Assembly (NCBI GenBank): GCA_944372335.1
Contig: CALVYQ010000001.1
Coordinates: 166,685 to 230,684, forward strand
Direction of reading: 5' to 3'
From: an uncultured Clostridia bacterium
GTDB taxonomy: Bacteria > Bacillota > Clostridia > Christensenellales > UBA1242
Length of the DNA stretch: 64,000 bases
In this document: positions 1 to 64,000 of the stretch, in pieces
Layout: each line of letters starts with the position of its first letter
Position numbering within the stretch: the first letter of the stretch is position 1
Position numbers and translations under genes: made by a program
Notes under the pieces: model-generated
What the model saw: only the letters and a program-made list of their open reading frames with translations
Told to the model about the DNA's origin: nothing
Database searches by the model: none

Positions 1-1
1 A

Positions 2-43
2 AGTTTAATTGCAGGGCTATTTTTTGTGATTGTGCTTATCTAA
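2..43 (+). CDS. spoIIIAB: SpoIIIAB, C-terminal end (partial)
   Basis: The first bases in frame 2 read as a short hydrophobic tail (SLIAGLFFVIVLI) and then stop at TAA 41-43. A hydrophobic C-terminal helix is what SpoIIIAB ends with, and the gene lies directly upstream of spoIIIAC, as in the conserved spoIIIA operon. Only 13 codons are visible, so the identification rests mainly on position. Confidence 0.5.
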   Translation, partial: SLIAGLFFVIVLI

Positions 44-57
44 TCTAAATTAGCGTT

Positions 58-88
58 AAGTTTTATTCACCAATTAATAAAACTTTTT
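58..88 (+). terminator. Hairpin with T-run between spoIIIAB and spoIIIAC
   Basis: A perfect 10-bp stem (58-67 with 76-85) closes an 8-base loop and runs into five Ts at 84-88. It looks like an intrinsic terminator or processing hairpin inside the operon. Whether it stops transcription before spoIIIAC is unknown. The 110-base gap it sits in is long for this operon. Confidence 0.5.
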
Positions 89-153
89 CTCACTTAAAAA
101 ATATTAAAATTGTCTTAAGCCTATGTTGAAAGTTTAGATAAAAAGGAAGATGT

Positions 154-348
154 ATGGAGGTTGAAATAATTTTCAAGATTGCGGCAATAGGAATACTCAC
201 TGCTGTTGTCAGCCAAATACTCAAAAACAGCGGTAAAGAGGATATATCCACTCTCGCTACGCTTGCAGGAGTAGTTATCGTGCTTATCATGGTTATAAAT
301 CTTATTGCCGACTTATTTGACACCATTAGAACAATTTTTAATTTCTGA
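154..348 (+). CDS. spoIIIAC: Stage III sporulation protein AC
   Basis: A 64-residue, two-helix membrane protein, close to the usual length of about 68. Hydrophobic segments lie at about residues 5-22 and 32-55, with a polar turn (KNSGKEDI) between them. SpoIIIAC is part of the SpoIIIA-SpoIIQ channel that joins mother cell and forespore after engulfment. The ATG has an AAGGAAG Shine-Dalgarno sequence. spoIIIAD follows 13 bases after its stop. In the known family the operon is expressed in the mother cell under sigma E; I did not identify that promoter here. Confidence 0.9.
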   Translation: MEVEIIFKIAAIGILTAVVSQILKNSGKEDISTLATLAGVVIVLIMVINLIADLFDTIRTIFNF

Positions 349-361
349 AAGGAGGGCGAAT

Positions 362-754
362 ATGGATTCTCTTTATAAGATTATCGGCATTGCACTTATA
401 ACCTGTATTGCCACGCTTATCGTTAAGCCTGTTCGCCCTGATTTTGCCGTCTTTATCTCAATTGTCGGCGGAATAATCATTCTCTTTATGCTGGCAGGAT
501 ATCTAAAAGACATTTTTGATGTTTTTAATCAAATTTTTAATTTCACAAATATCAACTCTTCTCTCTACAAAATCATCTTTAAAATAATTGGAGTCGGCTA
601 TCTTGTTGAGTTTACCGCAAGTCTATGTTCTGACACGGGCAACAACAGCCTTGGTGATAAGGTGCTTCTTGGCGGAAAGATAATCATCTTAGTTATGGCT
701 CTTCCTATTGTCACAAGCATTCTTGAGATTGTTATGGAGTTACTGCCGACATGA
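362..754 (+). CDS. spoIIIAD: Stage III sporulation protein AD
   Basis: A 130-residue integral membrane protein, matching the family length of about 133. It begins MDSLYKIIGIALI and has several hydrophobic helices; the final one (residues about 105-128) contains the typical ILVMALPIVTSILEIV stretch. The start is set at the ATG preceded by AAAGGAGG at 349-356, not at an in-frame upstream GTG-like codon inside spoIIIAC. Its stop overlaps the spoIIIAE start by four bases, indicating translational coupling. It belongs to the SpoIIIA channel with AC and AE. Confidence 0.92.
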   Translation: MDSLYKIIGIALITCIATLIVKPVRPDFAVFISIVGGIIILFMLAGYLKDIFDVFNQIFNFTNINSSLYKIIFKIIGVGYLVEFTASLCSDTGNNSLGDKVLLGGKIIILVMALPIVTSILEIVMELLPT

Positions 755-1986
755 AGAAAGAAAGGAAATTATTGCGGAAAAAACGAAGGATTTTTGTTAT
801 TGTCTTTATCATCTTTCTAGCCTCTTTCTTTGGCAGTTTCACGATTGACGGGTATGTTTTAAACACTCCTTTTGTTATGGCGGAAAGTGAAGAGGAAAGT
901 TTAGAGGAGGAGTTAGAAATTGAGATTGATGAGCAACTTGATGACCTTGATTTTTCCGATTTAGAAACATATATTGATAACCTTGAAAGCTCTGTTAAGG
1001 ATATGTTTTCAGGTGGCTTTGTTGGCAAAGTGGAGAGTTTAATAAATGGCGAATATATCACAGGTGACAGCTTTCTAAGTTCTGTTTTCTCGCTTTTATG
1101 GGACGGGCTACTTGACTTTCTACCGATAATTGCAAGTATTATTGCGATTTCCATACTTGGCGGAATGGTGGGTAACTTAAAGCCGAACACAGGAGGAAAA
1201 TCGATTGGAAATATTGTCCACTTTGTGACTTATGGTGTCGTCATTGTCTTTCTAGGAACAACGCTTGTGGAACTAATTGCTATGACAAGCAAAACGCTGA
1301 CAAGCTTAAAAAGCCTTATGGATATGATTTTTCCGGTGCTATTGACCCTTCTTACTGCTGTTGGTGGAAGTGTGTCGGTTGGACTGTATCAACCGGCAAT
1401 TGCACTTTTAGGTAACATCTTTATCTCGCTTATCACATATTTTTTAATGCCTCTTTTCATCTTTTCAATAATTTTTTCTATTGTCGGAAATTTATCAAAC
1501 AATGTTAAGCTCGATAAGTTTGTAGCTTTTCTTCAAGGCACATTTAAGTGGTCGATTGGCTTATTATTCACGCTCTTTTTAGGCTTTATCACCATTCAGG
1601 GCATTTCGGCAAGTGCTGTCGATGGGCTTTCCATAAGAACGGCAAAATATACCATTAAAAGTTATGTGCCGATTGTTGGCGGATATGTCAGTGACGGGCT
1701 CTCAATCATTATGGCGTCAAGTATGCTCATAAAAAATGCGGTGGGAACGGCTGGGCTTCTTCTAATTCTATTTAGCGTGATTTCACCTGTAATTAGCCTA
1801 ATTCTTTTCATGCTCGCTCTGCGATTTATGGCAGGTATAATAGAGCCGATAGGAGACAAAAAGACGGCAAACTTCATTTCGGATATATCAAAAAGCATGA
1901 GTATGCTTATCGCACTCATTGTGGCGGTTTCCTTTATGTATATGGTGATGACAGGACTTATTATGATGAGTGCGAACCTTATATAG
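751..1986 (+). CDS. spoIIIAE: Stage III sporulation protein AE
   Basis: A 411-residue polytopic membrane protein, about the family length. The basic N-terminus (KKERKLLRKKRR) leads into a signal-like helix at about residues 14-35. An acidic extracytoplasmic stretch (ESEEESLEEELEIEIDEQ) follows, then a block of six to eight membrane helices from about residue 110 to the end. SpoIIIAE is the large permease-like component of the mother-cell side of the feeding-tube channel. Coupled to spoIIIAD by overlap. Confidence 0.93.
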   Translation: MKKERKLLRKKRRIFVIVFIIFLASFFGSFTIDGYVLNTPFVMAESEEESLEEELEIEIDEQLDDLDFSDLETYIDNLESSVKDMFSGGFVGKVESLINGEYITGDSFLSSVFSLLWDGLLDFLPIIASIIAISILGGMVGNLKPNTGGKSIGNIVHFVTYGVVIVFLGTTLVELIAMTSKTLTSLKSLMDMIFPVLLTLLTAVGGSVSVGLYQPAIALLGNIFISLITYFLMPLFIFSIIFSIVGNLSNNVKLDKFVAFLQGTFKWSIGLLFTLFLGFITIQGISASAVDGLSIRTAKYTIKSYVPIVGGYVSDGLSIIMASSMLIKNAVGTAGLLLILFSVISPVISLILFMLALRFMAGIIEPIGDKKTANFISDISKSMSMLIALIVAVSFMYMVMTGLIMMSANLI

Positions 1987-2015
1987 AGGTGAAGGAGAAC
2001 AAAAAAGGAGTTTTT

Positions 2016-2507
2016 ATGAGCGGAATTTCAGCGTGGTTATTATCTATCACAGGTGTCATTCTCTTATCGGTCTTGTGTGAGTTTATTTTGCCAGAGGGGC
2101 AGATAAACAGATATACCCGTGTGATTTTTTCCTTTGTCACACTTTTCGTTATCATCTCTCCGCTTCCTTCACTTTTAAACAAGGAGATTGACTTTTCTTT
2201 TCCAAACTATGATTACACGCTTCAAGAAGATTATTTATATGAGATAAACTTAGATAAGCTAGATGCCATTCAATCTGACTTACAAAAAGAGATTGAGGAA
2301 GCGGGAATATATAATATCAAAATTTCTATAAGTGCCAACGCATATAGCGAAAATTTGGAGATTTACTCAATATATGTCGAACTTTGCGATATATCATTTT
2401 CTGCTGATTTTGAAAATAAAAATATTAGTGAGGCAAAGCGTGTGATAGAAGATATTGTTTCTTATATGCCGTCTCTTAAAGATGTCCCAATTTCTTATGA
2501 TAGATAA
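2016..2507 (+). CDS. spoIIIAF: Stage III sporulation protein AF
   Basis: A 163-residue protein with two N-terminal membrane helices (about residues 4-22 and 33-49) and a soluble C-terminal domain. That architecture and its place between AE and AG match SpoIIIAF, whose soluble part resembles a ring-building motif. The start is the ATG five bases after AAAAAGGAG; an in-frame GTG at 1989 would add nine residues but has a poorer ribosome site. It is shorter than the B. subtilis protein of about 200. Sequence conservation in this family is low. Confidence 0.85.
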   Translation: MSGISAWLLSITGVILLSVLCEFILPEGQINRYTRVIFSFVTLFVIISPLPSLLNKEIDFSFPNYDYTLQEDYLYEINLDKLDAIQSDLQKEIEEAGIYNIKISISANAYSENLEIYSIYVELCDISFSADFENKNISEAKRVIEDIVSYMPSLKDVPISYDR

Positions 2508-2644
2508 AAAATAAGCAAAAATCTTTTTGGTGGACGGCAAACTGTGTGTTATTAGCCACGTGATGTTATATAGCGTAAATTCAATAAATCTATAAATGAT
2601 TAATAGTATAAAGATAAGCAAAATTGGGAGCAAAAGGAGGCGGT

Positions 2645-3160
2645 ATGGATAAATTTAAAGATTTATTTAAAAAAATAAAAAGCGTCAAACATATAGAGAT
2701 ATTTCTTGCAGTCATTGTTGGGCTTATTGTTATCATGTGCTACTTTCTCTTCATTTCAAAGCCAGAAGACAAAAAAGAAGATAATTCGACAGAAAATTAT
2801 TCTAATGCTCAGGAATATGCGGACTACTTAGAGAATAAATTATGTAATGTATTGTCAAATATAACGGGCGTTGGTGATGTCAGTGCAATTATAACTCTTG
2901 ATGGTGGCTTTACCTATGAATATGCAGTTGACAGCGAAACGAACACCACTACCTCTGGCTCATCGGAAACTTCCGTCACTGTTGACACGACAATATTGGT
3001 AAATGGCGAACCTATCGTTGTTAAAGTAAATTATCCGGAAATAAAGGGGGTGGTGATTGTTGCAGACGGAAGCGAAAATTTTGCCATAAAGATGAATATT
3101 ATGGAAGCGGTTCAGACACTTTTAAGTGTAGATGCTGGCAGTATCACAATTTTATCTTAA
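2645..3160 (+). CDS. spoIIIAG: Stage III sporulation protein AG
   Basis: A 171-residue protein with one membrane helix at about residues 19-38. An extracytoplasmic region follows, containing the conserved LENKLCNVLSNITGVGDV segment and a late KGVVIVADGSEN motif typical of SpoIIIAG. The family forms the large ring of the mother cell-forespore channel. A Ser/Thr-rich stretch (TNTTTSGSSETSVTVDTT) is the expected variable loop. The start follows a perfect AAAGGAGG. It is separated from spoIIIAF by about 137 bases with no evident gene, which is unusual inside this operon. Confidence 0.92.
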   Translation: MDKFKDLFKKIKSVKHIEIFLAVIVGLIVIMCYFLFISKPEDKKEDNSTENYSNAQEYADYLENKLCNVLSNITGVGDVSAIITLDGGFTYEYAVDSETNTTTSGSSETSVTVDTTILVNGEPIVVKVNYPEIKGVVIVADGSENFAIKMNIMEAVQTLLSVDAGSITILS

Positions 3161-3181
3161 ATAAATTAAAAGGAGATTACA

Positions 3182-3646
3182 ATGAAAAAGAGAACAAAAA
3201 TTATCATTCTTTCACTAATGATTGTGCTTTTAGGTGTGACAGGTTATTTAAATATTGTCTTAAATAATAATGTAAGTCAGACAACAACTACAACCACAAC
3301 TTCCTATTTTGTGTCATATAGGAATGATAGAGAGACGACACGTGACCAACAGATGCTATATTATGATGCAATTATAGATAGCGAAACTTCAAGCCAAGAG
3401 GCTAAGGATAACGCAGAGAATGCCAAACTTGAACTTATTGCCATAATGGATAAAGAATTAAGTGCAGAGAACTTAGTTAAAGCGTGCGGATTTTCTGATT
3501 GCATCATTTCAATCACTGACCCTAATGTAAATGTTGTTGTGGAAAGTGCTAGCATCACAGACGATGAAAGCATTGTGATAACTAATACCGTTTCTGAAGC
3601 CCTTGGTATAGAACCTAAATATATTGTGATAATTCCTGTTGAATAG
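3182..3646 (+). CDS. spoIIIAH: Stage III sporulation protein AH
   Basis: A 154-residue protein with a signal-anchor helix at about residues 5-25 and a Thr-rich linker (seven Thr in a row). The soluble domain carries the REttRDqq...Y...I and AKLELIAIMDKELSAENLVKACGF blocks characteristic of SpoIIIAH. That domain is known to bind SpoIIQ from the forespore across the intermembrane space. It is shorter than the B. subtilis protein of about 218. Last gene of the operon; a new promoter follows at once. Confidence 0.92.
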   Translation: MKKRTKIIILSLMIVLLGVTGYLNIVLNNNVSQTTTTTTTSYFVSYRNDRETTRDQQMLYYDAIIDSETSSQEAKDNAENAKLELIAIMDKELSAENLVKACGFSDCIISITDPNVNVVVESASITDDESIVITNTVSEALGIEPKYIVIIPVE

Positions 3647-3647
3647 T

Positions 3648-3676
3648 TTGCTTTTTATAAAAATATGTGATAAAAT
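3648..3676 (+). promoter_or_regulatory. Sigma-A-type promoter for asp23-nusB-xseAB-proS
   Basis: TTGCTT (3648-3653), 17-base spacer, TAAAAT (3671-3676), about 22 bases before the asp23 ATG. It separates the vegetative operon from the sporulation operon. Confidence 0.7.
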
Positions 3677-3698
3677 GATGCTGTAAAAGGGAGTTTTT

Positions 3699-4070
3699 AT
3701 GGCAGTAAAGTCTGAAGATAATAAAAATAAAGGAAAAATTACACTTGACAGAAACATTCTTGTGTCAATAATTAACCTTGCAACCAAAGAGATAAATGGG
3801 GTGGAAAGCGTGTGCAACAAACATCGTCCACTCATTAAAAGAATATTCAATCGCTATGATGACGGAGTGGAAGTAAAGTTTGAAAAGAATGGTGCGTTGA
3901 CCATTGATGTGTATATAAACATTTATATTGGCTTCAAGGTGCCAGACATCGCTTTCCGTGTGCAAGAAAACATCAGAAATTCTCTTGCTACAATGGTCGC
4001 ATTAAAGCCGATGAAAATCAATGTGCATATTCTTGATGTAGAATGTGACAAAGAGGTGAGCGATGCGTAG
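3699..4070 (+). CDS. Asp23/Gls24 family envelope stress protein (first copy)
   Basis: A 123-residue protein with the Asp23/Gls24 (DUF322) pattern: KITLDRNILVSIINLATKEINGVESV near the N-terminus and VDVYIN..G.KVPDIAFRVQENIRNSL later. In Firmicutes such proteins sit beside nusB (the YqhY position) and are linked to membrane lipid control; this is family knowledge. It overlaps nusB by eight bases. A second family member lies at 14522. Confidence 0.85.
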   Translation: MAVKSEDNKNKGKITLDRNILVSIINLATKEINGVESVCNKHRPLIKRIFNRYDDGVEVKFEKNGALTIDVYINIYIGFKVPDIAFRVQENIRNSLATMVALKPMKINVHILDVECDKEVSDA

Positions 4071-4443
4071 AGATGCAAGAGAGGGTGCATTTAAACTCAT
4101 CTTTGAAACACTTTTTAAAGACGCAGAAAGGGAAACACTTAACGAAGTGATAGCTCCTTTAAAAAAGGAAGCGGATATAAAATTTTGCGAGGATATTTTC
4201 AAGGCGTATGAAGAGCATAGAGCGGAACTAGAAAAAGAGGTATCTTCTCATCTTCAAAACTATGATGTTTCACGTGTCTATCGAATCGACCTTGCACTCA
4301 TCTATCTTGCTCTCACTGAGATTAAATACCTTTCCACTCCAAAGGCGGTGGCAATGAACGAGGCAATCGAGATTTCTAAAAAATATTCCACCTCTGATAG
4401 CAAAAGATTTATAAACGGCATACTTTCAGCAATTTTAGGTTAA
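4063..4443 (+). CDS. nusB: Transcription antitermination factor NusB
   Basis: A 126-residue all-helical protein. It begins MRRDAREGAFKLIFE and ends in the conserved STPKAVAMNEAIEISKKYSTSDSKRFINGILSAIL block. NusB binds boxA RNA with S10 (NusE) for rRNA antitermination. It overlaps the upstream asp23 gene, and xseA begins one base after its stop, so the three are translated as a coupled set. Confidence 0.95.
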   Translation: MRRDAREGAFKLIFETLFKDAERETLNEVIAPLKKEADIKFCEDIFKAYEEHRAELEKEVSSHLQNYDVSRVYRIDLALIYLALTEIKYLSTPKAVAMNEAIEISKKYSTSDSKRFINGILSAILG

Positions 4444-4444
4444 T

Positions 4445-5638
4445 ATGAATGCAATAAGTGTTACAAAGTTTAATAGCATTGTTAGAGATATCTTTAACAG
4501 CGAGGAACTTCTCCACAACATAAGTATTGTTGGAGAAGTTTTTGGCGTGTCAAGAGCAAAGACAGCTATTTACTTTTCACTTAAAGATGAAGAAAGTACT
4601 CTTCCGTGCTTGACCTTTAATTTAACGCTATTTGACAACATCAAAGAGGGAGATATGGTGACAGTTCAAGGCTCACCAAATTATTATGTTAAAAGCGGAA
4701 GATTTAACTTCATTACATATAGCATTGTGCCGTCTGGACTTGGCCTACTCTACCAAAAATTTGTTGAGCTCAAAAATAAACTTGAAAAGGAAGGACTTTT
4801 TTCTCAAGAGCATAAAAAAGAGATGCCAAAGAGTATCAAGCGTATTGGTGTTGTGACAAGCAAGGACGGAGCGGTTATTCAAGATATTAAAAATGTTGCT
4901 TGGCGTCGAAATCCATCGGTTGACATTGTGCTTTATCCGTGTAAGGTACAGGGCAACGATGCCGAAAAAGAGATAGCGGAAGGAATTGACTTCTTCTCTA
5001 ATTATGATAAGGTTGATGCTGTCATTGTGGCACGTGGCGGAGGTTCTCTTGAAGATCTATCAGCCTACAACACGGAGCTTGTCGCAAGGGCAACATATAA
5101 TTGCAATAAGTTCATAGTTTCAGCAGTAGGACACGAGGTCGATTTTACAATTATAGACTTTGTGAGTGATTTAAGAGCGCCAACACCGAGTGCGGCGGCA
5201 GAACTTCTAACTGAAGATAGACAAAAAGAGAAGATAAAGTTTAGGCAGGCTTTAAATAAAGTTTCAAGGCAACTAGAAAATTTACTTGCAGATAATCTTG
5301 AAGAATTTAACGATTTAACATCAAGTTTCATCATACGCTGTGAAGATTTTATTGAAGATAAAAAGGAAAAGCTTATCATAAGTGCGTCAAAACTTTCGTA
5401 TCTTGCCGAAAAATTAACTTTAAATCTTTCACACGCACTTGAATTAAAGACAAGTATGCTTGCAAGTTTAAATCCATATCGTGTGCTTAAAAGAGGCTAT
5501 GCAAAGGTGGAGCAGGGCGGAAAGGTGATAAATAATGCAAGTGATGTAGAAATAAAGACACCAATTGAAGTGAACTTTGAAGACGGGCAAATTGTTGCCA
5601 ATGTTGTAAAAAAAGAAATTAAACCACAAAAGGATTAA
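4445..5638 (+). CDS. xseA: Exodeoxyribonuclease VII large subunit
   Basis: A 397-residue protein. The N-terminal OB-fold includes the ISIVGEVFGVSRAKTAIYFSLKD stretch, and a catalytic core carries IGVVTSKDGAVIQDI, VDAVIVARGGGSLEDL and VSAVGHEVDFTIIDFVSDLRAPTPSAAAEL. The C-terminal part is helical coiled coil and ends with the LKRGYAKV element typical of XseA. With XseB it forms a single-strand exonuclease used in repair. Length is usual. Confidence 0.96.
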   Translation: MNAISVTKFNSIVRDIFNSEELLHNISIVGEVFGVSRAKTAIYFSLKDEESTLPCLTFNLTLFDNIKEGDMVTVQGSPNYYVKSGRFNFITYSIVPSGLGLLYQKFVELKNKLEKEGLFSQEHKKEMPKSIKRIGVVTSKDGAVIQDIKNVAWRRNPSVDIVLYPCKVQGNDAEKEIAEGIDFFSNYDKVDAVIVARGGGSLEDLSAYNTELVARATYNCNKFIVSAVGHEVDFTIIDFVSDLRAPTPSAAAELLTEDRQKEKIKFRQALNKVSRQLENLLADNLEEFNDLTSSFIIRCEDFIEDKKEKLIISASKLSYLAEKLTLNLSHALELKTSMLASLNPYRVLKRGYAKVEQGGKVINNASDVEIKTPIEVNFEDGQIVANVVKKEIKPQKD

Positions 5639-5648
5639 GGAGAAATAT

Positions 5649-5867
5649 ATGGAAAAAGAACTCATCTACGAAGATGCAATAAAGGAATTAGAGGAGATAA
5701 CAAATAAACTTGACAGCGAAAGTTTGCCACTAAGAAAGAGTGAGGAACTTTTTAATCGTGCACTATTTTTAGCCAAATTCTGCCAAGAGGAACTTTCAAA
5801 ATCTTCTAAAAAACTCTTTGAGATAAAGAAAGAGTTTGATAAAATTCAAGAGGAGGAGAGCGAATGA
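5649..5867 (+). CDS. xseB: Exodeoxyribonuclease VII small subunit
   Basis: A 72-residue acidic helical protein with the family core YEDAIKELEEITNKLDSESLPL followed by SEELFNRALFLAKFCQEEL. It partners XseA, ten bases upstream. Its stop overlaps the proS start by four bases. SD is AAGGAG at the end of xseA. Confidence 0.93.
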   Translation: MEKELIYEDAIKELEEITNKLDSESLPLRKSEELFNRALFLAKFCQEELSKSSKKLFEIKKEFDKIQEEESE

Positions 5868-7591
5868 AACTAAGTAAACTTGTCGGCGAGAGATATAAAG
5901 AAACGCCAAACGGGGCACAACTTAAAAGCCACATCTTGCTTCTTCGTGCGGGCTACATAAAGCAGGTCAGCACCGGTATTTTTTCCATGCTTCCACCAGC
6001 ACAAAGAGTGAGCAGTAAAATTCAGAATATTATCCGTGAAGAGATGAACAAAGTGGGCGGACAAGAGGTACTCTTTCCTGTTGTTATGCCAAGAGAACTT
6101 TGGGAGATGTCGGGACGTTATCAGACTATTCAAGAGGAGCTTCTTCGCTTTAAAGACAGAACCGGCCACGATATGCTTCTGGGTATGACTCACGAAGAGG
6201 CTGCCGTTCAGATGGTTATGAACACCGTTAAAAGCCATGAACAGTTGCCTTGTATGATTTATCAGATTCAGACAAAATATCGTGATGAGGCTCGTCCACG
6301 TGGTGGGCTTATTCGTGTCAAAGAGTTTCTTATGAAAGATGCCTATTCTTTTCACACTTCTCAGGAAGATTTGGATATATACTACAAAAAAATCTACGAC
6401 ACATATAATAGAATCTACAAGCGAATAGGGCTTAAAAATTTTATCTCTGTGAGATCCGACAGCGGTATTATGGGCGGTAAGGTGGCTGATGAGTTTATGC
6501 TTGTCACCGACTGTGGAGAAGATAGGCTTGTGCTTTGTGACAAGTGTGGATATAAGGCAAATATGGAAGTCGCAAGTGGTGTAAAAACTCCAAATGTTGA
6601 AAGCGAAATGGCAGAAATTGAAGAAGTTTTCACAGGTAATGCAAAGACGATTGAAGAACTGTGTCACTATCTTAAAATTAAGCCGGAAGAAACTGTCAAA
6701 GCAGTGTGCTATGTAACAAGTGATGAAAAACTTGTTGTGGCTTTTCTTCGTGGCGACTATGATATCAACGAAAAGAAACTTGCAAAACTTTGTAAGAGTG
6801 AGATTAAAGTTGCTGACACCGACAAATTTGGCTTGGTGGCAGGAAATATTGGCTGTGTTAACTTGACCGTGCCAGAGGACGCACTTGTTTTCTATGATAA
6901 TTCTCTTGAAAATTTAAATAATTTTGTGACCGGTGCAAACAAGGAAGATTATCATATAAAAAATGTATGTGCCTCTCGTGATTTAAAGGACGTTAAATTC
7001 AACGATATTGCTCTTGTGAAAGAGGGCGATTGTTGTCCTGTGTGTGGGGAAAGGTTAAGGCTTACTCGTGGAATTGAAATCGGTAACATCTTCCAACTCG
7101 GCACAAAATACACAAAGTCTATGGGTATGAAGGTGAGCATGCCAGACGGAAGCAGTATGGAGCCAATCATGGGTTGCTATGGCATAGGTATAGGTAGAGC
7201 ACTTGCTAGCATTATTGAAGAAAAAGGCGATGAAAAGGGCGTTGTTTGGCCGATGACTGTTGCTCCATGGCAGGTTCATTTCTGTCCACTTCGACTTGAT
7301 GATGAGAACGTTTCGGCGGTAGCTGATGAACTTTACAAGAAGATGGAGGAGGCAGACATTGAAGTTCTGTATGATGATAGAGTTGTTTCCGCCGGCGTGA
7401 AACTCACCGACAGCGAACTTATGGGCATGCCGATTCGTGTGGTAATTAGCCCTAAAACCATGGCAAATGGCACAGCAGAAGTAACTATGCGAGAAACAGG
7501 CGAAACAAACTTTATTCCACTTCAAAACCTATTAAGCGAACTTAAAGCAATAATCGAAGATGAGATAGAAGAAATCAACAAAAATCTTTGA
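5864..7591 (+). CDS. proS: Prolyl-tRNA synthetase, bacterial type
   Basis: A 575-residue class II synthetase of the bacterial (ProS1) type. It has motif 1 near residue 55, motif 2 (YRDEARPRGGLIRVKEFLMKD) at about 140, an inserted editing domain between about 225 and 400, motif 3 (GCYGIGIGRALASIIEE) at about 440 and the anticodon-binding domain after that. It charges tRNA-Pro. It is coupled to xseB, a position usually held by isoprenoid genes in Bacillus, so the cluster is rearranged. No T-box is possible because it lies within the operon. A terminator overlaps its stop. Confidence 0.96.
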   Translation: MKLSKLVGERYKETPNGAQLKSHILLLRAGYIKQVSTGIFSMLPPAQRVSSKIQNIIREEMNKVGGQEVLFPVVMPRELWEMSGRYQTIQEELLRFKDRTGHDMLLGMTHEEAAVQMVMNTVKSHEQLPCMIYQIQTKYRDEARPRGGLIRVKEFLMKDAYSFHTSQEDLDIYYKKIYDTYNRIYKRIGLKNFISVRSDSGIMGGKVADEFMLVTDCGEDRLVLCDKCGYKANMEVASGVKTPNVESEMAEIEEVFTGNAKTIEELCHYLKIKPEETVKAVCYVTSDEKLVVAFLRGDYDINEKKLAKLCKSEIKVADTDKFGLVAGNIGCVNLTVPEDALVFYDNSLENLNNFVTGANKEDYHIKNVCASRDLKDVKFNDIALVKEGDCCPVCGERLRLTRGIEIGNIFQLGTKYTKSMGMKVSMPDGSSMEPIMGCYGIGIGRALASIIEEKGDEKGVVWPMTVAPWQVHFCPLRLDDENVSAVADELYKKMEEADIEVLYDDRVVSAGVKLTDSELMGMPIRVVISPKTMANGTAEVTMRETGETNFIPLQNLLSELKAIIEDEIEEINKNL

Positions 7592-7607
7592 GTTATCAAA
7601 GATTTTT
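7580..7607 (+). terminator. Terminator of the asp23-proS operon
   Basis: A 12-bp stem (7580-7591 with 7596-7607), four-base loop, ending in Ts. It includes the proS stop codon. Confidence 0.85.
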
Positions 7608-7759
7608 GAAATAAGAAAGAAAAAATAAATAATAAAAATTGTGGAAAAATAATAAATTGAACTGCTCCGAAAATGCTCGCCATTTTAGAGCGCTTACATA
7701 TAAATTCTTCTGGAATATAATTTTATTCTAAATATCACGATTTTTGAATAAAATATTCT

Positions 7760-8302
7760 ATGAAAAAGGGTTCGGTTCGGTGGGCGTTTAAGGTCTTTGT
7801 GCTATCACTGTCACTTTCCATTGTTTTCAGTTTAATGTCGCAAAGTTTATTGCCGACATTATCTTCTTTTTTCTCTATCTTTGTGATTATTTTTTTCATC
7901 TTTGTGGCGGTGGTGTTTGATATGATTGCCGTTGCCTTCACCACGATAAGCGAAGAAAAACTCTTGCCATACAAAGACGAAAAGGGCTACAACATGGCTC
8001 TCTCGCTGTGTCGAAACGCCGACAAAGTTTCTTCGTTTGGCGGAGATGTTGTGGGAGATATTTGCGGAATACTGAGCGGAGCGGGCGGTGTGAGTTTGGT
8101 TCTCAATATGCATCTTGAAGGCGAACAAGTTAACCTTCTTGTGACTTGCTTGGTAAGCAGTCTTATTGCAGGTATCACCATCTTTTGTAAGGCGATTATG
8201 AAAAGTTATTCCATTGAAAATTGTGACAAAATTGCTATAAAAACAGGCTCGTATTTAGAATTTGGCAAAAAAAAGAAAGGAAAAGAAAAAAACGAAAAGT
8301 GA
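7760..8302 (+). CDS. Conserved membrane protein, function unknown
   Basis: A 180-residue protein with membrane helices at about residues 10-30, 36-60 and 120-143, and a very basic tail (GKKKKGKEKNEK). A central stretch (NADKVSSFGGDVVGDICGIL) resembles small clostridial proteins that databases often label CorB-like or Mg/Co transporter; that label is not supported by any recognisable CBS or transporter motif here. A TAAAAT box lies five bases before the ATG with no clear SD, so it may be leaderless, although the -35 is weak. It stands alone between proS and the exporter gene. Confidence 0.75.
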   Translation: MKKGSVRWAFKVFVLSLSLSIVFSLMSQSLLPTLSSFFSIFVIIFFIFVAVVFDMIAVAFTTISEEKLLPYKDEKGYNMALSLCRNADKVSSFGGDVVGDICGILSGAGGVSLVLNMHLEGEQVNLLVTCLVSSLIAGITIFCKAIMKSYSIENCDKIAIKTGSYLEFGKKKKGKEKNEK

Positions 8303-8441
8303 GAAAAAAGCCTTTTAAACATATATTATCAATTCTATAATAAATTTATCTATAATTTACGATTACGAAATAGAGCTACTTTTTGCTAAAATTTTAGAGT
8401 GCTCTTTTAATTTTTTAATTATTGCTCTTTTTTAAAATAAC

Positions 8442-8470
8442 TTTACAAAAAATACTAGGAGTGCTATAAT
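8442..8470 (+). promoter_or_regulatory. Promoter of the metal-exporter-like gene
   Basis: TTTACA (8442-8447), 17-base spacer, TATAAT (8465-8470). The predicted start site is about 8477, at the ATG 8478, with no room for an SD. Confidence 0.75.
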
Positions 8471-8477
8471 ACCATGT

Positions 8478-9503
8478 ATGGAAAATTTTTATGATGCAAT
8501 TTTAGATGCGTTAGTGGATGTTTTCAAGATGATGCCTATTCTCTTTTTGGCATATCTTCTTGTTTCATACCTTTCGCATGACCACAATCATAAATTTTCT
8601 GGATTCCTTAGTAAAAAGAAAAAGACAAGTGTGCTTTACGCTTCCTTTTTAGGTTGTATTCCACAGTGCGGATTTAGTTCGGTTATAGCTGACCTATATT
8701 CAAGGCAAAAGGTGACACTTGGCACTTTAGTTGCTGTTTTTGTGGCAACAAGTGATGAGGCGATTCCAATCATGATTGCCACGCCAAGCCAGATTTTAAA
8801 TATGCTCCTTTTAATCGGCATAAAGATTGTGTTTGCTCTTCTATGGGGTTACGGCATTGATTTTGTTGTTGAAATATTCTCTAAATTAAGAAAGAAAAAG
8901 GTTACAAACGCCACGATGGGAAGTTCGACTAGTGAAGGTGTAAACGAAACAAAGGAATTTTCTCATGCGGAAAATAACCATATTGCTAGTCACGAGATAA
9001 GAGAAGGTCATCATGAACACCATATTCATGAGTGTGGGCATATACACAGTGACACTTGCGATGAACATTGTCACCATGACGAAAAGTGTTGTGTTGACAA
9101 CATCTTTTTGGACGCTTTTAAACACACAATGGAAATTGCTATCTATGTTTTTATTGCAACTTTTATCATAAATCTTCTAATCAACTACTTTACGCTCGAC
9201 ATCTTTACAACGATACTCACTGATAACGGAATCATTCAAATTCTTATAGCGTGCGTTGTCGGCCTTATTCCAAACTGTGCCTCATCTGTTTTACTTGTTG
9301 AACTTTTTATAATCGGAGCATTATCCTTTCCAGCACTCGTTGCGGGACTTTCGACAGGTGCAGGCGTTGGACTTATCATACTTATAACCAAAAACAAACA
9401 CCCGCTTAAAAATATCGGCATACTTCTCTTGCAGTTCGCTATCGGTGTTGTCAGCGGTTTGATAATCTATGGCATCTTTGAGCTTTGCGGTTTTACGCTC
9501 TAG
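8478..9503 (+). CDS. Putative 10-TM metal/metalloid exporter with His/Cys-rich loop
   Basis: A 341-residue polytopic protein that fits the putative heavy-metal exporter family (ArsP_2 type). Two halves are each rich in helices and carry related small-residue motifs: GCIPQCGFSSVIADLY with ATSDEAIPIMIA at about 55-95, and GLIPNCASSVLLVEL with GLSTGAGVGLIIL at about 260-300. Between the halves, residues about 165-210 form a cytoplasmic-type loop with at least 12 His and 5 Cys, suited to binding a soft or transition metal. The transported substrate cannot be told from sequence. The promoter suggests a leaderless transcript. Confidence 0.8.
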   Translation: MENFYDAILDALVDVFKMMPILFLAYLLVSYLSHDHNHKFSGFLSKKKKTSVLYASFLGCIPQCGFSSVIADLYSRQKVTLGTLVAVFVATSDEAIPIMIATPSQILNMLLLIGIKIVFALLWGYGIDFVVEIFSKLRKKKVTNATMGSSTSEGVNETKEFSHAENNHIASHEIREGHHEHHIHECGHIHSDTCDEHCHHDEKCCVDNIFLDAFKHTMEIAIYVFIATFIINLLINYFTLDIFTTILTDNGIIQILIACVVGLIPNCASSVLLVELFIIGALSFPALVAGLSTGAGVGLIILITKNKHPLKNIGILLLQFAIGVVSGLIIYGIFELCGFTL

Positions 9504-9504
9504 A

Positions 9505-9634
9505 TGGCATTGTCACATTTTATTAAAAATTGAATTTGAATAAAAATCATAAAAAGCAACAATGTTGCGTGGCATTGCCACTTTTTATAAAATAATTTTT
9601 TATTTAATAATCGTAAAAATAACAATGTTGCAAA
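9505..9634 (+). repeat. Tandem imperfect 65-bp duplication
   Basis: Two adjacent units begin TGGCATTG at 9505 and 9570 and end in AACAATGTTGC. Their middles are AT-rich and diverged. Unit 2 has turned its first bases into a GTGGCATTGCCAC hairpin with a T-run. Confidence 0.65.
9569..9586 (+). terminator. Terminator after the exporter gene
   Basis: Short GTGGC/GCCAC hairpin (9569-9581) followed by five Ts. It lies at the junction of the 65-bp duplicated units. Confidence 0.6.
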
Positions 9635-9650
9635 ATGTTTGGTAAAATGC

Positions 9651-9679
9651 TTGCAAAATAAATTTTTATATGCTATAAT
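9651..9679 (+). promoter_or_regulatory. Promoter of rpsB-tsf
   Basis: TTGCAA (9651-9656), 17-base spacer, TATAAT (9674-9679). Consensus quality fits a highly expressed ribosomal operon. Confidence 0.85.
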
Positions 9680-9685
9680 CTTTTC

Positions 9686-9858
9686 GTCATTGGACAAATA
9701 AGCACTCAGAGTAAATTTTTAAACGGGTTGCCTGAACGCTTGCAAACTTTGGTTAATTTGTTTTTATTTTGAATTTGTTTGCAGGTAAAAGAGTAATCTT
9801 GGGTTGGTTTAAAGAGTTAAAACTTTGGGGAAGGACAAAAACTAGGAGGTAAAAAATT
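9686..9858 (+). promoter_or_regulatory. Long rpsB 5' leader, possible autoregulatory RNA
   Basis: About 173 bases lie between the predicted start site and rpsB, with G/T-rich blocks that could pair with upstream segments and a strong AGGAGG at the end. Ribosomal protein operons often carry leader RNAs that bind their own product. I do not recognise a named class here, so function is inferred from length and position only. Confidence 0.4.
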
Positions 9859-10758
9859 ATGTCAGTTATTTCAATGAAACAACTTCTTGAAGCTGGTGTT
9901 CATTTTGGTCACCAAACAAGAAAGTGGAATCCTAAGATGAAGGAATACATCTTCACTGCAAGAAATGATATTCACATCTTAAATTTGGAACTCACATCAG
10001 AGCAAATCGACAAGGCATACAGCTTTGTTCGTGATGTTGTGGCTTCCGGAAAGAGCGTGCTTTTTGTTGGAACAAAGAAGCAAGCACAAGAGGCAGTTAA
10101 GGAAGAAGCAGAGAGATGCGGAATGTTCTACATCAACACTCGTTGGCTCGGCGGAACTTTAACTAACTTCAAAACTATAAGAAACAGAATTGAGAGATTA
10201 AACAAACTCAATCAAATGGAAAAGGTAGGAGAATTTGACCTTCTTCCAAAGAAAGAGGTTGCTCTCTTAAAGCAAGAAAGAGATAAGCTTGAAAAGAACC
10301 TCGGCGGAATAAAGGATATGCACGAACTTCCAGGCGTACTTTTCGTTGTTGACCCAACCAATGAAAAAATCTGCGTTCACGAAGCAAACATATTAAACAT
10401 TCCTGTTGTATCACTTGTTGACACAAACTGCGACCCATCAAATGTTACAGTGGTAATTCCAGGAAACGATGACGCTATCCGTTCTGTTAAACTTATTGCA
10501 AGTGCAATTGCAGACGCTGTTATCGAAGCAAGAGAGGGCGTTTCTATGCAGAAGAATGAAGAGGAAGACGAAAAGGTTGACCTTGAAAGTTTGCTCACAG
10601 AGGCAAAGCCTAGCTTAGAACTTGCTGAAGCTGGGGAAGAAGTTAAAAAGACTAATAAAAAGCCTAAGAAGAAGCCGGTTAAGAAAGTAGAAAAAACTGA
10701 AGAAAAGAAAGAAGAAGTAAAAGAAGAAAAAGTTGAAGAAAATAAGGACGCTGAGTAA
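9859..10758 (+). CDS. rpsB: 30S ribosomal protein S2
   Basis: A 299-residue S2 starting [20 protein letters not shown], with the standard body including [14 protein letters not shown] and [14 protein letters not shown]. Residues after about 240 form a low-complexity Lys/Glu/Val tail that makes it some 50 residues longer than typical S2. Such tails occur in Clostridia but their role is unclear. SD is AGGAGG. tsf follows 24 bases later, the universal pair. Confidence 0.97.
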
Positions 10759-10782
10759 GTCCTATTTAAAAGGAGATATATT

Positions 10783-11439
10783 ATGAGTTTTACTGCACAA
10801 GATGTTGCAAAATTAAGACAACAAACAGGCGTTGGTATGATGGAATGCAAAAAGGCACTCACTGATGCTAACGGTGATTTTGAAAAGGCTATTGTTCTTC
10901 TTCGTGAAAGAGGACTTAAAGCCGTTGATAAAAAGCAAAATAGAATTGCATCTGAGGGGCTTGTTGCTTCTTACATTCACATGGGTGGAAAGATTGGAGT
11001 TTTGGTTGAAGTTAACTGCGAAACAGACTTCGTGGCAAAGAGCGAAGATTTCCAAGTTTTAGTTAAGGATATTGCTATGCAGATTGCCGCTGCAAATCCT
11101 AAATATGTTCGTGAAGAGGAAGTTGACCCTGCTGAACTTGAAAAAGAAAAGGAAATTTTGAAGGTGCAAGCACTTAATGAGGGCAAGCCTGCAAATATCG
11201 TTGAGAGAATGATTGAAGGAAGAATTAAGAAGTATTATGAAGATGTCTGCCTTCTCAATCAATCATTCGTTAAAGATAGCAGTAAAACAATTAAGGACAT
11301 CTTAACAGAAGCAACTCTCAAAATCGGAGAGAAAATCTCTGTCAGACGCTTTGTTCGTTATGAACTTGGCGAGGGACTTGAAAAGAGAAATGATAATCTT
11401 GCAGAAGAAGTTGCAAAACAGATGGCAAATATTAAATAA
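10783..11439 (+). CDS. tsf: Elongation factor Ts
   Basis: A 218-residue EF-Ts, of the shorter form found in several lineages (the usual Bacillus protein has about 293). The N-terminal UBA-like module (DVAKLRQQTGVGMMECKKAL) and the nucleotide-exchange motif CETDFVAKSEDF are intact, as is the closing KISVRRFVRYELGEGLEKR segment. It recycles EF-Tu from GDP to GTP form. pyrH does not follow, unlike in many bacteria; a terminator does. Confidence 0.96.
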   Translation: MSFTAQDVAKLRQQTGVGMMECKKALTDANGDFEKAIVLLRERGLKAVDKKQNRIASEGLVASYIHMGGKIGVLVEVNCETDFVAKSEDFQVLVKDIAMQIAAANPKYVREEEVDPAELEKEKEILKVQALNEGKPANIVERMIEGRIKKYYEDVCLLNQSFVKDSSKTIKDILTEATLKIGEKISVRRFVRYELGEGLEKRNDNLAEEVAKQMANIK

Positions 11440-11442
11440 TTT

Positions 11443-11468
11443 AAAGAATAGGTTTTCCTATTCTTTTT
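11443..11468 (+). terminator. rpsB-tsf terminator
   Basis: A 10-bp stem (11443-11452 with 11457-11466) and a TTTT loop, ending in a T-run just after the tsf stop. Confidence 0.85.
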
Positions 11469-11494
11469 ATTTAAATAGTTGTTGTTTAAATCGA

Positions 11495-11524
11495 TTGACA
11501 AAATGCATAAAATCATGGTATTAT
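11495..11524 (+). promoter_or_regulatory. Promoter of the 342-residue coiled-coil gene
   Basis: TTGACA (11495-11500), 18-base spacer, TATTAT (11519-11524), followed by a leader with GGAGG. Confidence 0.75.
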
Positions 11525-11556
11525 ATTTATAATAAAAAGATTACGTGGAGGAAAAT

Positions 11557-12585
11557 ATGACTTATGATGAAATAAAAGAAGGATTGATAAATGCCATTAT
11601 AAACAATAAGGGTGCAATAGATTCGGGTGCTTTGCAAACTGCAAAAAAGATTGTCCAAACTAGGCTTAATTATGATTATCCTGCAAGTTCTATACAAAAA
11701 TTGATAGATATTAGCAATGAATACGGAGAAAGTGGTTTAGCCAAAGAATTAGAGGCGGTTTCAAAGAATATAAGAAGAACATATTATAAAAATAATACTG
11801 TTTTAAGAAAGGTTATTAAAGATGTAAGGGCTAAGAGACTTGATGGCGGTGCGTTAGATAAATATGATTACTTGCCAGCGGAATATACCACTTCTCGTAA
11901 TGAAACAGAAATCAACAAATTAACTGAACAATTTGGACTTGAAGAACTTACTGTCACTGAAAAGAAATGGCGATTTAACGAGGGTATGATAAAGCCTATG
12001 GGCGTTTCGGCGAAAACAGAAGAAACGAGGCATAAAGCACTTTTAGATATGATAGGCTTTGAAAATAATGATGCAAGACTATTAAAAATAAAAGCATTAA
12101 AAGAAAGATTTGGTCAGATTTCATCATCATTAAGCCAAGCTTCCAATTACATAACAGATTCCAAAATAAATCTTTCCACCACGCTTGATGATTTAGGCTT
12201 AAAATATAGAATTTATGAAAGCGTTTTAGAACAACTTAAATCTCCTGAATATGCAAAAGAGGCAAAAAAGATAAAAAAAGAGATGGAGAAAATAGAAAAA
12301 ACGGTGGCAAAGGCTCAAAAGAAATATGAGGCAAAACATAAAAAAGAACTTGATGATGCTATTGGGGTAGTAGAAAAACAGAGCGAAGAACTTGATAGAT
12401 TTATAGGTAATGTAAATGATAATAGGTCAACATATACTAGTCTAGTTGAGGAGATAGAAAAGGAAGAAGAAAGACAAAAGCAAAGAGCAAAAAGGTTTAA
12501 CGCCGACGAGGCAAGAAGAGAGGAAAATAGAAAAGGGGTTGCTGAATTAAATGCTTGTGACGAAGCCAAAGAAAGAAATAGGTAA
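11557..12585 (+). CDS. Uncharacterised helical/coiled-coil protein
   Basis: A 342-residue soluble protein I do not recognise. It has no signal peptide or membrane helix. Residues about 1-70 are a compact helical region, and the middle is mixed. From about residue 165 onward there is continuous charged helix with heptad character (KKIKKEMEKIEKTVAKAQKK), ending in an RQ/RE-rich tail. It starts at ATG 11557 because GTGGAGG just upstream acts as SD; an in-frame GTG at 11545 is part of that site. It has its own promoter and terminator, so it is monocistronic. A second large unknown lies at 16718. Confidence 0.75.
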   Translation: MTYDEIKEGLINAIINNKGAIDSGALQTAKKIVQTRLNYDYPASSIQKLIDISNEYGESGLAKELEAVSKNIRRTYYKNNTVLRKVIKDVRAKRLDGGALDKYDYLPAEYTTSRNETEINKLTEQFGLEELTVTEKKWRFNEGMIKPMGVSAKTEETRHKALLDMIGFENNDARLLKIKALKERFGQISSSLSQASNYITDSKINLSTTLDDLGLKYRIYESVLEQLKSPEYAKEAKKIKKEMEKIEKTVAKAQKKYEAKHKKELDDAIGVVEKQSEELDRFIGNVNDNRSTYTSLVEEIEKEEERQKQRAKRFNADEARREENRKGVAELNACDEAKERNR

Positions 12586-12618
12586 ACTATTTGAAATAGT
12601 TTTTCCTATTTTTTTTAT
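12576..12618 (+). terminator. Terminator after the coiled-coil gene
   Basis: Nested hairpin: outer arms AAATAGG/CCTATTT and an inner ACTATT/AATAGT pair, then eight Ts. It overlaps the stop codon. Confidence 0.75.
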
Positions 12619-12641
12619 AAAAATTTAAAAGGGGTGAGAGT

Positions 12642-13817
12642 ATGGAAGTTAATATCGTTGCGTCAACAAAGGTTGGATTTAAAGCAGATAAGGAGGAGCT
12701 AGATAGATTTGGAGGGATAAGTGCGGGAATTTGTTATTCGCCAAATGGCTTTGAAAGTTTGTTAAATGAAAAAAGAGAATCAACAGAAAAACGAATTGAA
12801 AGGACAAAAAACAGTGGTCACCATAGCGTCTATGGACACGGTGAAATATCTTTGATTTTAGAGGGTGTTCCAAAGGCTCTTGCAATGTTTTTGAATAATG
12901 AAAAGGAATACAACACAAGCGAGCGTTCAGCAAGATACACCAAGATGAAACTGCAAGGTGAAGAGGAGGAAATGTACAACAAATGGGTAGGTATTTTTAA
13001 GGATAAAATCACAGAAAGATACGCCGGCGTTGCACCTAATTTCTTCACCGAAAGAAAGATAACCACTTTGGCACAGGAGAACGCTAGATATTTGATTTCA
13101 GTTTTCACTTTGACCACGCTTGAATATACCACTTCATATAGGCAACTTAATTACTTATATGGCTTTATGCAAAAGGAGATTCATAGAGAAAATCCAACCG
13201 CTTTCGACAAGATGATAAGACCATATTTTATCGAATTTTGTGAAAAACTCAAACAGCTTAACCTCATAGATGAAAGGTTGCAAAATAATGGTAAGGGGAG
13301 AGAATTTAGCTTAATTGACAGAGACGGCACACCTATAACTAAGTATTTTGGCGATGTCTATGCCACAAGTTATAAAGGCTCGTTTGCACAACTTGCTCAA
13401 GCTCAGAGACACAGGACAATTGATTATAGTTTTAAATTTACTGATGAAAGTTTCTTTATTCCGCCAATAATTAAAGATGACGAAAAATTGGTAAAAGAAT
13501 GGCTTAATGATTGTGCAAAGCAATATAATGTCTTTCCGCAGGGTATGCTTGTTGAAATTGAGGAGCGTGGAACATATAAAAACTTCATTTTGAAGATGCA
13601 AGAGCGTCTTTGCTCGTGTGCTCAGCTTGAAATCAGTAAGCAAACTCTGGAAACTTTGCGTGAATATAAACAGGCACTTTGCGTCAGCAAACACCCAAGA
13701 TATGAAGAACTTAAAGACTTTAACACTTCAAGATGCACATTCCCAGACAAATATAAGTTTGACTGCAAAACGCCTTGCGGTTTTTATGATGGCATCACAG
13801 GAGAAAGGGAGATATAG
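12642..13817 (+). CDS. thyX: Double-domain FAD-dependent thymidylate synthase (ThyX-like)
   Basis: A 391-residue protein, nearly twice the usual ThyX length (about 220-250). Residues about 50-180 follow the ThyX plan: GHHSVYGHGEISLILEGV, then TSERSARY, then ENARYLISVF...TSYRQLNYLYG. In this half the catalytic RHR triplet is replaced by NEK or a nearby sequence. Residues about 245-345 contain a second ThyX-like region with intact RHR (QAQRHRTIDYSFKF), but the following Ser is Asp; then come GMLVEIEERG and CAQLEIS. The protein thus looks like two fused, complementary copies. ThyX makes dTMP from dUMP with methylene-THF and FADH2. Activity is likely but should not be assumed. Confidence 0.8.
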   Translation: MEVNIVASTKVGFKADKEELDRFGGISAGICYSPNGFESLLNEKRESTEKRIERTKNSGHHSVYGHGEISLILEGVPKALAMFLNNEKEYNTSERSARYTKMKLQGEEEEMYNKWVGIFKDKITERYAGVAPNFFTERKITTLAQENARYLISVFTLTTLEYTTSYRQLNYLYGFMQKEIHRENPTAFDKMIRPYFIEFCEKLKQLNLIDERLQNNGKGREFSLIDRDGTPITKYFGDVYATSYKGSFAQLAQAQRHRTIDYSFKFTDESFFIPPIIKDDEKLVKEWLNDCAKQYNVFPQGMLVEIEERGTYKNFILKMQERLCSCAQLEISKQTLETLREYKQALCVSKHPRYEELKDFNTSRCTFPDKYKFDCKTPCGFYDGITGEREI

Positions 13818-13872
13818 GATATTTGCGTGAAAAGTAAAGATATTTTATATTATTTCTAATTATCTTTCTATA

Positions 13873-13905
13873 AAAAAATTGAACGACATAATCGTTCAAT
13901 TTTTT
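13873..13905. terminator. Bidirectional terminator between thyX and rpmB
   Basis: A perfect 14-bp stem (13873-13886 with 13892-13905) with A-run and T-run flanks and a 5-base loop. It serves both converging genes and overlaps the rpmB stop. Confidence 0.88.
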
Positions 13906-14080
13906 AGTTAGCCTTTTTGTTTGCGGTTTTGATGCATTTTGTGCAAGCCTTCACTCTTTTTCCGTCAATCTCTGTTTCTTGAAGATTAACATTATATTTT
14001 CTTGGAGCTTTGTTGTTTGCATGGCTTACTGTTTTGCCGTCCATTTTGCCTTTTCCGCAGATATCACAAACTCTACTCAT
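13904..14080 (-). CDS. rpmB: 50S ribosomal protein L28
   Basis: A 58-residue protein on the minus strand. It begins MSRVCDICGKGKMDG and has the CxxC pair near the N-terminus (CDIC) and a second one (CTKC) near the C-terminus, a zinc-binding form of L28, with NNKAPRKYNVNLQ in between. An SD (AAGGAG) precedes the ATG on the minus strand. It lies divergent from asp23/fakA, exactly the Bacillus arrangement rpmB-yloU-yloV. Confidence 0.95.
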   Translation of the reverse strand: MSRVCDICGKGKMDGKTVSHANNKAPRKYNVNLQETEIDGKRVKACTKCIKTANKKAN

Positions 14081-14510
14081 TGACTTTCTCCTTTTATATA
14101 TTTTATTTACGTGTCATATTTTAACATACTTTTATAAAAAAATCAACTATTTTTCTCATTTTGTTTAATTTTAAGTTTATAAGCTTTTTTGCTATACAAT
14201 TTATTTCGTTATATTTTAAGTATAGAGACTATTTTTAGTTAGTTTTAAAAGAATAAAAATATTCCCACTACGCATACAAATAAATGTGAGGAAAATAATT
14301 TTTGCAAAATTTTGTACTCTAAATATAACTAAAATTTACAATATAAAACAATAATGCCGATTCAAAAAATATTTTTGAATTATTTTTGAAAAAAATAATT
14401 TTTTTATTAAATTTTACTTGCGAAAATTTAGACAATGTTGTATTATATAATCAAGTATAGGACTATAGTTTTTTCTTATTGTCTTATATCGGATTGATGC
14501 ATTATTTTTT
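14081..14510. other. AT-rich intergenic region between rpmB and the second asp23
   Basis: About 430 bases, very AT-rich, carrying the divergent start signals for rpmB and asp23. A TATAAT at 14446-14451 sits in a region with no good -35, so the + promoter is weak or uses an extended -10. I see no ORF or structured RNA that I can support. Confidence 0.5.
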
Positions 14511-14521
14511 GGAGGAAGCTT

Positions 14522-14872
14522 TTGGCAGTAGATACCAATAACTATTATGGCAAAATTTCAATTAGTGACAAGGCTATTCGCACGGTCGCTGGTTTTGTTG
14601 CTATGGATTGCTATGGCGTTGTTGACCTTGTCTCAAAAAGTATAAAAGATAGTGCTCGTGAATTGTTTAAAAAGGAATCCTATTCACGTGGGGTTTCAGT
14701 AAATCATATCGACAACCGTATATTCATCGACATATATTGCATTTTAAAATATGGCGTTTCTATCTCTGCGGTTGCTGAGTCACTTAAAAAATCAGTTAAA
14801 TACTCAGTTGAAAATTTCACAGGCATGATTGTTGACACTGTGAATGTTCATGTTGTGGGTGTTAGGGTTTAG
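14522..14872 (+). CDS. Asp23/Gls24 family protein (YloU type, second copy)
   Basis: A 116-residue Asp23/Gls24 family protein: GKISISDKAIRTVAGFVAMDCYGVVDLV, then NRIFIDIYCILKYGVSISAVAESLKKSVKYSV. It starts at a TTG with GGAGG six bases upstream; no ATG is available in that position. It lies 12 bases before fakA and divergent from rpmB, matching YloU of Bacillus. It is distinct in sequence from the copy at 3699. Confidence 0.88.
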   Translation: MAVDTNNYYGKISISDKAIRTVAGFVAMDCYGVVDLVSKSIKDSARELFKKESYSRGVSVNHIDNRIFIDIYCILKYGVSISAVAESLKKSVKYSVENFTGMIVDTVNVHVVGVRV

Positions 14873-14884
14873 GAGTTAACTATT

Positions 14885-16519
14885 ATGCAGAAAACGATTA
14901 ATGGTGCGTCCTTTCGTAAGATGGTTCTTGCGGGAGTCAGCCTTTTAGAGCAAAACAAAGAATATATAGATTCGCTCAATGTCTTTCCTGTTCCAGATGG
15001 AGACACAGGAACAAATATGTTTCTAACGATGAAGTCCGCTATGACGGAAATTAATAAGTGCATGAACAACGATATCTCCGCATTATCTGAAGCTTTCAGT
15101 AAGGGTGCACTTCGTGGGGCAAGAGGAAATAGTGGTGTTATAACCTCTCAAATCTTCAAAGGCTTTTGCTCTGTAACAATGGGGTGTAAAGAAATCACAA
15201 CAAAAGATTTTGCTAAAGCTATGCAAGAAGGGGCAACCATTGCTTATAAAGCTGTCACAAAGCCAAAAGAGGGCACAATTTTAACCGTTATTCGTGTTAT
15301 GGCGGAAAATGCAGTTGCTCTTGCAAAAAAGCATGAAGATTTTGAAGTTTTCTTAAAAAAGGTTATTGATACCGGCGAAGAGATACTAAAACAGACGCCA
15401 GAGATGCTTCCTGTCCTTAAAAAGGCGGGAGTTGTCGATTCCGGTGGTAGAGGTATCCTTGTTATCTTCACAGGTTTTTATCGTTATATCATGGGTGATG
15501 AAGATTTGGAGATGACCTTTGAAGATGACAAACAACCTCAAAGCCTTGATGATGTGATTGCAGATATCAACAATCTTGGTGATATTGAATTTGGCTACTG
15601 CACGGAATATATGATTATCAATATGTACAAAAAGACAACAGAAGTTGATATTGATAAACTTCGTGAAAAGCTTATGGACATCGGAGACTCGGTTATCTGT
15701 ATTGGTGACCTTTCTCTTGTTAAGGTGCACGTTCACACCAATGAACCAAACAAGGCACTTGGTTACGCACTTGAACTAGGCGAACTTTTCAACTTAAAGA
15801 TTGAAAATATGCGTGAACAAAATCGTGAATTAAAGAAAAAAGCACAGGCAGTTGAAGAAAGTAAAGAGATGGGTATGATTGCCGTAGCTCCGGGCGATGG
15901 GCTTGCTTCGATTTTTAAAGATTTGACAGTTGATGAAATCATTGTTGGTGGTCAAACAATGAATCCTAGTGCTGAGGATATTGCTACAGCTGCCGATAAA
16001 GTACCGGCAAGAACTGTCTTTGTTTTTCCTAATAATAAGAATATAGTTTTGGCTGCAGAACAAGCAAATGATGTGACAAATAAGAATTTGGTAATTATTC
16101 CAACAAAGAGTGTGCCTGAGGGCATCTCTGCTGCTATTGCTTTCAATCCTGAGGCTAGTGTTGAAGAAAATAAAACAGCTATGCTTGATGCGATAAAGTC
16201 TGTTCGCTCTGGGCAAGTAACCTATGCTGTTCGTGATACCCATGTTGACGGCTTTGACCTTAGAAAAGGAGAGATTATTGGACTTGATGATAAGGCAATC
16301 TTGGCAAAAGGCAACTTGGTGAGTGATACTACTGAAAAATTGATTGACGCTATGTTCGATGACAGCATTATAAACATCACCTTGTTCTACGGAGAGGATA
16401 TTCGTGAGGAAGATGCAAACAAATTGCAAGAAAAGTTAGCTGAAAAATATCCTGAATGCGAAGTGACAGTGGCTTTTGGTGGCCAACCTGTATATTATTA
16501 CATCATATCACTTGAATAA
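14885..16519 (+). CDS. fakA: Fatty acid kinase subunit FakA (DAK2/YloV)
   Basis: A 544-residue protein with an N-terminal DhaK-L-like ATP-binding domain: VFPVPDGDTGTNMFLTMKSA at about residues 35-55 and LRGARGNSGVITSQIFKGF at about 75-95, supplying Asp ligands for Mg-ATP. A middle domain (GYCTEYMIINMYK) and a C-terminal domain follow. With a FakB partner it phosphorylates fatty acids for phospholipid synthesis, consistent with pairing to an Asp23-type envelope protein. Full-length for the family (about 550). Confidence 0.94.
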   Translation: MQKTINGASFRKMVLAGVSLLEQNKEYIDSLNVFPVPDGDTGTNMFLTMKSAMTEINKCMNNDISALSEAFSKGALRGARGNSGVITSQIFKGFCSVTMGCKEITTKDFAKAMQEGATIAYKAVTKPKEGTILTVIRVMAENAVALAKKHEDFEVFLKKVIDTGEEILKQTPEMLPVLKKAGVVDSGGRGILVIFTGFYRYIMGDEDLEMTFEDDKQPQSLDDVIADINNLGDIEFGYCTEYMIINMYKKTTEVDIDKLREKLMDIGDSVICIGDLSLVKVHVHTNEPNKALGYALELGELFNLKIENMREQNRELKKKAQAVEESKEMGMIAVAPGDGLASIFKDLTVDEIIVGGQTMNPSAEDIATAADKVPARTVFVFPNNKNIVLAAEQANDVTNKNLVIIPTKSVPEGISAAIAFNPEASVEENKTAMLDAIKSVRSGQVTYAVRDTHVDGFDLRKGEIIGLDDKAILAKGNLVSDTTEKLIDAMFDDSIINITLFYGEDIREEDANKLQEKLAEKYPECEVTVAFGGQPVYYYIISLE

Positions 16520-16521
16520 TT

Positions 16522-16547
16522 AAAAACTCTTTATTAGAGTTTTTTTG
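16522..16547 (+). terminator. asp23-fakA terminator
   Basis: 9-bp stem AAAAACTCT/AGAGTTTTT, TTATT loop, seven Ts, immediately after the fakA stop. Confidence 0.88.
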
Positions 16548-16672
16548 TATAAATGAAAAATTGATATTTAAATTAATAATTTTATTAGTTATTAATATAT
16601 AACAAAAATATATTAAATTTATAATTTTTATGATTAAAATCGAAAAATGTTTGTCGATTTTTTGCCTAGTTA

Positions 16673-16700
16673 TTGACAAATAGAATTTTTATGGTAAAAT
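16673..16700 (+). promoter_or_regulatory. Promoter of the 628-residue unknown gene
   Basis: TTGACA (16673-16678), 16-base spacer, TAAAAT (16695-16700), 18 bases before the chosen ATG. This rules out the longer in-frame start at 16673. Confidence 0.78.
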
Positions 16701-16717
16701 ATAACCAAGAGGTAGTT

Positions 16718-18604
16718 ATGAATAGTTTAGCTTTAACTGATGAAATTGTGCGTATTGCCATCAAATATTTCAATATGAATGAAGCTGAGGCCTTGGCAGC
16801 TCTTAATAAGGCTAAAGCTAAAAAAGATTTTAAAGCAAACTATTTATATTCAGTTTTGATTTCTGCCGAACCATATTTTAATAAGTATCTTGAACTTACG
16901 CCGGCAGACCTACAAAGAAAAATTGGGAGAGTGGCGTTTGAAAACTTAAATTATACAGCACTTTCAACAAATGAAACGCCAACAGAAACCACTCTTAGAC
17001 TTGGTGAATTTTTTAAGGTAACAAGTGACTATGGAATAAATCCATATAAAATTTTTTACTCATCTGTTATCTCAAAAGCTCACCTTTTTTATAATAAAGA
17101 AGGCTATTACAGCAATTATAAACAAAAAATTGGTAATTTTCTTGCGGTAGCAAATGCCATTGCTGAGCAATTAGGAGTTGATAGAGCTAAGGTGGCAAAG
17201 ATGTATGAGCGTTGCTCCACTCTTGCATATAAGGTTGACACAGAAAAAGTCTATAAAAATTATCATGCAATTAGACGACTTGGTTATTATGGAGAGATTA
17301 TATTAAACTCGGTTGACGTCAAAGAAATCTTGAGAAACAATCCAACTCTCTACTCTTGCTCTGAGAACCAAATTGAAAGTGCGTATTTATATCTCATCAA
17401 AAAGGCAGAAATATACAGTGCAAGAATGAAAGATAAAAGGCAGATTAAGGATATTCTTGCAAACTGGATAAAAAATAATTCCTCCGTTCTTGCTATAAAT
17501 GTTGACGGAATGAAGAATAAGGAGAGGGGATTATATAACTTTTTGATAACAATTGCAGATAGAAAAGAGGTGCAAGATATTCTTTATTCTATATTTGATA
17601 ATCCGACCAGCATCTCAGCTATTAATAAAATTTCTAGTGACACCTTTTTTAAAAATGATAATTACATGAAAGTAATCAAAACTCTTATTTGCTTTTTAGA
17701 TGAGGGGAATGAAAAAAACATTCCGTCAAATACATTAAGTTATTTAAAAAAATCAAAACTTGTCTATTCGATAGATTATCGAAGGTTATATTCTTTTTTA
17801 GATAAAATCAAAAATGATGATGAAGCAGAAACTTTATTACAAAAATTTATCGAAAAGGGAGATGCTGTTTTCTCATATTTTGACAGAAATAGTGATGAAG
17901 AAATAATCGAAAAGCTTAGAACAAACAAGATTTTCTATCGCATAAAACTCTATAACATGACAAAAGCTCAAATTGCTCAAAAGTTTTACGAAGTCTTTTC
18001 GTCTAATCCTGATGAGAGATTTAGTGAACTGAACAGCATTTTGAATGAAAATTATAACTTAGATTTAATCTGTTCTCATTTAAATAGAGCAGAGAAAGGG
18101 CTGTTTGATTTAGAAAAAGTTATTAAGAAGAACATTAATATATTACCTCTTGTAAAGGAAATTAAAAGCGATGTTTTTGACTTTTTAGGCACATATCTTG
18201 AGTATGAGGAGCGATATTTAAACACAAGCTTTGCTGAGTCAATGGATAGATTTTCTTCGAGAGTGGAAAGTGTAAAAAAAGAGATTGATGTGCTTTATAA
18301 TGCTGGGGCTATTGAGGCAAAAAAACAATATGATAATGTCGATGCTTTATATAATGCGTTTAAGAAAAATACTGATGAAAAGTTATTAAATGATAACAAT
18401 CCAATTCGCAAAAGGAAAGCTTTTTCTAGCCACTTAAACACGATAATTCAAGAGCTTGAAAATGGGCAAGAGACAAGGCAACTTTCCATATTTGATTTTA
18501 AAGAACAAAGCGATGACAGCGAAGCACTTATCATATTAAAAGAAATTCAAAAGCGATTTAATTTTATGGATAGGCTTGATGAAAGATTAGAAAAAGAAAA
18601 GTAA
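16718..18604 (+). CDS. Large uncharacterised helical protein
   Basis: A 628-residue soluble protein that I cannot assign. No signal peptide, membrane helix or known catalytic motif is visible. It is mostly helix with many Lys, Asn, Tyr and Glu. Segments such as VKEILRNNPTLYSCSENQIESAY recall helical-repeat (mTERF-like) units, but spacing is irregular and this is only a resemblance. A charged helical region runs from about residue 480 to the end. The ATG 16718 follows AGAGGTAG; the apparent upstream start overlaps the promoter. It is monocistronic. Confidence 0.75.
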   Translation: MNSLALTDEIVRIAIKYFNMNEAEALAALNKAKAKKDFKANYLYSVLISAEPYFNKYLELTPADLQRKIGRVAFENLNYTALSTNETPTETTLRLGEFFKVTSDYGINPYKIFYSSVISKAHLFYNKEGYYSNYKQKIGNFLAVANAIAEQLGVDRAKVAKMYERCSTLAYKVDTEKVYKNYHAIRRLGYYGEIILNSVDVKEILRNNPTLYSCSENQIESAYLYLIKKAEIYSARMKDKRQIKDILANWIKNNSSVLAINVDGMKNKERGLYNFLITIADRKEVQDILYSIFDNPTSISAINKISSDTFFKNDNYMKVIKTLICFLDEGNEKNIPSNTLSYLKKSKLVYSIDYRRLYSFLDKIKNDDEAETLLQKFIEKGDAVFSYFDRNSDEEIIEKLRTNKIFYRIKLYNMTKAQIAQKFYEVFSSNPDERFSELNSILNENYNLDLICSHLNRAEKGLFDLEKVIKKNINILPLVKEIKSDVFDFLGTYLEYEERYLNTSFAESMDRFSSRVESVKKEIDVLYNAGAIEAKKQYDNVDALYNAFKKNTDEKLLNDNNPIRKRKAFSSHLNTIIQELENGQETRQLSIFDFKEQSDDSEALIILKEIQKRFNFMDRLDERLEKEK

Positions 18605-18661
18605 TTTTTTGCTAAAGTTTAATATTAAGAGTTATATATTTTCAAAATTTAAGCAATTTGT

Positions 18662-18690
18662 TTGCAAATATTTTTCTTTTATATTATAAT
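18662..18690 (+). promoter_or_regulatory. Promoter of frr-uppS-cdsA-rseP
   Basis: TTGCAA (18662-18667), 17-base spacer, TATAAT (18685-18690). Confidence 0.82.
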
Positions 18691-18713
18691 AGTTGTGTTT
18701 TAAGGAGATTTAT

Positions 18714-19280
18714 ATGAACGAAATGGTCGATGAGATTTTTTCTTCTCTTAAAAGTGATTTAGAAAAAGCATATTCTCATCAGCAAGATGAATATCTTGTA
18801 ATAAGGGCGGGTCGTGCCAATCCTCATATCTTAGATAAAGTTATGGTGGAATATTATGGTGTGATGACCCCAATCAATCAAATGGGAACAATATCAGTTT
18901 CTGAGGCGAGAATCTTAAATATCAACATTTGGGACGCAAGCCAGATTAAAAATGTTGTTAAGGCAATAAATCAAGCAGATATTGGCATCTCTCCAACTGA
19001 TGACGGAAAAACAATCAGACTTATCTTCCCAGCTCTTACTGAGGAGCGAAGAAAGGAAATTTGCAAAAACGTCAGAAAAATTTGTGAAGAGACGAAGATT
19101 GCCATGCGAAACGCAAGACGTGATAGCCTTGATATGCTTAAAGATTTAAAAAAGGATAATGCTTTGTCTGAAGATGAACTAGCTGGCTATGAGAAAGATG
19201 TTCAAAAGATGATGGATAAATATACCACTCTTGCCGATGATTTGGCAACCGAGAAAGAAGAAGAGGTTATGAAGGTTTAA
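18714..19280 (+). CDS. frr: Ribosome recycling factor
   Basis: A 188-residue RRF: an N-terminal helix with VIRAGRANPHILDKVMVEYYG, a beta domain (TPINQMGTISVSEARILNINIWD), then the closing three-helix arm with ERRKEICKNVRKICEETKIAMRNARRD. It splits post-termination ribosomes with EF-G. The start is the ATG after AAGGAGAT; an in-frame ATG 21 bases upstream lacks an SD and lies just past the promoter. Length is standard (about 185). It heads a coupled operon with uppS and cdsA, missing the pyrH that often precedes frr. Confidence 0.96.
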   Translation: MNEMVDEIFSSLKSDLEKAYSHQQDEYLVIRAGRANPHILDKVMVEYYGVMTPINQMGTISVSEARILNINIWDASQIKNVVKAINQADIGISPTDDGKTIRLIFPALTEERRKEICKNVRKICEETKIAMRNARRDSLDMLKDLKKDNALSEDELAGYEKDVQKMMDKYTTLADDLATEKEEEVMKV

Positions 19281-19291
19281 TCGGGAGTTTT

Positions 19292-19978
19292 ATGGAAAAA
19301 TTACCTACTCATATCGCATTTATCATGGACGGCAATAGGCGTTGGGCAAAGAGACGTGGACTTAACAAAATGCTTGGCCATAAGAAGGGTGCTGAAGTGC
19401 TTGCAAATATCATCAAAGAGCTTAGCAGGATAAGTAAGATAAAATATGCTTCATTTTTTGCCTTTTCAACAGAAAATTGGAACAGGGAGCAAAAAGAGAT
19501 TGATGCTATTTTCCAGCTTGTTGAAGATATGTTTGATAAGTATGAGCAGGAATTTAGTAGGCTTGATATAAAATTTGTGATTATGGGAGATATCTCTCGT
19601 TTTCCAAAGTCTATGCAAGAAAAACTTATAAAAGTCCAAGAAAATAGCAAAAATAATAGTGGGCTTACAGTGCTTTTAGCCTTAAACTATGGCGGAAGAG
19701 ATGATATTGTGCAGGCGGTTAATAAGCTAGCAAATAGTGGCTTAACTGAAATTACAGAAGAGGATATAAAGAAAAATCTATTATCCTTTCCTGCACCAGA
19801 TGTTGATTTTCTCATAAGAACAAGTGGTGAAGAAAGAATTTCAAATTTTATGCTCTTTCATCTTGCCTATAGTGAGTTATATTTTCCAAAATATTGTTGG
19901 CCGGCATTTAACAAAAAACGCCTTTATAAGGCATTAAAAATTTATTCAAAGAGAAACAGAAGATTCGGAGGAAATTAA
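19292..19978 (+). CDS. uppS: Undecaprenyl diphosphate synthase (cis-prenyltransferase)
   Basis: A 228-residue enzyme with the cis-prenyltransferase signatures HIAFIMDGNRRWAKRRG (catalytic Asp, about residues 6-22), FFAFSTENWNR and LIRTSGEERISNFMLFHLAYSELYF. It extends farnesyl diphosphate to the C55 carrier lipid used for peptidoglycan. Slightly shorter than the typical 240-250 but all motifs are present. Its stop overlaps the cdsA start. Confidence 0.95.
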   Translation: MEKLPTHIAFIMDGNRRWAKRRGLNKMLGHKKGAEVLANIIKELSRISKIKYASFFAFSTENWNREQKEIDAIFQLVEDMFDKYEQEFSRLDIKFVIMGDISRFPKSMQEKLIKVQENSKNNSGLTVLLALNYGGRDDIVQAVNKLANSGLTEITEEDIKKNLLSFPAPDVDFLIRTSGEERISNFMLFHLAYSELYFPKYCWPAFNKKRLYKALKIYSKRNRRFGGN

Positions 19979-20940
19979 TGAAAAAACGAGTTTATACATC
20001 AGTGCTAATTGTGCTAATTTTGGCATTACTATTTGTGCTTAAAATTTTTGTCAGTGACTACTTCTTTGATGCATTTTTTGGAATAATCGCTTGCATTGCT
20101 TCATTTGAAATGTCAAGGCTTTTATCAAAAACTAAACGTTACAATTTTCAGATTTTATCGGTGATTTTTCCAGCACTAATTCTTGCTTGTCACTTAATAT
20201 GTGCTCATTTTGCAAGTGCACTTGGTGATATCTATTGGATTTTGTGGGCTATTTTAATTGATTTTGCACTTATGCTTGTTGTGCTTGGCGTAACTTTCTT
20301 GATTCAACTTATCCGCAAAAAGAAAGTGCTTGAAGAGATGACAACTCGTGATGTGAAAAATATGTCAGTGGCTAAGTTTTCCTTTAAAAAATGTTTAAAT
20401 ACTCTTATTGTGTTTATCTATCCAGCATTTTTCTTCTTGTTTATGGTATTTGTCAATCATATCGGTGATTTGCCTCTTGCTAAACTCACAGATATATCTG
20501 TTGACTTCTCCATATTCGTCTTGATGACCGCAATTTTAATTCCTATGTTTTCAGATACCTTTGCTATGCTTACGGGTTCTCTTATTGGTGGAAAAAAATT
20601 ATGCCCAAGAATAAGTCCGGGAAAGACAATATCTGGCACAGTTGGTGGTGCAGTTTGGACTCTTCTTCTTATGTCTGCAGTTTGGCTAATCTTTGTGAAT
20701 ATCACAGGCTTTGACTTTATGTGGTCAAGTTTCCCAATCTGGGCATATCTCATCATTGTCCTTTTAGGAGTTGGTGTTGCTATTGTAGGCGATCTATTTG
20801 AAAGTATCTTAAAGCGTCATTCCGGCGTTAAAGATAGCGGTAGGCTTGTTCCGGGACATGGCGGAATACTCGACAGAATTGATTCCTACATTTTCATTGC
20901 TCCATACATTTTACTTGCTTTCTGGATTTTTGCTTTATAA
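19978..20940 (+). CDS. cdsA: Phosphatidate cytidylyltransferase
   Basis: A 320-residue polytopic membrane enzyme with about eight helices. The C-terminal CDP-diglyceride synthase signature (LKRHSGVKDSGRLVPGHGGILDRID) lies at about residues 278-303, with Lys and Asp residues placed as required. It makes CDP-diacylglycerol from phosphatidic acid and CTP, the entry to all phospholipids. A charged cytoplasmic insert (RKKKVLEEMTTRDVKN) at about residue 105 lengthens it relative to the usual 260-280. Confidence 0.94.
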   Translation: MKKRVYTSVLIVLILALLFVLKIFVSDYFFDAFFGIIACIASFEMSRLLSKTKRYNFQILSVIFPALILACHLICAHFASALGDIYWILWAILIDFALMLVVLGVTFLIQLIRKKKVLEEMTTRDVKNMSVAKFSFKKCLNTLIVFIYPAFFFLFMVFVNHIGDLPLAKLTDISVDFSIFVLMTAILIPMFSDTFAMLTGSLIGGKKLCPRISPGKTISGTVGGAVWTLLLMSAVWLIFVNITGFDFMWSSFPIWAYLIIVLLGVGVAIVGDLFESILKRHSGVKDSGRLVPGHGGILDRIDSYIFIAPYILLAFWIFAL

Positions 20941-21003
20941 ATGTAAATAGGCTATTTAACTAATGATTTTTTTGGAAACTCATGAAATCATAGGAGTGAA
21001 ATT

Positions 21004-22149
21004 ATGACAACATTTTTATATGTGTTACTTGCGATTGTGGTTCTTCTATTCATGGTTATGGTTCATGAGCTTGGCCACTACATCGCAGGGAAAATTCTTA
21101 AATTTAAAATAGAAGAGTTTTCAATTGGCTTTGGTAAGGCTATCTTTTCTCATACTTCAAAAAAGACGGGTGAGAAGTTTTCTCTTCGTATCTTTCCTCT
21201 TGGTGGTTACTGTTCTTTCTATGGCGAAGAAGACGATGGCAAGATGTCAACAGAAAATGGTGTAACTTTCAACAGTCAAAAGCCTTGGAAGAGAATCATT
21301 GTCTTTTTAGCTGGCGTGACCATGAACTTTCTAACTGCCATTCTCTTTTCTTGGATATTATTATGTGCAGTAGGCTATGATGTTCCCCAGATAATCGATT
21401 TCAGCACGACTATAAATGTTGATGAGAGCGGAAATAGTATCTTTAAAAAGGGTGACGTTATAACTCATATAAACGGTCAAAAAATAGATTTTGCTTTTGG
21501 TGTAAATTTTAACACAGCGATTTCTAATCAAAAGGAATCGGCAAAAGAATATTATGAAAGCGAGACCTATGACGGTGGAGAATATGTCTTTAATATGACT
21601 GTTCGCCGTGACGGAGAGAGCATTCCATTAAAAAATGTAAAAATAATACAAGAGGTTGTAACGGAAACTGACAGTGAAACGGGTGAAGTTAAAACAAGCT
21701 ATGTATATTTAATGGGGCTAGAAAGCACAGAAGATAAAGTCTGCACACAGGCTTATAAATATGGCTTCTTTGAGGGGCTTGGTCGCTCGTTCTCCATGGC
21801 ATTTGGCTTTGCTTGGGTGGTGCTAAAAAGTCTATTTATGCTCATAACTTTCCAAATTCCAATAACTGAAATGGGCGGAACAATAACAACAATTGCCACT
21901 ATGGCAGAATATACAGCTATAAATCCAGCAAATCTTTTGATTTTTATTCCACTAATTTCAGCCAATCTTGCAGTATTCAATCTGTTGCCGTTTCCAGCAT
22001 TAGATGGTGCTCATGTTCTTTTCACAGTCATCGAATGGATACGTGGAAAGCCGATAAATCGAAAAGTGGAAAATACCATTCATTTTGTTGGCATTTGCAT
22101 ACTTTTTGCCTTTGTCGTCATTGTGGATATTCTGCATTTTATACTTTAA
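21004..22149 (+). CDS. rseP: RseP/RasP site-2 intramembrane zinc metalloprotease
   Basis: A 381-residue membrane protease with the zinc-binding HELGHY motif in helix 1 (about residues 22-27), a PDZ domain in the middle (about residues 130-240) and the second active-site motif NLLPFPALDGAHVLF near residue 325. It cleaves anti-sigma factors and signal peptide remnants within the membrane. dxr, which often sits between cdsA and rseP, is absent. A terminator follows, so it ends the operon. Confidence 0.95.
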   Translation: MTTFLYVLLAIVVLLFMVMVHELGHYIAGKILKFKIEEFSIGFGKAIFSHTSKKTGEKFSLRIFPLGGYCSFYGEEDDGKMSTENGVTFNSQKPWKRIIVFLAGVTMNFLTAILFSWILLCAVGYDVPQIIDFSTTINVDESGNSIFKKGDVITHINGQKIDFAFGVNFNTAISNQKESAKEYYESETYDGGEYVFNMTVRRDGESIPLKNVKIIQEVVTETDSETGEVKTSYVYLMGLESTEDKVCTQAYKYGFFEGLGRSFSMAFGFAWVVLKSLFMLITFQIPITEMGGTITTIATMAEYTAINPANLLIFIPLISANLAVFNLLPFPALDGAHVLFTVIEWIRGKPINRKVENTIHFVGICILFAFVVIVDILHFIL

Positions 22150-22150
22150 C

Positions 22151-22177
22151 AAAAATAAGGAACTCTCCTTATTTTTT
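22151..22177 (+). terminator. frr-rseP operon terminator
   Basis: 11-bp stem (22151-22161 with 22166-22176), four-base loop, T-run. Confidence 0.88.
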
Positions 22178-22200
22178 ATTATTTTTGATATTTAAACAAC

Positions 22201-22229
22201 TTGACAAAAGGCGGTTAAGTTTATAAAAT
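22201..22229 (+). promoter_or_regulatory. Promoter of the PolC-like exonuclease gene
   Basis: Perfect TTGACA (22201-22206), 17-base spacer, TAAAAT (22224-22229). Only seven bases separate the -10 box from the ATG, so the mRNA is predicted to be leaderless. Confidence 0.82.
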
Positions 22230-22236
22230 ATATACT

Positions 22237-23763
22237 ATGAATTTTGAACAGGAGTTTAATCAAAAATTTGGTGAAAAATTTCCAGATTTATATTTAAAAA
22301 ATGTTGTCGCTGGCAAGGATACCTGCACGGTGACGTTCCTTTATCCATCTACTGATGAAACATTAAAAGAGGGAGAAAAAGAAGAAATAACAAAATTTGT
22401 TGAAGAAAAACTTGCTCTATCTTATTTACATTTGAAAGTAAAATTTATGAAAGCTTATGTTGAAGAAAAATTGATAAGAAAACTACTTTTTACTGTGCTT
22501 GAAGATAAATTCCAATTGCTAAAATCATATATTCATGATGAAGACGTTAAGGTGGAGATATCAGAAATTGACTGCACAATAACTTTTAATGTCAGTCCTC
22601 GTATTGCTCAATTTTTCGCAGATAATAAGGCATCAGTGTTTATCGCCAAGTCTTTAAAGGAAAATTTTTTAATTAATTTTAATATCAATCTTAATATTTT
22701 AGACGATAAAGTTGATGAAGTTGATATTGATAATATAGAGATCAGAACAACCGCTCGAAAAACTCCACGCTATGACGTTTTAGTGATTAAAGAGGCAATA
22801 GGGCAAAACATTCCGCCTAAACCGGAGTATATCTCAAATATTCAATCGCCAAAGACATCTGTTATTTTGGCAGGCTATATTAGCGATTTAGAGTGCAAGG
22901 ATTTTATTATTAAAAAAGGGGCACGTGCTGGTCAACAAAAGTCTTACTACAAATTTAATCTTAATGATGGTAAAGGGAAAATGGAATGTATCTACTTCTG
23001 TCCAAAGAAAAATAAAGCTGTTATGGACGCTTTAGAAGAGAATATGTATCTCTTACTTCATGGAGATGTAAGGCTTGGATTAAATGGTAAATTTACACTA
23101 TATATCGATAAACTTGCTCTTGCAAGTGAAGTAGAGAAGAAAGAAGTCGAAGAAAAGAAACAGGTTAAAGAAGTGGAGATTGAACGCCTTGGAGCTCTTG
23201 AACAAGACAATATGTTTGGTGATGTTGAAAAATATAACCGTAAAATAATGGATCACAACATCGTGGTATTCGATGTCGAAACAACAGGCTTAAATCCAGA
23301 GGTTGACCAAATAATTGAGCTTGGTGCTGTGAAAATTGAAAGAGGAAATATTGTTGAAAAATTCTCTACTTTTGTGAAGCCTACAATTGAAATTCCTTAT
23401 GAGGTTACAGAACTTACGCATATCACCAACGAAATGGTTGATGACGCTCCAGATATTGAAGATGTTATTAGACAGTTTTATGATTTTTCTAAGGACTGTG
23501 TGCTTTGTGGTCACAATGTGATTAATTTCGATATTAAGTTTATAAGACGATTTGGAAGTTATATAAATTTAGAATTTAACAACGACTTAATCGACACAAT
23601 GAACGAAGCAAGAGTTTCCCGCTTGAAAATTTCACGTTTTAATCTTGGAACGGTGGCAAAAGCTTTGGGTATTGAGCTTAAAGGAGCACACCGAGCTTGG
23701 AATGATGCTTTTGCGACTGCACAGATACTTTTAAAACTCAATGAATTGGGCAGAAAATTGTAA
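22237..23763 (+). CDS. polC: Truncated PolC: N-terminal domain, OB-fold and DEDDh exonuclease only
   Basis: A 508-residue protein at the normal polC site between rseP and rimP, where full PolC has about 1430 residues. Residues 1-190 match the PolC N-terminal region, and about 205-305 form the OB-fold (VILAGYISDLE...YYKFNLNDGKGKMECIYF). A short charged linker follows, then a complete DEDDh proofreading exonuclease: FDVETTG (D346, E348), HNVINFD (D432) and HRAWND (H485, D490). The PHP part that normally lies between OB and exonuclease is missing, as are the rest of PHP and the whole polymerase. It ends cleanly with no decayed tail in the 170 bases that follow. The enzyme is probably an active 3'-5' exonuclease, not a replicase (inference). 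Confidence 0.85.
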   Translation: MNFEQEFNQKFGEKFPDLYLKNVVAGKDTCTVTFLYPSTDETLKEGEKEEITKFVEEKLALSYLHLKVKFMKAYVEEKLIRKLLFTVLEDKFQLLKSYIHDEDVKVEISEIDCTITFNVSPRIAQFFADNKASVFIAKSLKENFLINFNINLNILDDKVDEVDIDNIEIRTTARKTPRYDVLVIKEAIGQNIPPKPEYISNIQSPKTSVILAGYISDLECKDFIIKKGARAGQQKSYYKFNLNDGKGKMECIYFCPKKNKAVMDALEENMYLLLHGDVRLGLNGKFTLYIDKLALASEVEKKEVEEKKQVKEVEIERLGALEQDNMFGDVEKYNRKIMDHNIVVFDVETTGLNPEVDQIIELGAVKIERGNIVEKFSTFVKPTIEIPYEVTELTHITNEMVDDAPDIEDVIRQFYDFSKDCVLCGHNVINFDIKFIRRFGSYINLEFNNDLIDTMNEARVSRLKISRFNLGTVAKALGIELKGAHRAWNDAFATAQILLKLNELGRKL

Positions 23764-23840
23764 TATAAAGCAAATTTATATTAATATACTTATATTCTAA
23801 AAATTTTTCTTTTATTTTTTGAAAAATATATAAAAAAATC

Positions 23841-23869
23841 TTGCTTTTTTTAAAATTATCGGTTATAAT
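23841..23869 (+). promoter_or_regulatory. Promoter of rimP-nusA-ylxR-ylxQ-infB
   Basis: TTGCTT (23841-23846), 17-base spacer, TATAAT (23864-23869). Confidence 0.82.
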
Positions 23870-23888
23870 AATCTTATCTTGTGACGGG

Positions 23889-23911
23889 GAGTGGGCAAAG
23901 TTTGCTCACTC
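23889..23911 (+). promoter_or_regulatory. Hairpin in the rimP leader
   Basis: GAGTGGGCAAA pairs with TTTGCTCACTC (one G-U), giving a 10-bp hairpin in the short leader before rimP. Similar hairpins precede rimP in many Firmicutes. It has no T-run, so a transcription or RNA-stability role is more likely than termination. Confidence 0.6.
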
Positions 23912-23934
23912 TTTGTGTTAATAGGAGGAAAAAT

Positions 23935-24393
23935 ATGGCAAAAGTCAAAGAGATAAGCGAAGCAAAAGTTAGACCAATCATTGAAGAAATGGGCTATGAG
24001 CTTGTAGAAGTTGAATACAAAAAGGAGTTCGATGGTATGAGCCTCATCTTTACAATCGACAAAGAAGAAGGTGTGACTATTGATGACTGTGAGAAGGTTA
24101 ATAAGGCTATTGACCCAATCATTGACGAATTAAATCCAACAAATGATGAGCCTTACACTTTAGTAGTTTCAAGTCCGGGGCTTGATAGACAGCTTAAAAC
24201 CGACAGAGATTTAAAACGCACTTTAAATAAAGATGTAACTCTTACGCTCTTTTCTAAACTTGATGGAAAAAAGAATTTTGAAGGTACGCTTATAAATTTT
24301 GATGATAAAACTGTCGTACTTAAGATAGGTGACGAGGAAAAGCAATTTGACAGAGATAAAATTGCTGGCTTGAAGCTTGTTATAAAATTTTAA
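23935..24393 (+). CDS. rimP: Ribosome maturation factor RimP
   Basis: A 152-residue protein with the RimP pattern: IIEEMGYELVEVEYKKEFDG, LIFTIDKEEGVTIDDCEKVN, then VVSSPGLDRQLKTDRDLKR and a C-terminal SH3-like domain. It assists 30S assembly. It starts at ATG 23935 after AGGAGG; an in-frame GTG at 23881 would translate the leader hairpin and is rejected. First gene of the nusA-infB operon, in standard order. Confidence 0.95.
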   Translation: MAKVKEISEAKVRPIIEEMGYELVEVEYKKEFDGMSLIFTIDKEEGVTIDDCEKVNKAIDPIIDELNPTNDEPYTLVVSSPGLDRQLKTDRDLKRTLNKDVTLTLFSKLDGKKNFEGTLINFDDKTVVLKIGDEEKQFDRDKIAGLKLVIKF

Positions 24394-24414
24394 GGAAAAA
24401 ATAAGGAGAATATA

Positions 24415-25575
24415 ATGGTAAATAAAGATTTTTTTAAGGCATTAGATGACTTAGAGCAAGAAAGAAAGATTGATAAAGACACTTTCATTCAAACACTTGA
24501 AACAGCTTTGACCTCTGCTTATAAAAAGATGTATGGAGAGGCTAAAAGTGCTATGGTAAAACTATATCCAGAGCGTAACACAATAAGGATATATTCATAT
24601 AAGACGGTTGTTGACAATGTTGAAGATGAAGATAAGGAAATTTCTCTTGAAGAGGCAAGAAAAACAAAGAAATCTTATAAAGTAGGAGATATAGTAACTG
24701 TTGAGGAAACAACAAAAGATTTTGGAAGAATTGCCGCTCAAACTGCAAGACAGGTCGTTAAACAAAAGCTTAAAGAATTTGAAACTCAACAAGCCGTAAG
24801 CGAATTATCAGAAAAAGAAGACGAACTTTTGACAACCATCGTTAAGCGTATTGATGGAGATAATGTTTTTGTAAGTATTCCGGGCACAAACACAGAAGGA
24901 GCACTTATGAAACAAGATCAAATTCCGGGAGACAAATTTCAAGTTGGCGACAGAGTTAAAGTCTATGTGAAAAAGATTAAAGATTCCTATCGTGGCCCTC
25001 AAATTCAAGTTTCAAGAAGCAATATTGGCTTTGTGAGAAAACTTTTTGAACTAGAAATTCCTGAGATTGCAAGTGGTGAAGTGGTAATAAAGAATATTGC
25101 TCGTGACCCGGGCAACAGAACAAAAGTGGCAGTTTATACTGACAAGCCAAATGTTGATGCTGTTGGTGCTTGCGTTGGTAATAGAGGTTCAAGAATTAAT
25201 ACCATTGTCAATGAACTTAATGGTGAAAAAATTGATTTGGTGGAATATTCAAATGATCCTCTTGAATATATTGCAAGAGCTTTGAGCCCAGCAAAAGTTC
25301 TTTCAGTTGAAACTAATGACAGCCTTAATATGAGTCAAGTGATTGTTCCTGATGACAAACTTTCCTTAGCAATTGGCAAGGGTGGTCAAAACGTTAGACT
25401 AGCTGCTAAGCTTACCGGTTGGAAAATTGATGTTAAGCCTGAAAGCTATGTTAAACCGGTTAAAGACGAAAAAGAACCTGAATATGAACTTACAGAGCTT
25501 ACCGATGAAGATTCTTTCGACACTATGAGCGATCTTGATGACCTTGAAGAAATCAATGGAGATGAAGAAATCTGA
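24415..25575 (+). CDS. nusA: Transcription elongation factor NusA
   Basis: A 386-residue NusA: N-terminal polymerase-binding domain (1-125), S1 domain (about 135-200, with VSIPGTNTEGAL), KH1 (DPGNRTKVAVY...GACVGNRGSRI) and KH2 (IVPDDKLSLAIGKGGQNVRLAAKLTGW). A short acidic tail replaces the extra domains seen in proteobacteria. It modulates pausing, termination and antitermination with NusB. The stop overlaps the ylxR start. Confidence 0.97.
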   Translation: MVNKDFFKALDDLEQERKIDKDTFIQTLETALTSAYKKMYGEAKSAMVKLYPERNTIRIYSYKTVVDNVEDEDKEISLEEARKTKKSYKVGDIVTVEETTKDFGRIAAQTARQVVKQKLKEFETQQAVSELSEKEDELLTTIVKRIDGDNVFVSIPGTNTEGALMKQDQIPGDKFQVGDRVKVYVKKIKDSYRGPQIQVSRSNIGFVRKLFELEIPEIASGEVVIKNIARDPGNRTKVAVYTDKPNVDAVGACVGNRGSRINTIVNELNGEKIDLVEYSNDPLEYIARALSPAKVLSVETNDSLNMSQVIVPDDKLSLAIGKGGQNVRLAAKLTGWKIDVKPESYVKPVKDEKEPEYELTELTDEDSFDTMSDLDDLEEINGDEEI

Positions 25576-25832
25576 TGCAAGAACGATTAAGAATGTGTAT
25601 TGTCTGCCGTGAACGTAGTGATAAAAAAGAACTCGTCAGAGTGGTAAAAAATAAAGACGGCGAGATATTCATCGATAAAACAGGAAAGGCAAACGGCAGA
25701 GGTGCGTATGTTTGTAAATCAAAGGAATGTTTTGATAAACTAAAAAAAACAAGAGCTTTAAACAGGGCTTTTAAGTGTGAAATACCACTTGAAATTTATG
25801 AAAAACTTGGAGAGGAAATTGAAAACTCTTAA
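25575..25832 (+). CDS. ylxR: YlxR family RNA-binding protein
   Basis: An 85-residue protein with the YlxR (DUF448) features: RMCIVCRERSDKKELVRVV at the N-terminus, then GKANGRGAYVCKSKECFDKLKKTRALNRAF. Between nusA and ylxQ as in nearly all Firmicutes. Known members act as a nucleoid-associated or RNA-binding regulator. The ATG shares a base with the nusA stop. Confidence 0.93.
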   Translation: MQERLRMCIVCRERSDKKELVRVVKNKDGEIFIDKTGKANGRGAYVCKSKECFDKLKKTRALNRAFKCEIPLEIYEKLGEEIENS

Positions 25833-26106
25833 CGGAATCATTAACATTTGTCGAAAGGCAGGATATCTTATTATTGGCGGGGAAAATATTAAGAACAATT
25901 CGCATAAAATGTATCTTATCTTAATAGATAAGATGAGTGGAAGTTCACTTAAAAGAGAGATAAACTTCTTATCAGAAACTCGCAAAATTCCATATTTGGA
26001 AGTGGAAGAGCTTTCTAACATTGTGGGAATTGAAAATTGCAAGGCGGTGGCTATTAAAAATAAGGCACTTAGTGAAGAGATAAGCAAAATGATAAAAGGA
26101 GATTAA
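25819..26106 (+). CDS. ylxQ: L7Ae family ribosomal-like protein YlxQ
   Basis: A 95-residue L7Ae/L30e-fold protein: LNGIINICRKAGYLIIGGENI, then KMYLILIDKMSGSS and a C-terminal KAVAIKNKALSEEI. Family members bind kink-turn RNA. The start is uncertain: TTG 25819 has a strong GGAGAGG just upstream, while the in-frame ATG 25798 lacks an SD and adds seven residues. The gene overlaps ylxR either way. Confidence 0.85.
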   Translation: MKTLNGIINICRKAGYLIIGGENIKNNSHKMYLILIDKMSGSSLKREINFLSETRKIPYLEVEELSNIVGIENCKAVAIKNKALSEEISKMIKGD

Positions 26107-26107
26107 T

Positions 26108-28543
26108 TTGGCAAATCAATTAAATGGATTAAAAACTATCAATAATTTACAAAGAGACGGCTCTTTGCAGAATTTATTATTGTCAATCAAAAATTCAAAG
26201 CTTGAACTTGACTCTTTTTCTAAAAAATTACAGGAAACAAAGCAAGCTTTGCAATTAAAATTGAGAGAGGAAGAGAAGGCAAAGATGCAAGAAACTCCAA
26301 AAGTGGAGGTTGTGGAAAAGCAAGAAGAAAAGCCACAACCGGCAAAGCCTGTAGAAGAGAAAAAGGAGTTTAAGCCAAACGAAAATAAAAACAATTTCCG
26401 CAAATTTGATAACCAAAAGAATTTCCAAAACAGAAATTTCTCTGGTTCTAAACCTCAAAATAAGCCTCCTTTTAATAAGAATAATCAGCAAAAGAATGGC
26501 AATAAGCCTTTTGTTTCAACAAGGGCTAATAATTTTAAAAGCTTTGCTCCAACAGAGAGTAGTGCTGTTTTAGTTCAGCCAGAACGCAACTTTGGCAATA
26601 AGAATAAGCGTAGAAATATTGAGGAAACTAAAAAGCAAAATCAAAAACAAAAGAATATTGAGCGTTATACAGGCAAGGATAACAACATCTATGTGCTTGA
26701 TGATGAGAATGGTTTTGAAGAGACAATGATGGGCTCAAGAAAACTCATTAAAAAGAAAAAAGAAGTACAAACTGTGGTAGCTCCAAAAATCACTCACGCT
26801 GTTTTAACTTCAAGAGAGATAACAATTAAAGATTTAAGTGAAAAGATAGGTAAACCTGTTTCAGAGATTGTTAAAAAGTGTATGCTTCTCGGCATTATGG
26901 CAACAATCAACAGCACAATCGACTTTGACACTTGTGAGCTTATTTGCTCAGATTTTGGAATTGCACTAGAATTAAAACTTGATAAATCTTACGAAGAAAA
27001 ATTGATTGATATTTCAAGTGATGACGATGATAAAAACATGGTTAAGCGTCCACCGGTTGTCACTGTTATGGGACACGTTGACCACGGTAAAACTTCCCTT
27101 CTTGATGCATTTAGAAAAAGCAATGTGGCTCTTGGTGAAGCAGGGGGAATCACTCAGAAGATAGGTGCCTATCAAATCACTTTCAACAATGAAAAGATTA
27201 CATTTATTGACACTCCGGGGCATGCTGCATTTACAAAGATGCGTGCACGTGGTGCTGAGGTTACGGATATTGCCATTTTGGTAGTGGCAGCAGATGACGG
27301 TATCATGCCTCAAACTGTGGAAGCAATTAATCATATAAAGGCTGCAAAAGTGCCAATGATTGTGGCTATAAATAAAATGGATAAACCGGGAGCTAATCCA
27401 GATCGGGTTATGCAACAGTTGACAGAATATAATGTTTTGCCAGAAAAGTGGGGTGGAGATACGATATGTATTCCTATTTCAGCAAAGACCGGTATGGGCT
27501 TAGACGAACTTAAAAAGATGATACTTCTAGTTGCCGAGATGGAAGACTTAAAGGCTAACCCAGATAGAAAAGCCACCGGCGTTGTTATCGAGGCAGAACT
27601 TGATAAAGCACGTGGGCCTGTGGCAACTGTGCTTGTTAAAAATGGCACTCTTAAAGTGGGTGATTCAATAATTAGTGGTATAACCTATGGAAAAGTTAAG
27701 GCTATGTTTGATGAGAATGGCAAGCAGGTTAAAAAGGCTCCGCCATCAACGCCTGTTGCAGTTATGGGCTTTAACGATGTTCCGTCCTCTGGCGACCAAG
27801 TCTTTGCTGTTGAAGATAGTTTGTCTAAACAAGTTATCAACGAAAGAATTAATAAGATTAAGGCTGAACGTGCAAAACAGACATCAGGTGTCAGTGCAGA
27901 TGACTTTATGTCTAGAATACATGAAGGTAGCCTAAAGAATTTGAATATCATTATAAAAGCTGACACGCAAGGTTCTGTTGAGGCTTTAAAAGGCTCGCTT
28001 GAAGCAATTAGAAACGAAGAAGTTAAAGTTGTCACAATTCACAGTGGTGCGGGAGCAATAACCGAAAGTGACCTGATTTTAGCACAAACAACAGGAGCAA
28101 TAGTCATTGCTTTCAATATAAAAACGCCATCAAAAGTTATGCAGATGGCTGAATCTCTTAAAGTTACCATTTTTGAAACACGTATAATCTATGAGGCAAT
28201 TGATGAAATAACAAAACTTTCAAAGGGCATGATGACAATAAAATATGAGGAAAAATACATCGGAACAGCAGAAATTAGAGCGGTATTTAAGCTTTCAAGT
28301 GCTGGCAAGATTGCAGGAAGTTATGTAACTGATGGTAAAATTCAGCGTAATTCGATAGCAAAAATCAAGCGTGGAAGTGAGATTATTACAGAAACTACAG
28401 TTGAATCTCTTAAAATTGTCAAAGATGAAAAAGCGGAAGTTAATAAAGGCTTTGAGTGTGGTGTTAAATTTAAAGATAATGTTGATTTCCAAGAGGGTGA
28501 TATTGTTGAATATTATGTTAAAGAGGAAGTTAAAAGAGATTAA
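26108..28543 (+). CDS. infB: Translation initiation factor IF-2
   Basis: An 811-residue IF-2. A long N-terminal region (to about residue 225) is low-complexity, rich in Lys, Asn, Gln and Phe, and poorly conserved as expected. The GTPase domain begins at about residue 317 with [16 protein letters not shown], then DTPGHAAF and NKMD; domains II-IV follow, with the fMet-tRNA-binding C-terminus. It starts at TTG 26108 with GGAG six bases before it. It ends the rimP operon at a hairpin that includes its own stop codon. Confidence 0.97.
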
Positions 28544-28553
28544 TCTCTTTTTT
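28532..28553 (+). terminator. infB terminator
   Basis: Stem AAAAGAGA/TCTCTTTT with a TTAA loop containing the stop codon, followed by Ts. Confidence 0.8.
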
Positions 28554-28656
28554 CTTTGTTTTACTTTGTTTTTTCTAAGAAATTATATATAATAGACATA
28601 TCGGAAGAAAATACTTTTCTTTCAAATTTAAAAAACTTTTGATTTATGGAGGTAAT

Positions 28657-29025
28657 ATGTCCAACAGACAGGAACGAGCAAACAGTGAAATTCAAAAATG
28701 TTTGATTGAGATAATTCATGAAAAAATGAACGACCCTCGATTAAACAAGATAATTAGTGTGACTGAGGTTAAAGTAAGCCCTGATTTTAAATATTGCAAA
28801 GTTAAAATTAGTGTGCTTAATGTTAAAGATATTGAGACTGTAACCAGCGTCTTACAGAAATCTGAGGGGTATATAAAAAAAGAGCTTGGCAAAATGCTTG
28901 ATATGCCATATATGCCAAAGTTAAAATTTGAAGTTGATAAAGGAGCTATAAGCACTTTGCGTGTGGAAGAAATCTTAAAAAATTTAAACATACCACCAGA
29001 GGAGGAGTCAAATGACGCCGAGTAA
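28657..29025 (+). CDS. rbfA: Ribosome-binding factor A
   Basis: A 122-residue KH-type protein: SNRQERANSEIQKCLIEII, NDPRLNKIISVTEVKVSPD, then MPKLKFEVDKGA. It assists 16S 5'-end maturation and cold adaptation. It starts at the ATG after ATGGAGG, not the in-frame ATG six codons earlier, which lies inside the SD region. A TATAAT at 28588-28593 suggests an extra promoter, with a weak -35. nrnA overlaps its end by 14 bases. Confidence 0.94.
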   Translation: MSNRQERANSEIQKCLIEIIHEKMNDPRLNKIISVTEVKVSPDFKYCKVKISVLNVKDIETVTSVLQKSEGYIKKELGKMLDMPYMPKLKFEVDKGAISTLRVEEILKNLNIPPEEESNDAE

Positions 29026-29962
29026 TATCAAAAAAAAGATTTGTGAAGCTAAGCAAATTGCAATCTTTGGCCATCTTAATCCTGATTTAGATTGCTTTGG
29101 TGCGATGTTTGGTGTAAAATACTTGTGTGAGAGTCTAGGAACTAAATGTGATATGTTTAGTAATTTTTCTGATGACCTATTTTTGCTTAATATCTTTCCT
29201 AAAAAAGTCTTTAAAGAAAAATTTATAAAGGAAAATTATGACTTAATTCTTATTGTGGATTGTAATTTATTAGATAGAATAGATGATGCTTATCGTGAGA
29301 ATTTAAAAGGTAAAAAGCTTCTTATAATTGACCACCACAAGCAGAATATAATTGAAGATAATGCCGATTTTTATATCGAACCTCAAAAGTGTTCTGCAAG
29401 TATGGTAGTATTTGAATTATTAGAAAAGTTAAAAATCAAATTATCTGCTGAATATGCCACATATATTTTTGCTGGATTGGTGGGTGATACGGGTAGATTT
29501 TTACATACAAACACCGATGCGGATACCTTTATTTGTGCGTCTAAACTAATTAATGCGGGTGCTGATATTCAAAAAGTCTATGATGTCATCTATCGCTCTC
29601 TTACAATGAATCAAGCAAAACTTAGAGATTTCATGTTCACAAAATTACAAAACAATGGCAAAAATATCTGCTATTTAACTGTAAGTATTAAAGATTTAGA
29701 TAAACTTCATGCCAAAGTTGAAGATGTTAAGATGTTTGTTGACGAATTAAACAAAATTAAAGATTATGATGTGGTTATGATAGCGTATGAAACAAAACCT
29801 AATGAATTTAAAGTGAGCTTAAGGTCGAAAAATGGGTTTGATGTCTTTGGAGTGGCAAATAGGCATGGCGGTGGCGGACACAAGATGGCTGCCGGCTTCA
29901 GCATATCCGGAGATAAAAAAGCGGTAGGCAAAAAACTAAAAGCAATTTGTGAGGAATTTTAA
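29012..29962 (+). CDS. nrnA: DHH/DHHA1 phosphoesterase, NrnA-like oligoribonuclease
   Basis: A 316-residue DHH-family enzyme: FGHLNPDLDCFGA (first metal motif), ILIVDCN, LIIDHHKQN (the DHH), GDTGRFLHTNT, and the DHHA1 signature NRHGGGGHKMAAGF near the C-terminus. NrnA degrades nanoRNAs and pAp or c-di-AMP products. It sits between rbfA and truB, the usual Firmicutes position. An SD (GAGGAGG) lies within the end of rbfA. Confidence 0.93.
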   Translation: MTPSNIKKKICEAKQIAIFGHLNPDLDCFGAMFGVKYLCESLGTKCDMFSNFSDDLFLLNIFPKKVFKEKFIKENYDLILIVDCNLLDRIDDAYRENLKGKKLLIIDHHKQNIIEDNADFYIEPQKCSASMVVFELLEKLKIKLSAEYATYIFAGLVGDTGRFLHTNTDADTFICASKLINAGADIQKVYDVIYRSLTMNQAKLRDFMFTKLQNNGKNICYLTVSIKDLDKLHAKVEDVKMFVDELNKIKDYDVVMIAYETKPNEFKVSLRSKNGFDVFGVANRHGGGGHKMAAGFSISGDKKAVGKKLKAICEEF

Positions 29963-30810
29963 TGCTGGAGAGTGGAATAATATTAATTAATAAGCCAAAG
30001 GGAATTTCATCGAACAAAGTTGTAAATATTATTAAAGCTACCTTGCACGCTAAAAAATGCGGACATCTTGGAACGCTTGACCTTGAAGGGGAAGGGCTTT
30101 TGCCAATAACAGTGAATAGTGCAACTAAACTCTTTGATTATTTTTTAAAAAAAGATAAAACTTATGAGGCTAACTTCGTCTTTGGCTTTGAAACTGACAC
30201 TTTGGATACCTCTGGAAAGCTTATAAAAGAAGGCGAAGTTAATTTCACTATGGCTGAACTCGAAGAGGCAGTGAAGAGCATGATAGGCAAATACGAGCAA
30301 ATGCCTCCGATGTATTCCGCAAAAAAAGTGGGAGGAAAAGTGGCTTATGTTGAGGCTAGAAAAGGTCAGGAAATAAATCTTTCACCAAAGGAGGTGGAGA
30401 TTAGCTCTTTTAAAATTTTAGGCAAAGTTGATGAGAATACCTATCGATTTGAAATTACCTGTTCAAGCGGAACATATATTAGAAGTATAGCAAGAGACCT
30501 TGCATACCACCTTAATACATATAGTAGTATGCAATGCATACTACGCACAAGATGTGGTAGATTTTATCTTAAAGATGCCGTAACTTTAGAAGAATTTAAA
30601 CAGGGAAATTTTAAACTGATATCTACCGATTGTGTTTTTAACTATAAAAAGATAGAGCTAAACGATGACGAATTTTTTAAAATTGAAAATGGACAGACCT
30701 TAAAAAAAGAGGTTGCTGATGGCAAGTATAAACTCTATAATGCTTCCACCTTTCTTGGAATTGGTGAGTGTAAAGATAATAACTTGAAATTGATACTTAG
30801 GTTATTTTAG
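29962..30810 (+). CDS. truB: tRNA pseudouridine(55) synthase
   Basis: A 282-residue TruB with the catalytic-Asp motif GHLGTLDLEGEGLLPI (about residues 34-49). The usual Pro after TLD is Leu, but the Asp is kept. YSAKKVGGKVAY and SGTYIRSIARDLA are also family motifs. It converts U55 of tRNAs to pseudouridine. Its ATG overlaps the nrnA stop. A 21-bp palindrome lies inside the coding region (30524-30544). ribF, the usual next gene, is replaced by nfo. Confidence 0.93.
   Translation: MLESGIILINKPKGISSNKVVNIIKATLHAKKCGHLGTLDLEGEGLLPITVNSATKLFDYFLKKDKTYEANFVFGFETDTLDTSGKLIKEGEVNFTMAELEEAVKSMIGKYEQMPPMYSAKKVGGKVAYVEARKGQEINLSPKEVEISSFKILGKVDENTYRFEITCSSGTYIRSIARDLAYHLNTYSSMQCILRTRCGRFYLKDAVTLEEFKQGNFKLISTDCVFNYKKIELNDDEFFKIENGQTLKKEVADGKYKLYNASTFLGIGECKDNNLKLILRLF
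30524..30544. repeat. Palindrome GTAGTATGCA-A-TGCATACTAC within truB
   Basis: Perfect 10-1-10 inverted repeat in coding sequence. The half-site recurs in intergenic regions of the window (39238, 50260, 62831, 63065). Confidence 0.7.
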
Positions 30811-30859
30811 TGCTTTGTTTTTTAGAAATATATTGATGATTTTTATAAAGGAGAAAGAG

Positions 30860-31723
30860 ATGTCTAAAATTTTATTTGGCCCAGCAGGCAACAGTCAGTC
30901 TTTTTTTGATGAGGGGCATTCCTCCACTTTGGAAACACCAAAATGGGTGAGTGAGCGTGGACTTGACCTCTTTGAATATAGCTTTGGTCAAGGCTATCGC
31001 ATGAGCAGTGAGACAGCTGTTAAAATTGGCGAAGAATTTAAAAAATACAATATTGAAATGTCAGTTCATGCACCATACTTTATTAATTTTGCAAATCCTG
31101 ATGAAGAAATGTATGCTAAAAGTGTGGGCTATCTTGCAACAGGTATAAAATTTTTAAAAAGTTTTGGGGCTAAAAGAATGGTGTTTCACCCAGCTTCTTG
31201 CGGAAAACTTACACGAGATGATGCGGTTAAACTTATGACGGACAGACTGAAAGAAACAGTGCCAAAACTTGAAGAGGAACTAGGAGATGAACTTTATCTC
31301 TGCCCTGAAACAATGGGAAAAACTATGCAGATTGGAACATATAAAGAAATAATTGACCTCTGTACAATTTCAACACGTCTTCTTCCTACTTTCGACTTTG
31401 GGCATATCAACGCTCTCACGCAAGGTACTTTAAAATCATCTGATGATTATAAACGCATCTTTGATTATTCCTTTGAAAAGCTAGGAGATAGAACGAAAAT
31501 AGCACACATTCACTTTTCAAAGATACAGTATGGGGCAAAAGGTGAGATAAGACACTTGACTTTTGAGGACAAAGAGTATGGGCCAAGATTTGAGGATTTG
31601 GTTAATGTTTTAATTGATTATGATTTATCTTGTCATGTTATTTGCGAATCATCTGGCACTATGGCGGAGGATAGTAAGACGATGAAAGATATTTATCTTA
31701 AAACGCTTGCAAATCGCAGATAG
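30860..31723 (+). CDS. nfo: Endonuclease IV-type AP endonuclease
   Basis: A 287-residue TIM-barrel enzyme with the metal-ligand pattern of Nfo: SVHAPY, FHPASC, CPETMG, FDFGHI, HIHFSK, GEIRH and ICESSG. It cleaves at abasic sites using zinc. It starts at ATG 30860 after AAAGGAG; an in-frame start 15 codons upstream is weak. The first residues (MSKILFGPAGNS) fit the clostridial family. The efp promoter lies within its 3' end. Confidence 0.9.
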   Translation: MSKILFGPAGNSQSFFDEGHSSTLETPKWVSERGLDLFEYSFGQGYRMSSETAVKIGEEFKKYNIEMSVHAPYFINFANPDEEMYAKSVGYLATGIKFLKSFGAKRMVFHPASCGKLTRDDAVKLMTDRLKETVPKLEEELGDELYLCPETMGKTMQIGTYKEIIDLCTISTRLLPTFDFGHINALTQGTLKSSDDYKRIFDYSFEKLGDRTKIAHIHFSKIQYGAKGEIRHLTFEDKEYGPRFEDLVNVLIDYDLSCHVICESSGTMAEDSKTMKDIYLKTLANRR

Positions 31724-31735
31724 GTGTGTTATAAT
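31707..31735 (+). promoter_or_regulatory. efp promoter
   Basis: TTGCAA (31707-31712), 17-base spacer, TATAAT (31730-31735), overlapping the end of nfo. It gives a leader of about 150 bases with small AT hairpins of unknown role. Confidence 0.82.
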
Positions 31736-31892
31736 AAATAGAGTTGTTGGTGTCACAAGGCACTGATTTAAAATTTTATCAGCTTAAATTTGTAGGCTTT
31801 GATATTTAATTGATATTGAATTATTAAGCAATTACGTAACTACCAATTTATAGTGGATAAAATCACAAAAATTTATAGATAGGAGAAAAAAT

Positions 31893-32453
31893 ATGGTATC
31901 AGCAGGAGATTTTAGAAAAGGAACAACTTTTGAAATGGACGGAGCAGTATATAACGTGGTTGACTTTTTGCACGTGAAACCGGGGAAAGGCTCTCCATTT
32001 GTTAGAGCAAAGATTAAGAATGTTATGACAGGGCAGGTTAGAGAGGATACATTCAATCCTAGTGATAAATTCCAAGAGGCGGTTATTGAGAAAAAGGATA
32101 TGCTTTATCTCTATAATGATGGCGACCTTTACTATTTTATGGATAACGAAACCTTTGAGCAAATGCCTTTAAACAAAGAGGTGGTTGCCGATGTTTTAAA
32201 TTTCGTGACAGAAAACATGAACACTACGATGTATATGTATAAGGGCGTGCCATTTGCCGTTTATCCTCCAACATTTGTTGAGCTTGAAGTGGTTGACACA
32301 GAGCCGGGCATTCAGGGTGATACTTCAAAGGCTTCAAAAAAGCCAGCTAAACTCATCACAGGCTACACAATCAATGTTCCACTTTTTGTCAATATCGGTG
32401 ACATCATAAGAGTTGACACCCGTGACGGCTCATATATGGAAAAAGTAAAGTAA
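31893..32453 (+). CDS. efp: Translation elongation factor P
   Basis: A 186-residue three-domain EF-P: KOW-like domain I with the tip loop [20 protein letters not shown] (Lys at the modification position), OB domain II and the C-terminal signature [18 protein letters not shown]. It relieves stalling at polyproline. AGGAG lies before the ATG. Monocistronic with its own promoter and terminator. Confidence 0.96.
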
Positions 32454-32510
32454 AATAATCTTTATCTTTATATTTTAAATTAATGAAAAAAGATAATATT
32501 ACATATTTTA

Positions 32511-32540
32511 AAGATTAATCATTTAAGATTAGTCTTTTTT
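32511..32540 (+). terminator. efp terminator
   Basis: 10-bp stem AAGATTAATC/GATTAGTCTT (one G-U), six-base loop, T-run. Confidence 0.82.
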
Positions 32541-32662
32541 GTATTATCTTAAAATTTACTTGATTTATTTTTACATTTATTTTATACTTGTAAGGTATAA
32601 TTAATTTTGCGTGTTTAAAATTAGATACGAAATAACTTAATTTATGAATTTAGAGGTTCAGT

Positions 32663-35086
32663 ATGTTAGATAAAAAATATAACATTCAAGAGAAAGAAGC
32701 AAAGTGGCAAAAATTTTGGCAGGAGAATGGAATATATAAGTTCGACCCAAAATCTAATAAGCCAACTTTTTCCATTGACACACCACCACCAACGGTCAGT
32801 GGTAAACTTCATATAGGACATATTTCAGGCTTTACACAGGCAGATATGATTGCTCGTTATCAACGTATGCAAGGCAAAAATCTTTTTTATCCTCTTGGCT
32901 TTGATAATAATGGACTTCCAACAGAGCTCTTAGTTGAAAAAGAAAAGAAAATTCGTGCCCACACTTTGCCACGGGAAGAATTCACACAAATTGCACTTGA
33001 TTTAGTGTCAAAATACAATCAATCTTATCGTGATATGATGATTAAAGCTGGTATGTCTTGCGATTTAGATTTAGGCTATAACACAATTGACAAAAAGAGC
33101 CAAAAGACAAGCCAAAAGTCTTTTATCGAACTTGCTAAGAAAGGTATCGCATATAGAGCAAACAAGCCTTCACCATGGTGCTGTAAGTGTAGAACAAGTG
33201 TTGCAGAACTTGAACTTGAAGATAAAGAGCTTGACAGCGTGTTTAACTATTTAAATTTTAAATTGGCAGATGGCTCTGGAACTATACCAATTGCAACAAC
33301 ACGTCCAGAATTTTTACCTGCTTGCGTGGCTATCTTTGTAAATCCCGATGATGAGAGATATAAAAATTTAGTTGGGAAAAAGGTTAAAGTGCCTCTTTTT
33401 GAAGAAAATGAGGTGACAGTGCTTTCTGATAGCAAGGTTGGAATTGACAAAGGGACAGGCATAGTTATGTGTTGCACTTTCGGTGACCAAACTGATGTTG
33501 AGTGGTGGAAGGAATACAAGCTTCCACTTAAGCAAGCCATTGACGAAGGCGGAAGAATGACGGATATTGCAGGAAAATATGCCGGAATGAAAGTGCTTGA
33601 GGCTAGAAAAGCTGTCATTGAAGATTTGAAGGCAGAGGGGTATATTTATAAGCAAGAGCCTATAAAGCACTCAGTAAAAGTTCATGAAAGATGTGAAGAG
33701 CCTATCGAATTTCTCTCTAAAAAACAGTGGTTTATAAAAACTTCCACACCAGAGCTTAAAAAGAAATGGGCAGAACTTGGAGAAGAGCTAGTTTGGCGTC
33801 CGGAAAGCATGAAAGTGAGATACATGACTTGGGTGAATAATCTTAATCAAGATTGGTCAATTTCAAGACAGCGTTATTTCGGCGTGCCATTCCCTGTTTG
33901 GTATTGTGCAGACTGTGGTGAGCCTATTTTTGCAGATGAAAATGATTTGCCGGTTAATCCTCTCACAGATAAGCCAAAAGTGGAAAGATGCCATAAGTGT
34001 GGCTCATCAAATTTAGTCCCAGAAAGCGATGTTATGGATACTTGGGCAACCTCTTCCGTCACTCCTCAAATAAATTGCAATTGGGCAGAAGATGAAGAGG
34101 AGTGCAAAAAGCGTATGCCAATGGATATGCGTTTTTGTGGGCGAGATATAATTACAACTTGGAGCCTCAGAACAATAATTAAGGCGTATTATCACCAAAA
34201 TTGCTTACCGTGGAAGATGCTTATTGTCAACGGTTGGGTTATGGCAGACAAAGGCATAAAAATTAGCAAACACCTATCAAATTCAAAAATGGACTTGCAG
34301 GAGATACTTTCCACTTACGGGGCAGATGTTGTGAGATATTGGTGTGCTATTGGTGCGTATGGCAGAGATGTTATGTTCAGTGATGACGGACTAAAAGATG
34401 GCTATAAGCTTTTAAATAAACTTTGGAATGCATCAAAATTTGTGCTTTCGTTCTTGGAAGACTACACTCCAAAGAAGCCTAAGAAAATTTTACCGATGGA
34501 TAGGTATATCATGCATAAGTTTAATGATGCCTTTAAAAAGACTTGTGCTCAATATGATAATGTTGAAATGGGATATGCTAAGGCGGAGATTGAAAAGTTC
34601 TTCTGGAATTTCTGCGATAACTACATTGAACTTGCTAAAAATCGTCTTTATAAGCCAGATGTATATGGCATAGATGCAAAAGAATCTGCACAGTGGGCTT
34701 GTTATAATGTCCTTCTTGGTATGCTTAAACTCTTTGCTATCACAATGCCTCATATAACGGAAGAGATATATCAAGACTATTTTAGAAAATTTGAAAAGGA
34801 AATAAGCATACATCTTTGCGTATTGAAGCCAATTGAAATTGAGGAAGAGAAAAATATCATCGAAAATGGTGATGAAGTATTGGAGATTGTTTCAAAAGTT
34901 AGACAATTTAAAAGCGAAAACAAGCTTAGTCTTAAAACTGAAATTGAAGATATGACCATTCAAAGTGAAAAATTAGCCTTCATTAAAGAGTGCGAGGCGG
35001 ACATTAAAGCGGTGACATCGGCAAGAGAAATAAAATGGCAAAAAGGCGAATTTTCAGTTACTATCGGCAATGTGATTGAAGAGTGA
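32663..35086 (+). CDS. valS: Valyl-tRNA synthetase, archaeal/rickettsial-type
   Basis: An 807-residue class I synthetase with HIGH motif PPPTVSGKLHIGHISGF at about residues 38-54 and the KMSKS-type motif KGIKISKHLSNS at about 530. DVMDTWATSSVTPQINCNW and the lack of the C-terminal coiled coil seen in ordinary bacterial ValS (about 880 residues) place it with the archaeal/rickettsial type. A CxxC pair (CADCGEP, CHKCGSS) forms a zinc site. It charges tRNA-Val. No T-box leader is present. Confidence 0.94.
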   Translation: MLDKKYNIQEKEAKWQKFWQENGIYKFDPKSNKPTFSIDTPPPTVSGKLHIGHISGFTQADMIARYQRMQGKNLFYPLGFDNNGLPTELLVEKEKKIRAHTLPREEFTQIALDLVSKYNQSYRDMMIKAGMSCDLDLGYNTIDKKSQKTSQKSFIELAKKGIAYRANKPSPWCCKCRTSVAELELEDKELDSVFNYLNFKLADGSGTIPIATTRPEFLPACVAIFVNPDDERYKNLVGKKVKVPLFEENEVTVLSDSKVGIDKGTGIVMCCTFGDQTDVEWWKEYKLPLKQAIDEGGRMTDIAGKYAGMKVLEARKAVIEDLKAEGYIYKQEPIKHSVKVHERCEEPIEFLSKKQWFIKTSTPELKKKWAELGEELVWRPESMKVRYMTWVNNLNQDWSISRQRYFGVPFPVWYCADCGEPIFADENDLPVNPLTDKPKVERCHKCGSSNLVPESDVMDTWATSSVTPQINCNWAEDEEECKKRMPMDMRFCGRDIITTWSLRTIIKAYYHQNCLPWKMLIVNGWVMADKGIKISKHLSNSKMDLQEILSTYGADVVRYWCAIGAYGRDVMFSDDGLKDGYKLLNKLWNASKFVLSFLEDYTPKKPKKILPMDRYIMHKFNDAFKKTCAQYDNVEMGYAKAEIEKFFWNFCDNYIELAKNRLYKPDVYGIDAKESAQWACYNVLLGMLKLFAITMPHITEEIYQDYFRKFEKEISIHLCVLKPIEIEEEKNIIENGDEVLEIVSKVRQFKSENKLSLKTEIEDMTIQSEKLAFIKECEADIKAVTSAREIKWQKGEFSVTIGNVIEE

Positions 35087-35179
35087 GTGCTTTCACGCAC
35101 GGCGACTTTGCGCATAAATGGCTAAATCAATTAAAAAAGTGCCAACGGAGAAAGTGTAAAATATGTTATTATAAAAGAG

Positions 35180-35220
35180 AGGGTGCAATTAACCTAACGG
35201 GTCACTTGCACTCTTTTTTT
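35180..35220 (+). terminator. Terminator downstream of valS
   Basis: Arms AGGGTGCAA (35180-35188) and TTGCACTCT (35206-35214), 17-base loop, then Ts. The same arm sequence is used at 36427. Confidence 0.7.
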
Positions 35221-35251
35221 GTGTAAGTATTTCTCGAAAACGTCTATATCT

Positions 35252-35271
35252 ATGCACAGTTGCATTTTTTT
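35252..35271 (+). terminator. Second small hairpin with T-run
   Basis: ATGCA-CAGT-TGCAT stem followed by seven Ts, upstream of the WG-gene promoter. Confidence 0.5.
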
Positions 35272-35301
35272 GTTCGAAACCATTTATTTTTACATTTGAT
35301 A

Positions 35302-35330
35302 TTGACAATATATTACTTGTATGCTAAAAT
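35302..35330 (+). promoter_or_regulatory. Promoter of the WG-repeat gene
   Basis: TTGACA (35302-35307), 17-base spacer, TAAAAT (35325-35330). Confidence 0.8.
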
Positions 35331-35349
35331 AAAAACAAGTGAGGAAGTT

Positions 35350-36336
35350 ATGAAAAAAGTAGAAAAAATTGTGAATATGGATCCATATCAAGAAGGGTTC
35401 GCTCGTGTTCGGTTAGATGATGGCAAATGTGCGTTTATCGATAGAAATAGCAAACTACAAGAAGGTAGATATAGAGAAGCATGGTCATACGGTGAAGGAT
35501 TTGCTCCTGTTGAGTTAGACGATGGTAAGTGGGCGTTTATAGATAAAAAAGGCAAACTGCAAGAGGGTAGATACAGGAATGCTTGGTCATACAGCGAAGG
35601 GTTTGCTCCTGTTGAGTTAGACGATGGTAAGTGGGCGTTTATAGACAAACACGGCAAACTGCAAGAAGGTAGATATAGTTTTGCATGGCAATACAGCGAA
35701 GGGTTTGCTCCTGTTTTGTTAGACGATGGTAAGTATGCGTTTATAGACAAACATGGCAAACTGCAAGAAGGTAGATATGAAGAAGCAGGTTCATATAGTG
35801 AAGGATTTGCTCCTGTTCTGTTAGACGATGATAAGTATGCGTTTATAGACAAACACGGCAAACTGCAAGTAGGTAGATATAATTTTGCATGGCCATACCG
35901 CGAAGGGTTCGCTACTGTTAAGTTAGATGACGATGCAAGGACTGAAACTACAATAGATAAATCTGGAAATATGTATTTACGAAATGAACAATGGTTGGAT
36001 TATATAAAAAAAGATCCTCTTTCATTTAAGTTTATTCCTCCACAATATTTCAACGATGAAGAATTTATTGAATCGATTGATAACGCTGTTAAAGATGTGT
36101 ATGTTAATAAGGTTAAGACGGTTGACAGTGCTTCAAATTACGCAATTGAAAAAGTTGCCGAGATTCAAAATCATTTTAAAATGTTTTGCGATATACGAGA
36201 TAAGAAAATTGAGGCTGTTAATGAAATTAAGCGAATGGAAGAGCAAGAAAGGTTAAAGCAAGTAAAGATAGAGCAAGCAAAGGAAGATTTAATTCGGCAA
36301 ATTAATAATTTAGATGTAGGTAAAGATAGAGGGTGA
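35350..36336 (+). CDS. WG-repeat (KWG) protein with helical tail
   Basis: A 328-residue cytosolic protein. Residues 13-205 contain five complete and one partial 34-residue repeats of the WG type (EGFAPVELDDGKWAFIDKKG as the core). Residues about 215-328 are helical, ending in a Lys/Glu coiled coil (KRMEEQERLKQVKIEQAKED). WG repeats are thought to form beta structures for binding, with no catalytic role known. The start is ATG 35350 after GAGGAAG and a promoter; an earlier in-frame start lies upstream of the promoter. Repeat copies are very similar at the DNA level, so copy number may vary between strains. Confidence 0.85.
   Translation: MKKVEKIVNMDPYQEGFARVRLDDGKCAFIDRNSKLQEGRYREAWSYGEGFAPVELDDGKWAFIDKKGKLQEGRYRNAWSYSEGFAPVELDDGKWAFIDKHGKLQEGRYSFAWQYSEGFAPVLLDDGKYAFIDKHGKLQEGRYEEAGSYSEGFAPVLLDDDKYAFIDKHGKLQVGRYNFAWPYREGFATVKLDDDARTETTIDKSGNMYLRNEQWLDYIKKDPLSFKFIPPQYFNDEEFIESIDNAVKDVYVNKVKTVDSASNYAIEKVAEIQNHFKMFCDIRDKKIEAVNEIKRMEEQERLKQVKIEQAKEDLIRQINNLDVGKDRG
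35386..35964 (+). repeat. 102-bp tandem coding repeats of the WG array
   Basis: Units begin at 35386, 35488, 35590, 35692, 35794 and 35896 (the last is partial and decayed). Neighbouring units share long identical stretches. Confidence 0.88.
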
Positions 36337-36337
36337 T

Positions 36338-36427
36338 ATGAAAAAAGAAAAGATTGAAAAAATGAAGAAAGAGATGATTGAGTATATTGAAGAATACTTC
36401 GACTTATTCAAATTTAAACGCAATTAA
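36338..36427 (+). CDS. Possible 29-residue peptide after the WG gene
   Basis: A short ORF begins two bases after the WG stop and encodes MKKEKIEKMKKEMIEYIEEY followed by nine more residues: a charged, possibly amphipathic helix with an aromatic C-terminus. It is followed immediately by a terminator. A GAGGG stretch inside the end of the WG gene could serve as SD. Translation is plausible but unproven. Confidence 0.4.
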   Translation: MKKEKIEKMKKEMIEYIEEYFDLFKFKRN

Positions 36428-36451
36428 AGGGTGCAGTTGCACTCTTTTTTA
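36427..36451 (+). terminator. Terminator of the WG-gene unit
   Basis: Stem AAGGGTGC/GCACTCTT with a tight loop, followed by six Ts. It shares its arms with the terminator at 35180. Confidence 0.72.
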
Positions 36452-36694
36452 TTGTAATGTGCATTTTGAGGCTAGAAAGTTGTTATGTTGAATACATCTA
36501 TGGACTGAGAGCGGAACATTTTGCAAATCACATTGATTTCTTAGAATGTGTTTAGTGATTTTTAAGTGAACAAGTTTTATTTTCACGCTTGGTTAAATTC
36601 AAACAATACAAAAGAAATTTATATGTATATTTTTCTTAAATTTAAGCACAATATTACTAACAAGGAAACATCCTTGGGAAACGGGAGGTAAACT

Positions 36695-36841
36695 ATGTTC
36701 GGAAAGAAAAAAGCGTCCAGAAAGAACGCAAATTCTGAAGCATCAAACGAGAATGCTTCAAGAGCAAAGAACTGTGAGGCAGGAAAAGAAGCTAAATCTA
36801 GCAAAAACTGCAAAGGTTCAAGTGCAAAAAACTGCAAATAG
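36695..36841 (+). CDS. 48-residue Lys/Asn/Ser/Cys peptide
   Basis: A small ORF with a very strong SD (GGGAGG, seven bases before ATG) and its own terminator. It starts MFGKKKASRKNANSEASN and holds three NC motifs (AKNCEAG, SKNCKGS, AKNCK at the very end). It is strongly basic with no hydrophobic segment, so it is not an ordinary bacteriocin or membrane peptide. An upstream CAAGGA-AACA-TCCTTG hairpin (36660-36675) lies in the leader. I do not recognise the family. Codon pattern and signals make it likely real. Confidence 0.65.
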   Translation: MFGKKKASRKNANSEASNENASRAKNCEAGKEAKSSKNCKGSSAKNCK

Positions 36842-36859
36842 TTGTTTCTCGTAAAAAAG

Positions 36860-36882
36860 AACGCTTTTAAAAGCGTTTTTTT
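36860..36882. terminator. Bidirectional terminator between the 48-residue peptide and rluD
   Basis: Palindrome AACGCTTTTAAAAGCGTT flanked by A-run and T-run; serves both converging genes. Confidence 0.8.
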
Positions 36883-36900
36883 ATTTTTGGTAATATATTG

Positions 36901-37872
36901 TTATCTTAATTTTTTTAACACATTTTTAAAGTCTTTTGGATATGGAACGCTGAAAGTGAAGTCCTTATCTAGCTCGTTATTATGAAATTTCATCGTTTTT
37001 AAGTGCAAATAGCTATGTGAATACAGGTCATTTGTGCCATACAGTTTGTCACCAATAAGCTGATGATTAATCGACGAGGCGTGTAGGCGAATTTGGTGAG
37101 TACGTCCTTTGAAAATCTCTGCTTTTACAAGAGTGAGGGCATAGTTTTCTTTAACAAACTTCCTTTTATTTGTCTCACTGAGTGCAATTTTATTTATAAT
37201 CATGCGAAAGTTTCTGTTTATTTTGTGCTTAAAATTTAAATACTTAGCATCTTTCAAATGTTTTAGTGGGGTGAAAGTTGTCTTTGCATATTGACCAAAA
37301 GGAGAGATGATACGTTTTCTATTATTTATACCATTTTCGACAACGGTATAGATTGGTGCTTCGACAACCATTCTTTTTTTCATGTTTCCGTGACAGATGG
37401 CAAGATATTCCTTTTCAATATTGACTGTGTTTTGATAGGTTATGGTATCTTTTGCAACAAGGATAATTCCAGAGGCGTCTTTATCTAATCTATTCATTAT
37501 TCTAAGAGTAAATTCGCTATCGTTGATATATGCACAAATCATACCAGCAAGATTGTTGTGATAGTGGCTTCGTGATGGCGTTGTTGGAAGGAGAGAGGGC
37601 TTATTGATAACGAGATAGTAATCATCTTCATAGATGATGTCAAGCGGAGCATAGATTTTTTCAATTTCAGTGCCTTTAAAAGGATTTCTGTCAATTTTAA
37701 GAATATCATCAATGTTTAGTGGGTGATTGATATTTTCTGGCTTGCCATTTATCATTATTGCGCCAAAATATGAGCGTAAATTTTTGATAAAATGCTCACT
37801 GAAATTCTTTTGTTTTAAATAAATATAGACGCTTTCGTATTTTTTTTCGATTTTTATCTCTAAGTATTTCAT
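36901..37872 (-). CDS. RluA/RluD family pseudouridine synthase
   Basis: A 323-residue protein on the minus strand. An S4-like N-terminal domain (residues 1-70) precedes the RluA-family catalytic motif MNRLDKDASGIILVAKD at about residue 126 (Asp in RLD). The later block includes VKAEIFKGRTHQIRLHASSINHQLIGDKLYG. It modifies U in rRNA or tRNA; which site cannot be told. Its promoter places the start of transcription at the ATG, with no SD, so it should be leaderless. Confidence 0.9.
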   Translation of the reverse strand: MKYLEIKIEKKYESVYIYLKQKNFSEHFIKNLRSYFGAIMINGKPENINHPLNIDDILKIDRNPFKGTEIEKIYAPLDIIYEDDYYLVINKPSLLPTTPSRSHYHNNLAGMICAYINDSEFTLRIMNRLDKDASGIILVAKDTITYQNTVNIEKEYLAICHGNMKKRMVVEAPIYTVVENGINNRKRIISPFGQYAKTTFTPLKHLKDAKYLNFKHKINRNFRMIINKIALSETNKRKFVKENYALTLVKAEIFKGRTHQIRLHASSINHQLIGDKLYGTNDLYSHSYLHLKTMKFHNNELDKDFTFSVPYPKDFKNVLKKLR

Positions 37873-37878
37873 CTGCCT

Positions 37879-37906
37879 ATTTTAACATTTTTTGTAATTA
37901 TATCAA
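37879..37906 (-). promoter_or_regulatory. Minus-strand promoter of the RluA-family gene
   Basis: On the minus strand TTGATA (37906-37901), 16-base spacer, TAAAAT (37884-37879), then six bases to the ATG at 37872. Confidence 0.7.
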
Positions 37907-37925
37907 AATAAATAAGGCAATTTAC

Positions 37926-37954
37926 TTGACAAAATTTTCTTCATAATTTATACT
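37926..37954 (+). promoter_or_regulatory. Promoter of the pheS T-box leader
   Basis: TTGACA (37926-37931), 17-base spacer, TATACT (37949-37954). Divergent from the RluA-family promoter. Confidence 0.82.
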
Positions 37955-37960
37955 ATCCCT

Positions 37961-38193
37961 GTAAAAACGATGATGAAAGACTAGTAGGTTTGTTAGTTTT
38001 CCAACAGAGAGCCCTTTTTGCTGAGATAGGGTGGAAAATGCAGATTGAATTCACTTTCTAGTTGCACCTTGAAAGATTTACGAGTAGGGGCTGTCGCACG
38101 GCAAGCGTAATTGCCATAATGAGGTGTCTTTTGGCATGAAATTAGGTGGTAACACGATTAATAATCGTCCTAATATTTTAGGGCGATTTTTTT
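37961..38193 (+). promoter_or_regulatory. Phenylalanine T-box leader
   Basis: Stem I elements (AGAGAG at about 38006, then GGTGGAAAAT) lead to a specifier region containing GAATTCACTTTC, which offers a TTC Phe codon. The T-box itself is AGGTGGTAACACG (38144-38156). A terminator (AATCGTCCTAA/TTAGGGCGATT, 38163-38188, then Ts) follows, with an antiterminator possible using the T-box. Uncharged tRNA-Phe should prevent termination and raise pheST expression. Confidence 0.9.
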
Positions 38194-38209
38194 ATGAGGA
38201 GAGGTGAGT

Positions 38210-39229
38210 ATGAAAGAAAAACTTGAACAGATTTTAAAAGAAGCACAAAAGGAGATTGAGGCTTGCAACGATGTTAAAAGACTTGATGAGATAAGGGTTA
38301 AATTTTTAGGCAAGCAAGGAGAGTTGACATCAATTTTAAGGAATATGAAAGAAGTGCCACCTGAGGAGAGAAAAACGGTTGGTATGCTTGCTAATGGCGT
38401 CCGAGAAAAATTGGAGGAAGCATTAAGTAAAAAAGGAGAAAAACTTGAAGAGGAAGCTCTTTTAAAGGCAATGGAAAGTGAAAAGATTGATATCACCATG
38501 CCTAGCAAGGGAGTTAAAAGGGGGGCACTTCATCCGCTCACTAGGTTCAATAATAAGTTTATGGACATTTGTGTTGAAATGGGCTTCACTGTTATTCAAG
38601 GCCCAGAGATTGACACAGATTATTATAACTTTGAAGCACTAAATGTTCCTAAAAATCACCCAGCACGTGATATGCAAGACTCTCTATACATTACAGACAA
38701 TATTCTTTTAAGAACGCAAACCTCAAATATGCAAGTTCACGCTATGGAAGAATTAAAACCTCCATTTAAGATTGTTTGCCCAGGAAGAGTATATAGAAAC
38801 GACGATGACAGTTCTCATTCACCAATCTTTAATCAATTTGAAGCACTTGTTGTAGATGAAAATGTTGGGCTAAAAGACTTGATGAAGATGATTGACGTTA
38901 TATTAAAGAAGCTATTTGGAGAAAATGTGAAGATGAGAGTGCGTCCTGCTTACTTCCCATTCACCGAACCCTCTATTGAAATTGACGCTACTTGCCAGAT
39001 GTGTCAAGGTAAAGGTTGCTCTTTATGTAAGGGCACAGGCTTTTCCGAGGTGTTTGGTGCGGGCGTGGTCAATCCAAAAGTTTTGGAAATGTCTGGAATA
39101 GACAGCAAAAAATATAGCGGATTTGCATTTGGCCCGGGAATTGATAGGAGTGTTATGGTGACAAATAAGATTCCTAACATCAAATATCTTTTTAGAAATG
39201 ATATGCGTTTCTTAAAACAATTACGCTAA
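38210..39229 (+). CDS. pheS: Phenylalanyl-tRNA synthetase alpha subunit
   Basis: A 339-residue class II synthetase subunit: N-terminal coiled coil (1-85), then the catalytic domain with HPLTRFNNKFMDICVEMGF, GRVYRNDDDSSHSPIFNQFEALVVD (motif 2) and GFAFGPGIDRSVMVTNKIPNIKYLF (motif 3). It also contains CQMCQGKGCSLCKG, a Cys-rich loop that may bind zinc, less usual in PheS. Starts at the ATG after GAGGTGAG. Confidence 0.97.
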   Translation: MKEKLEQILKEAQKEIEACNDVKRLDEIRVKFLGKQGELTSILRNMKEVPPEERKTVGMLANGVREKLEEALSKKGEKLEEEALLKAMESEKIDITMPSKGVKRGALHPLTRFNNKFMDICVEMGFTVIQGPEIDTDYYNFEALNVPKNHPARDMQDSLYITDNILLRTQTSNMQVHAMEELKPPFKIVCPGRVYRNDDDSSHSPIFNQFEALVVDENVGLKDLMKMIDVILKKLFGENVKMRVRPAYFPFTEPSIEIDATCQMCQGKGCSLCKGTGFSEVFGAGVVNPKVLEMSGIDSKKYSGFAFGPGIDRSVMVTNKIPNIKYLFRNDMRFLKQLR

Positions 39230-39234
39230 ATATG

Positions 39235-39262
39235 ATAGTAGTATGCTTGCATAATACACTAT
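39235..39262. repeat. Copy of the GTAGTATGC repeat between pheS and pheT
   Basis: ATAGTAGTATGC-TT-GCATAATACACTAT, an imperfect inverted repeat in the 70-base pheS-pheT spacer, sharing its half-site with 30524, 50260 and 62831. Confidence 0.6.
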
Positions 39263-39299
39263 ATATTGATTTTATGTTTAAAATATAAGGAGAGAAAGA

Positions 39300-41699
39300 A
39301 TGAAAATTTCTTATAATTGGCTTAAAGATTTCGTAGATATAAATATATCCCCAGAGGAACTTGCTGAAAAACTTACTGTTTCTGGTTTTGAAGTGGAAGA
39401 GGTTATCTATCAAAATGAGCATCTTCACGATGTATATGTTGGAAAAATAACAAAAATTGAAAAGCATAAAGATGCCGACAAATTGCAAGTTTGCACGGTT
39501 GATGTTGGAGATAAGACAGTGCAGATAATAACCTCGGCAACAAATGTGTTTGAGGGTGCACTTGTGCCTGTGTCTTTGGAGGGGGCTGATTTATGCAATG
39601 GCGTAAAAATCAAGCCTACCAATTTTAGAGGTGTGAAAAGTGACGGTATGTTCTGCTCAGGTGAAGAACTTGGTATTGACGAAAACTATATTGAAGGCGG
39701 TGGTGTCAACGGTATTTTGATTTTGCCTGACGATATGAAGATTGGTGCAAAAATTGAAGATGCGTTACTTTTAAATGATGTGGTATTTGATGTCAATGTA
39801 ACGCCAAATCGACCAGATTGCAACAGCGTGATTGGTATTGCACGTGAAGTTTCAGCAATTTATGATTTGCCAATGAAAGATGTAGATTATTCGTATGAGA
39901 CTTGTGGCGATGATGTTAATAAATACATCTCTGTTGAAGTAAAAACACAAAAATGCCCTCGCTATATGGCGTCTTACGTGAAAGATTTGAACCTTACTCG
40001 TTCTCCACTTTGGCTTAGGTCAAGGTTGTTTGCTTGTGGCATTAAGCCGATAAATAAGATTGTTGATATAACAAACTATGTGCTTGTCGAGCAAGGTCAG
40101 CCAATGCACGCATTTGAATATAATCATCTTGCTGGTAAAAAAATTATTGTGCGTGATGCGAAAAAAGGTGAGAAAATCGCTGTTTTAAATGGTAATACGT
40201 ATGAACTAGATGAAAATGATATGGTGATTGCTGACAGCGAAAAGCCTGTTGTTATTGCAGGTGTCATTGGTGGGGTAAATTCTTGCGTTGAGCCTAGCAC
40301 AAAAGAAACAGTCTTTGAGTGTGCTGTTTTTGACCTAAAAAGCGTCAGACTAACAAGCAGAAAGATTGGTGTAAGCACCGATTCTTCAATGAGATATTCA
40401 AAGGGCGTGTATGTTGACACACCAATAAACGCATTGAAACGTGCCTTGCATCTTGTTTGCCAACTAAACGCAGGAAAAATTGTTGATGGTATTATTGATA
40501 AATGCAGTGCAAAAACTTCAAAAGTTCGCTCTTTTAAAGCTTCTATGAGCAAAATAGACAAAATATTAGGAGTTAAAATTGAGAGAAACAGAGTTTTGCA
40601 GATTTTAAATAGTCTTGGAATAAAAGCAACACTCTCAGGTGATTCGCTTCAAGTTGAGCCTCCATATTATAGGGAGGATATTGAATGTGAAAATGATATC
40701 GCAGAAGAGCTTATTCGTATTTACGGCTATGATGTCTATAACAATCTTGAAGGAGAAGCTTTTGAAAATTCCTCTGTAACTGTCGGAGCTTATGAACCAA
40801 GACTTGTTTTTGAAAACAACTTAAAAAATGAACTTGTAGATTTTGGTTTCTATGAAACTTTAAATTATTCTCTTTATTCGTCAACTGCTTGTGAAAAATT
40901 ACTAATTAATGATGAAAGAAAAAATGTTATAAAAATAGCAAATCCAATAAGTGAAGAGCTTTCCACTGTAAGAACGGTGATGGCTCACGCACTTCTTCTT
41001 GATATAAAATTCAATCTTTCAGTTGGCAACAAAGATTTGCGTTTCTTTGAAGTTGGAAGAGTTTATCAGCCAAAAGCTTTACCTCTTACAGAGCTACCGG
41101 TTGAAAATAACAGATTGTCGATTGCAGTCTGCGAGGACGGCTATGATTTCTTTATGCTTAAAAATGTTGTTGAAAATTTGCTTGTCACTACTTCACTAAA
41201 ATATAAATTAGAGCGTTCTACTGAGCCATATCTACACAGCGGTGTAAGTGCTGATATTATCGCAGAGGACGGCAAAAAGGTGGGCTACTTTGGAAAAATT
41301 CACCCAAAGGTATTAAAGAACTATGATATATCTCACGATGTCTATTATGCTGAGCTTGACACTGATTATCTATCAAACTTAAAAGAAAAGGCTTACAGCG
41401 TTAAAGAGGTTTCAAAGTTTGCTGAGGTTGAGCGTGATATTGCCGTTGTTGTCGATGAAGAGATTACAAACGGAGAACTGACTTCCGCCATTAAATCTGC
41501 TTGCGGAAAACTGTTTGCCGGAGCAGAACTCTTTGATGTATATAGAAATGCAAGTCTCGGCGAAAATAAGAAGAGTTTGGCATATAAAATTCATCTATTA
41601 AATGAAGAAAAAACGATGACAGCTGAAGAGATTAATGCTGTTATAAATAAAGTCTTAAAGAGTTTAGAGTTTAGATATAAAGCTAAACTTCGTGCATAA
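39300..41699 (+). CDS. pheT: Phenylalanyl-tRNA synthetase beta subunit
   Basis: A 799-residue PheT with the N-terminal EMAP/OB-like domain (VGKITKIEKHKDADKLQVCTVDVG), B3/B4 editing domain, B5 domain and the C-terminal anticodon-binding domain (VSKFAEVERDIAVVVDEE...). It pairs with PheS to form the alpha2-beta2 enzyme and hydrolyses Tyr-tRNA-Phe. Starts after AAGGAGAG. Under T-box control through pheS. Confidence 0.96.
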   Translation: MKISYNWLKDFVDINISPEELAEKLTVSGFEVEEVIYQNEHLHDVYVGKITKIEKHKDADKLQVCTVDVGDKTVQIITSATNVFEGALVPVSLEGADLCNGVKIKPTNFRGVKSDGMFCSGEELGIDENYIEGGGVNGILILPDDMKIGAKIEDALLLNDVVFDVNVTPNRPDCNSVIGIAREVSAIYDLPMKDVDYSYETCGDDVNKYISVEVKTQKCPRYMASYVKDLNLTRSPLWLRSRLFACGIKPINKIVDITNYVLVEQGQPMHAFEYNHLAGKKIIVRDAKKGEKIAVLNGNTYELDENDMVIADSEKPVVIAGVIGGVNSCVEPSTKETVFECAVFDLKSVRLTSRKIGVSTDSSMRYSKGVYVDTPINALKRALHLVCQLNAGKIVDGIIDKCSAKTSKVRSFKASMSKIDKILGVKIERNRVLQILNSLGIKATLSGDSLQVEPPYYREDIECENDIAEELIRIYGYDVYNNLEGEAFENSSVTVGAYEPRLVFENNLKNELVDFGFYETLNYSLYSSTACEKLLINDERKNVIKIANPISEELSTVRTVMAHALLLDIKFNLSVGNKDLRFFEVGRVYQPKALPLTELPVENNRLSIAVCEDGYDFFMLKNVVENLLVTTSLKYKLERSTEPYLHSGVSADIIAEDGKKVGYFGKIHPKVLKNYDISHDVYYAELDTDYLSNLKEKAYSVKEVSKFAEVERDIAVVVDEEITNGELTSAIKSACGKLFAGAELFDVYRNASLGENKKSLAYKIHLLNEEKTMTAEEINAVINKVLKSLEFRYKAKLRA

Positions 41700-41765
41700 T
41701 AATTTCTTCTAAATAAAAATCTTTATTCTTTGTAAACTTATAATTTAATTAAATAAAGGAGAGCT

Positions 41766-42887
41766 ATGATTTTTCTTGATAATGCGGGGACAACTAAGAT
41801 GTTTGCTGAATGTGTGACAACATATTCTCATTTTGCGTGCGATGAATTTTATAATCCTTCCGCTGTTTCAAGAAAGAGTGCTTTTGTCCATGCTAAGCTT
41901 GAAGAAGTTAGAAGAGTTTGTTTAAAAAAACTTGGAGCTTTAAAGGGAACTGTTATTTTTACCGGTGGTGCAACTGAAAGCAATAATCTTGCTGTTAAAG
42001 GGGCTGTCCGAAATGGTGATTTTGAATATGTCTTTTCAAAAGGCGAGCACCCTTCAATTTTTAATGTTGCAAGAAGTTTAGAAAATGAAGGAAAAATTGT
42101 TAAATATATAGGTTTGTGCAAAGACGGCAAAGTGGATTTGGCGGAATTAGAAAAAACACTAAATAAAAAGACAAAGCTTATAAGTTGTATGCTTGTCAGT
42201 AATGAAACAGGAGCAATCAATGATATAAAAAAGATTGTGGGGTTAAAGAATCAGCTTTCACCACAAGCTCTTATTCACGTCGATGCGGTGCAAGGTTTTA
42301 TGAAAATTCCTTTTTCTGTGGAAGATTTAGGAGTCGATATGCTTTCATTCAGTGCACATAAATTTCATGGGCCAAAGGGTGTCGGTGGACTTTATGTTCG
42401 TTCACTACAACTTATCAAAAATATTGTTGATGGAGGAGGACAAGAATACGGACTTCGTTCTGGCACTGAGAATGTTCCGGCGATTATGGCTATGCACACA
42501 GCACTTTCAATGATAGATGTCAAAGGAAATTTTGAAAAAGTTACCAATTTAAAACGAATTTTCAATGAAATAGTAAGTCAGGAAAGTGATATCAAAATAT
42601 TAGATTTTCATGGCTCGCCATATATAGAAATTCTAAGCTTTAAAGGAGTGAAGGGCGAGACTATGCTTCATGCTTTGGAAGAAAGGGGCGTTATTGTAGG
42701 ATTAGGTAGTGCTTGTTCTGCAAAAAAAGCAGGAAATCGCATTTTAGAAAATATTGGATATAATAAAGATGAGATAATCTCCTCTTGCCGAATTAGCTTC
42801 AATGCATATATGACAGAAAGCGAAGTGAAAGAGGCGGGAAATATTATAATTGAAACCTATAAAGAGATGTTAAAGAGGTTAAGTTGA
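41766..42887 (+). CDS. Cysteine desulfurase (NifS/NifZ type) partnering ThiI
   Basis: A 373-residue PLP enzyme: FTGGATESNNLAVKG, ALIHVDAVQGFMKIPF and SFSAHKFHGPKGVGGLYV (PLP-binding Lys) and the active-site Cys in GLGSACSAKKAG. Coupled by overlap to thiI, the Bacillus NifZ-ThiI arrangement, so it likely supplies persulfide sulfur for 4-thiouridine in tRNA (inference from context). AAAGGAG SD. Confidence 0.92.
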   Translation: MIFLDNAGTTKMFAECVTTYSHFACDEFYNPSAVSRKSAFVHAKLEEVRRVCLKKLGALKGTVIFTGGATESNNLAVKGAVRNGDFEYVFSKGEHPSIFNVARSLENEGKIVKYIGLCKDGKVDLAELEKTLNKKTKLISCMLVSNETGAINDIKKIVGLKNQLSPQALIHVDAVQGFMKIPFSVEDLGVDMLSFSAHKFHGPKGVGGLYVRSLQLIKNIVDGGGQEYGLRSGTENVPAIMAMHTALSMIDVKGNFEKVTNLKRIFNEIVSQESDIKILDFHGSPYIEILSFKGVKGETMLHALEERGVIVGLGSACSAKKAGNRILENIGYNKDEIISSCRISFNAYMTESEVKEAGNIIIETYKEMLKRLS

Positions 42888-44047
42888 TGGAAAAAAGAAA
42901 AGTACTACTACTTAAATTTGGTGAGTTATTCTTAAAAGGGAAAAATAAGCGTGACTTTGAAAAGCTTCTTATGAACAATATTAAAAGTAAGCTTAAAGGT
43001 CATGATTTTTCTTTGGAATACACTAGCGGAAGAATTATTCTTGAAAATTACGATGAATTTGAAGAAAGCATTTTGATAGAAAAGTTAAGAACGGTGTTTG
43101 GGCTTATTGGTATTGCTAAGGCTGTTGAAATTGATGGTGACTACGAAAACATTAAAAACTATGTTTCAAGCATATCTATTGATGGCACTTTCAGAGTAAG
43201 TGCTAAACGAGCTGATAAGCGTTTTCCGATGACCTCTGTTGAACTTGAAAGAAATTTAGGAGAAGTTGTTTTAAATTCAAATAAAAATGCCAAGGTAGAT
43301 TTGCACACGCCAAGTGTCATTCTTTATGTAGAAGTCCGCTTTAATGGAAAATGCTATATCTATCATGAAAATATAAAATGTTTAGGAGGACTTCCTCTAG
43401 GTTCGGGCGGAGAGGCACTTTTGCTTTTATCTGGAGGAATAGATAGCCCTGTTGCAGGCTATCTTATGGCAAAGCGTGGCTTGAAACTCCAAGCTGTTCA
43501 TTTCCATTCCTATCCTTACACAAGTGAGCAAGCAAAGGAAAAGGTGATAGAGCTTGCAAGAGAACTTTCTAGTTATGTTGACGAAATTAAATTACATATT
43601 GTTTCTTTTACAAAAATTCAAGAGCAAATTCACATGAATTGTGATGCTGAATATATGATAACAATCATGCGAAGAATTATGATGAGAATTGCTGAAAAAA
43701 TTTGTGAGCGTGAAAACTTGGGGGCAATCATCACAGGTGAAAGTCTTGGACAGGTTGCTAGTCAAACTATGCAAAGCATAAATGTTACAAATTCAGTTGT
43801 TTCTCTTCCCGTCTTTCGTCCGCTTATCAGCTTCGATAAGGAAGAGATTATGGATATTGCCAAAAGCATAGGCACTTATGAAACTTCAATTCTTCCTTAT
43901 GAAGATTGTTGCACAGTTTTTTTGCCAAAATATCCTGTCATAAAGCCAACAATCAAAAGAGCGGAACATCTTGAACGATTTTTAAATATTGAATTGCTTG
44001 TAAGTGAGGCGATAAATAGTGAAGAGGTTATGGTTATCAAAAATTAG
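42887..44047 (+). CDS. thiI: tRNA 4-thiouridine synthetase ThiI
   Basis: A 386-residue enzyme: N-terminal ferredoxin-like and THUMP domains (about 1-165), then the PP-loop ATPase (LLLLSGGIDSPVAGYLMAKRG) and ITGESLGQVASQTMQSI. There is no C-terminal rhodanese domain, as in Bacillus ThiI, where a dedicated desulfurase fills that role. It makes s4U8 in tRNA. The start is ATG 42887, sharing a base with the upstream stop. Confidence 0.94.
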   Translation: MEKRKVLLLKFGELFLKGKNKRDFEKLLMNNIKSKLKGHDFSLEYTSGRIILENYDEFEESILIEKLRTVFGLIGIAKAVEIDGDYENIKNYVSSISIDGTFRVSAKRADKRFPMTSVELERNLGEVVLNSNKNAKVDLHTPSVILYVEVRFNGKCYIYHENIKCLGGLPLGSGGEALLLLSGGIDSPVAGYLMAKRGLKLQAVHFHSYPYTSEQAKEKVIELARELSSYVDEIKLHIVSFTKIQEQIHMNCDAEYMITIMRRIMMRIAEKICERENLGAIITGESLGQVASQTMQSINVTNSVVSLPVFRPLISFDKEEIMDIAKSIGTYETSILPYEDCCTVFLPKYPVIKPTIKRAEHLERFLNIELLVSEAINSEEVMVIKN

Positions 44048-44131
44048 AGTAGGTATGCAAATTCGTCTATAAATATTATTTTCAAATTTATAAATTTTCA
44101 ATATTTCAAATTTATATAAAAAATTAATGTA

Positions 44132-44161
44132 TAAATATGCAAAATTTTACTTGCATATTTA
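44132..44161. promoter_or_regulatory. Inverted repeat overlapping the argR promoter (candidate ARG box)
   Basis: TAAATATGCAA (44132-44142) and TTGCATATTTA (44151-44161) form a perfect 11-bp inverted repeat that covers the -35 box. Its AT-rich, TGCAT-type half-site resembles known ARG boxes, so ArgR probably represses itself (inference). A further TGAATAAATATGAAT lies at 44193-44207. Confidence 0.5.
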
Positions 44162-44179
44162 TTAATTTTATTGTATAAT
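44151..44179 (+). promoter_or_regulatory. argR-recN promoter
   Basis: TTGCAT (44151-44156), 17-base spacer, TATAAT (44174-44179). Confidence 0.8.
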
Positions 44180-44274
44180 AATTAAAACAGATTGAATAAA
44201 TATGAATTTATATTTATGCAAAAATCTCTACAACCGCCTATTTTAGGCGTATGTAGGCGTCAAGGAGAGAGAAT

Positions 44275-44727
44275 ATGGCAAGAAGTTTGCGACAATCAAA
44301 AATCTTAGAGCTTATCTCTGTAAAGGAGATTGAGACGCAAGATGAGCTTGCGAAAGAGCTAAAGAATGCTAATTTTGATATCACACAAGCAACAATTTCA
44401 AGAGATATTAAAGAGCTTGGGCTTACAAAAATCTTATCTTCGAGCGGAAAATATAAGTATGCGATACTAGGCAGTGAACAGCAGGGAATTTCAAATAAGT
44501 ATATAAACATCTTTAAAGAATGCGTTATTTCGGTTAAGAACGCTCTTAATCTTGCTGTTATTAGAACTATTAAAGGTATGGGCGGAAGTGTTGCTTCTTT
44601 TATCGACAAACTCAACTTAATTGACTTAATGGGAACGACCTTTGGTGATGACACTGTGCTTTTAGTTTTTCCATCAACTGCATTATCTAGTGAGGCTGTT
44701 GCAACACTAAACAATATTTTAATTTAG
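44275..44727 (+). CDS. argR: Arginine repressor ArgR/AhrC
   Basis: A 150-residue regulator: N-terminal winged helix (RQSKILELISVKEIETQDEL and ITQATISRDIKELGLTKI), C-terminal oligomerisation domain with the arginine-binding GTTFGDDTVLLVF motif (GDDT) at about residue 123. It binds ARG boxes as a hexamer. It is followed by recN eight bases later, the standard pair. A small hairpin (CGCCTA-TTT-TAGGCG, 44235-44249) lies just before its SD. Confidence 0.95.
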   Translation: MARSLRQSKILELISVKEIETQDELAKELKNANFDITQATISRDIKELGLTKILSSSGKYKYAILGSEQQGISNKYINIFKECVISVKNALNLAVIRTIKGMGGSVASFIDKLNLIDLMGTTFGDDTVLLVFPSTALSSEAVATLNNILI

Positions 44728-44735
44728 GAGGAAGT

Positions 44736-46388
44736 ATGCTTTCTTCTCTTTTTATTTCTAATCTAGCATTAATCAAAAATTGCGAAATTAATTTTAATAA
44801 GGGCTTCAATGTTATACTCGGTCAGTCTGGTGCTGGCAAGAGTATCTTAATTGATGCCATTAGTTTTGTTTTGGGTGCAAAGGCAGATAAGACGCTTTTG
44901 CGTACCGGTGAGAATTTGATGAAGGTCGAGGCGGTATTTGATGCCATCAGTGATAAAACAAAATTAAAGTTAGAGGATATGGGTATTGAGTGTGATGATG
45001 AACTCATTCTATCTCGTACTCTTAATTCTGACGGGAAAAGTGTAATACGTGCCAACGGGTCGGTAATTGTATTAAAAAGTCTCAGAGATATAACAGAAGA
45101 TTTTGTTGATTTTTGTGGTCAGCATGACAGTGTTGGATTAATAAATGTAAACAATCACCTTGCTCTTTTAGATAGTTTCATTGGTCATGAGGCTGAAGAA
45201 TACTTAAACGCTCTTAATATTCAATTTGACGGGCTTCAGGAAATTGATAAAAAAATAAAGGCTTTGGGCGGTGATGATGCTGAGCGAAACAGATTAAAAG
45301 AAATACTGAAATTTCAAATAGATGAAATTAAAAACGCAAATCTAACGCTTGGCGAAGAAGAGGAACTTAAAGAAAAATTTAATTACATATCAGCTTCTGA
45401 AAAGATAAGCGAAAACATAAGCTCAGCACTGCATTATTTAGAACAAGACAATATTTCAGCTTCCGGGCTTGTTTTTGATGCAAAAGCACTTTTGTCGTCA
45501 TTGTCAGAATTTGAAAATATTTCCGATTGTCAAGATAGGCTAAACAGTGTCTATTATGAACTTAAAGATATTGCTGAGACACTAGAGAGCATACTAGATA
45601 ACACAGATTATGATCCTGTTAGTTTAGAGAGAATAGATAAGCGTCTTGATTTAATTAAAGATTTAAAAAGAAAATATGGAAAAAATATAGAGGAAATTTT
45701 AGATTTCTTTGAAGACGCTAAAAGTAGGTTGGAAGAATTAAATAACAGCGAAGAACTTTTAATTGATTTGAGTAGGCGAAGGGAAGTTCTAAAAGAAAAA
45801 ATTGATGAAACAGCATCAAAACTCTCAGTACTACGAAAAGAAAAGGCACTTGGGCTTGAAAATAGAATTGAAAGCGAGCTAAATGACCTTCAAATGAAGG
45901 GTACAAGTTTTAAAGTAAATTTTGAAAAATGCGAGCCAACACGCAAAGGTCAAGATTTAGTTAAATTTATCTTTTCAGCAAATGTTGGAGAGGAGCTTAA
46001 AGATTTGTCTAAAACGGCATCGGGCGGAGAACTTTCAAGACTTCTCCTTGCGTTCAAAAATATCATGCGAGATAAAGAGAGTACAGTTGTTTTTGATGAG
46101 ATAGACAGTGGCATAAGCGGGCAAACGGCAGGCAAGGTGGCAGAAAAACTTAGAAATATTTCAAAATACTTGCAAACAATCTGTATCACACATACTCCGG
46201 TGGTGGCTAGTAAGGGCGATGAGTTTATTTTGGTTGAAAAGCACACCGAAAACGGAGAAACGATTTCAACTGCAAGAACGATTAATGGTGAGGAGATTGT
46301 GAAAGAGATTGCAGGGCTTATTGATGGCAATGAAAACATCTCCACAACAGCCTTAAATCATGCCAAAGAATTGTTGTTGAAAAAGTAA
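44736..46388 (+). CDS. recN: DNA repair protein RecN
   Basis: A 550-residue SMC-like ATPase: Walker A VILGQSGAGKSILIDAISFVLG at about residues 27-48, then DFCGQHD and long coiled coils. The signature TASGGELSRLLLAFKNIM and Walker B VVFDEIDSGISGQTAGKVAEKL lie near residues 430-470. It acts early in double-strand break repair. Full-length. Confidence 0.96.
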   Translation: MLSSLFISNLALIKNCEINFNKGFNVILGQSGAGKSILIDAISFVLGAKADKTLLRTGENLMKVEAVFDAISDKTKLKLEDMGIECDDELILSRTLNSDGKSVIRANGSVIVLKSLRDITEDFVDFCGQHDSVGLINVNNHLALLDSFIGHEAEEYLNALNIQFDGLQEIDKKIKALGGDDAERNRLKEILKFQIDEIKNANLTLGEEEELKEKFNYISASEKISENISSALHYLEQDNISASGLVFDAKALLSSLSEFENISDCQDRLNSVYYELKDIAETLESILDNTDYDPVSLERIDKRLDLIKDLKRKYGKNIEEILDFFEDAKSRLEELNNSEELLIDLSRRREVLKEKIDETASKLSVLRKEKALGLENRIESELNDLQMKGTSFKVNFEKCEPTRKGQDLVKFIFSANVGEELKDLSKTASGGELSRLLLAFKNIMRDKESTVVFDEIDSGISGQTAGKVAEKLRNISKYLQTICITHTPVVASKGDEFILVEKHTENGETISTARTINGEEIVKEIAGLIDGNENISTTALNHAKELLLKK

Positions 46389-46407
46389 GCAAAAATTGGA
46401 GCATAAT

Positions 46408-46866
46408 ATGGAAAAGAAAAGAGAGCGTGCAAGAGCCATAATTTTTCGTGAGGGCAAATTTGTTTCAATGTATCGTGAAAAACAGGGGAGAATTTATTAT
46501 ACTTTCCCTGGCGGAGGTATAGAAGAGAACGAAAGTGAAGAAGCTTGCGTGAAAAGAGAAGTGTTTGAAGAATTTGGTATCATTGTTGAACCTATCAAAA
46601 AAGTATATATCTACGAAAATAAAATTAGCATAGAACATTTTTATCTTGCAAAATGGCTTTCCGGAGAATTTGGGTCGGGTAAAGGTGAGGAATTTCAAGA
46701 AAATCAAAATAATGGCATATATATTCCAAAGTTAATCGAAATTTCTGACATTCCAAAGCTTCCGCTTATGCCACCAGAAGTGGCTTCCACTTTTTATGAT
46801 GACTATATAAGAAATGGTAAAGATTTAAGAAATGATGTTAAGTTTATATATGGAGAGATAAAATAA
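46408..46866 (+). CDS. NUDIX hydrolase
   Basis: A 152-residue NUDIX protein: YTFPGGGIEENESEEACVKREVFEEFGI, the full G-x5-E-x7-REUxEExG box at about residues 32-57. The substrate cannot be read from sequence; members cleave nucleoside diphosphate derivatives. It starts at ATG 46408 after TTGGAG; an in-frame TTG at 46396 is part of that SD. 19 bases after recN, likely cotranscribed. Confidence 0.88.
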   Translation: MEKKRERARAIIFREGKFVSMYREKQGRIYYTFPGGGIEENESEEACVKREVFEEFGIIVEPIKKVYIYENKISIEHFYLAKWLSGEFGSGKGEEFQENQNNGIYIPKLIEISDIPKLPLMPPEVASTFYDDYIRNGKDLRNDVKFIYGEIK

Positions 46867-46898
46867 TCACTTTATCAAATTTTGACAAAGTGATTTTA
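46864..46898 (+). terminator. argR-recN-NUDIX terminator
   Basis: AATCACTTTATCAA pairs with TTGACAAAGTGATT with one mismatch, four-base loop, then TTTTA. Confidence 0.65.
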
Positions 46899-46969
46899 TA
46901 TTTAAGTCATATAAAGAATATATATAATATAAATATTATTTTATATATTAAGCACTTATGCCATTTCAT

Positions 46970-46998
46970 TTGACAAAATTGTCAAAATATTTTAAACT
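46970..46998 (+). promoter_or_regulatory. ruvC promoter
   Basis: TTGACA (46970-46975), 17-base spacer, TAAACT (46993-46998), six bases before the ATG. No SD fits, so ruvC is predicted to start leaderless. Confidence 0.75.
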
Positions 46999-47004
46999 TA
47001 GTGT

Positions 47005-47493
47005 ATGAGAGTTTTAGGAATTGACCCCGGCTATGCGATTGTCGGCTACGGGATTATTGAAACAAGCGAAAATAACAAGGTTATCGACTATGGGGTTATT
47101 GAAACGCCAAAAGAAGACCCATTGCCAATAAGACTTCAACATATTGATGAGGCACTTAGAGTTATCTTTGAGACCTACAGACCTGACGAAGTTGCGATTG
47201 AGGAACTTTTCTATTTTAAAAATCAAAAGACCGTCATTCAGGTGGCACAGGCACGTGGGGTTATTGTGCTTGCAAGTCAAAAATATTGTGGTCGCACCTT
47301 TGAATACACACCAATACAAATCAAGCAGGCATTGACCGGTAATGGGCACGCTGAGAAAAGGCAGATGCAGTATATGGTTAAAAATGTGCTTGGGCTTAAA
47401 GATATTCCAAGACCAGATGACGCTGCCGATGCTCTTGCGGTGGCGATTTGTCACGGGCAAATCAATCCTAGACTTAACTTTAACATGATGTGA
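47005..47493 (+). CDS. ruvC: Holliday junction endonuclease RuvC
   Basis: A 162-residue RNase H-fold resolvase: RVLGIDPGYAIVGYGII (first Asp, D7), AIEELFYFKNQKTVIQVAQARGV (Glu), and HAEKRQMQY then RPDDAADALAVAICH (last acidic pair). It cuts four-way junctions brought by RuvAB. ruvA follows seven bases later. Confidence 0.96.
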   Translation: MRVLGIDPGYAIVGYGIIETSENNKVIDYGVIETPKEDPLPIRLQHIDEALRVIFETYRPDEVAIEELFYFKNQKTVIQVAQARGVIVLASQKYCGRTFEYTPIQIKQALTGNGHAEKRQMQYMVKNVLGLKDIPRPDDAADALAVAICHGQINPRLNFNMM

Positions 47494-47500
47494 GGAAGAT

Positions 47501-48106
47501 ATGATTTCATTTTTAGTTGGAACGGTAGAAGAAAAATATGAAAATACACTTGTTTTAGATGTGGGTGGAGTAGGATATGAGCTTCAAATATCCAACAACT
47601 CTCTTGTTGCTTTACCAGAAGTCAACGAAACTTGCAAAATCTATACATATTTACACGTGAAAGAGGACGGAATTGCTCTTTTTGGCTTTGCTTCACAAGA
47701 AGAAAAGGGTATTTTTATGAAGCTTATCACTGTCTCTGGTGTTGGGCCTAAGATGGCAATATCTATTCTCTCTGGCATGAAGATAAGTGATTTAGTTGTG
47801 GCTATCTCACGAGAAGATGTCAGCCTTTTATCTAAAATTAAAGGGCTTGGAAAGAAAACAGCAGAACGTGTGTGTCTTGAACTTAAAGACAAAATTTCAG
47901 TTGCGGGTTATGGCACAGACTTATTCAATTATAAGGAAAATCTTGATAACTTTTATGATGAAAATGCTCTCAACGATGCAGTGGAGACGCTTATCAATCT
48001 TGGCGTCAATAAAAATGATGCATATAGGCTGGCGAGAGCAAATGCGGGTGATGGAGCAACAGCAGAAGAAATTATCTTGAAAGTTCTTCGTTATTTAGGT
48101 CGATAG
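47501..48106 (+). CDS. ruvA: Holliday junction branch migration subunit RuvA
   Basis: A 201-residue RuvA: OB-fold domain I (ISFLVGTVEEKYENTLVLDVGGVGYEL), HhH motifs in LITVSGVGPKMAISILSGM and LLSKIKGLGKKTAERVCLELKDK, and a C-terminal UBA-like domain III (ETLINLGVNKNDAYRLA) that contacts RuvB. GAGGAAG SD. Confidence 0.96.
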   Translation: MISFLVGTVEEKYENTLVLDVGGVGYELQISNNSLVALPEVNETCKIYTYLHVKEDGIALFGFASQEEKGIFMKLITVSGVGPKMAISILSGMKISDLVVAISREDVSLLSKIKGLGKKTAERVCLELKDKISVAGYGTDLFNYKENLDNFYDENALNDAVETLINLGVNKNDAYRLARANAGDGATAEEIILKVLRYLGR

Positions 48107-48119
48107 AGTGAGGTGAAAC

Positions 48120-49118
48120 ATGGAAGATAGATTTATAACTAGCACAAAAAATTTTACAGATGCAGAGATTGAAACTTCGCTTCGTCCAACAAACTTATCT
48201 CAATATGTTGGTCAGGACAAAATAAAGGAAAGTTTAAAAGTATATATTCAAGCTGCAAAAACACGTAAAGATGCTCTTGACCACGTGCTTTTATATGGGC
48301 CTCCGGGCTTAGGAAAGACCACTCTTTCACATATCATTGCAAATGAGCTTGGTTCGCAAATCAAAATTACATCAGGACCAGCGATTGAGCACGCCGCAGA
48401 TTTAGCTGCCATACTCACCAACTTGAATAAAAATGATGTTTTGTTTATTGATGAAATTCATAGGCTCAATAAGACTGTTGAGGAAATTTTATATCCTGCT
48501 ATGGAAGATTTTGCACTAGATTTTATAGTTGGTAAAGGCCCGTCGGCTAAGAATATGCGACTTAAAATTCAACCTTTCACGCTTATTGGTGCCACAACAA
48601 AAGCGGGTATGCTGACAAGTCCACTTCGTGATAGATTTGGCGTGATTTGCCGATTAGAACTATATACCGACACTGATTTGCAGATAATTATAAAGCGTTC
48701 TGCTGACATTTTAAAGATAAAGATAGATGATAGTGCAAGTTTGGATATTGCAAGGCGTTCACGTGGAACTCCAAGAATTGCCAACAGACTCTTAAAGCGT
48801 GTTAGAGACTATGCTGAAGTCTTAGGTTCTGGAGAGATTACAAAAGAGATAACAGATAACGCACTTGCAAAAATGGAGATTGACGAATTAGGACTTGACT
48901 TTATCGATAGGAAAATTCTTGAAAGTATTATTTATAAATTTGGCGGTGGGCCTGTTGGGCTTGACACGCTTTCAGCAACTATTGGTGAAGATGCAGGGAC
49001 AATTGAAGATGTATATGAGCCATATTTAATGCAACTAGGCTTTATTGCTCGAACTCCACGTGGACGAATTGCTTTAGAAAATGCCTATCATCATCTTGGG
49101 ATAGAATATAACAAGTAA
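48120..49118 (+). CDS. ruvB: Holliday junction helicase RuvB
   Basis: A 332-residue AAA+ motor: [18 protein letters not shown], Walker [22 protein letters not shown], Walker [11 protein letters not shown], sensor motifs ([20 protein letters not shown]) and a C-terminal winged helix ([18 protein letters not shown]). It drives branch migration with RuvA. Standard length. Confidence 0.97.
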
Positions 49119-49125
49119 GAAAGAT

Positions 49126-49185
49126 AGAAGAGTAATTGTTTTCTTATATCAATTTTATTTTTAAAAGAATTTACTCTTCTCTTTT
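49126..49185 (+). terminator. Long-loop hairpin between ruvB and queA
   Basis: AGAAGAGTAA (49126-49135) pairs with TTACTCTTCT (49171-49180), followed by CTTTT; the loop is 35 bases. It may be a weak terminator or processing site. No preQ1 riboswitch is seen here. Confidence 0.4.
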
Positions 49186-49202
49186 AATCTAAGGGGAAAA
49201 TT

Positions 49203-50243
49203 ATGCAAAGAGAATTATTACGCTCAACTTACAATTACGATTTACCAGAGGAGCTTATTGCTCAAACACCGGTTGAACCACGTGATTCATCGAGACTTTT
49301 GTGCTACAACAGAAAGGAAGATAAGTTAAAAGATTTACACTTTTATGATATATATAATTTTTTAAACAAAGGCGATGTCTTGGTTATTAACAACACACGT
49401 GTTCTGCCAGCAAGGCTCTTTGGATATAAGCACACAGGAGCAAAAATTGAGGTGCTTCTTCAAAAGCGTATAGACCTCACTCATTGGGAGGTTATTGCTA
49501 AACCTTTTAAACGTTTAGATGAGGGAACAGAGATAGTTTTCAATGAAAATATATCTGCCTTTGTTGTAAGCAAACAAACCTATGGCTCATGCGTTATTGA
49601 ATTTAAATACGATTTAAAAAAGACTTTTGAAGAACATCTTATGGAAATTGGAACTGTTCCTCTTCCTCCTTATATAAAGGAAAAATTAAAAGACCCAGAA
49701 CGTTATCAAACCGTATATGCGAAAGTGGAAGGTTCAAGTGCTGCACCGACTGCAGGGTTACACTTTACAAAGGAACTTTTAAAAAAATTACAAGAAAAAG
49801 GGGTGGAAATTTGCGAAGTTTTACTTCATGTTGGGCTTGGCACTTTTAGGCCTGTTAAAGAGGATAATATTCTAGAGCATAAGATGCACAGTGAATATAT
49901 TGAAGTTTCAGAAAAGGTGGCAGAAAGATTAAATAAGGCAAAGGCTATGGGTAGGCGTATTGTCGCTGTTGGGACGACATCGGTGCGAGTGCTAGAGAGT
50001 GCGAGTGATAAAATAGGTCACATTCTTCCTGTTAAAAAGGAGACAGATATCTTTATTTATCCGCCATACAAATTTAAGTTTGTTGATGCTTTAATCACAA
50101 ACTTCCACTTGCCAGAATCGACTCTTATTATGCTTGTTTCTGCTTTTATTGGAGATATAGATAAGACGCTTAATCTATATAATCACGCAGTGCAAGAAAG
50201 ATATCGATTTTTCAGTTTTGGCGATGCGATGTTTATTGAATAA
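49203..50243 (+). CDS. queA: S-adenosylmethionine:tRNA ribosyltransferase-isomerase
   Basis: A 346-residue QueA: LRSTYNYDLPEELIAQTPVEPRDSSRLL at the N-terminus, GDVLVINNTRVLPARLFG, GSSAAPTAGLHFTKELL and LITNFHLPESTLIMLVSAF. It adds the cyclopentenediol moiety to preQ1-tRNA in queuosine synthesis. It precedes tgt, its pathway partner, and follows ruvCAB as in Bacillus. Confidence 0.96.
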   Translation: MQRELLRSTYNYDLPEELIAQTPVEPRDSSRLLCYNRKEDKLKDLHFYDIYNFLNKGDVLVINNTRVLPARLFGYKHTGAKIEVLLQKRIDLTHWEVIAKPFKRLDEGTEIVFNENISAFVVSKQTYGSCVIEFKYDLKKTFEEHLMEIGTVPLPPYIKEKLKDPERYQTVYAKVEGSSAAPTAGLHFTKELLKKLQEKGVEICEVLLHVGLGTFRPVKEDNILEHKMHSEYIEVSEKVAERLNKAKAMGRRIVAVGTTSVRVLESASDKIGHILPVKKETDIFIYPPYKFKFVDALITNFHLPESTLIMLVSAFIGDIDKTLNLYNHAVQERYRFFSFGDAMFIE

Positions 50244-50290
50244 TACACAAAATATGGTGTAGTATGCAATAATAACACAACGAAATATAT
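50241..50290. repeat. Copy of the ACACAAAAT/GTAGTATGCAATA repeat
   Basis: In the queA-tgt spacer. It aligns twice with the copy at 62831: GTAGTAyGCAATAAwAACACA and ACACAAAATrTkGTGkTAkTATGCA. The spacer is otherwise featureless. Confidence 0.6.
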
Positions 50291-50309
50291 AGTTTTTATA
50301 ATAAATTAA

Positions 50310-51434
<1,125 letters not shown>

Positions 51435-51556
51435 AATTTCTTCCAAATTCTTATTTAAAAATTTGCAATTATTTTGCATATTTTTTTGTTTTATTAAAAA
51501 ATATTGAGTTGTGACAAAATTAGACAACATTCGCTAAAAATATTTGTCCATAATGT

Positions 51557-51585
51557 TTGCATTTTTGTTTTATATGTGTTACAAT
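51557..51585 (+). promoter_or_regulatory. Promoter of tig (and probably clpP-clpX)
   Basis: TTGCAT (51557-51562), 17-base spacer, TACAAT (51580-51585). Confidence 0.78.
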
Positions 51586-51650
51586 AGTGCAGGTATATCA
51601 AATACTATGATATAAATTATAATTAAATAATAAATAAAAGGGAGAAAATT

Positions 51651-52919
51651 ATGCACGAATTTACTTTAAAAGACAACATTGTAACTCTTAAAATTAAGAT
51701 TTCACAAAAGGAATGGGAGGATAGACTCCAAGAAGCTTACGAAAGCAATAAATCTAGATTTTCTATCACTGGCTTTAGAAAAGGACACGCACCTAGAAAG
51801 GTGATTGAAAAAACTTATGGTGATGATATCTTCTATGAGGACGCAGTGCAAAGCATCGCTAATGCTGAAATGATTGAATTTATAACAAAAAATCCAAAGT
51901 TGGAGCCTCTTCAAGCACCAAACATCACAAATGTGGTCATGGATAATGAGGGGCTTAAATTTGATTTGAGTTTTGAGATTATGCCAGAAATTAAGCTTTG
52001 TAAATATACCGGCTTAGAATTTAAAAAACTTTCAACAAAGGTAACTGAAGAGGATATCAACCATGAAATTGAGCATCTTTTAAATGACAACGCTACCTTT
52101 AAAGATGTTGAAAGAGAAACTAAGAACGGCGACCAGGTTGTGATTGACTTTGTTGGCTATGTAGATGAGAAGGAATTTGAGGGCGGAAGAGCAGAGAACT
52201 TTCCTTTGGAACTTGGCTCTCACACTTTCATAGAGGGCTTTGAAGAGCAACTCGTTGGGAAGAAAAAGGGTGATGATGTTAAGGTTAATATCAAATTCCC
52301 AGACAACTATGTGGAATATTTGGCAGGCAAGAGCGGATACTTCAATGTAAAAATCAAAGAAGTTAGAGAAAAAACACTTCCTACCCTTGATGACAAATTT
52401 ATTTCCAATGCGACAGAATATGAAAATTTAGAGGAGTATAAAAAACACTTACAAGAGCATATTCAATCTATGAAAGAAGACCGCTCAATTGCAAGATTAA
52501 AATCAGATATATATGAGTATCTTCTCAAAAATACTAATGTTGTTGCACCAAAATTTATGGTGGATAATGAAGTTCATGCTGAGATGCATGAAATTGAAGA
52601 TAGAGCAAAGAGCTTTGGCATGACGATGGAACAATATTTTGACGCTGTGAAGATGCCAATTGAGGAATATAGAGAGATGTGCAAGCAGCGTGCTGACCGT
52701 TCAATTAGAATGCACTTCATCTTTGAACAATTCTTTGATGAACTAAAAATTACCGCTTACGAAGAAGAAATAAAGGCTCAAATCGACAAGATGAAATTGA
52801 ATAGAGAAGATGAGAATGCTAGACTTCAAGCAATTCACATGGTTAAGGTTAATAAGGTGTTTGACTATCTATGCAATAACAATAAACTTGTTGAAGTTGA
52901 TACTGTTGAAGAATTATAA
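51651..52919 (+). CDS. tig: Trigger factor
   Basis: A 422-residue chaperone: ribosome-binding N-terminal domain with the GFRKGHAPRKVIEKTYG signature at about residue 42, PPIase (FKBP-like) domain (DQVVIDFVGYVDEKEFEGG, about 160-245) and helical C-terminal arms. It meets nascent chains at the exit tunnel. It heads the classic tig-clpP-clpX order. Confidence 0.96.
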   Translation: MHEFTLKDNIVTLKIKISQKEWEDRLQEAYESNKSRFSITGFRKGHAPRKVIEKTYGDDIFYEDAVQSIANAEMIEFITKNPKLEPLQAPNITNVVMDNEGLKFDLSFEIMPEIKLCKYTGLEFKKLSTKVTEEDINHEIEHLLNDNATFKDVERETKNGDQVVIDFVGYVDEKEFEGGRAENFPLELGSHTFIEGFEEQLVGKKKGDDVKVNIKFPDNYVEYLAGKSGYFNVKIKEVREKTLPTLDDKFISNATEYENLEEYKKHLQEHIQSMKEDRSIARLKSDIYEYLLKNTNVVAPKFMVDNEVHAEMHEIEDRAKSFGMTMEQYFDAVKMPIEEYREMCKQRADRSIRMHFIFEQFFDELKITAYEEEIKAQIDKMKLNREDENARLQAIHMVKVNKVFDYLCNNNKLVEVDTVEEL

Positions 52920-52973
52920 TAATTTTAGGTTTAAATACGAGCAAAAATTTAGTTGTTTTAATAGGAGGTAAAT

Positions 52974-53561
52974 ATGTTAATACCTATGGTTGTTGACCAA
53001 ACGGGAGCAAATGAAAGATCTTATGATATCTATTCAAGACTACTTGAGGATAGAATCATCTTTTTAGCAGGTGAAATCACTGATGACAGTGCAAATTCAA
53101 TTATAGCACAATTAATATATCTTGAAGGAAAAAATCCAGACAAGGATATCTTCATATATATTAATAGTCCGGGTGGCTCTGTCAGCGCTGGTATGGCAAT
53201 TTATGACACGATGAACTATATAAAATGCGATGTTTCAACAATTTGTGTTGGACTTGCAGCATCTATGGGGGCTTTTCTATTATCTAGCGGAGCAAAAGGA
53301 AAGAGATTTGCTCTCCCAAACAGCGAAATTATGATTCATCAACCTCTCGGCGGTGCACAAGGTCAAGCAAGCGATATTGAAATTCAGGCACGCCATATTC
53401 AAAAAATTAAGGCAAAGCTAAATAAAATTTTAAGCGAAAACACCGGCAAGCCTTTGGAAGTTATTGAAAAGGATACAGACAGAGATAACTATATGACTCC
53501 AGAAGAAGCAAAAGAATATGGACTTATTGATAATATTTTCAAAACAAGAAAGGCAAACTAA
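52974..53561 (+). CDS. clpP: ClpP protease subunit
   Basis: A 195-residue serine peptidase: [28 protein letters not shown], catalytic Ser in [19 protein letters not shown], catalytic His in [19 protein letters not shown], Asp in [13 protein letters not shown]. It forms the two-ring tetradecamer fed by ClpX. SD is AGGAGGT. Confidence 0.97.
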
Positions 53562-53611
53562 GCTTTGATTAAATACTGCTTTTCTAAAATTTTACACTTT
53601 AAAGGAGATGT

Positions 53612-54892
53612 ATGAAAGATATTGAAATGTATTGCTCTTTTTGTGGTAAGCCACAAAGTAGTGCGAAAAAATTGATTGCAAGTCCTAATGGTGATGCGTA
53701 TATTTGTGATGATTGCGTCAGGATTTGTCTTGACATTGTAAAGCAGGACAGTTTAAAGATTAAAGTCTATAAAGATTTGGAAATTCCTTCTCCAAAGGAG
53801 ATAAAAAAGCAATTAGATTATTATGTAATCGGGCAAGATCAAGCAAAAAAGGTGCTCTCGGTTGCTGTATTTAATCATTATAAAAGAATAAATTATAATA
53901 ATCATCTTAAACTTGATGGTAAGAAAAAGAAAAATGAAAATAATGTTGAACTTGAAAAAAGCAATATCTTAATGATTGGCCCAACAGGTTCAGGCAAGAC
54001 TCTTCTTGTTAAGACTTTGGCGAAGATACTTGATGTTCCATTTGCTGTTGCTGATGCCACAACATTAACTGAGGCTGGCTATGTCGGAGAAGATGTTGAA
54101 AACGTCTTATTAAAATTAATTCAAAATGCTGACTACGATATAACACGTGCTGAAAGAGGAATTATCTATATTGACGAAATTGACAAGATTTCAAGAAAGA
54201 GCGAAAATCGTTCAATAACAAGAGATGTCGGCGGTGAGGGAGTTCAACAGGCTCTTCTTAAGATTATCGAAAGCACAATCGCTTCCGTTCCACCTCAAGG
54301 CGGAAGAAAGCACCCTCATCAAGAGATGCTTCAAATAGACACAACAAATATCCTCTTCATCTGTGGCGGAGCATTTGTCGGCTTAGATGATATCATCTAT
54401 AAGCGTATGGCATCTTCCGCTCTTGGCTTTAATGCTGAGATTAAAAATTCTTCTGAGAGGGCAAAAATTGATTACTCTCAAGATGTTCAGCCTGATGACT
54501 TAATCAAATTTGGCTTGATTCCAGAATTTGTGGGAAGATTACCAATTATCACCGGACTTGATAATTTAGATGTAAGTGCGTTAGAAAAAATTTTGGTTGA
54601 GCCAAAGAATAGTTTGATTAAGCAATACACCGAACTTTTTAAGATGGACGGCTTTGAACTTGAATTTGAGAAAGAAGCAATAGGCTATGTTGCAAACAAG
54701 GCACTTGAGCTCAAAACAGGTGCTAGAGGCATAAGAACGATTATGGAAACACGAATGACCGAACTTATGTATGACCTACCTGACCCAAAAGTTTATGAAA
54801 AAGTTATTATAACAAAAGACTTTATGGAAAAGGGTGCTGAGCCTAAACTTATTGAAAGAACGGACTCTGAGCAAAATAAGAATGCTATTTAA
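53612..54892 (+). CDS. clpX: ClpX ATPase subunit
   Basis: A 426-residue AAA+ unfoldase: N-terminal zinc domain [16 protein letters not shown]...CDDCV, Walker [36 protein letters not shown], Walker [14 protein letters not shown], and the [19 protein letters not shown] pore region, with the sensor arm near the C-terminus. It delivers substrates to ClpP. Confidence 0.97.
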
Positions 54893-54956
54893 ATACAATA
54901 AAAATAACAAAATTCTTGAAATTAGATAAAATTTTTGAAAATGTTTGTTAAAATAG

Positions 54957-54985
54957 TTGACAGACATAAAATATTATGATATAAT
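54957..54985 (+). promoter_or_regulatory. infC-rpmI-rplT promoter
   Basis: Perfect TTGACA (54957-54962), 17-base spacer, perfect TATAAT (54980-54985). The strongest promoter in the window. Confidence 0.88.
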
Positions 54986-54991
54986 CATCGG

Positions 54992-55109
54992 CGTATGAAA
55001 GTAGAAGTTCCCTTCTCACCTGTCGAATTTCGTTTTGACACGGTCACAAAATTTAATAAGACTTTTATTATATTTTGGTAGGGAGCATTCTTTCTGCCAA
55101 AATTTTTTT
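54992..55109 (+). promoter_or_regulatory. Ribosomal L20-type leader
   Basis: The untranslated leader before infC includes GTAGAAGTTCCCTTCTCACC, which resembles the conserved start of Firmicutes L20 leaders, and ends in a terminator. In Bacillus, excess L20 binds such a leader and stops infC-rpmI-rplT transcription. Assignment is by position, motif resemblance and the terminator. Confidence 0.7.
55073..55109 (+). terminator. Attenuator terminator in the infC leader
   Basis: 13-bp stem (55073-55085 with 55090-55102, three G-U pairs), four-base loop, seven Ts, ending 16 bases before the infC start codon. Confidence 0.85.
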
Positions 55110-55125
55110 AAAGGAGATTACGACA

Positions 55126-55641
55126 ATTTTTAAGGAACAATTAATAAACGAACAAATCACCGCTAGCACGGTAAGACTAATCGGCGAAGACGGTGAACAA
55201 TTAGGTGTTATGCCTATTGAAAAAGCAAGGCAGATTGCCGATAATGAAGGACTTGACCTTGTTTTAATGTCTGGAAATTCCAATCCTGCTGTTTGCAAAA
55301 TTATGGATTATGGAAAATATCGTTTTGACAGCATTAAGCGTGAAAAGGAAATGAAAAAAAATCAAAAGATAGTTGAACTTAAAGAAATTCAACTTACGAT
55401 GCGCATTGACCAATATCATATCAATTTCAAGCTTAAAAGTGCACAAAAGATATTGCAAGAGGGTGATAAGGTTAAAGTGTCACTCAGAATGAAAGGGCGT
55501 GAACAAGCATATTCAAAAAATGCTGTTGAGGTTGTTGAAAACTTTGTTAACGCACTTAGTGAATTTGGCTCTGTTGATAAGAAGCCAGAGATTGTTGGAA
55601 GAAATGTAATCGTTGTAATCAATCCAAAAAAGACAAAATAA
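55126..55641 (+). CDS. infC: Translation initiation factor IF-3 with ATT start codon
   Basis: A 171-residue IF-3: LINEQITASTVRLIGEDGEQLGVM, YGKYRFDSIKREKEMKKNQK (linker), then the C-terminal domain with HINFKLKSAQKILQEGDKVKVSLRMKGRE. No ATG, GTG or TTG starts at the right place. The only in-frame TTG (55075) lies inside the terminator stem. ATT 55126 is nine bases after GGAG and gives the expected N-terminus. IF-3 is well known to start at ATT/AUU so that it represses its own synthesis. Confidence 0.93.
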   Translation: MFKEQLINEQITASTVRLIGEDGEQLGVMPIEKARQIADNEGLDLVLMSGNSNPAVCKIMDYGKYRFDSIKREKEMKKNQKIVELKEIQLTMRIDQYHINFKLKSAQKILQEGDKVKVSLRMKGREQAYSKNAVEVVENFVNALSEFGSVDKKPEIVGRNVIVVINPKKTK

Positions 55642-55654
55642 AAGGAGAAAAGTT

Positions 55655-55849
55655 ATGCCTAAGCAAAAAACACACAGTGGTGCAAAAAAACGCTTTTCAC
55701 TCACTGCAACAGGGAAGGTTAAGTATGCAAGACCTGGCAAGGGTCACTTCTTAACGGTAAAAAACAAAAATCGCAAGAGAAAACTTAGAAAGGGGTCTTA
55801 TATTGCAGGAAAGAATGCAAACAACATTAAGACACTTCTTTGCAAGTAA
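55655..55849 (+). CDS. rpmI: 50S ribosomal protein L35
   Basis: A 64-residue, highly basic protein: PKQKTHSGAKKRFSLTATGK, then HFLTVKNKNRKRKLRKG. Standard length. It lies between infC and rplT, with AAAGGAG before the ATG. Confidence 0.97.
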   Translation: MPKQKTHSGAKKRFSLTATGKVKYARPGKGHFLTVKNKNRKRKLRKGSYIAGKNANNIKTLLCK

Positions 55850-55861
55850 TGGAGGAGAAGT

Positions 55862-56209
55862 ATGAGAATTAAAAGAGGTGTAAACGCAGTTAAGAAGCGT
55901 AGAAAAATCTTAAAGTCAGCCAAAGGTTATTTTGGTGCAAAGAGCAAGCTCTATAGAACCGCAAGAGAGCAAGTTATGAAATCTGGTCAATATGCTTATA
56001 TTGGCAGAAAACAAAAAAAGAGAGATTTCCGTGCTCTTTGGATAACAAGAATCAATGCTGGTTGCCATCAAAATGATATCTCTTATTCAAGATTTATCTC
56101 AGGCCTTAAAAAAGCAAATGTTACGCTCAACAGAAAGGTACTTGCTGATATCGCTGTTCGTGAGCCAGAAACTTTCGCTAAACTTGTAGAAACTGCAAAG
56201 AAGGCTTAA
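55862..56209 (+). CDS. rplT: 50S ribosomal protein L20
   Basis: A 115-residue protein: [52 protein letters not shown]. Required for early 50S assembly, and in Bacillus it represses its own operon through the leader. GGAGGAG SD. Its TAA overlaps the next ATG. Confidence 0.97.
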
Positions 56210-56931
56210 TGGAAAGGGCGAACAGGGACTTAATTTTAAATTTAAAAAAGCAAAAACACGATAAGTCTTTGCTTTTTTTGGATAATGTCAAAATAATTAA
56301 GGATGCTCTTCCAAATATAGATGCAAAGTTGATTTTGACAGCAATTGAACCCTTGCCTTTTGATGCTGGAAATGTTTTAGTTTATAAAACTGATTATAAA
56401 AATATTGAAATGCTTGCTGACACAGTGACTCCTCAGGGAGTGCTTTGTGTGGCAGAGTTAAGAAAAAGTGAACTCGTTGTTCCAAAGGGGAATTTTTTAG
56501 TTTTAGATTCTCTTCAAGATCCGGGGAATATGGGAACTCTTATAAGAACTTCAGTTGCTTGTGATTTTGATTGCGTCTTTGCAGTAAACTGCGTGCATAT
56601 AACAAATTCCAAACTAATAAGAAGTTCAGTGGGAGCTGTTTTCAATCAGAAAATCTATGAGATGTCAAAAGAAGAATTTATTAAATTTGCAAGTTTAAAT
56701 AATTTACCTCTTGCTAAATGCGACATGAATGGCGAAAATATATTTACAACTAAATTTGACAAAAATTTAGGTATTGTTGTCGGAAACGAGGGACAAGGAG
56801 TAAGTGAGGAAATTTCAAAACTCTGCAGACTCTCTCTTTCAATACCTATGAAGGGAAATATCGAAAGCTTAAATGCAGGCGTTAGTGGGTCAATAATCAT
56901 GTATCAAATAGCAAAGGAAAATTTAATTTGA
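56209..56931 (+). CDS. SpoU/TrmH family RNA 2'-O-methyltransferase
   Basis: A 240-residue SPOUT enzyme: LDSLQDPGNMGTLIRTSVACDFDCVF (motif 1), IVVGNEGQGVSEEISKLC (motif 2) and LSIPMKGNIESLNAGVSGSIIMYQIAK (motif 3, the knot). The N-terminal RNA-binding part is short. It occupies the position of YsgA next to rplT. Target nucleotide unknown. Translationally coupled to rplT. Confidence 0.92.
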   Translation: MERANRDLILNLKKQKHDKSLLFLDNVKIIKDALPNIDAKLILTAIEPLPFDAGNVLVYKTDYKNIEMLADTVTPQGVLCVAELRKSELVVPKGNFLVLDSLQDPGNMGTLIRTSVACDFDCVFAVNCVHITNSKLIRSSVGAVFNQKIYEMSKEEFIKFASLNNLPLAKCDMNGENIFTTKFDKNLGIVVGNEGQGVSEEISKLCRLSLSIPMKGNIESLNAGVSGSIIMYQIAKENLI

Positions 56932-57453
56932 TTAAAAATTTATATTCGGTAATTGTTCTTTAATTTTAATTTCAAATTTATCTAAACCTAACATTGCTCG
57001 ATATAGGAGGATTTTCTCATCTTTTGTTTTAATTATCAAATTATTAAATTTAGTTTTTTTAATTTCTATTATGTCGCTATAATTTATGATTTTTCTATCA
57101 AATGGAGAAACATACACAAAAAAGCTCTCAAAATATAAGACACTTCTATTTAACCAAATAACTAAACAATCATAAATAATTGATATTAATAATAAAGGTA
57201 TTGATATAATATAAAAACTAAAACCCACTTCTTCAGAAATGATATCAGAAGCGACTAATAACAGCATAGATAGAATTGTAATTATAGAACAACATACAAT
57301 AAAGAATGTTATAATAGCTTTATGAAAATAAACTTTATTATTTTGTTCAGCCATTTTCTCATCTTTCTTTACACTATTTGTTATTTTTGGAAGAGTAATT
57401 ACTAATATAATTTCTATAATTAAAAAACTTAAAACTCTAATTAAAATATCCAT
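56932..57453 (-). CDS. Membrane protein with C-terminal PH-like domain, function unknown
   Basis: A 173-residue minus-strand protein: helices at about residues 3-22, 45-66 and 76-100, then a soluble beta-rich part (SFFVYVSPFDRKIINYSDII...) that looks like a bacterial PH-like domain. No specific family is recognised. It faces the SpoU gene end to end. Its -10 box is six bases from the ATG, suggesting leaderless transcription. Confidence 0.72.
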   Translation of the reverse strand: MDILIRVLSFLIIEIILVITLPKITNSVKKDEKMAEQNNKVYFHKAIITFFIVCCSIITILSMLLLVASDIISEEVGFSFYIISIPLLLISIIYDCLVIWLNRSVLYFESFFVYVSPFDRKIINYSDIIEIKKTKFNNLIIKTKDEKILLYRAMLGLDKFEIKIKEQLPNINF

Positions 57454-57459
57454 ATAAAT

Positions 57460-57488
57460 ATAATATCATATAGTTTAAATTTAGTAAA
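57460..57488 (-). promoter_or_regulatory. Minus-strand promoter of the PH-like membrane gene
   Basis: Minus strand: TTTACT (57488-57483), 17-base spacer, TATTAT (57465-57460), then six bases to the ATG at 57453. Confidence 0.65.
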
Positions 57489-57493
57489 CAAAT

Positions 57494-57522
57494 TTGACAG
57501 ATTTATTCTTTTTTCTTATAAT
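57494..57522 (+). promoter_or_regulatory. yebC promoter
   Basis: TTGACA (57494-57499), 17-base spacer, TATAAT (57517-57522). Back to back with the minus-strand promoter above. Confidence 0.85.
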
Positions 57523-57555
57523 TTAAATGTAAATTAAAATTTAGGAGGTGTTTAT

Positions 57556-58272
57556 ATGTCAGGTCACTCAAAATGGCACAATATTCAAGCACGTAAGGGC
57601 AAATCAGATGCTGCACGTGGTAAAATTTTTACAAAGATTGGTCGAGAAATTGCTGTATGCGTTAAAGCAGGTGGGCCTGACCCGAACACAAACAGTAAGC
57701 TTCGTGATATCATCGCAAAGGCAAAGCAAAACAATATGCCAAGTGATAACATCGAGCGTTCTATTAAAAAAGCGTCAGGCGAATTAAGCGGAATTAACTA
57801 TGAGGCAATAACTTATGAGGGATATGGTGTTGGCGGTTCGGCAGTTATTGTGGAATGTCTGACCGATAACAAAAATAGAACTGCAGGAGATGTTCGACAC
57901 GCTTTTGATAAACACGGCGGAAGTTTAGGCTCATCAAATTGCGTGTCTTATCTATTTAATAGAAAGGGTATTGTGCTTGTTGCTGATGTTAAAGACGTTG
58001 ATGCTCTTATGATGGACTCACTTGACGCAGGAGCGGTTGATGTCGTCGAAGATGAGGACGTTGTTCAGGTAATAACTGAGCCAAACGAACATACAAAAAT
58101 GCAAGACGCACTTGAAAAAAATGGCTACAATGTGGTATCTTCAAGCACTGAGCTTGTGCCAGATAACTATGTTGATTTAAATGATGACCAACTTGCAAAA
58201 TTCAACCGTATGGTTGATGCTCTTGAAGATTTAGATGATGTTCAAGAAGTATATCACAATGTGAATATGTAA
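57556..58272 (+). CDS. YebC/PmpR family translation or transcription regulator
   Basis: A 238-residue YebC: SGHSKWHNIQARKGKSDAARGKIFTKIGREI at the N-terminus, NNMPSDNIERSIKKASGEL, TYEGYGVGGSAVIVECLTDN. Family members were annotated as transcription regulators and more recently linked to ribosomes stalled at proline runs. TAGGAGGTG SD. Followed by a terminator. Confidence 0.94.
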   Translation: MSGHSKWHNIQARKGKSDAARGKIFTKIGREIAVCVKAGGPDPNTNSKLRDIIAKAKQNNMPSDNIERSIKKASGELSGINYEAITYEGYGVGGSAVIVECLTDNKNRTAGDVRHAFDKHGGSLGSSNCVSYLFNRKGIVLVADVKDVDALMMDSLDAGAVDVVEDEDVVQVITEPNEHTKMQDALEKNGYNVVSSSTELVPDNYVDLNDDQLAKFNRMVDALEDLDDVQEVYHNVNM

Positions 58273-58298
58273 AAGGCAGATATAGTCTGTCTTTTTTT
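58271..58298 (+). terminator. yebC terminator
   Basis: AAAAGGCAGA/TCTGTCTTTT stem (one G-U), five-base loop, T-run. Confidence 0.82.
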
Positions 58299-58350
58299 AT
58301 TAAAAAATCTTACATTTTTGCATTTTTTATTAATTGTAATATTAAATAGT

Positions 58351-58379
58351 TTGACAAAATATGAAAAAAAGTTTAAACT
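58351..58379 (+). promoter_or_regulatory. rny promoter
   Basis: TTGACA (58351-58356), 17-base spacer, TAAACT (58374-58379). Confidence 0.78.
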
Positions 58380-58428
58380 AGAAATGTGTGAAAATGTTTC
58401 ACATAAATTAAAAGGAGTAAATGCGAAA

Positions 58429-60012
58429 ATGGGAGGAATGTTATTAGACGTCACTCCTGCAGTCGCATCTGTGATAGCAATAGTTTGTCTAATTGCGGGA
58501 CTTTTGATTGGTGGCGGAGCTATTATTCTTTATACCAACAAAAAAATGCAAAAAAATAAATCAAATGCTGTTAAAATAATCGAAGATGCGTATGCAGAAG
58601 CAAAGACAATAAAAAAAGAAGCCTTGCTGGAAAGTAAGGAGCAGTCTCAAAGAGTTAAAGATGAAATTGAGGCTGAAGTTAGGAATAGGCGACAAGAGGT
58701 GACCAAACTTGAAGAACGCCTAAATCAGCGTGAAGAATTTATCGAAAAGAAGGAGCTATCTCTTGATAAAAGAACAGAACAACTTGAAGACGATAAAAAA
58801 GAGATTGCAGAAATTAAGCAGGGATTAGAAAAAGAAAGAGAGGGCTTAAACACTCTCAAACAACAGACTATGCAAGAGCTTGAAAAAGTGGCAAAAATGT
58901 CGAAACAAGAGGCTGTTGATATGCTTGTCAATTCAATGCGTGAAGATGCTCAAAAGGAGGCTTCGGTCATTGTTAAAAAAATCGAAGAAGATGCAAGAGA
59001 GAACGGCGAAGCGAAGGCACGTGAAATAATCGGACAAGCTCTTCAAAGATGTGCAACTGAAACAACACAAGAAATGACCGTATCAGTTGTTAGTCTTCCA
59101 AACGACGAAATGAAGGGTAGAATAATCGGCCGTGAGGGAAGAAATATTAGAGCCATTGAAGCTGCAACTGGCGTGGAACTTATTGTTGACGACACACCTG
59201 AAACAATCACAGTTTCTGGCTTTGACCCAATACGTAGAGAGGTGGCAAGACTATCGCTTGAAAAACTCATCACTGATGGCAGAATACACCCAACAAGAAT
59301 CGAAGAAATCGTTGAGAAAATGCAACGAGAAGTTGATAAAACAATTAAACAAGCGGGAGATGAAGCTTGCAACGAAACGGGAATTTATAATTTAAATGGC
59401 GAACTTGTCAAAGTTTTAGGTAGATTGAAATATAGAACAAGTTATGGCCAAAATGTTCTGAAACACTCCATCGAAACTTCAATAATTGCTGGACTATTAG
59501 CGTCAGAGATGGGTGCAAATGTTAAAATTGCTAAGCGTGGTGGACTTCTTCACGACATCGGCAAAGCACTTGACCAAGAACTTGAAGGCACACACGTTCA
59601 AATAGGCGTGGAGCTTGCAAGAAAATACGGCGAAAGCGAAGAGGTTGTTCACTGTATTGAGGCTCATCACTTTAATGTGGAATTTAAAACAATTGAGGCA
59701 GTAATCGTTCAAGTTGCTGATGCCATATCTTCTTCAAGGCCGGGAGCTAGACGTGACTCATTTGAAAATTATATCAAAAGACTACAACAACTCGAAGAGA
59801 TTGCCAACAGTTTTAAAGGGGTTGATAAATCTTTTGCAGTTCAAGCAGGAAGAGAAGTGCGTATAATCGTTAAGCCGGAAGAAATTAGTGATAGCCAAGC
59901 AATGTTTATGGCAAAGGAAATTGCAACAAAAATTGAAAACGAGATGCAGTATCCAGGTCACATCAAAGTTAACGTGATAAGAGAAAGTAGATTTATTGAA
60001 ACTGCGAAGTAG
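58429..60012 (+). CDS. rny: Ribonuclease Y
   Basis: A 527-residue membrane-anchored endoribonuclease: N-terminal helix (about residues 10-35), a long coiled coil (about 50-200), KH domain (VVSLPNDEMKGRIIGREGRNIRAIEAATG) and HD domain (GLLASEMGANVKIAKRGGLLHDIGKA with catalytic HD). It begins mRNA decay at the membrane. Start chosen: ATG 58429, 11 bases after AAAGGAG. A longer in-frame start at 58318 would precede the promoter. Confidence 0.95.
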   Translation: MGGMLLDVTPAVASVIAIVCLIAGLLIGGGAIILYTNKKMQKNKSNAVKIIEDAYAEAKTIKKEALLESKEQSQRVKDEIEAEVRNRRQEVTKLEERLNQREEFIEKKELSLDKRTEQLEDDKKEIAEIKQGLEKEREGLNTLKQQTMQELEKVAKMSKQEAVDMLVNSMREDAQKEASVIVKKIEEDARENGEAKAREIIGQALQRCATETTQEMTVSVVSLPNDEMKGRIIGREGRNIRAIEAATGVELIVDDTPETITVSGFDPIRREVARLSLEKLITDGRIHPTRIEEIVEKMQREVDKTIKQAGDEACNETGIYNLNGELVKVLGRLKYRTSYGQNVLKHSIETSIIAGLLASEMGANVKIAKRGGLLHDIGKALDQELEGTHVQIGVELARKYGESEEVVHCIEAHHFNVEFKTIEAVIVQVADAISSSRPGARRDSFENYIKRLQQLEEIANSFKGVDKSFAVQAGREVRIIVKPEEISDSQAMFMAKEIATKIENEMQYPGHIKVNVIRESRFIETAK

Positions 60013-60089
60013 TATTTTTGCTAGATAATAGCATATCAATATATGTAAGCAAAAATTTGCTTTCATAATGATAAGGATAGGAGAAAAAT

Positions 60090-60524
60090 ATGTTCAAATT
60101 GAAGCAAAAACAGAGTGTAGAAACTGATGATGAAATCGTCAAGGTTGAACCTCCAGCAGAAAAAGAAAGCGAACCAAAAGAAGAGACTGTAAGCATTCAG
60201 AGTACAGTAGAGGAAAAAGGAAAGAGAAAGGAAGAAAAAAAGGTAATAAAATGGGGGCCTAATAGAATATTACAATGCTTTGCCTATTTTTCTGTCATTC
60301 TTATTGCAGTAGCAATGATTTTAAGGCTTGCTTTTTCAAGGAGCTCTGTTCCGCAAATTGCTAAATCGATGCAGGGTGTGGGCGAGTGTTTAGCATATAT
60401 CGTCTGTATCTGGCTTGGTTTCTACTTTACAAGAAAAAGAGGTAATATTTGGTGGCTAATCGGCTGGATAATTGCTTCCGTTATCCTTGTGATTTTCTAT
60501 ATATTTGCTTTTGCTCAAGAATGA
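60090..60524 (+). CDS. Small membrane protein, function unknown
   Basis: A 144-residue protein with a charged, Glu/Lys-rich N-terminal 55 residues (no predicted structure) followed by three hydrophobic helices at about 59-82, 92-110 and 120-140. I do not recognise it. TAGGAGA SD. It is followed 12 bases later by another small membrane protein, with which it probably forms a unit. Confidence 0.7.
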   Translation: MFKLKQKQSVETDDEIVKVEPPAEKESEPKEETVSIQSTVEEKGKRKEEKKVIKWGPNRILQCFAYFSVILIAVAMILRLAFSRSSVPQIAKSMQGVGECLAYIVCIWLGFYFTRKRGNIWWLIGWIIASVILVIFYIFAFAQE

Positions 60525-60536
60525 TAAAAGGAAAAT

Positions 60537-60920
60537 ATGAAGAAGAGTAGTATAGTTTATATAATCAGTGCTGTTATAATTGTTCTATGCATAATTTTTG
60601 CCTTGCTCATAGATGTGTGGGCAGGCTTTTCCTATTTTGTCTTTTCGTTTATGACGCTTTTAACTTTAGTTTGGGCAGGGTATCTTATTTATAATTATCT
60701 CACTGACTTTAAAAAACAGTTAGAAGAAGATTTTGCCTTTTTTAAGGCAGAAAAAATTAACGCTACAAATGTTACATCTGAGGAATTTGAGAAAAATGAG
60801 CAAGCCTATCGAAAAGAATTTAATAAAAGAACAACGAAAACTAAGATTTTTGAAATTTGCAAGATAGTTCTTTGTTTTGGCTTTGCCGGCCTATTCATAT
60901 TTGCAATGTTTGTAGCTTGA
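60537..60920 (+). CDS. Small membrane protein, function unknown
   Basis: A 127-residue protein with two closely spaced N-terminal helices (about 5-26 and 29-52), a charged cytoplasmic segment rich in Glu and Lys, and a third helix at about 104-125. No family recognised. AAAGGAA SD. The kinase gene starts 29 bases later. Confidence 0.7.
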   Translation: MKKSSIVYIISAVIIVLCIIFALLIDVWAGFSYFVFSFMTLLTLVWAGYLIYNYLTDFKKQLEEDFAFFKAEKINATNVTSEEFEKNEQAYRKEFNKRTTKTKIFEICKIVLCFGFAGLFIFAMFVA

Positions 60921-60949
60921 TATATAAATTTTATAAAGGAGGAAAGATT

Positions 60950-61882
60950 ATGAAAAAATTCGGGGGGGGGAAAAAATCTCAGCACTTAAATTATGATATT
61001 TGTGTTATCGGTGGTTGTTCTATTGATTTGACCTATTATGAAGATGGTAGCGAAGAAACTTTTTTTGGTGGTAAAGCGTCAAATCAAGCAGTGGCAAGTG
61101 CTAGGTCAGGAGCTAAAACTTGTATAATAACCAAATTAGGTAAGGACGAATATTGCCAACCGATAATAGAAAATCTAAAAAATAATGGCGTTGATGTTTT
61201 TGCTACCATAACTAGTTTAGCAAAAAACGATGTATCAAAAATATATATTAAAAATGGTGACAATACCATTGAGCGCCATAGCGAAATGATTAAAAAGTTT
61301 GATAAAAAACTTATTGATAAATACAAAGATGTAATTTTATCATCAAAATTTATAGTTATTCAAAATAAAGCGCCACATTCTTTTACTAAGTATTTGGTCG
61401 AATTTTGTAATGAACATGGAAAACAAATTGTTTTAACACCTTCCAATCCTTCACAGCTTTCAATTAAAGATAGTGATAATTTAAAATTGATAAATAAAAT
61501 TTCATATATTTGCGCCAATGAAAAGGAAACAAAAATCGTTTTCAATAGCGAAAATATAGAAGAAATTGTTAAATCATATCCTAACAAACTTATAACAACA
61601 CTAGGAGCAAAAGGACTAATATATAGTGACGGTAACAAAATTATTAAATTACCTGCTATAAAAATAAAAAATGTTATTGACACAACAGGGGCAGGAGATA
61701 CCTTTTGTGGCAACTTTGTTGCTAACCTTGTAAAAGGGGACACTATTCATAATGCGATAGCAAAAGCGCAATATGCTTCTGCTTATAAAATTCAATTTAA
61801 ATCAGCTCAGGCTGGTATGCCAACAAAACAAGAACTTGAAAAGTTTGTTAGAGGATGCCATGAAAATAGAGCAAAGATTTAA
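60950..61882 (+). CDS. PfkB-family sugar kinase (ribokinase-like)
   Basis: A 310-residue PfkB kinase: VIGGCSIDLTYYEDGSEETFFGGKASNQAVASARSG (substrate site), TTLGAKGLIY and IDTTGAGDTFCGNFVANL (anion hole, catalytic Asp in GAGD). Such enzymes phosphorylate ribose, fructose or nucleosides; the substrate is unknown. A run of nine G forms codons 5-7 (FGGGKK), unlike anything nearby. The start is ATG 60950 after GGAGG; the longer in-frame start is spurious. Confidence 0.9.
   Translation: MKKFGGGKKSQHLNYDICVIGGCSIDLTYYEDGSEETFFGGKASNQAVASARSGAKTCIITKLGKDEYCQPIIENLKNNGVDVFATITSLAKNDVSKIYIKNGDNTIERHSEMIKKFDKKLIDKYKDVILSSKFIVIQNKAPHSFTKYLVEFCNEHGKQIVLTPSNPSQLSIKDSDNLKLINKISYICANEKETKIVFNSENIEEIVKSYPNKLITTLGAKGLIYSDGNKIIKLPAIKIKNVIDTTGAGDTFCGNFVANLVKGDTIHNAIAKAQYASAYKIQFKSAQAGMPTKQELEKFVRGCHENRAKI
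60962..60970 (+). repeat. Poly-G tract (9 G) at the start of the PfkB gene
   Basis: Homopolymer run in codons 5-7, the longest G run I noticed in this AT-rich window. Slippage of one base would shift the frame just after the start, so it can act as a phase-variation switch. Confidence 0.75.
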
Positions 61883-62633
61883 ATACAAAAATGAGCTACT
61901 TTTAGCAAAAAAGCTTATAGTGAAATGTTATAAACAAAGCACAAAAGATGTGCATATGAATATTAAAGTTAAAGATGATAAATCATTAGTTTCGAATGTT
62001 GATATAAACTTAGAAAAATCATTAATCTCTGCTATCAAAAAGGTCTATAAAGGCGATAATTTTTTAACAGAGGAAACTTCAAATAATACTGATTTGTCGA
62101 ATAGGACATGGGTAATTGACCCAATAGACGGCACCGCTTTCTTTGTTAGAAATTGCCAGTTTTATAGCGTTCAATTAGCTTTTTATGATGAAGGCGAAAC
62201 ACAATTTTCTATTATTTATCTTCCAAAAAGTCACGATATGTATGTCGCAATCAGGGGAGTAGGAGCATTTTTAAATAACAAAAAAATCCCATCTCGTCAA
62301 GGGGATATGTCGTTTGAAAGATGTAATGTTGCTGTTTGTGGGGCTCCGTCAAAATGGAACAGCGAAACAACTGAGAAAATTGAAAAGATATATAATTATG
62401 AGAAACAAGAGTATCAATCTCCAAAATTTTTGTTGATAAATTCATCTGGCTTTGCCTATACACTTTTAGCAAGCGGGGTGGTGGATTTTTTCTTTCAAAC
62501 TGTTAAAACTAAATGGGACTATATGCCAGGGGACTTGTTAGCCAAAGAATTATCTGCAAAGTGTTATAATATTAACGATGTGAGAGTTTATTCATTTTGC
62601 CCGCAATTAGATACCTTTTTAAATTTAGAATAG
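61860..62633 (+). CDS. Inositol monophosphatase-family phosphatase
   Basis: A 257-residue enzyme: LTEETSN (first metal Glu), TWVIDPIDGTAFFVRN (metal Asp pair, DPIDGT) and late KWDYMPGDLLAKE, the WDxxPGxLL motif with the last Asp. It dephosphorylates sugar or inositol phosphates. It overlaps the kinase gene by 23 bases, so they form an operon that may handle one sugar-phosphate (inference). The start is ATG 61860. Confidence 0.9.
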   Translation: MKIEQRFKYKNELLLAKKLIVKCYKQSTKDVHMNIKVKDDKSLVSNVDINLEKSLISAIKKVYKGDNFLTEETSNNTDLSNRTWVIDPIDGTAFFVRNCQFYSVQLAFYDEGETQFSIIYLPKSHDMYVAIRGVGAFLNNKKIPSRQGDMSFERCNVAVCGAPSKWNSETTEKIEKIYNYEKQEYQSPKFLLINSSGFAYTLLASGVVDFFFQTVKTKWDYMPGDLLAKELSAKCYNINDVRVYSFCPQLDTFLNLE

Positions 62634-62830
62634 ATAAAATATCTTGAAAAACATGATATAATTAAGGTGATAAAATCGGCTAAAATATGAGGAAAAGGCA
62701 TAATAAATTTATAGTTTGCTATATAAATAGCTAATAAAATATTGTCAAAAGCCATCAAATTTTGTTGGTGATAACACATCTTATCTATTCGCAAAAGACA
62801 GGTTTTGCGAATAGATATGCTATATTTAGA

Positions 62831-62874
62831 GTAGTACGCAATAAAAACACACAAAATGTTGTGGTATTATGCAT
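62831..62874. repeat. Copy of the GTAGTACGCAATAAAAACACACAAAAT repeat
   Basis: GTAGTACGCAATAAAAACAC followed by ACAAAATGTTGTGGTATTATGCA. Outer arms GCAATAA/TTATGC are imperfectly paired. Related to the queA-tgt spacer copy. Confidence 0.6.
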
Positions 62875-63064
62875 TTTCTTATATAACAAACATTTTTATG
62901 TTTAGAAACGATTTTTAATTAATAAGATGAATAATTCCTCATGCTAATTCTTATAAACTTGTACCTAAACTAATATTAATTTTTAAATAATCATCTTTTG
63001 GATATAATTTAGGATTAAATTTTTTTAAGGATTTATTCAATATTATACTCATCTATCATTTGTA

Positions 63065-63077
63065 TTGCATACTACTA
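63065..63077. repeat. Half-copy of the dispersed repeat
   Basis: TTGCATACTACTA, the reverse complement of TAGTAGTATGCAA. Confidence 0.5.
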
Positions 63078-63501
63078 TTAAATTTTGAATTAATAGTCCC
63101 CCCAAAAAATTTTTAAATATAAATGAAAAAAAACAGCTTAAGATTGCAAACTTTTGAAACTAGCAGAAAATTTAGAATTTTGCCAAAGTGACAAAATCCT
63201 TTTTTTATTTAGCATGCATACTAATATGTTTACTATATTTTCTAAATATTATAGTCATGTTATCATATAGAGAATAAGAAAAAATCAATTTACGCTGACT
63301 ATTATATTTTATTTATGTTATAATTAGATTATAAAATTTTATTTAAATGTTAGAGATTTATTATGAAAAGTTTCAACTATGTAGAATGTTTATATAAAAA
63401 CAGGAGAAATTTAAAAAGACTAAAATAAAGACAAAATAGAACTAAAAAAGGAAATTTGTAAATTTTGGAGTATATGTATATTATCTTTGCTTGGAGGTTT
63501 T

Positions 63502-63978
63502 ATGCGAATAAAAGACAATCTTAATAATAAGAAAATTAAATATGAATATGTGTCAAAAAAAGGTTATGGATTTGAATTAGATAATCCAATTCAAGTTGCA
63601 AAAGTAAATGATATATATTGGCTTTTAAAAAATATATATTTGAAAAATTCTTGCGGGAAAATCATTGATTATGACAGACGTTCAATGAAAAGTTCGTTAT
63701 ATAGGGGTTTAGTAGACAATTTTGAAGTTTTGTTTGAAATTAAAAATGGAAGTGAATTAGAATATAAATTATATGATTTATTTTTTTGCGCATATCCCAA
63801 ACTTGAAGATGAAAGAACAGAGACTGGATACATATTAGAAAATTTTAATAAAGGTATTGAAATTCCAAATGAGTTTCAGTTAATAGATAAACAAATAATA
63901 AATGAACAAAACAAAATAAATTGTAAACTATATATTTTTTTTAATTTTGATTTATTTAACTATGCCTCAACATTATAG
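63502..63978 (+). CDS. Uncharacterised protein
   Basis: A 158-residue soluble protein with no signal peptide and no motif I recognise; rich in Lys, Asn, Tyr and Asp. It has a segment with many aromatic residues (DIYWLLKNIYLKNS) and a terminal hydrophobic stretch (CKLYIFFNFDLFNYAST). A TTGGAGG SD precedes the ATG. It is the last gene in the window, in accessory territory. Confidence 0.65.
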   Translation: MRIKDNLNNKKIKYEYVSKKGYGFELDNPIQVAKVNDIYWLLKNIYLKNSCGKIIDYDRRSMKSSLYRGLVDNFEVLFEIKNGSELEYKLYDLFFCAYPKLEDERTETGYILENFNKGIEIPNEFQLIDKQIINEQNKINCKLYIFFNFDLFNYASTL

Positions 63979-64000
63979 TAGCCAAGTGCAATTCCCATGA

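Follow-up and report, generated by a model that had tools for sequence, protein, structure and literature searches.

A stand-alone PolC-derived protein at the polC locus of an uncultured Clostridia bacterium, a candidate trans-acting proofreader for DnaE

In the genome of an uncultured Clostridia bacterium, we found that the polC locus encodes a protein of 508 aa made of the N-terminal domain (NTD), the OB-fold domain and the DEDDh exonuclease domain (Exo) of PolC, with neither the PHP nor the polymerase part. The short form is real, old and conserved, and it is not an artefact. Its architecture, PolC ancestry and synteny, its catalytic residues and linker motif, its exclusion of PolC, the sole DnaE found beside it and the purifying selection on its gene were all observed in the data. 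Judging from sequence, we think it rather probable that the protein is a detached PolC proofreader that is held on the sliding clamp and serves DnaE in trans, as epsilon does in E. coli. The window, meaning the whole stretch of DNA that was analysed, comprises 64,000 nucleotides of contig CALVYQ010000001.1 (assembly GCA_944372335.1, Christensenellales), and all coordinates refer to it.

Results

A short gene occupies the polC locus

The polC locus in the window has the order rseP - short gene - rimP - nusA and contains the following features:

21004..22149, + strand: rseP, upstream synteny marker (RseP matches TIGR00054 above cut-off)
22201..22229, + strand: promoter-like TTGACA-17-TAAAAT, with 7 nt between its end and the ATG of the short gene
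22237..23763, + strand: gene of the stand-alone PolC-derived protein (NTD - OB - linker with clamp motif - DEDDh Exo, 508 aa, ATG start)
22237..22701, + strand: NTD, residues 1-155, composed of two alpha/beta subdomains and homologous to that of PolC
22774..23130, + strand: OB-fold domain, residues 180-298 (Pfam OB at 210-293, profile alignment and model)
23203..23217, + strand: putative sliding-clamp-binding motif QDNMF, residues 323-327, in the low-confidence, probably disordered OB-Exo linker
23251..23757, + strand: DEDDh 3'-5' exonuclease domain, residues 339-507 (Pfam RNase_T at 343-498; D346, E348, D432, H485, D490)
23935..24393, + strand: rimP, downstream synteny marker (best model PRK00092, score below its cut-off)
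from 24415, following rimP: nusA (NusA matches TIGR01953 above cut-off)

The first-pass annotation had described a gene of 508 residues, instead of about 1430, at the polC position, and we confirmed the open reading frame, with rseP upstream and rimP-nusA downstream. In the window's genus, the short gene is flanked by rseP and rimP in 35 of the 36 loci that we fetched; in the remaining locus, rseP was not found within 1.3 kb upstream of the short gene. Among 11 short loci fetched from other families, seven have both neighbours, three have one neighbour and one lies on a contig too short to tell. The short gene is under purifying selection, with a dN/dS of about 0.05 against a relative of 82% identity (dS is saturated at 2.1); when dN/dS was calculated by domain, dS was often saturated and the value then not computable.

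The promoter-like sequence keeps the same geometry relative to the ATG in 36/36 genus loci and in 0/10 loci of other families, where geometry was scored as at least 10 of 12 matches with TTGACA exact and 6 or 8 nt to the ATG. Within the window, the geometry is present at 4 of the 73 ORFs of at least 120 aa (many of them spurious), the short gene included. The conservation of this geometry in the genus suggests that the mRNA of the short gene is leaderless or near-leaderless. The other three sites in the window lie upstream of 8478 (+), 47005 (+) and 37872 (-), and the genes at these sites are an ArsP_2-like gene, ruvC and a pseudouridine synthase gene.

At 20940-22237, cdsA is followed directly by rseP, and rseP by the polC remnant, with no ispC- and ispG-like genes between them; such genes (named by eye) are present in the same stretch of genomes G055 and G052, and the MEP pathway may have been lost or moved in the window's genus. 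A 643-aa ORF at 16673-18604, upstream of the frr-uppS-cdsA cluster, has no Pfam match at E ≤ 0.01 (searched from 16718 on, 628 aa).

The protein aligns with PolC except for two missing pieces

The PolC model (1445 positions) is matched solely in its exonuclease part, with residues 331-502 of the protein aligned to model positions 414-585, and neither PolC cut-off is reached by these exonuclease-only matches (TIGR01405, 162.1 bits against 1043.45; PRK00448, 175.3 bits against 873). We found no PHP or polymerase-III Pfam domain in the 508-aa protein at E ≤ 1; the sole polymerase-named Pfam match is a weak family-B exonuclease model that covers the same Exo region. When a profile of 20 short proteins was aligned with nine full-length PolCs of the order, the NTD, OB and Exo aligned (E 2.8e-62) and the first PHP segment of full PolC was skipped. 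The NTD by itself matches PolC NTDs by profile (E 3.5e-8, 143 columns). By these alignments, the protein lacks two separate pieces of PolC, namely the PHP part that precedes Exo and all that follows Exo, and no one frameshift or misassembly accounts for both. The claim made at first pass that both domains are absent, including the PHP segment that normally precedes the exonuclease, is therefore borne out, and the alignment to full PolC that it called for places all three remaining domains.

The AlphaFold model (mean pLDDT 86, pTM 0.43) has three well-formed domains with loose linkers between them. The best PDB structure match of the model, 9qpc, is a PolC (386 alignment columns, rmsd 22, the domain positions differing), and Exo alone superposes at 1.3 Å over 166 columns on 9qrn, a second entry for this PolC chain. 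The two best PDB sequence matches are PolC-type. Exo scores 175 bits with the PolC model, up to 149 bits with other DEDD exonuclease models, and 114, 86, 75 and 73 bits with models named dnaq or epsilon subunit; it falls below the cut-off of TIGR01406 dnaQ_proteo (70.2 bits against 222.7) and above that of the broad subfamily domain TIGR00573 (113.7 bits against 71.5). Structure matches of the NTD are weak and point to KH and ring-building domains (best E 5e-4, TM 0.43). The 50 PDB matches listed for the NTD consist chiefly of KH-like, BON, ring-building and ribosomal folds, and no chain among them is named tau or PolC; the PolC NTD has been likened to tau domain V (PMC12926913). In a viral structure library, the 50 matches listed are mostly exonuclease-type, and none of them covers the whole protein well.

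The short form is conserved in the genus and does not co-occur with PolC

All 37 genus genomes of a first survey have a match to the short form. In a survey of 75 genomes of the genus, every one, relatives that are at least 90% complete included, has a 508-585-aa frame with an RNase_T match, and the short gene is the sole RNase_T match in 64 of them. The first-pass reading of a clean domain loss rather than decay thus stands for the genus, on the strength of 75/75 genomes and the low dN/dS (dS saturated), and the same short gene that it proposed to look for in relatives is present in this genus and in 13 families of the order, among the matches listed.

Elsewhere in the order, 24 genomes of other families divide into 10 with a gene of similar length, 2 with a degenerate form, 11 with a full PolC frame and one, 51% complete, with PolC pieces only. 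Among the matches listed for 141 genomes of the order, we counted 67 short forms with Exo covered (the profile covered to its end), 18 short forms with degenerate Exo, 51 full PolCs (above cut-off), three partial PolCs (G268, G277 and G308, probably broken at contig ends) and two genomes with neither form (G260 and G293). The short form and PolC were found together in 0 of these 141 genomes; the 67 Exo-covered short forms come from 13 families and the PolCs above cut-off from 12, with no family having both, again among the matches listed. When 196 genomes of the class were surveyed, all eight full-coverage matches, the window's included, were in the window's order (among the matches listed). 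In this class survey, 34 genomes are without a match at threshold, and weak degenerate forms may be hidden outside the order. A 481-aa gene of G187, a partial match from outside the order, was rejected as a member of the PolC-remnant family; it is another DnaQ-like protein, with a BRCT-like C-terminal part (by eye).

DnaE is the sole C-family polymerase found

The first-pass annotation had argued that the polymerase must be encoded elsewhere, as either a split PolC or a DnaE-type enzyme, and only the second of these was found. A single C-family polymerase match, located on another contig, was found in the window's genome (G000; 1.2 Mb in 14 contigs, 85% complete). It is DnaE-type, with 1434 bits against the cut-off of 1260 for the DnaE-type alpha model, and lies far below the PolC cut-offs. 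The short gene is the only RNase_T match of the genome. PF07733 is matched exactly once in 47 of 49 short-form genomes (in G019 as a short piece); of the other two, G014 is without a match and G025 shows two pieces. No PolC match beyond the level of Exo or DnaE was found in 85 short-form genomes among the matches listed, and a split PolC elsewhere was rejected on this count. Incomplete assembly as the cause of PolC absence was also rejected, since the genus relatives of at least 90% completeness concur and the assemblies contain the polC locus, occupied by the short gene.

The nine metal ligands of the PHP site (HHDHEHCDH) are kept in 40/40 DnaEs that have an N-terminus, including those of G052 and G055, which belong to the lineages with a degenerate Exo; one further DnaE is cut by a contig end and falls outside this count. 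Because these ligands are intact, DnaE may proofread by itself.

The length of DnaX in the genus raised the idea that the NTD replaces an absent tau tail, which we dropped because the tail was found in the -1 frame behind a run of A9-A10. In the 36 matching genus genomes, DnaX frames measure 366-405 aa; 23 of the 24 other genomes have frames of 501-612 aa, and the last has a 254-aa piece. In dnaX of the genus (L218:1498-2924 in G000:C8; L225-L239), the zero frame ends at an A9 or A10 run; it is 364-372 aa long in 15 of 16 genes, and the remaining gene, read from its first M, gives 237 aa. In 16/16 the run is followed by an open -1 frame of 114-142 aa. The sole dnaX examined from another family (G043) is without this arrangement. 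This suggests, from the reading frames, that tau is made by slippage in the genus; a two-ORF dnaX type with slippage has been described (PMC3711429).

The OB-Exo linker carries a putative clamp-binding motif

The published consensus of the clamp motif is QL[S/D]LF or QxxLF, and the clamp motif of E. coli alpha is QADMF (PMC12309361). We found the pattern Qxx[LMIF][FLV] in the linker of 47 of 48 short proteins (the exception being L055, of G041). Among 23 further proteins, 21 have it and two, G250 and G258, do not, for a total of 68/71; all three proteins without the motif have an intact Exo. In five of the 23 further proteins the motif is in the linker yet off the aligned columns. The pattern Qxx[LMI]F is present in 25/25 proteins of a set that partly overlaps the 48. 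The linker flanks of QDNMF are poorly conserved, and residues 322-328 form a stretch of low pLDDT that is among the least confident parts of the model, which is what a partner-docking peptide would be expected to show. In the nine full PolCs of the order, no such motif was found in the 60 residues before PHP (0/9), and a motif of the same kind is present at the C-terminus (9/9), a part that is absent from the short form. The conserved clamp-type motif supports a predicted role of the short protein in the replisome.

Exo is intact in most short forms and degenerate in three lineages

As had been noted at first pass, all five DEDDh residues (D346, E348, D432, H485 and D490) are present in the sequence of the window's protein. 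The DEDDh set is complete in 47 of 48 short proteins (exception G055), in 23 of 23 further short proteins and in 25/25 of the set that partly overlaps the 48; among the Exo-covered short forms of the order survey, 38 were checked (15 + 23) and 38 are intact. In families f17 and f20 and in genus g195 of family f90, the set is wholly or nearly lost in 18/18 proteins, of which that of G330 retains the first D, and the proteins retain a length of 484-548 aa. Family f90 also has intact forms, so the catalytic loss probably took place more than once. The linker motif is relaxed in these lineages, with the strict pattern in the linker of 9/18 proteins. Since the protein is kept in three lineages although its Exo is degenerate, proofreading by the protein is not its sole role there.

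Some full PolCs of the order also have a degenerate Exo, which indicates that DEDD proofreading can be lost in the order; these PolCs are the reverse of the window's case, within the same order. Of six PolCs fetched from family f11, five have an Exo-sized region with degenerate catalytic residues and that of G304 is intact. Among the matches listed in the order survey, four of the five degenerate ones are without any Exo match, and the Exo match of G360 lies only in a separate gene. The PolC of G310 (family f26) has a degenerate Exo, and in the PolC of G046 (f11) Y replaces the first D.

A single ancestral loss is the simplest reading of the trees

In a DnaE tree of 31 genomes (quick method, unrooted), the nine full-PolC rows form one side of a branch with support 100, and short form versus PolC needs one change on the tree. 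In an Exo tree of 41 rows (midpoint root), 17 short forms form one side of a branch (90/94) and lie among PolC exonucleases. Four of the five DnaQ-like rows are separate from them, and the remaining one sits on a very long branch. A PolC of the order clusters with Christensenella in this tree (100/97), which points to Christensenellales, in the GTDB sense, as the probable identity of the order. Most simply, these data are read as a single ancestral loss of the PHP and polymerase parts within the order. The DnaE tree, being unrooted with one change, gives no direction and would also allow the short form to be ancestral, with full PolC gaining its PHP and polymerase parts later. We regard this reversed polarity as highly improbable, because PolC-length frames with Exo matches are spread over the rest of the class and full-coverage short forms are found only inside the order (both among the matches listed), and because the Exo tree (midpoint root) places the short forms as one clade among PolC exonucleases.

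Discussion

In the reading that we favour, polC would have lost its PHP and polymerase parts, and the remnant would have become a detached subunit of a DnaE replicase. Its exonuclease would remove, in trans, bases misinserted by DnaE; the QxxMF/QxxLF motif in the flexible OB-Exo linker would tether the protein to the sliding clamp, and the NTD and OB would contact DnaE and/or DNA. The short protein would act for DnaE as epsilon (DnaQ) does in E. coli, both proofreading and bridging polymerase and clamp, so that the trans-proofreading part would have outlived the PolC polymerase and gained a clamp anchor in its linker. That the protein is a nuclease, binds the clamp, contacts DnaE and bridges the two is what we infer from sequence features. 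The PolC exonuclease of B. subtilis proofreads DnaE in trans: DnaE brings in PolC and makes the primer end accessible to the exonuclease (PMC5627055). In E. coli, epsilon binds the clamp via a canonical motif and tightens the contact between Pol III and the clamp (PMC3642679), and it has roles beyond proofreading (PMC4478557). The missing DEDDh set in 18/18 genomes of three lineages and the intact PHP site in 40/40 DnaEs count against a proofreader, as do the relaxed motif of those lineages, the three intact-Exo proteins without the motif and the degenerate Exo of some full PolCs of the order; a bridging role would explain why the three lineages keep the protein without catalytic residues. The first-pass suggestion of a proofreading partner is thus upheld in part: the conserved putative clamp motif favours it, but in the lineages with degenerate Exo proofreading is not the only role.

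The protein could instead be mainly a structural bridge, using NTD, OB and motif to keep DnaE on the clamp or to connect the clamp with DNA and the clamp loader; its nuclease would then be secondary, and DnaE would proofread itself by its PHP domain. The full-length versions without a catalytic set, the intact PHP site, the conserved clamp-type motif and the strengthening of the Pol III-clamp contact by epsilon (PMC3642679) all fit such a bridge. We nevertheless consider it rather improbable, as DEDDh conservation of 47/48 and 23/23 speaks for the nuclease, a sole RNase_T match in 64/75 genus genomes is hard to explain if the nuclease is unimportant, and the motif itself is relaxed in the very lineages that have no catalytic residues. 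A clamp-associated repair exonuclease, acting in mismatch repair or in Okazaki-fragment or stalled-fork processing rather than proofreading an elongating polymerase, is unlikely but deserves consideration: many repair enzymes have clamp motifs, as is generally known (in general terms, PMC12309361), and the PHP site of DnaE is already intact. However, PolC descent and the polC locus point to the replicase, other RNase_T proteins are scarce in the genus, and among the matches listed the short form and PolC are mutually exclusive.

We find it scarcely credible that the short gene is a vestige, as a chance survivor of ongoing loss, or an artefact of assembly, and for the genus conservation has already refuted this. 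Partial decay in the lineages without the catalytic set and the assembly of the window's genome and nearly all its relatives in several contigs would fit a vestige. Against it stand the presence in 75/75 genus genomes, the dN/dS of about 0.05 (dS saturated), the promoter geometry kept in 36/36 genus loci, the same architecture in 13 families (among the matches listed) and the two separate missing segments.

Compared with full-length PolC of Firmicutes such as B. subtilis, the short form shares the locus, NTD, OB and DEDDh exonuclease; in contrast, it has no PHP and polymerase (about 510 aa versus about 1400 aa), and its putative clamp motif is in the OB-Exo linker rather than at the C-terminus. 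It would resemble E. coli DnaQ in being a DEDDh exonuclease encoded apart from a DnaE-type polymerase and in having a clamp motif that adjoins the Exo domain (QTSMAF at the end of epsilon; PMC4478557); unlike DnaQ, its Exo is closest to that of PolC, it carries the PolC NTD and OB, and its motif precedes Exo. The Exo-less PolC variants of Clostridia and Negativicutes (PMC3919608) are likewise rearranged PolCs in Clostridia, but they show the reciprocal loss, keeping the polymerase and losing the exonuclease. In Bacteroidetes, an N-terminal Exo serves DnaE1, as the short protein would serve DnaE, but there it is fused, by an event unrelated to that of PolC (PMC3919608).

Three bacterial replicative sets have been distinguished, DnaE1-only, PolC+DnaE1 and PolC+DnaE3, with Clostridia assigned to PolC+DnaE1 (PMC3919608; PMC12926913, a survey based on complete genomes). 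The excerpts of these two papers contain no description of a stand-alone PolC N-terminal/OB/Exo protein, and we found none in the open literature among the matches listed by title and abstract start. As far as the literature is searchable, a stand-alone proofreader made from PolC is undescribed, which agrees with the first-pass view of the arrangement. Our guess is that automatic annotation may label the short gene 'PolC'. We give an even chance to a fourth bacterial replicase set, DnaE1 plus a detached, clamp-tethered PolC remnant, in which the linker motif would have arisen as the C-terminal one was lost, and the exonuclease would later have died in three lineages while the polymerase-clamp bridge stayed.

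If the proofreader reading is true, proofreading and synthesis would be separable inside PolC, and the short-form bacteria would be a natural test of what lasting service PolC gives to DnaE, whether exonuclease, tether or both, with the intact-Exo and degenerate-Exo lineages as ready-made comparisons. According to published abstracts, PolC inhibitors such as ibezapolstat target the PolC polymerase; bacteria with the short form would be without the polymerase that such inhibitors target.
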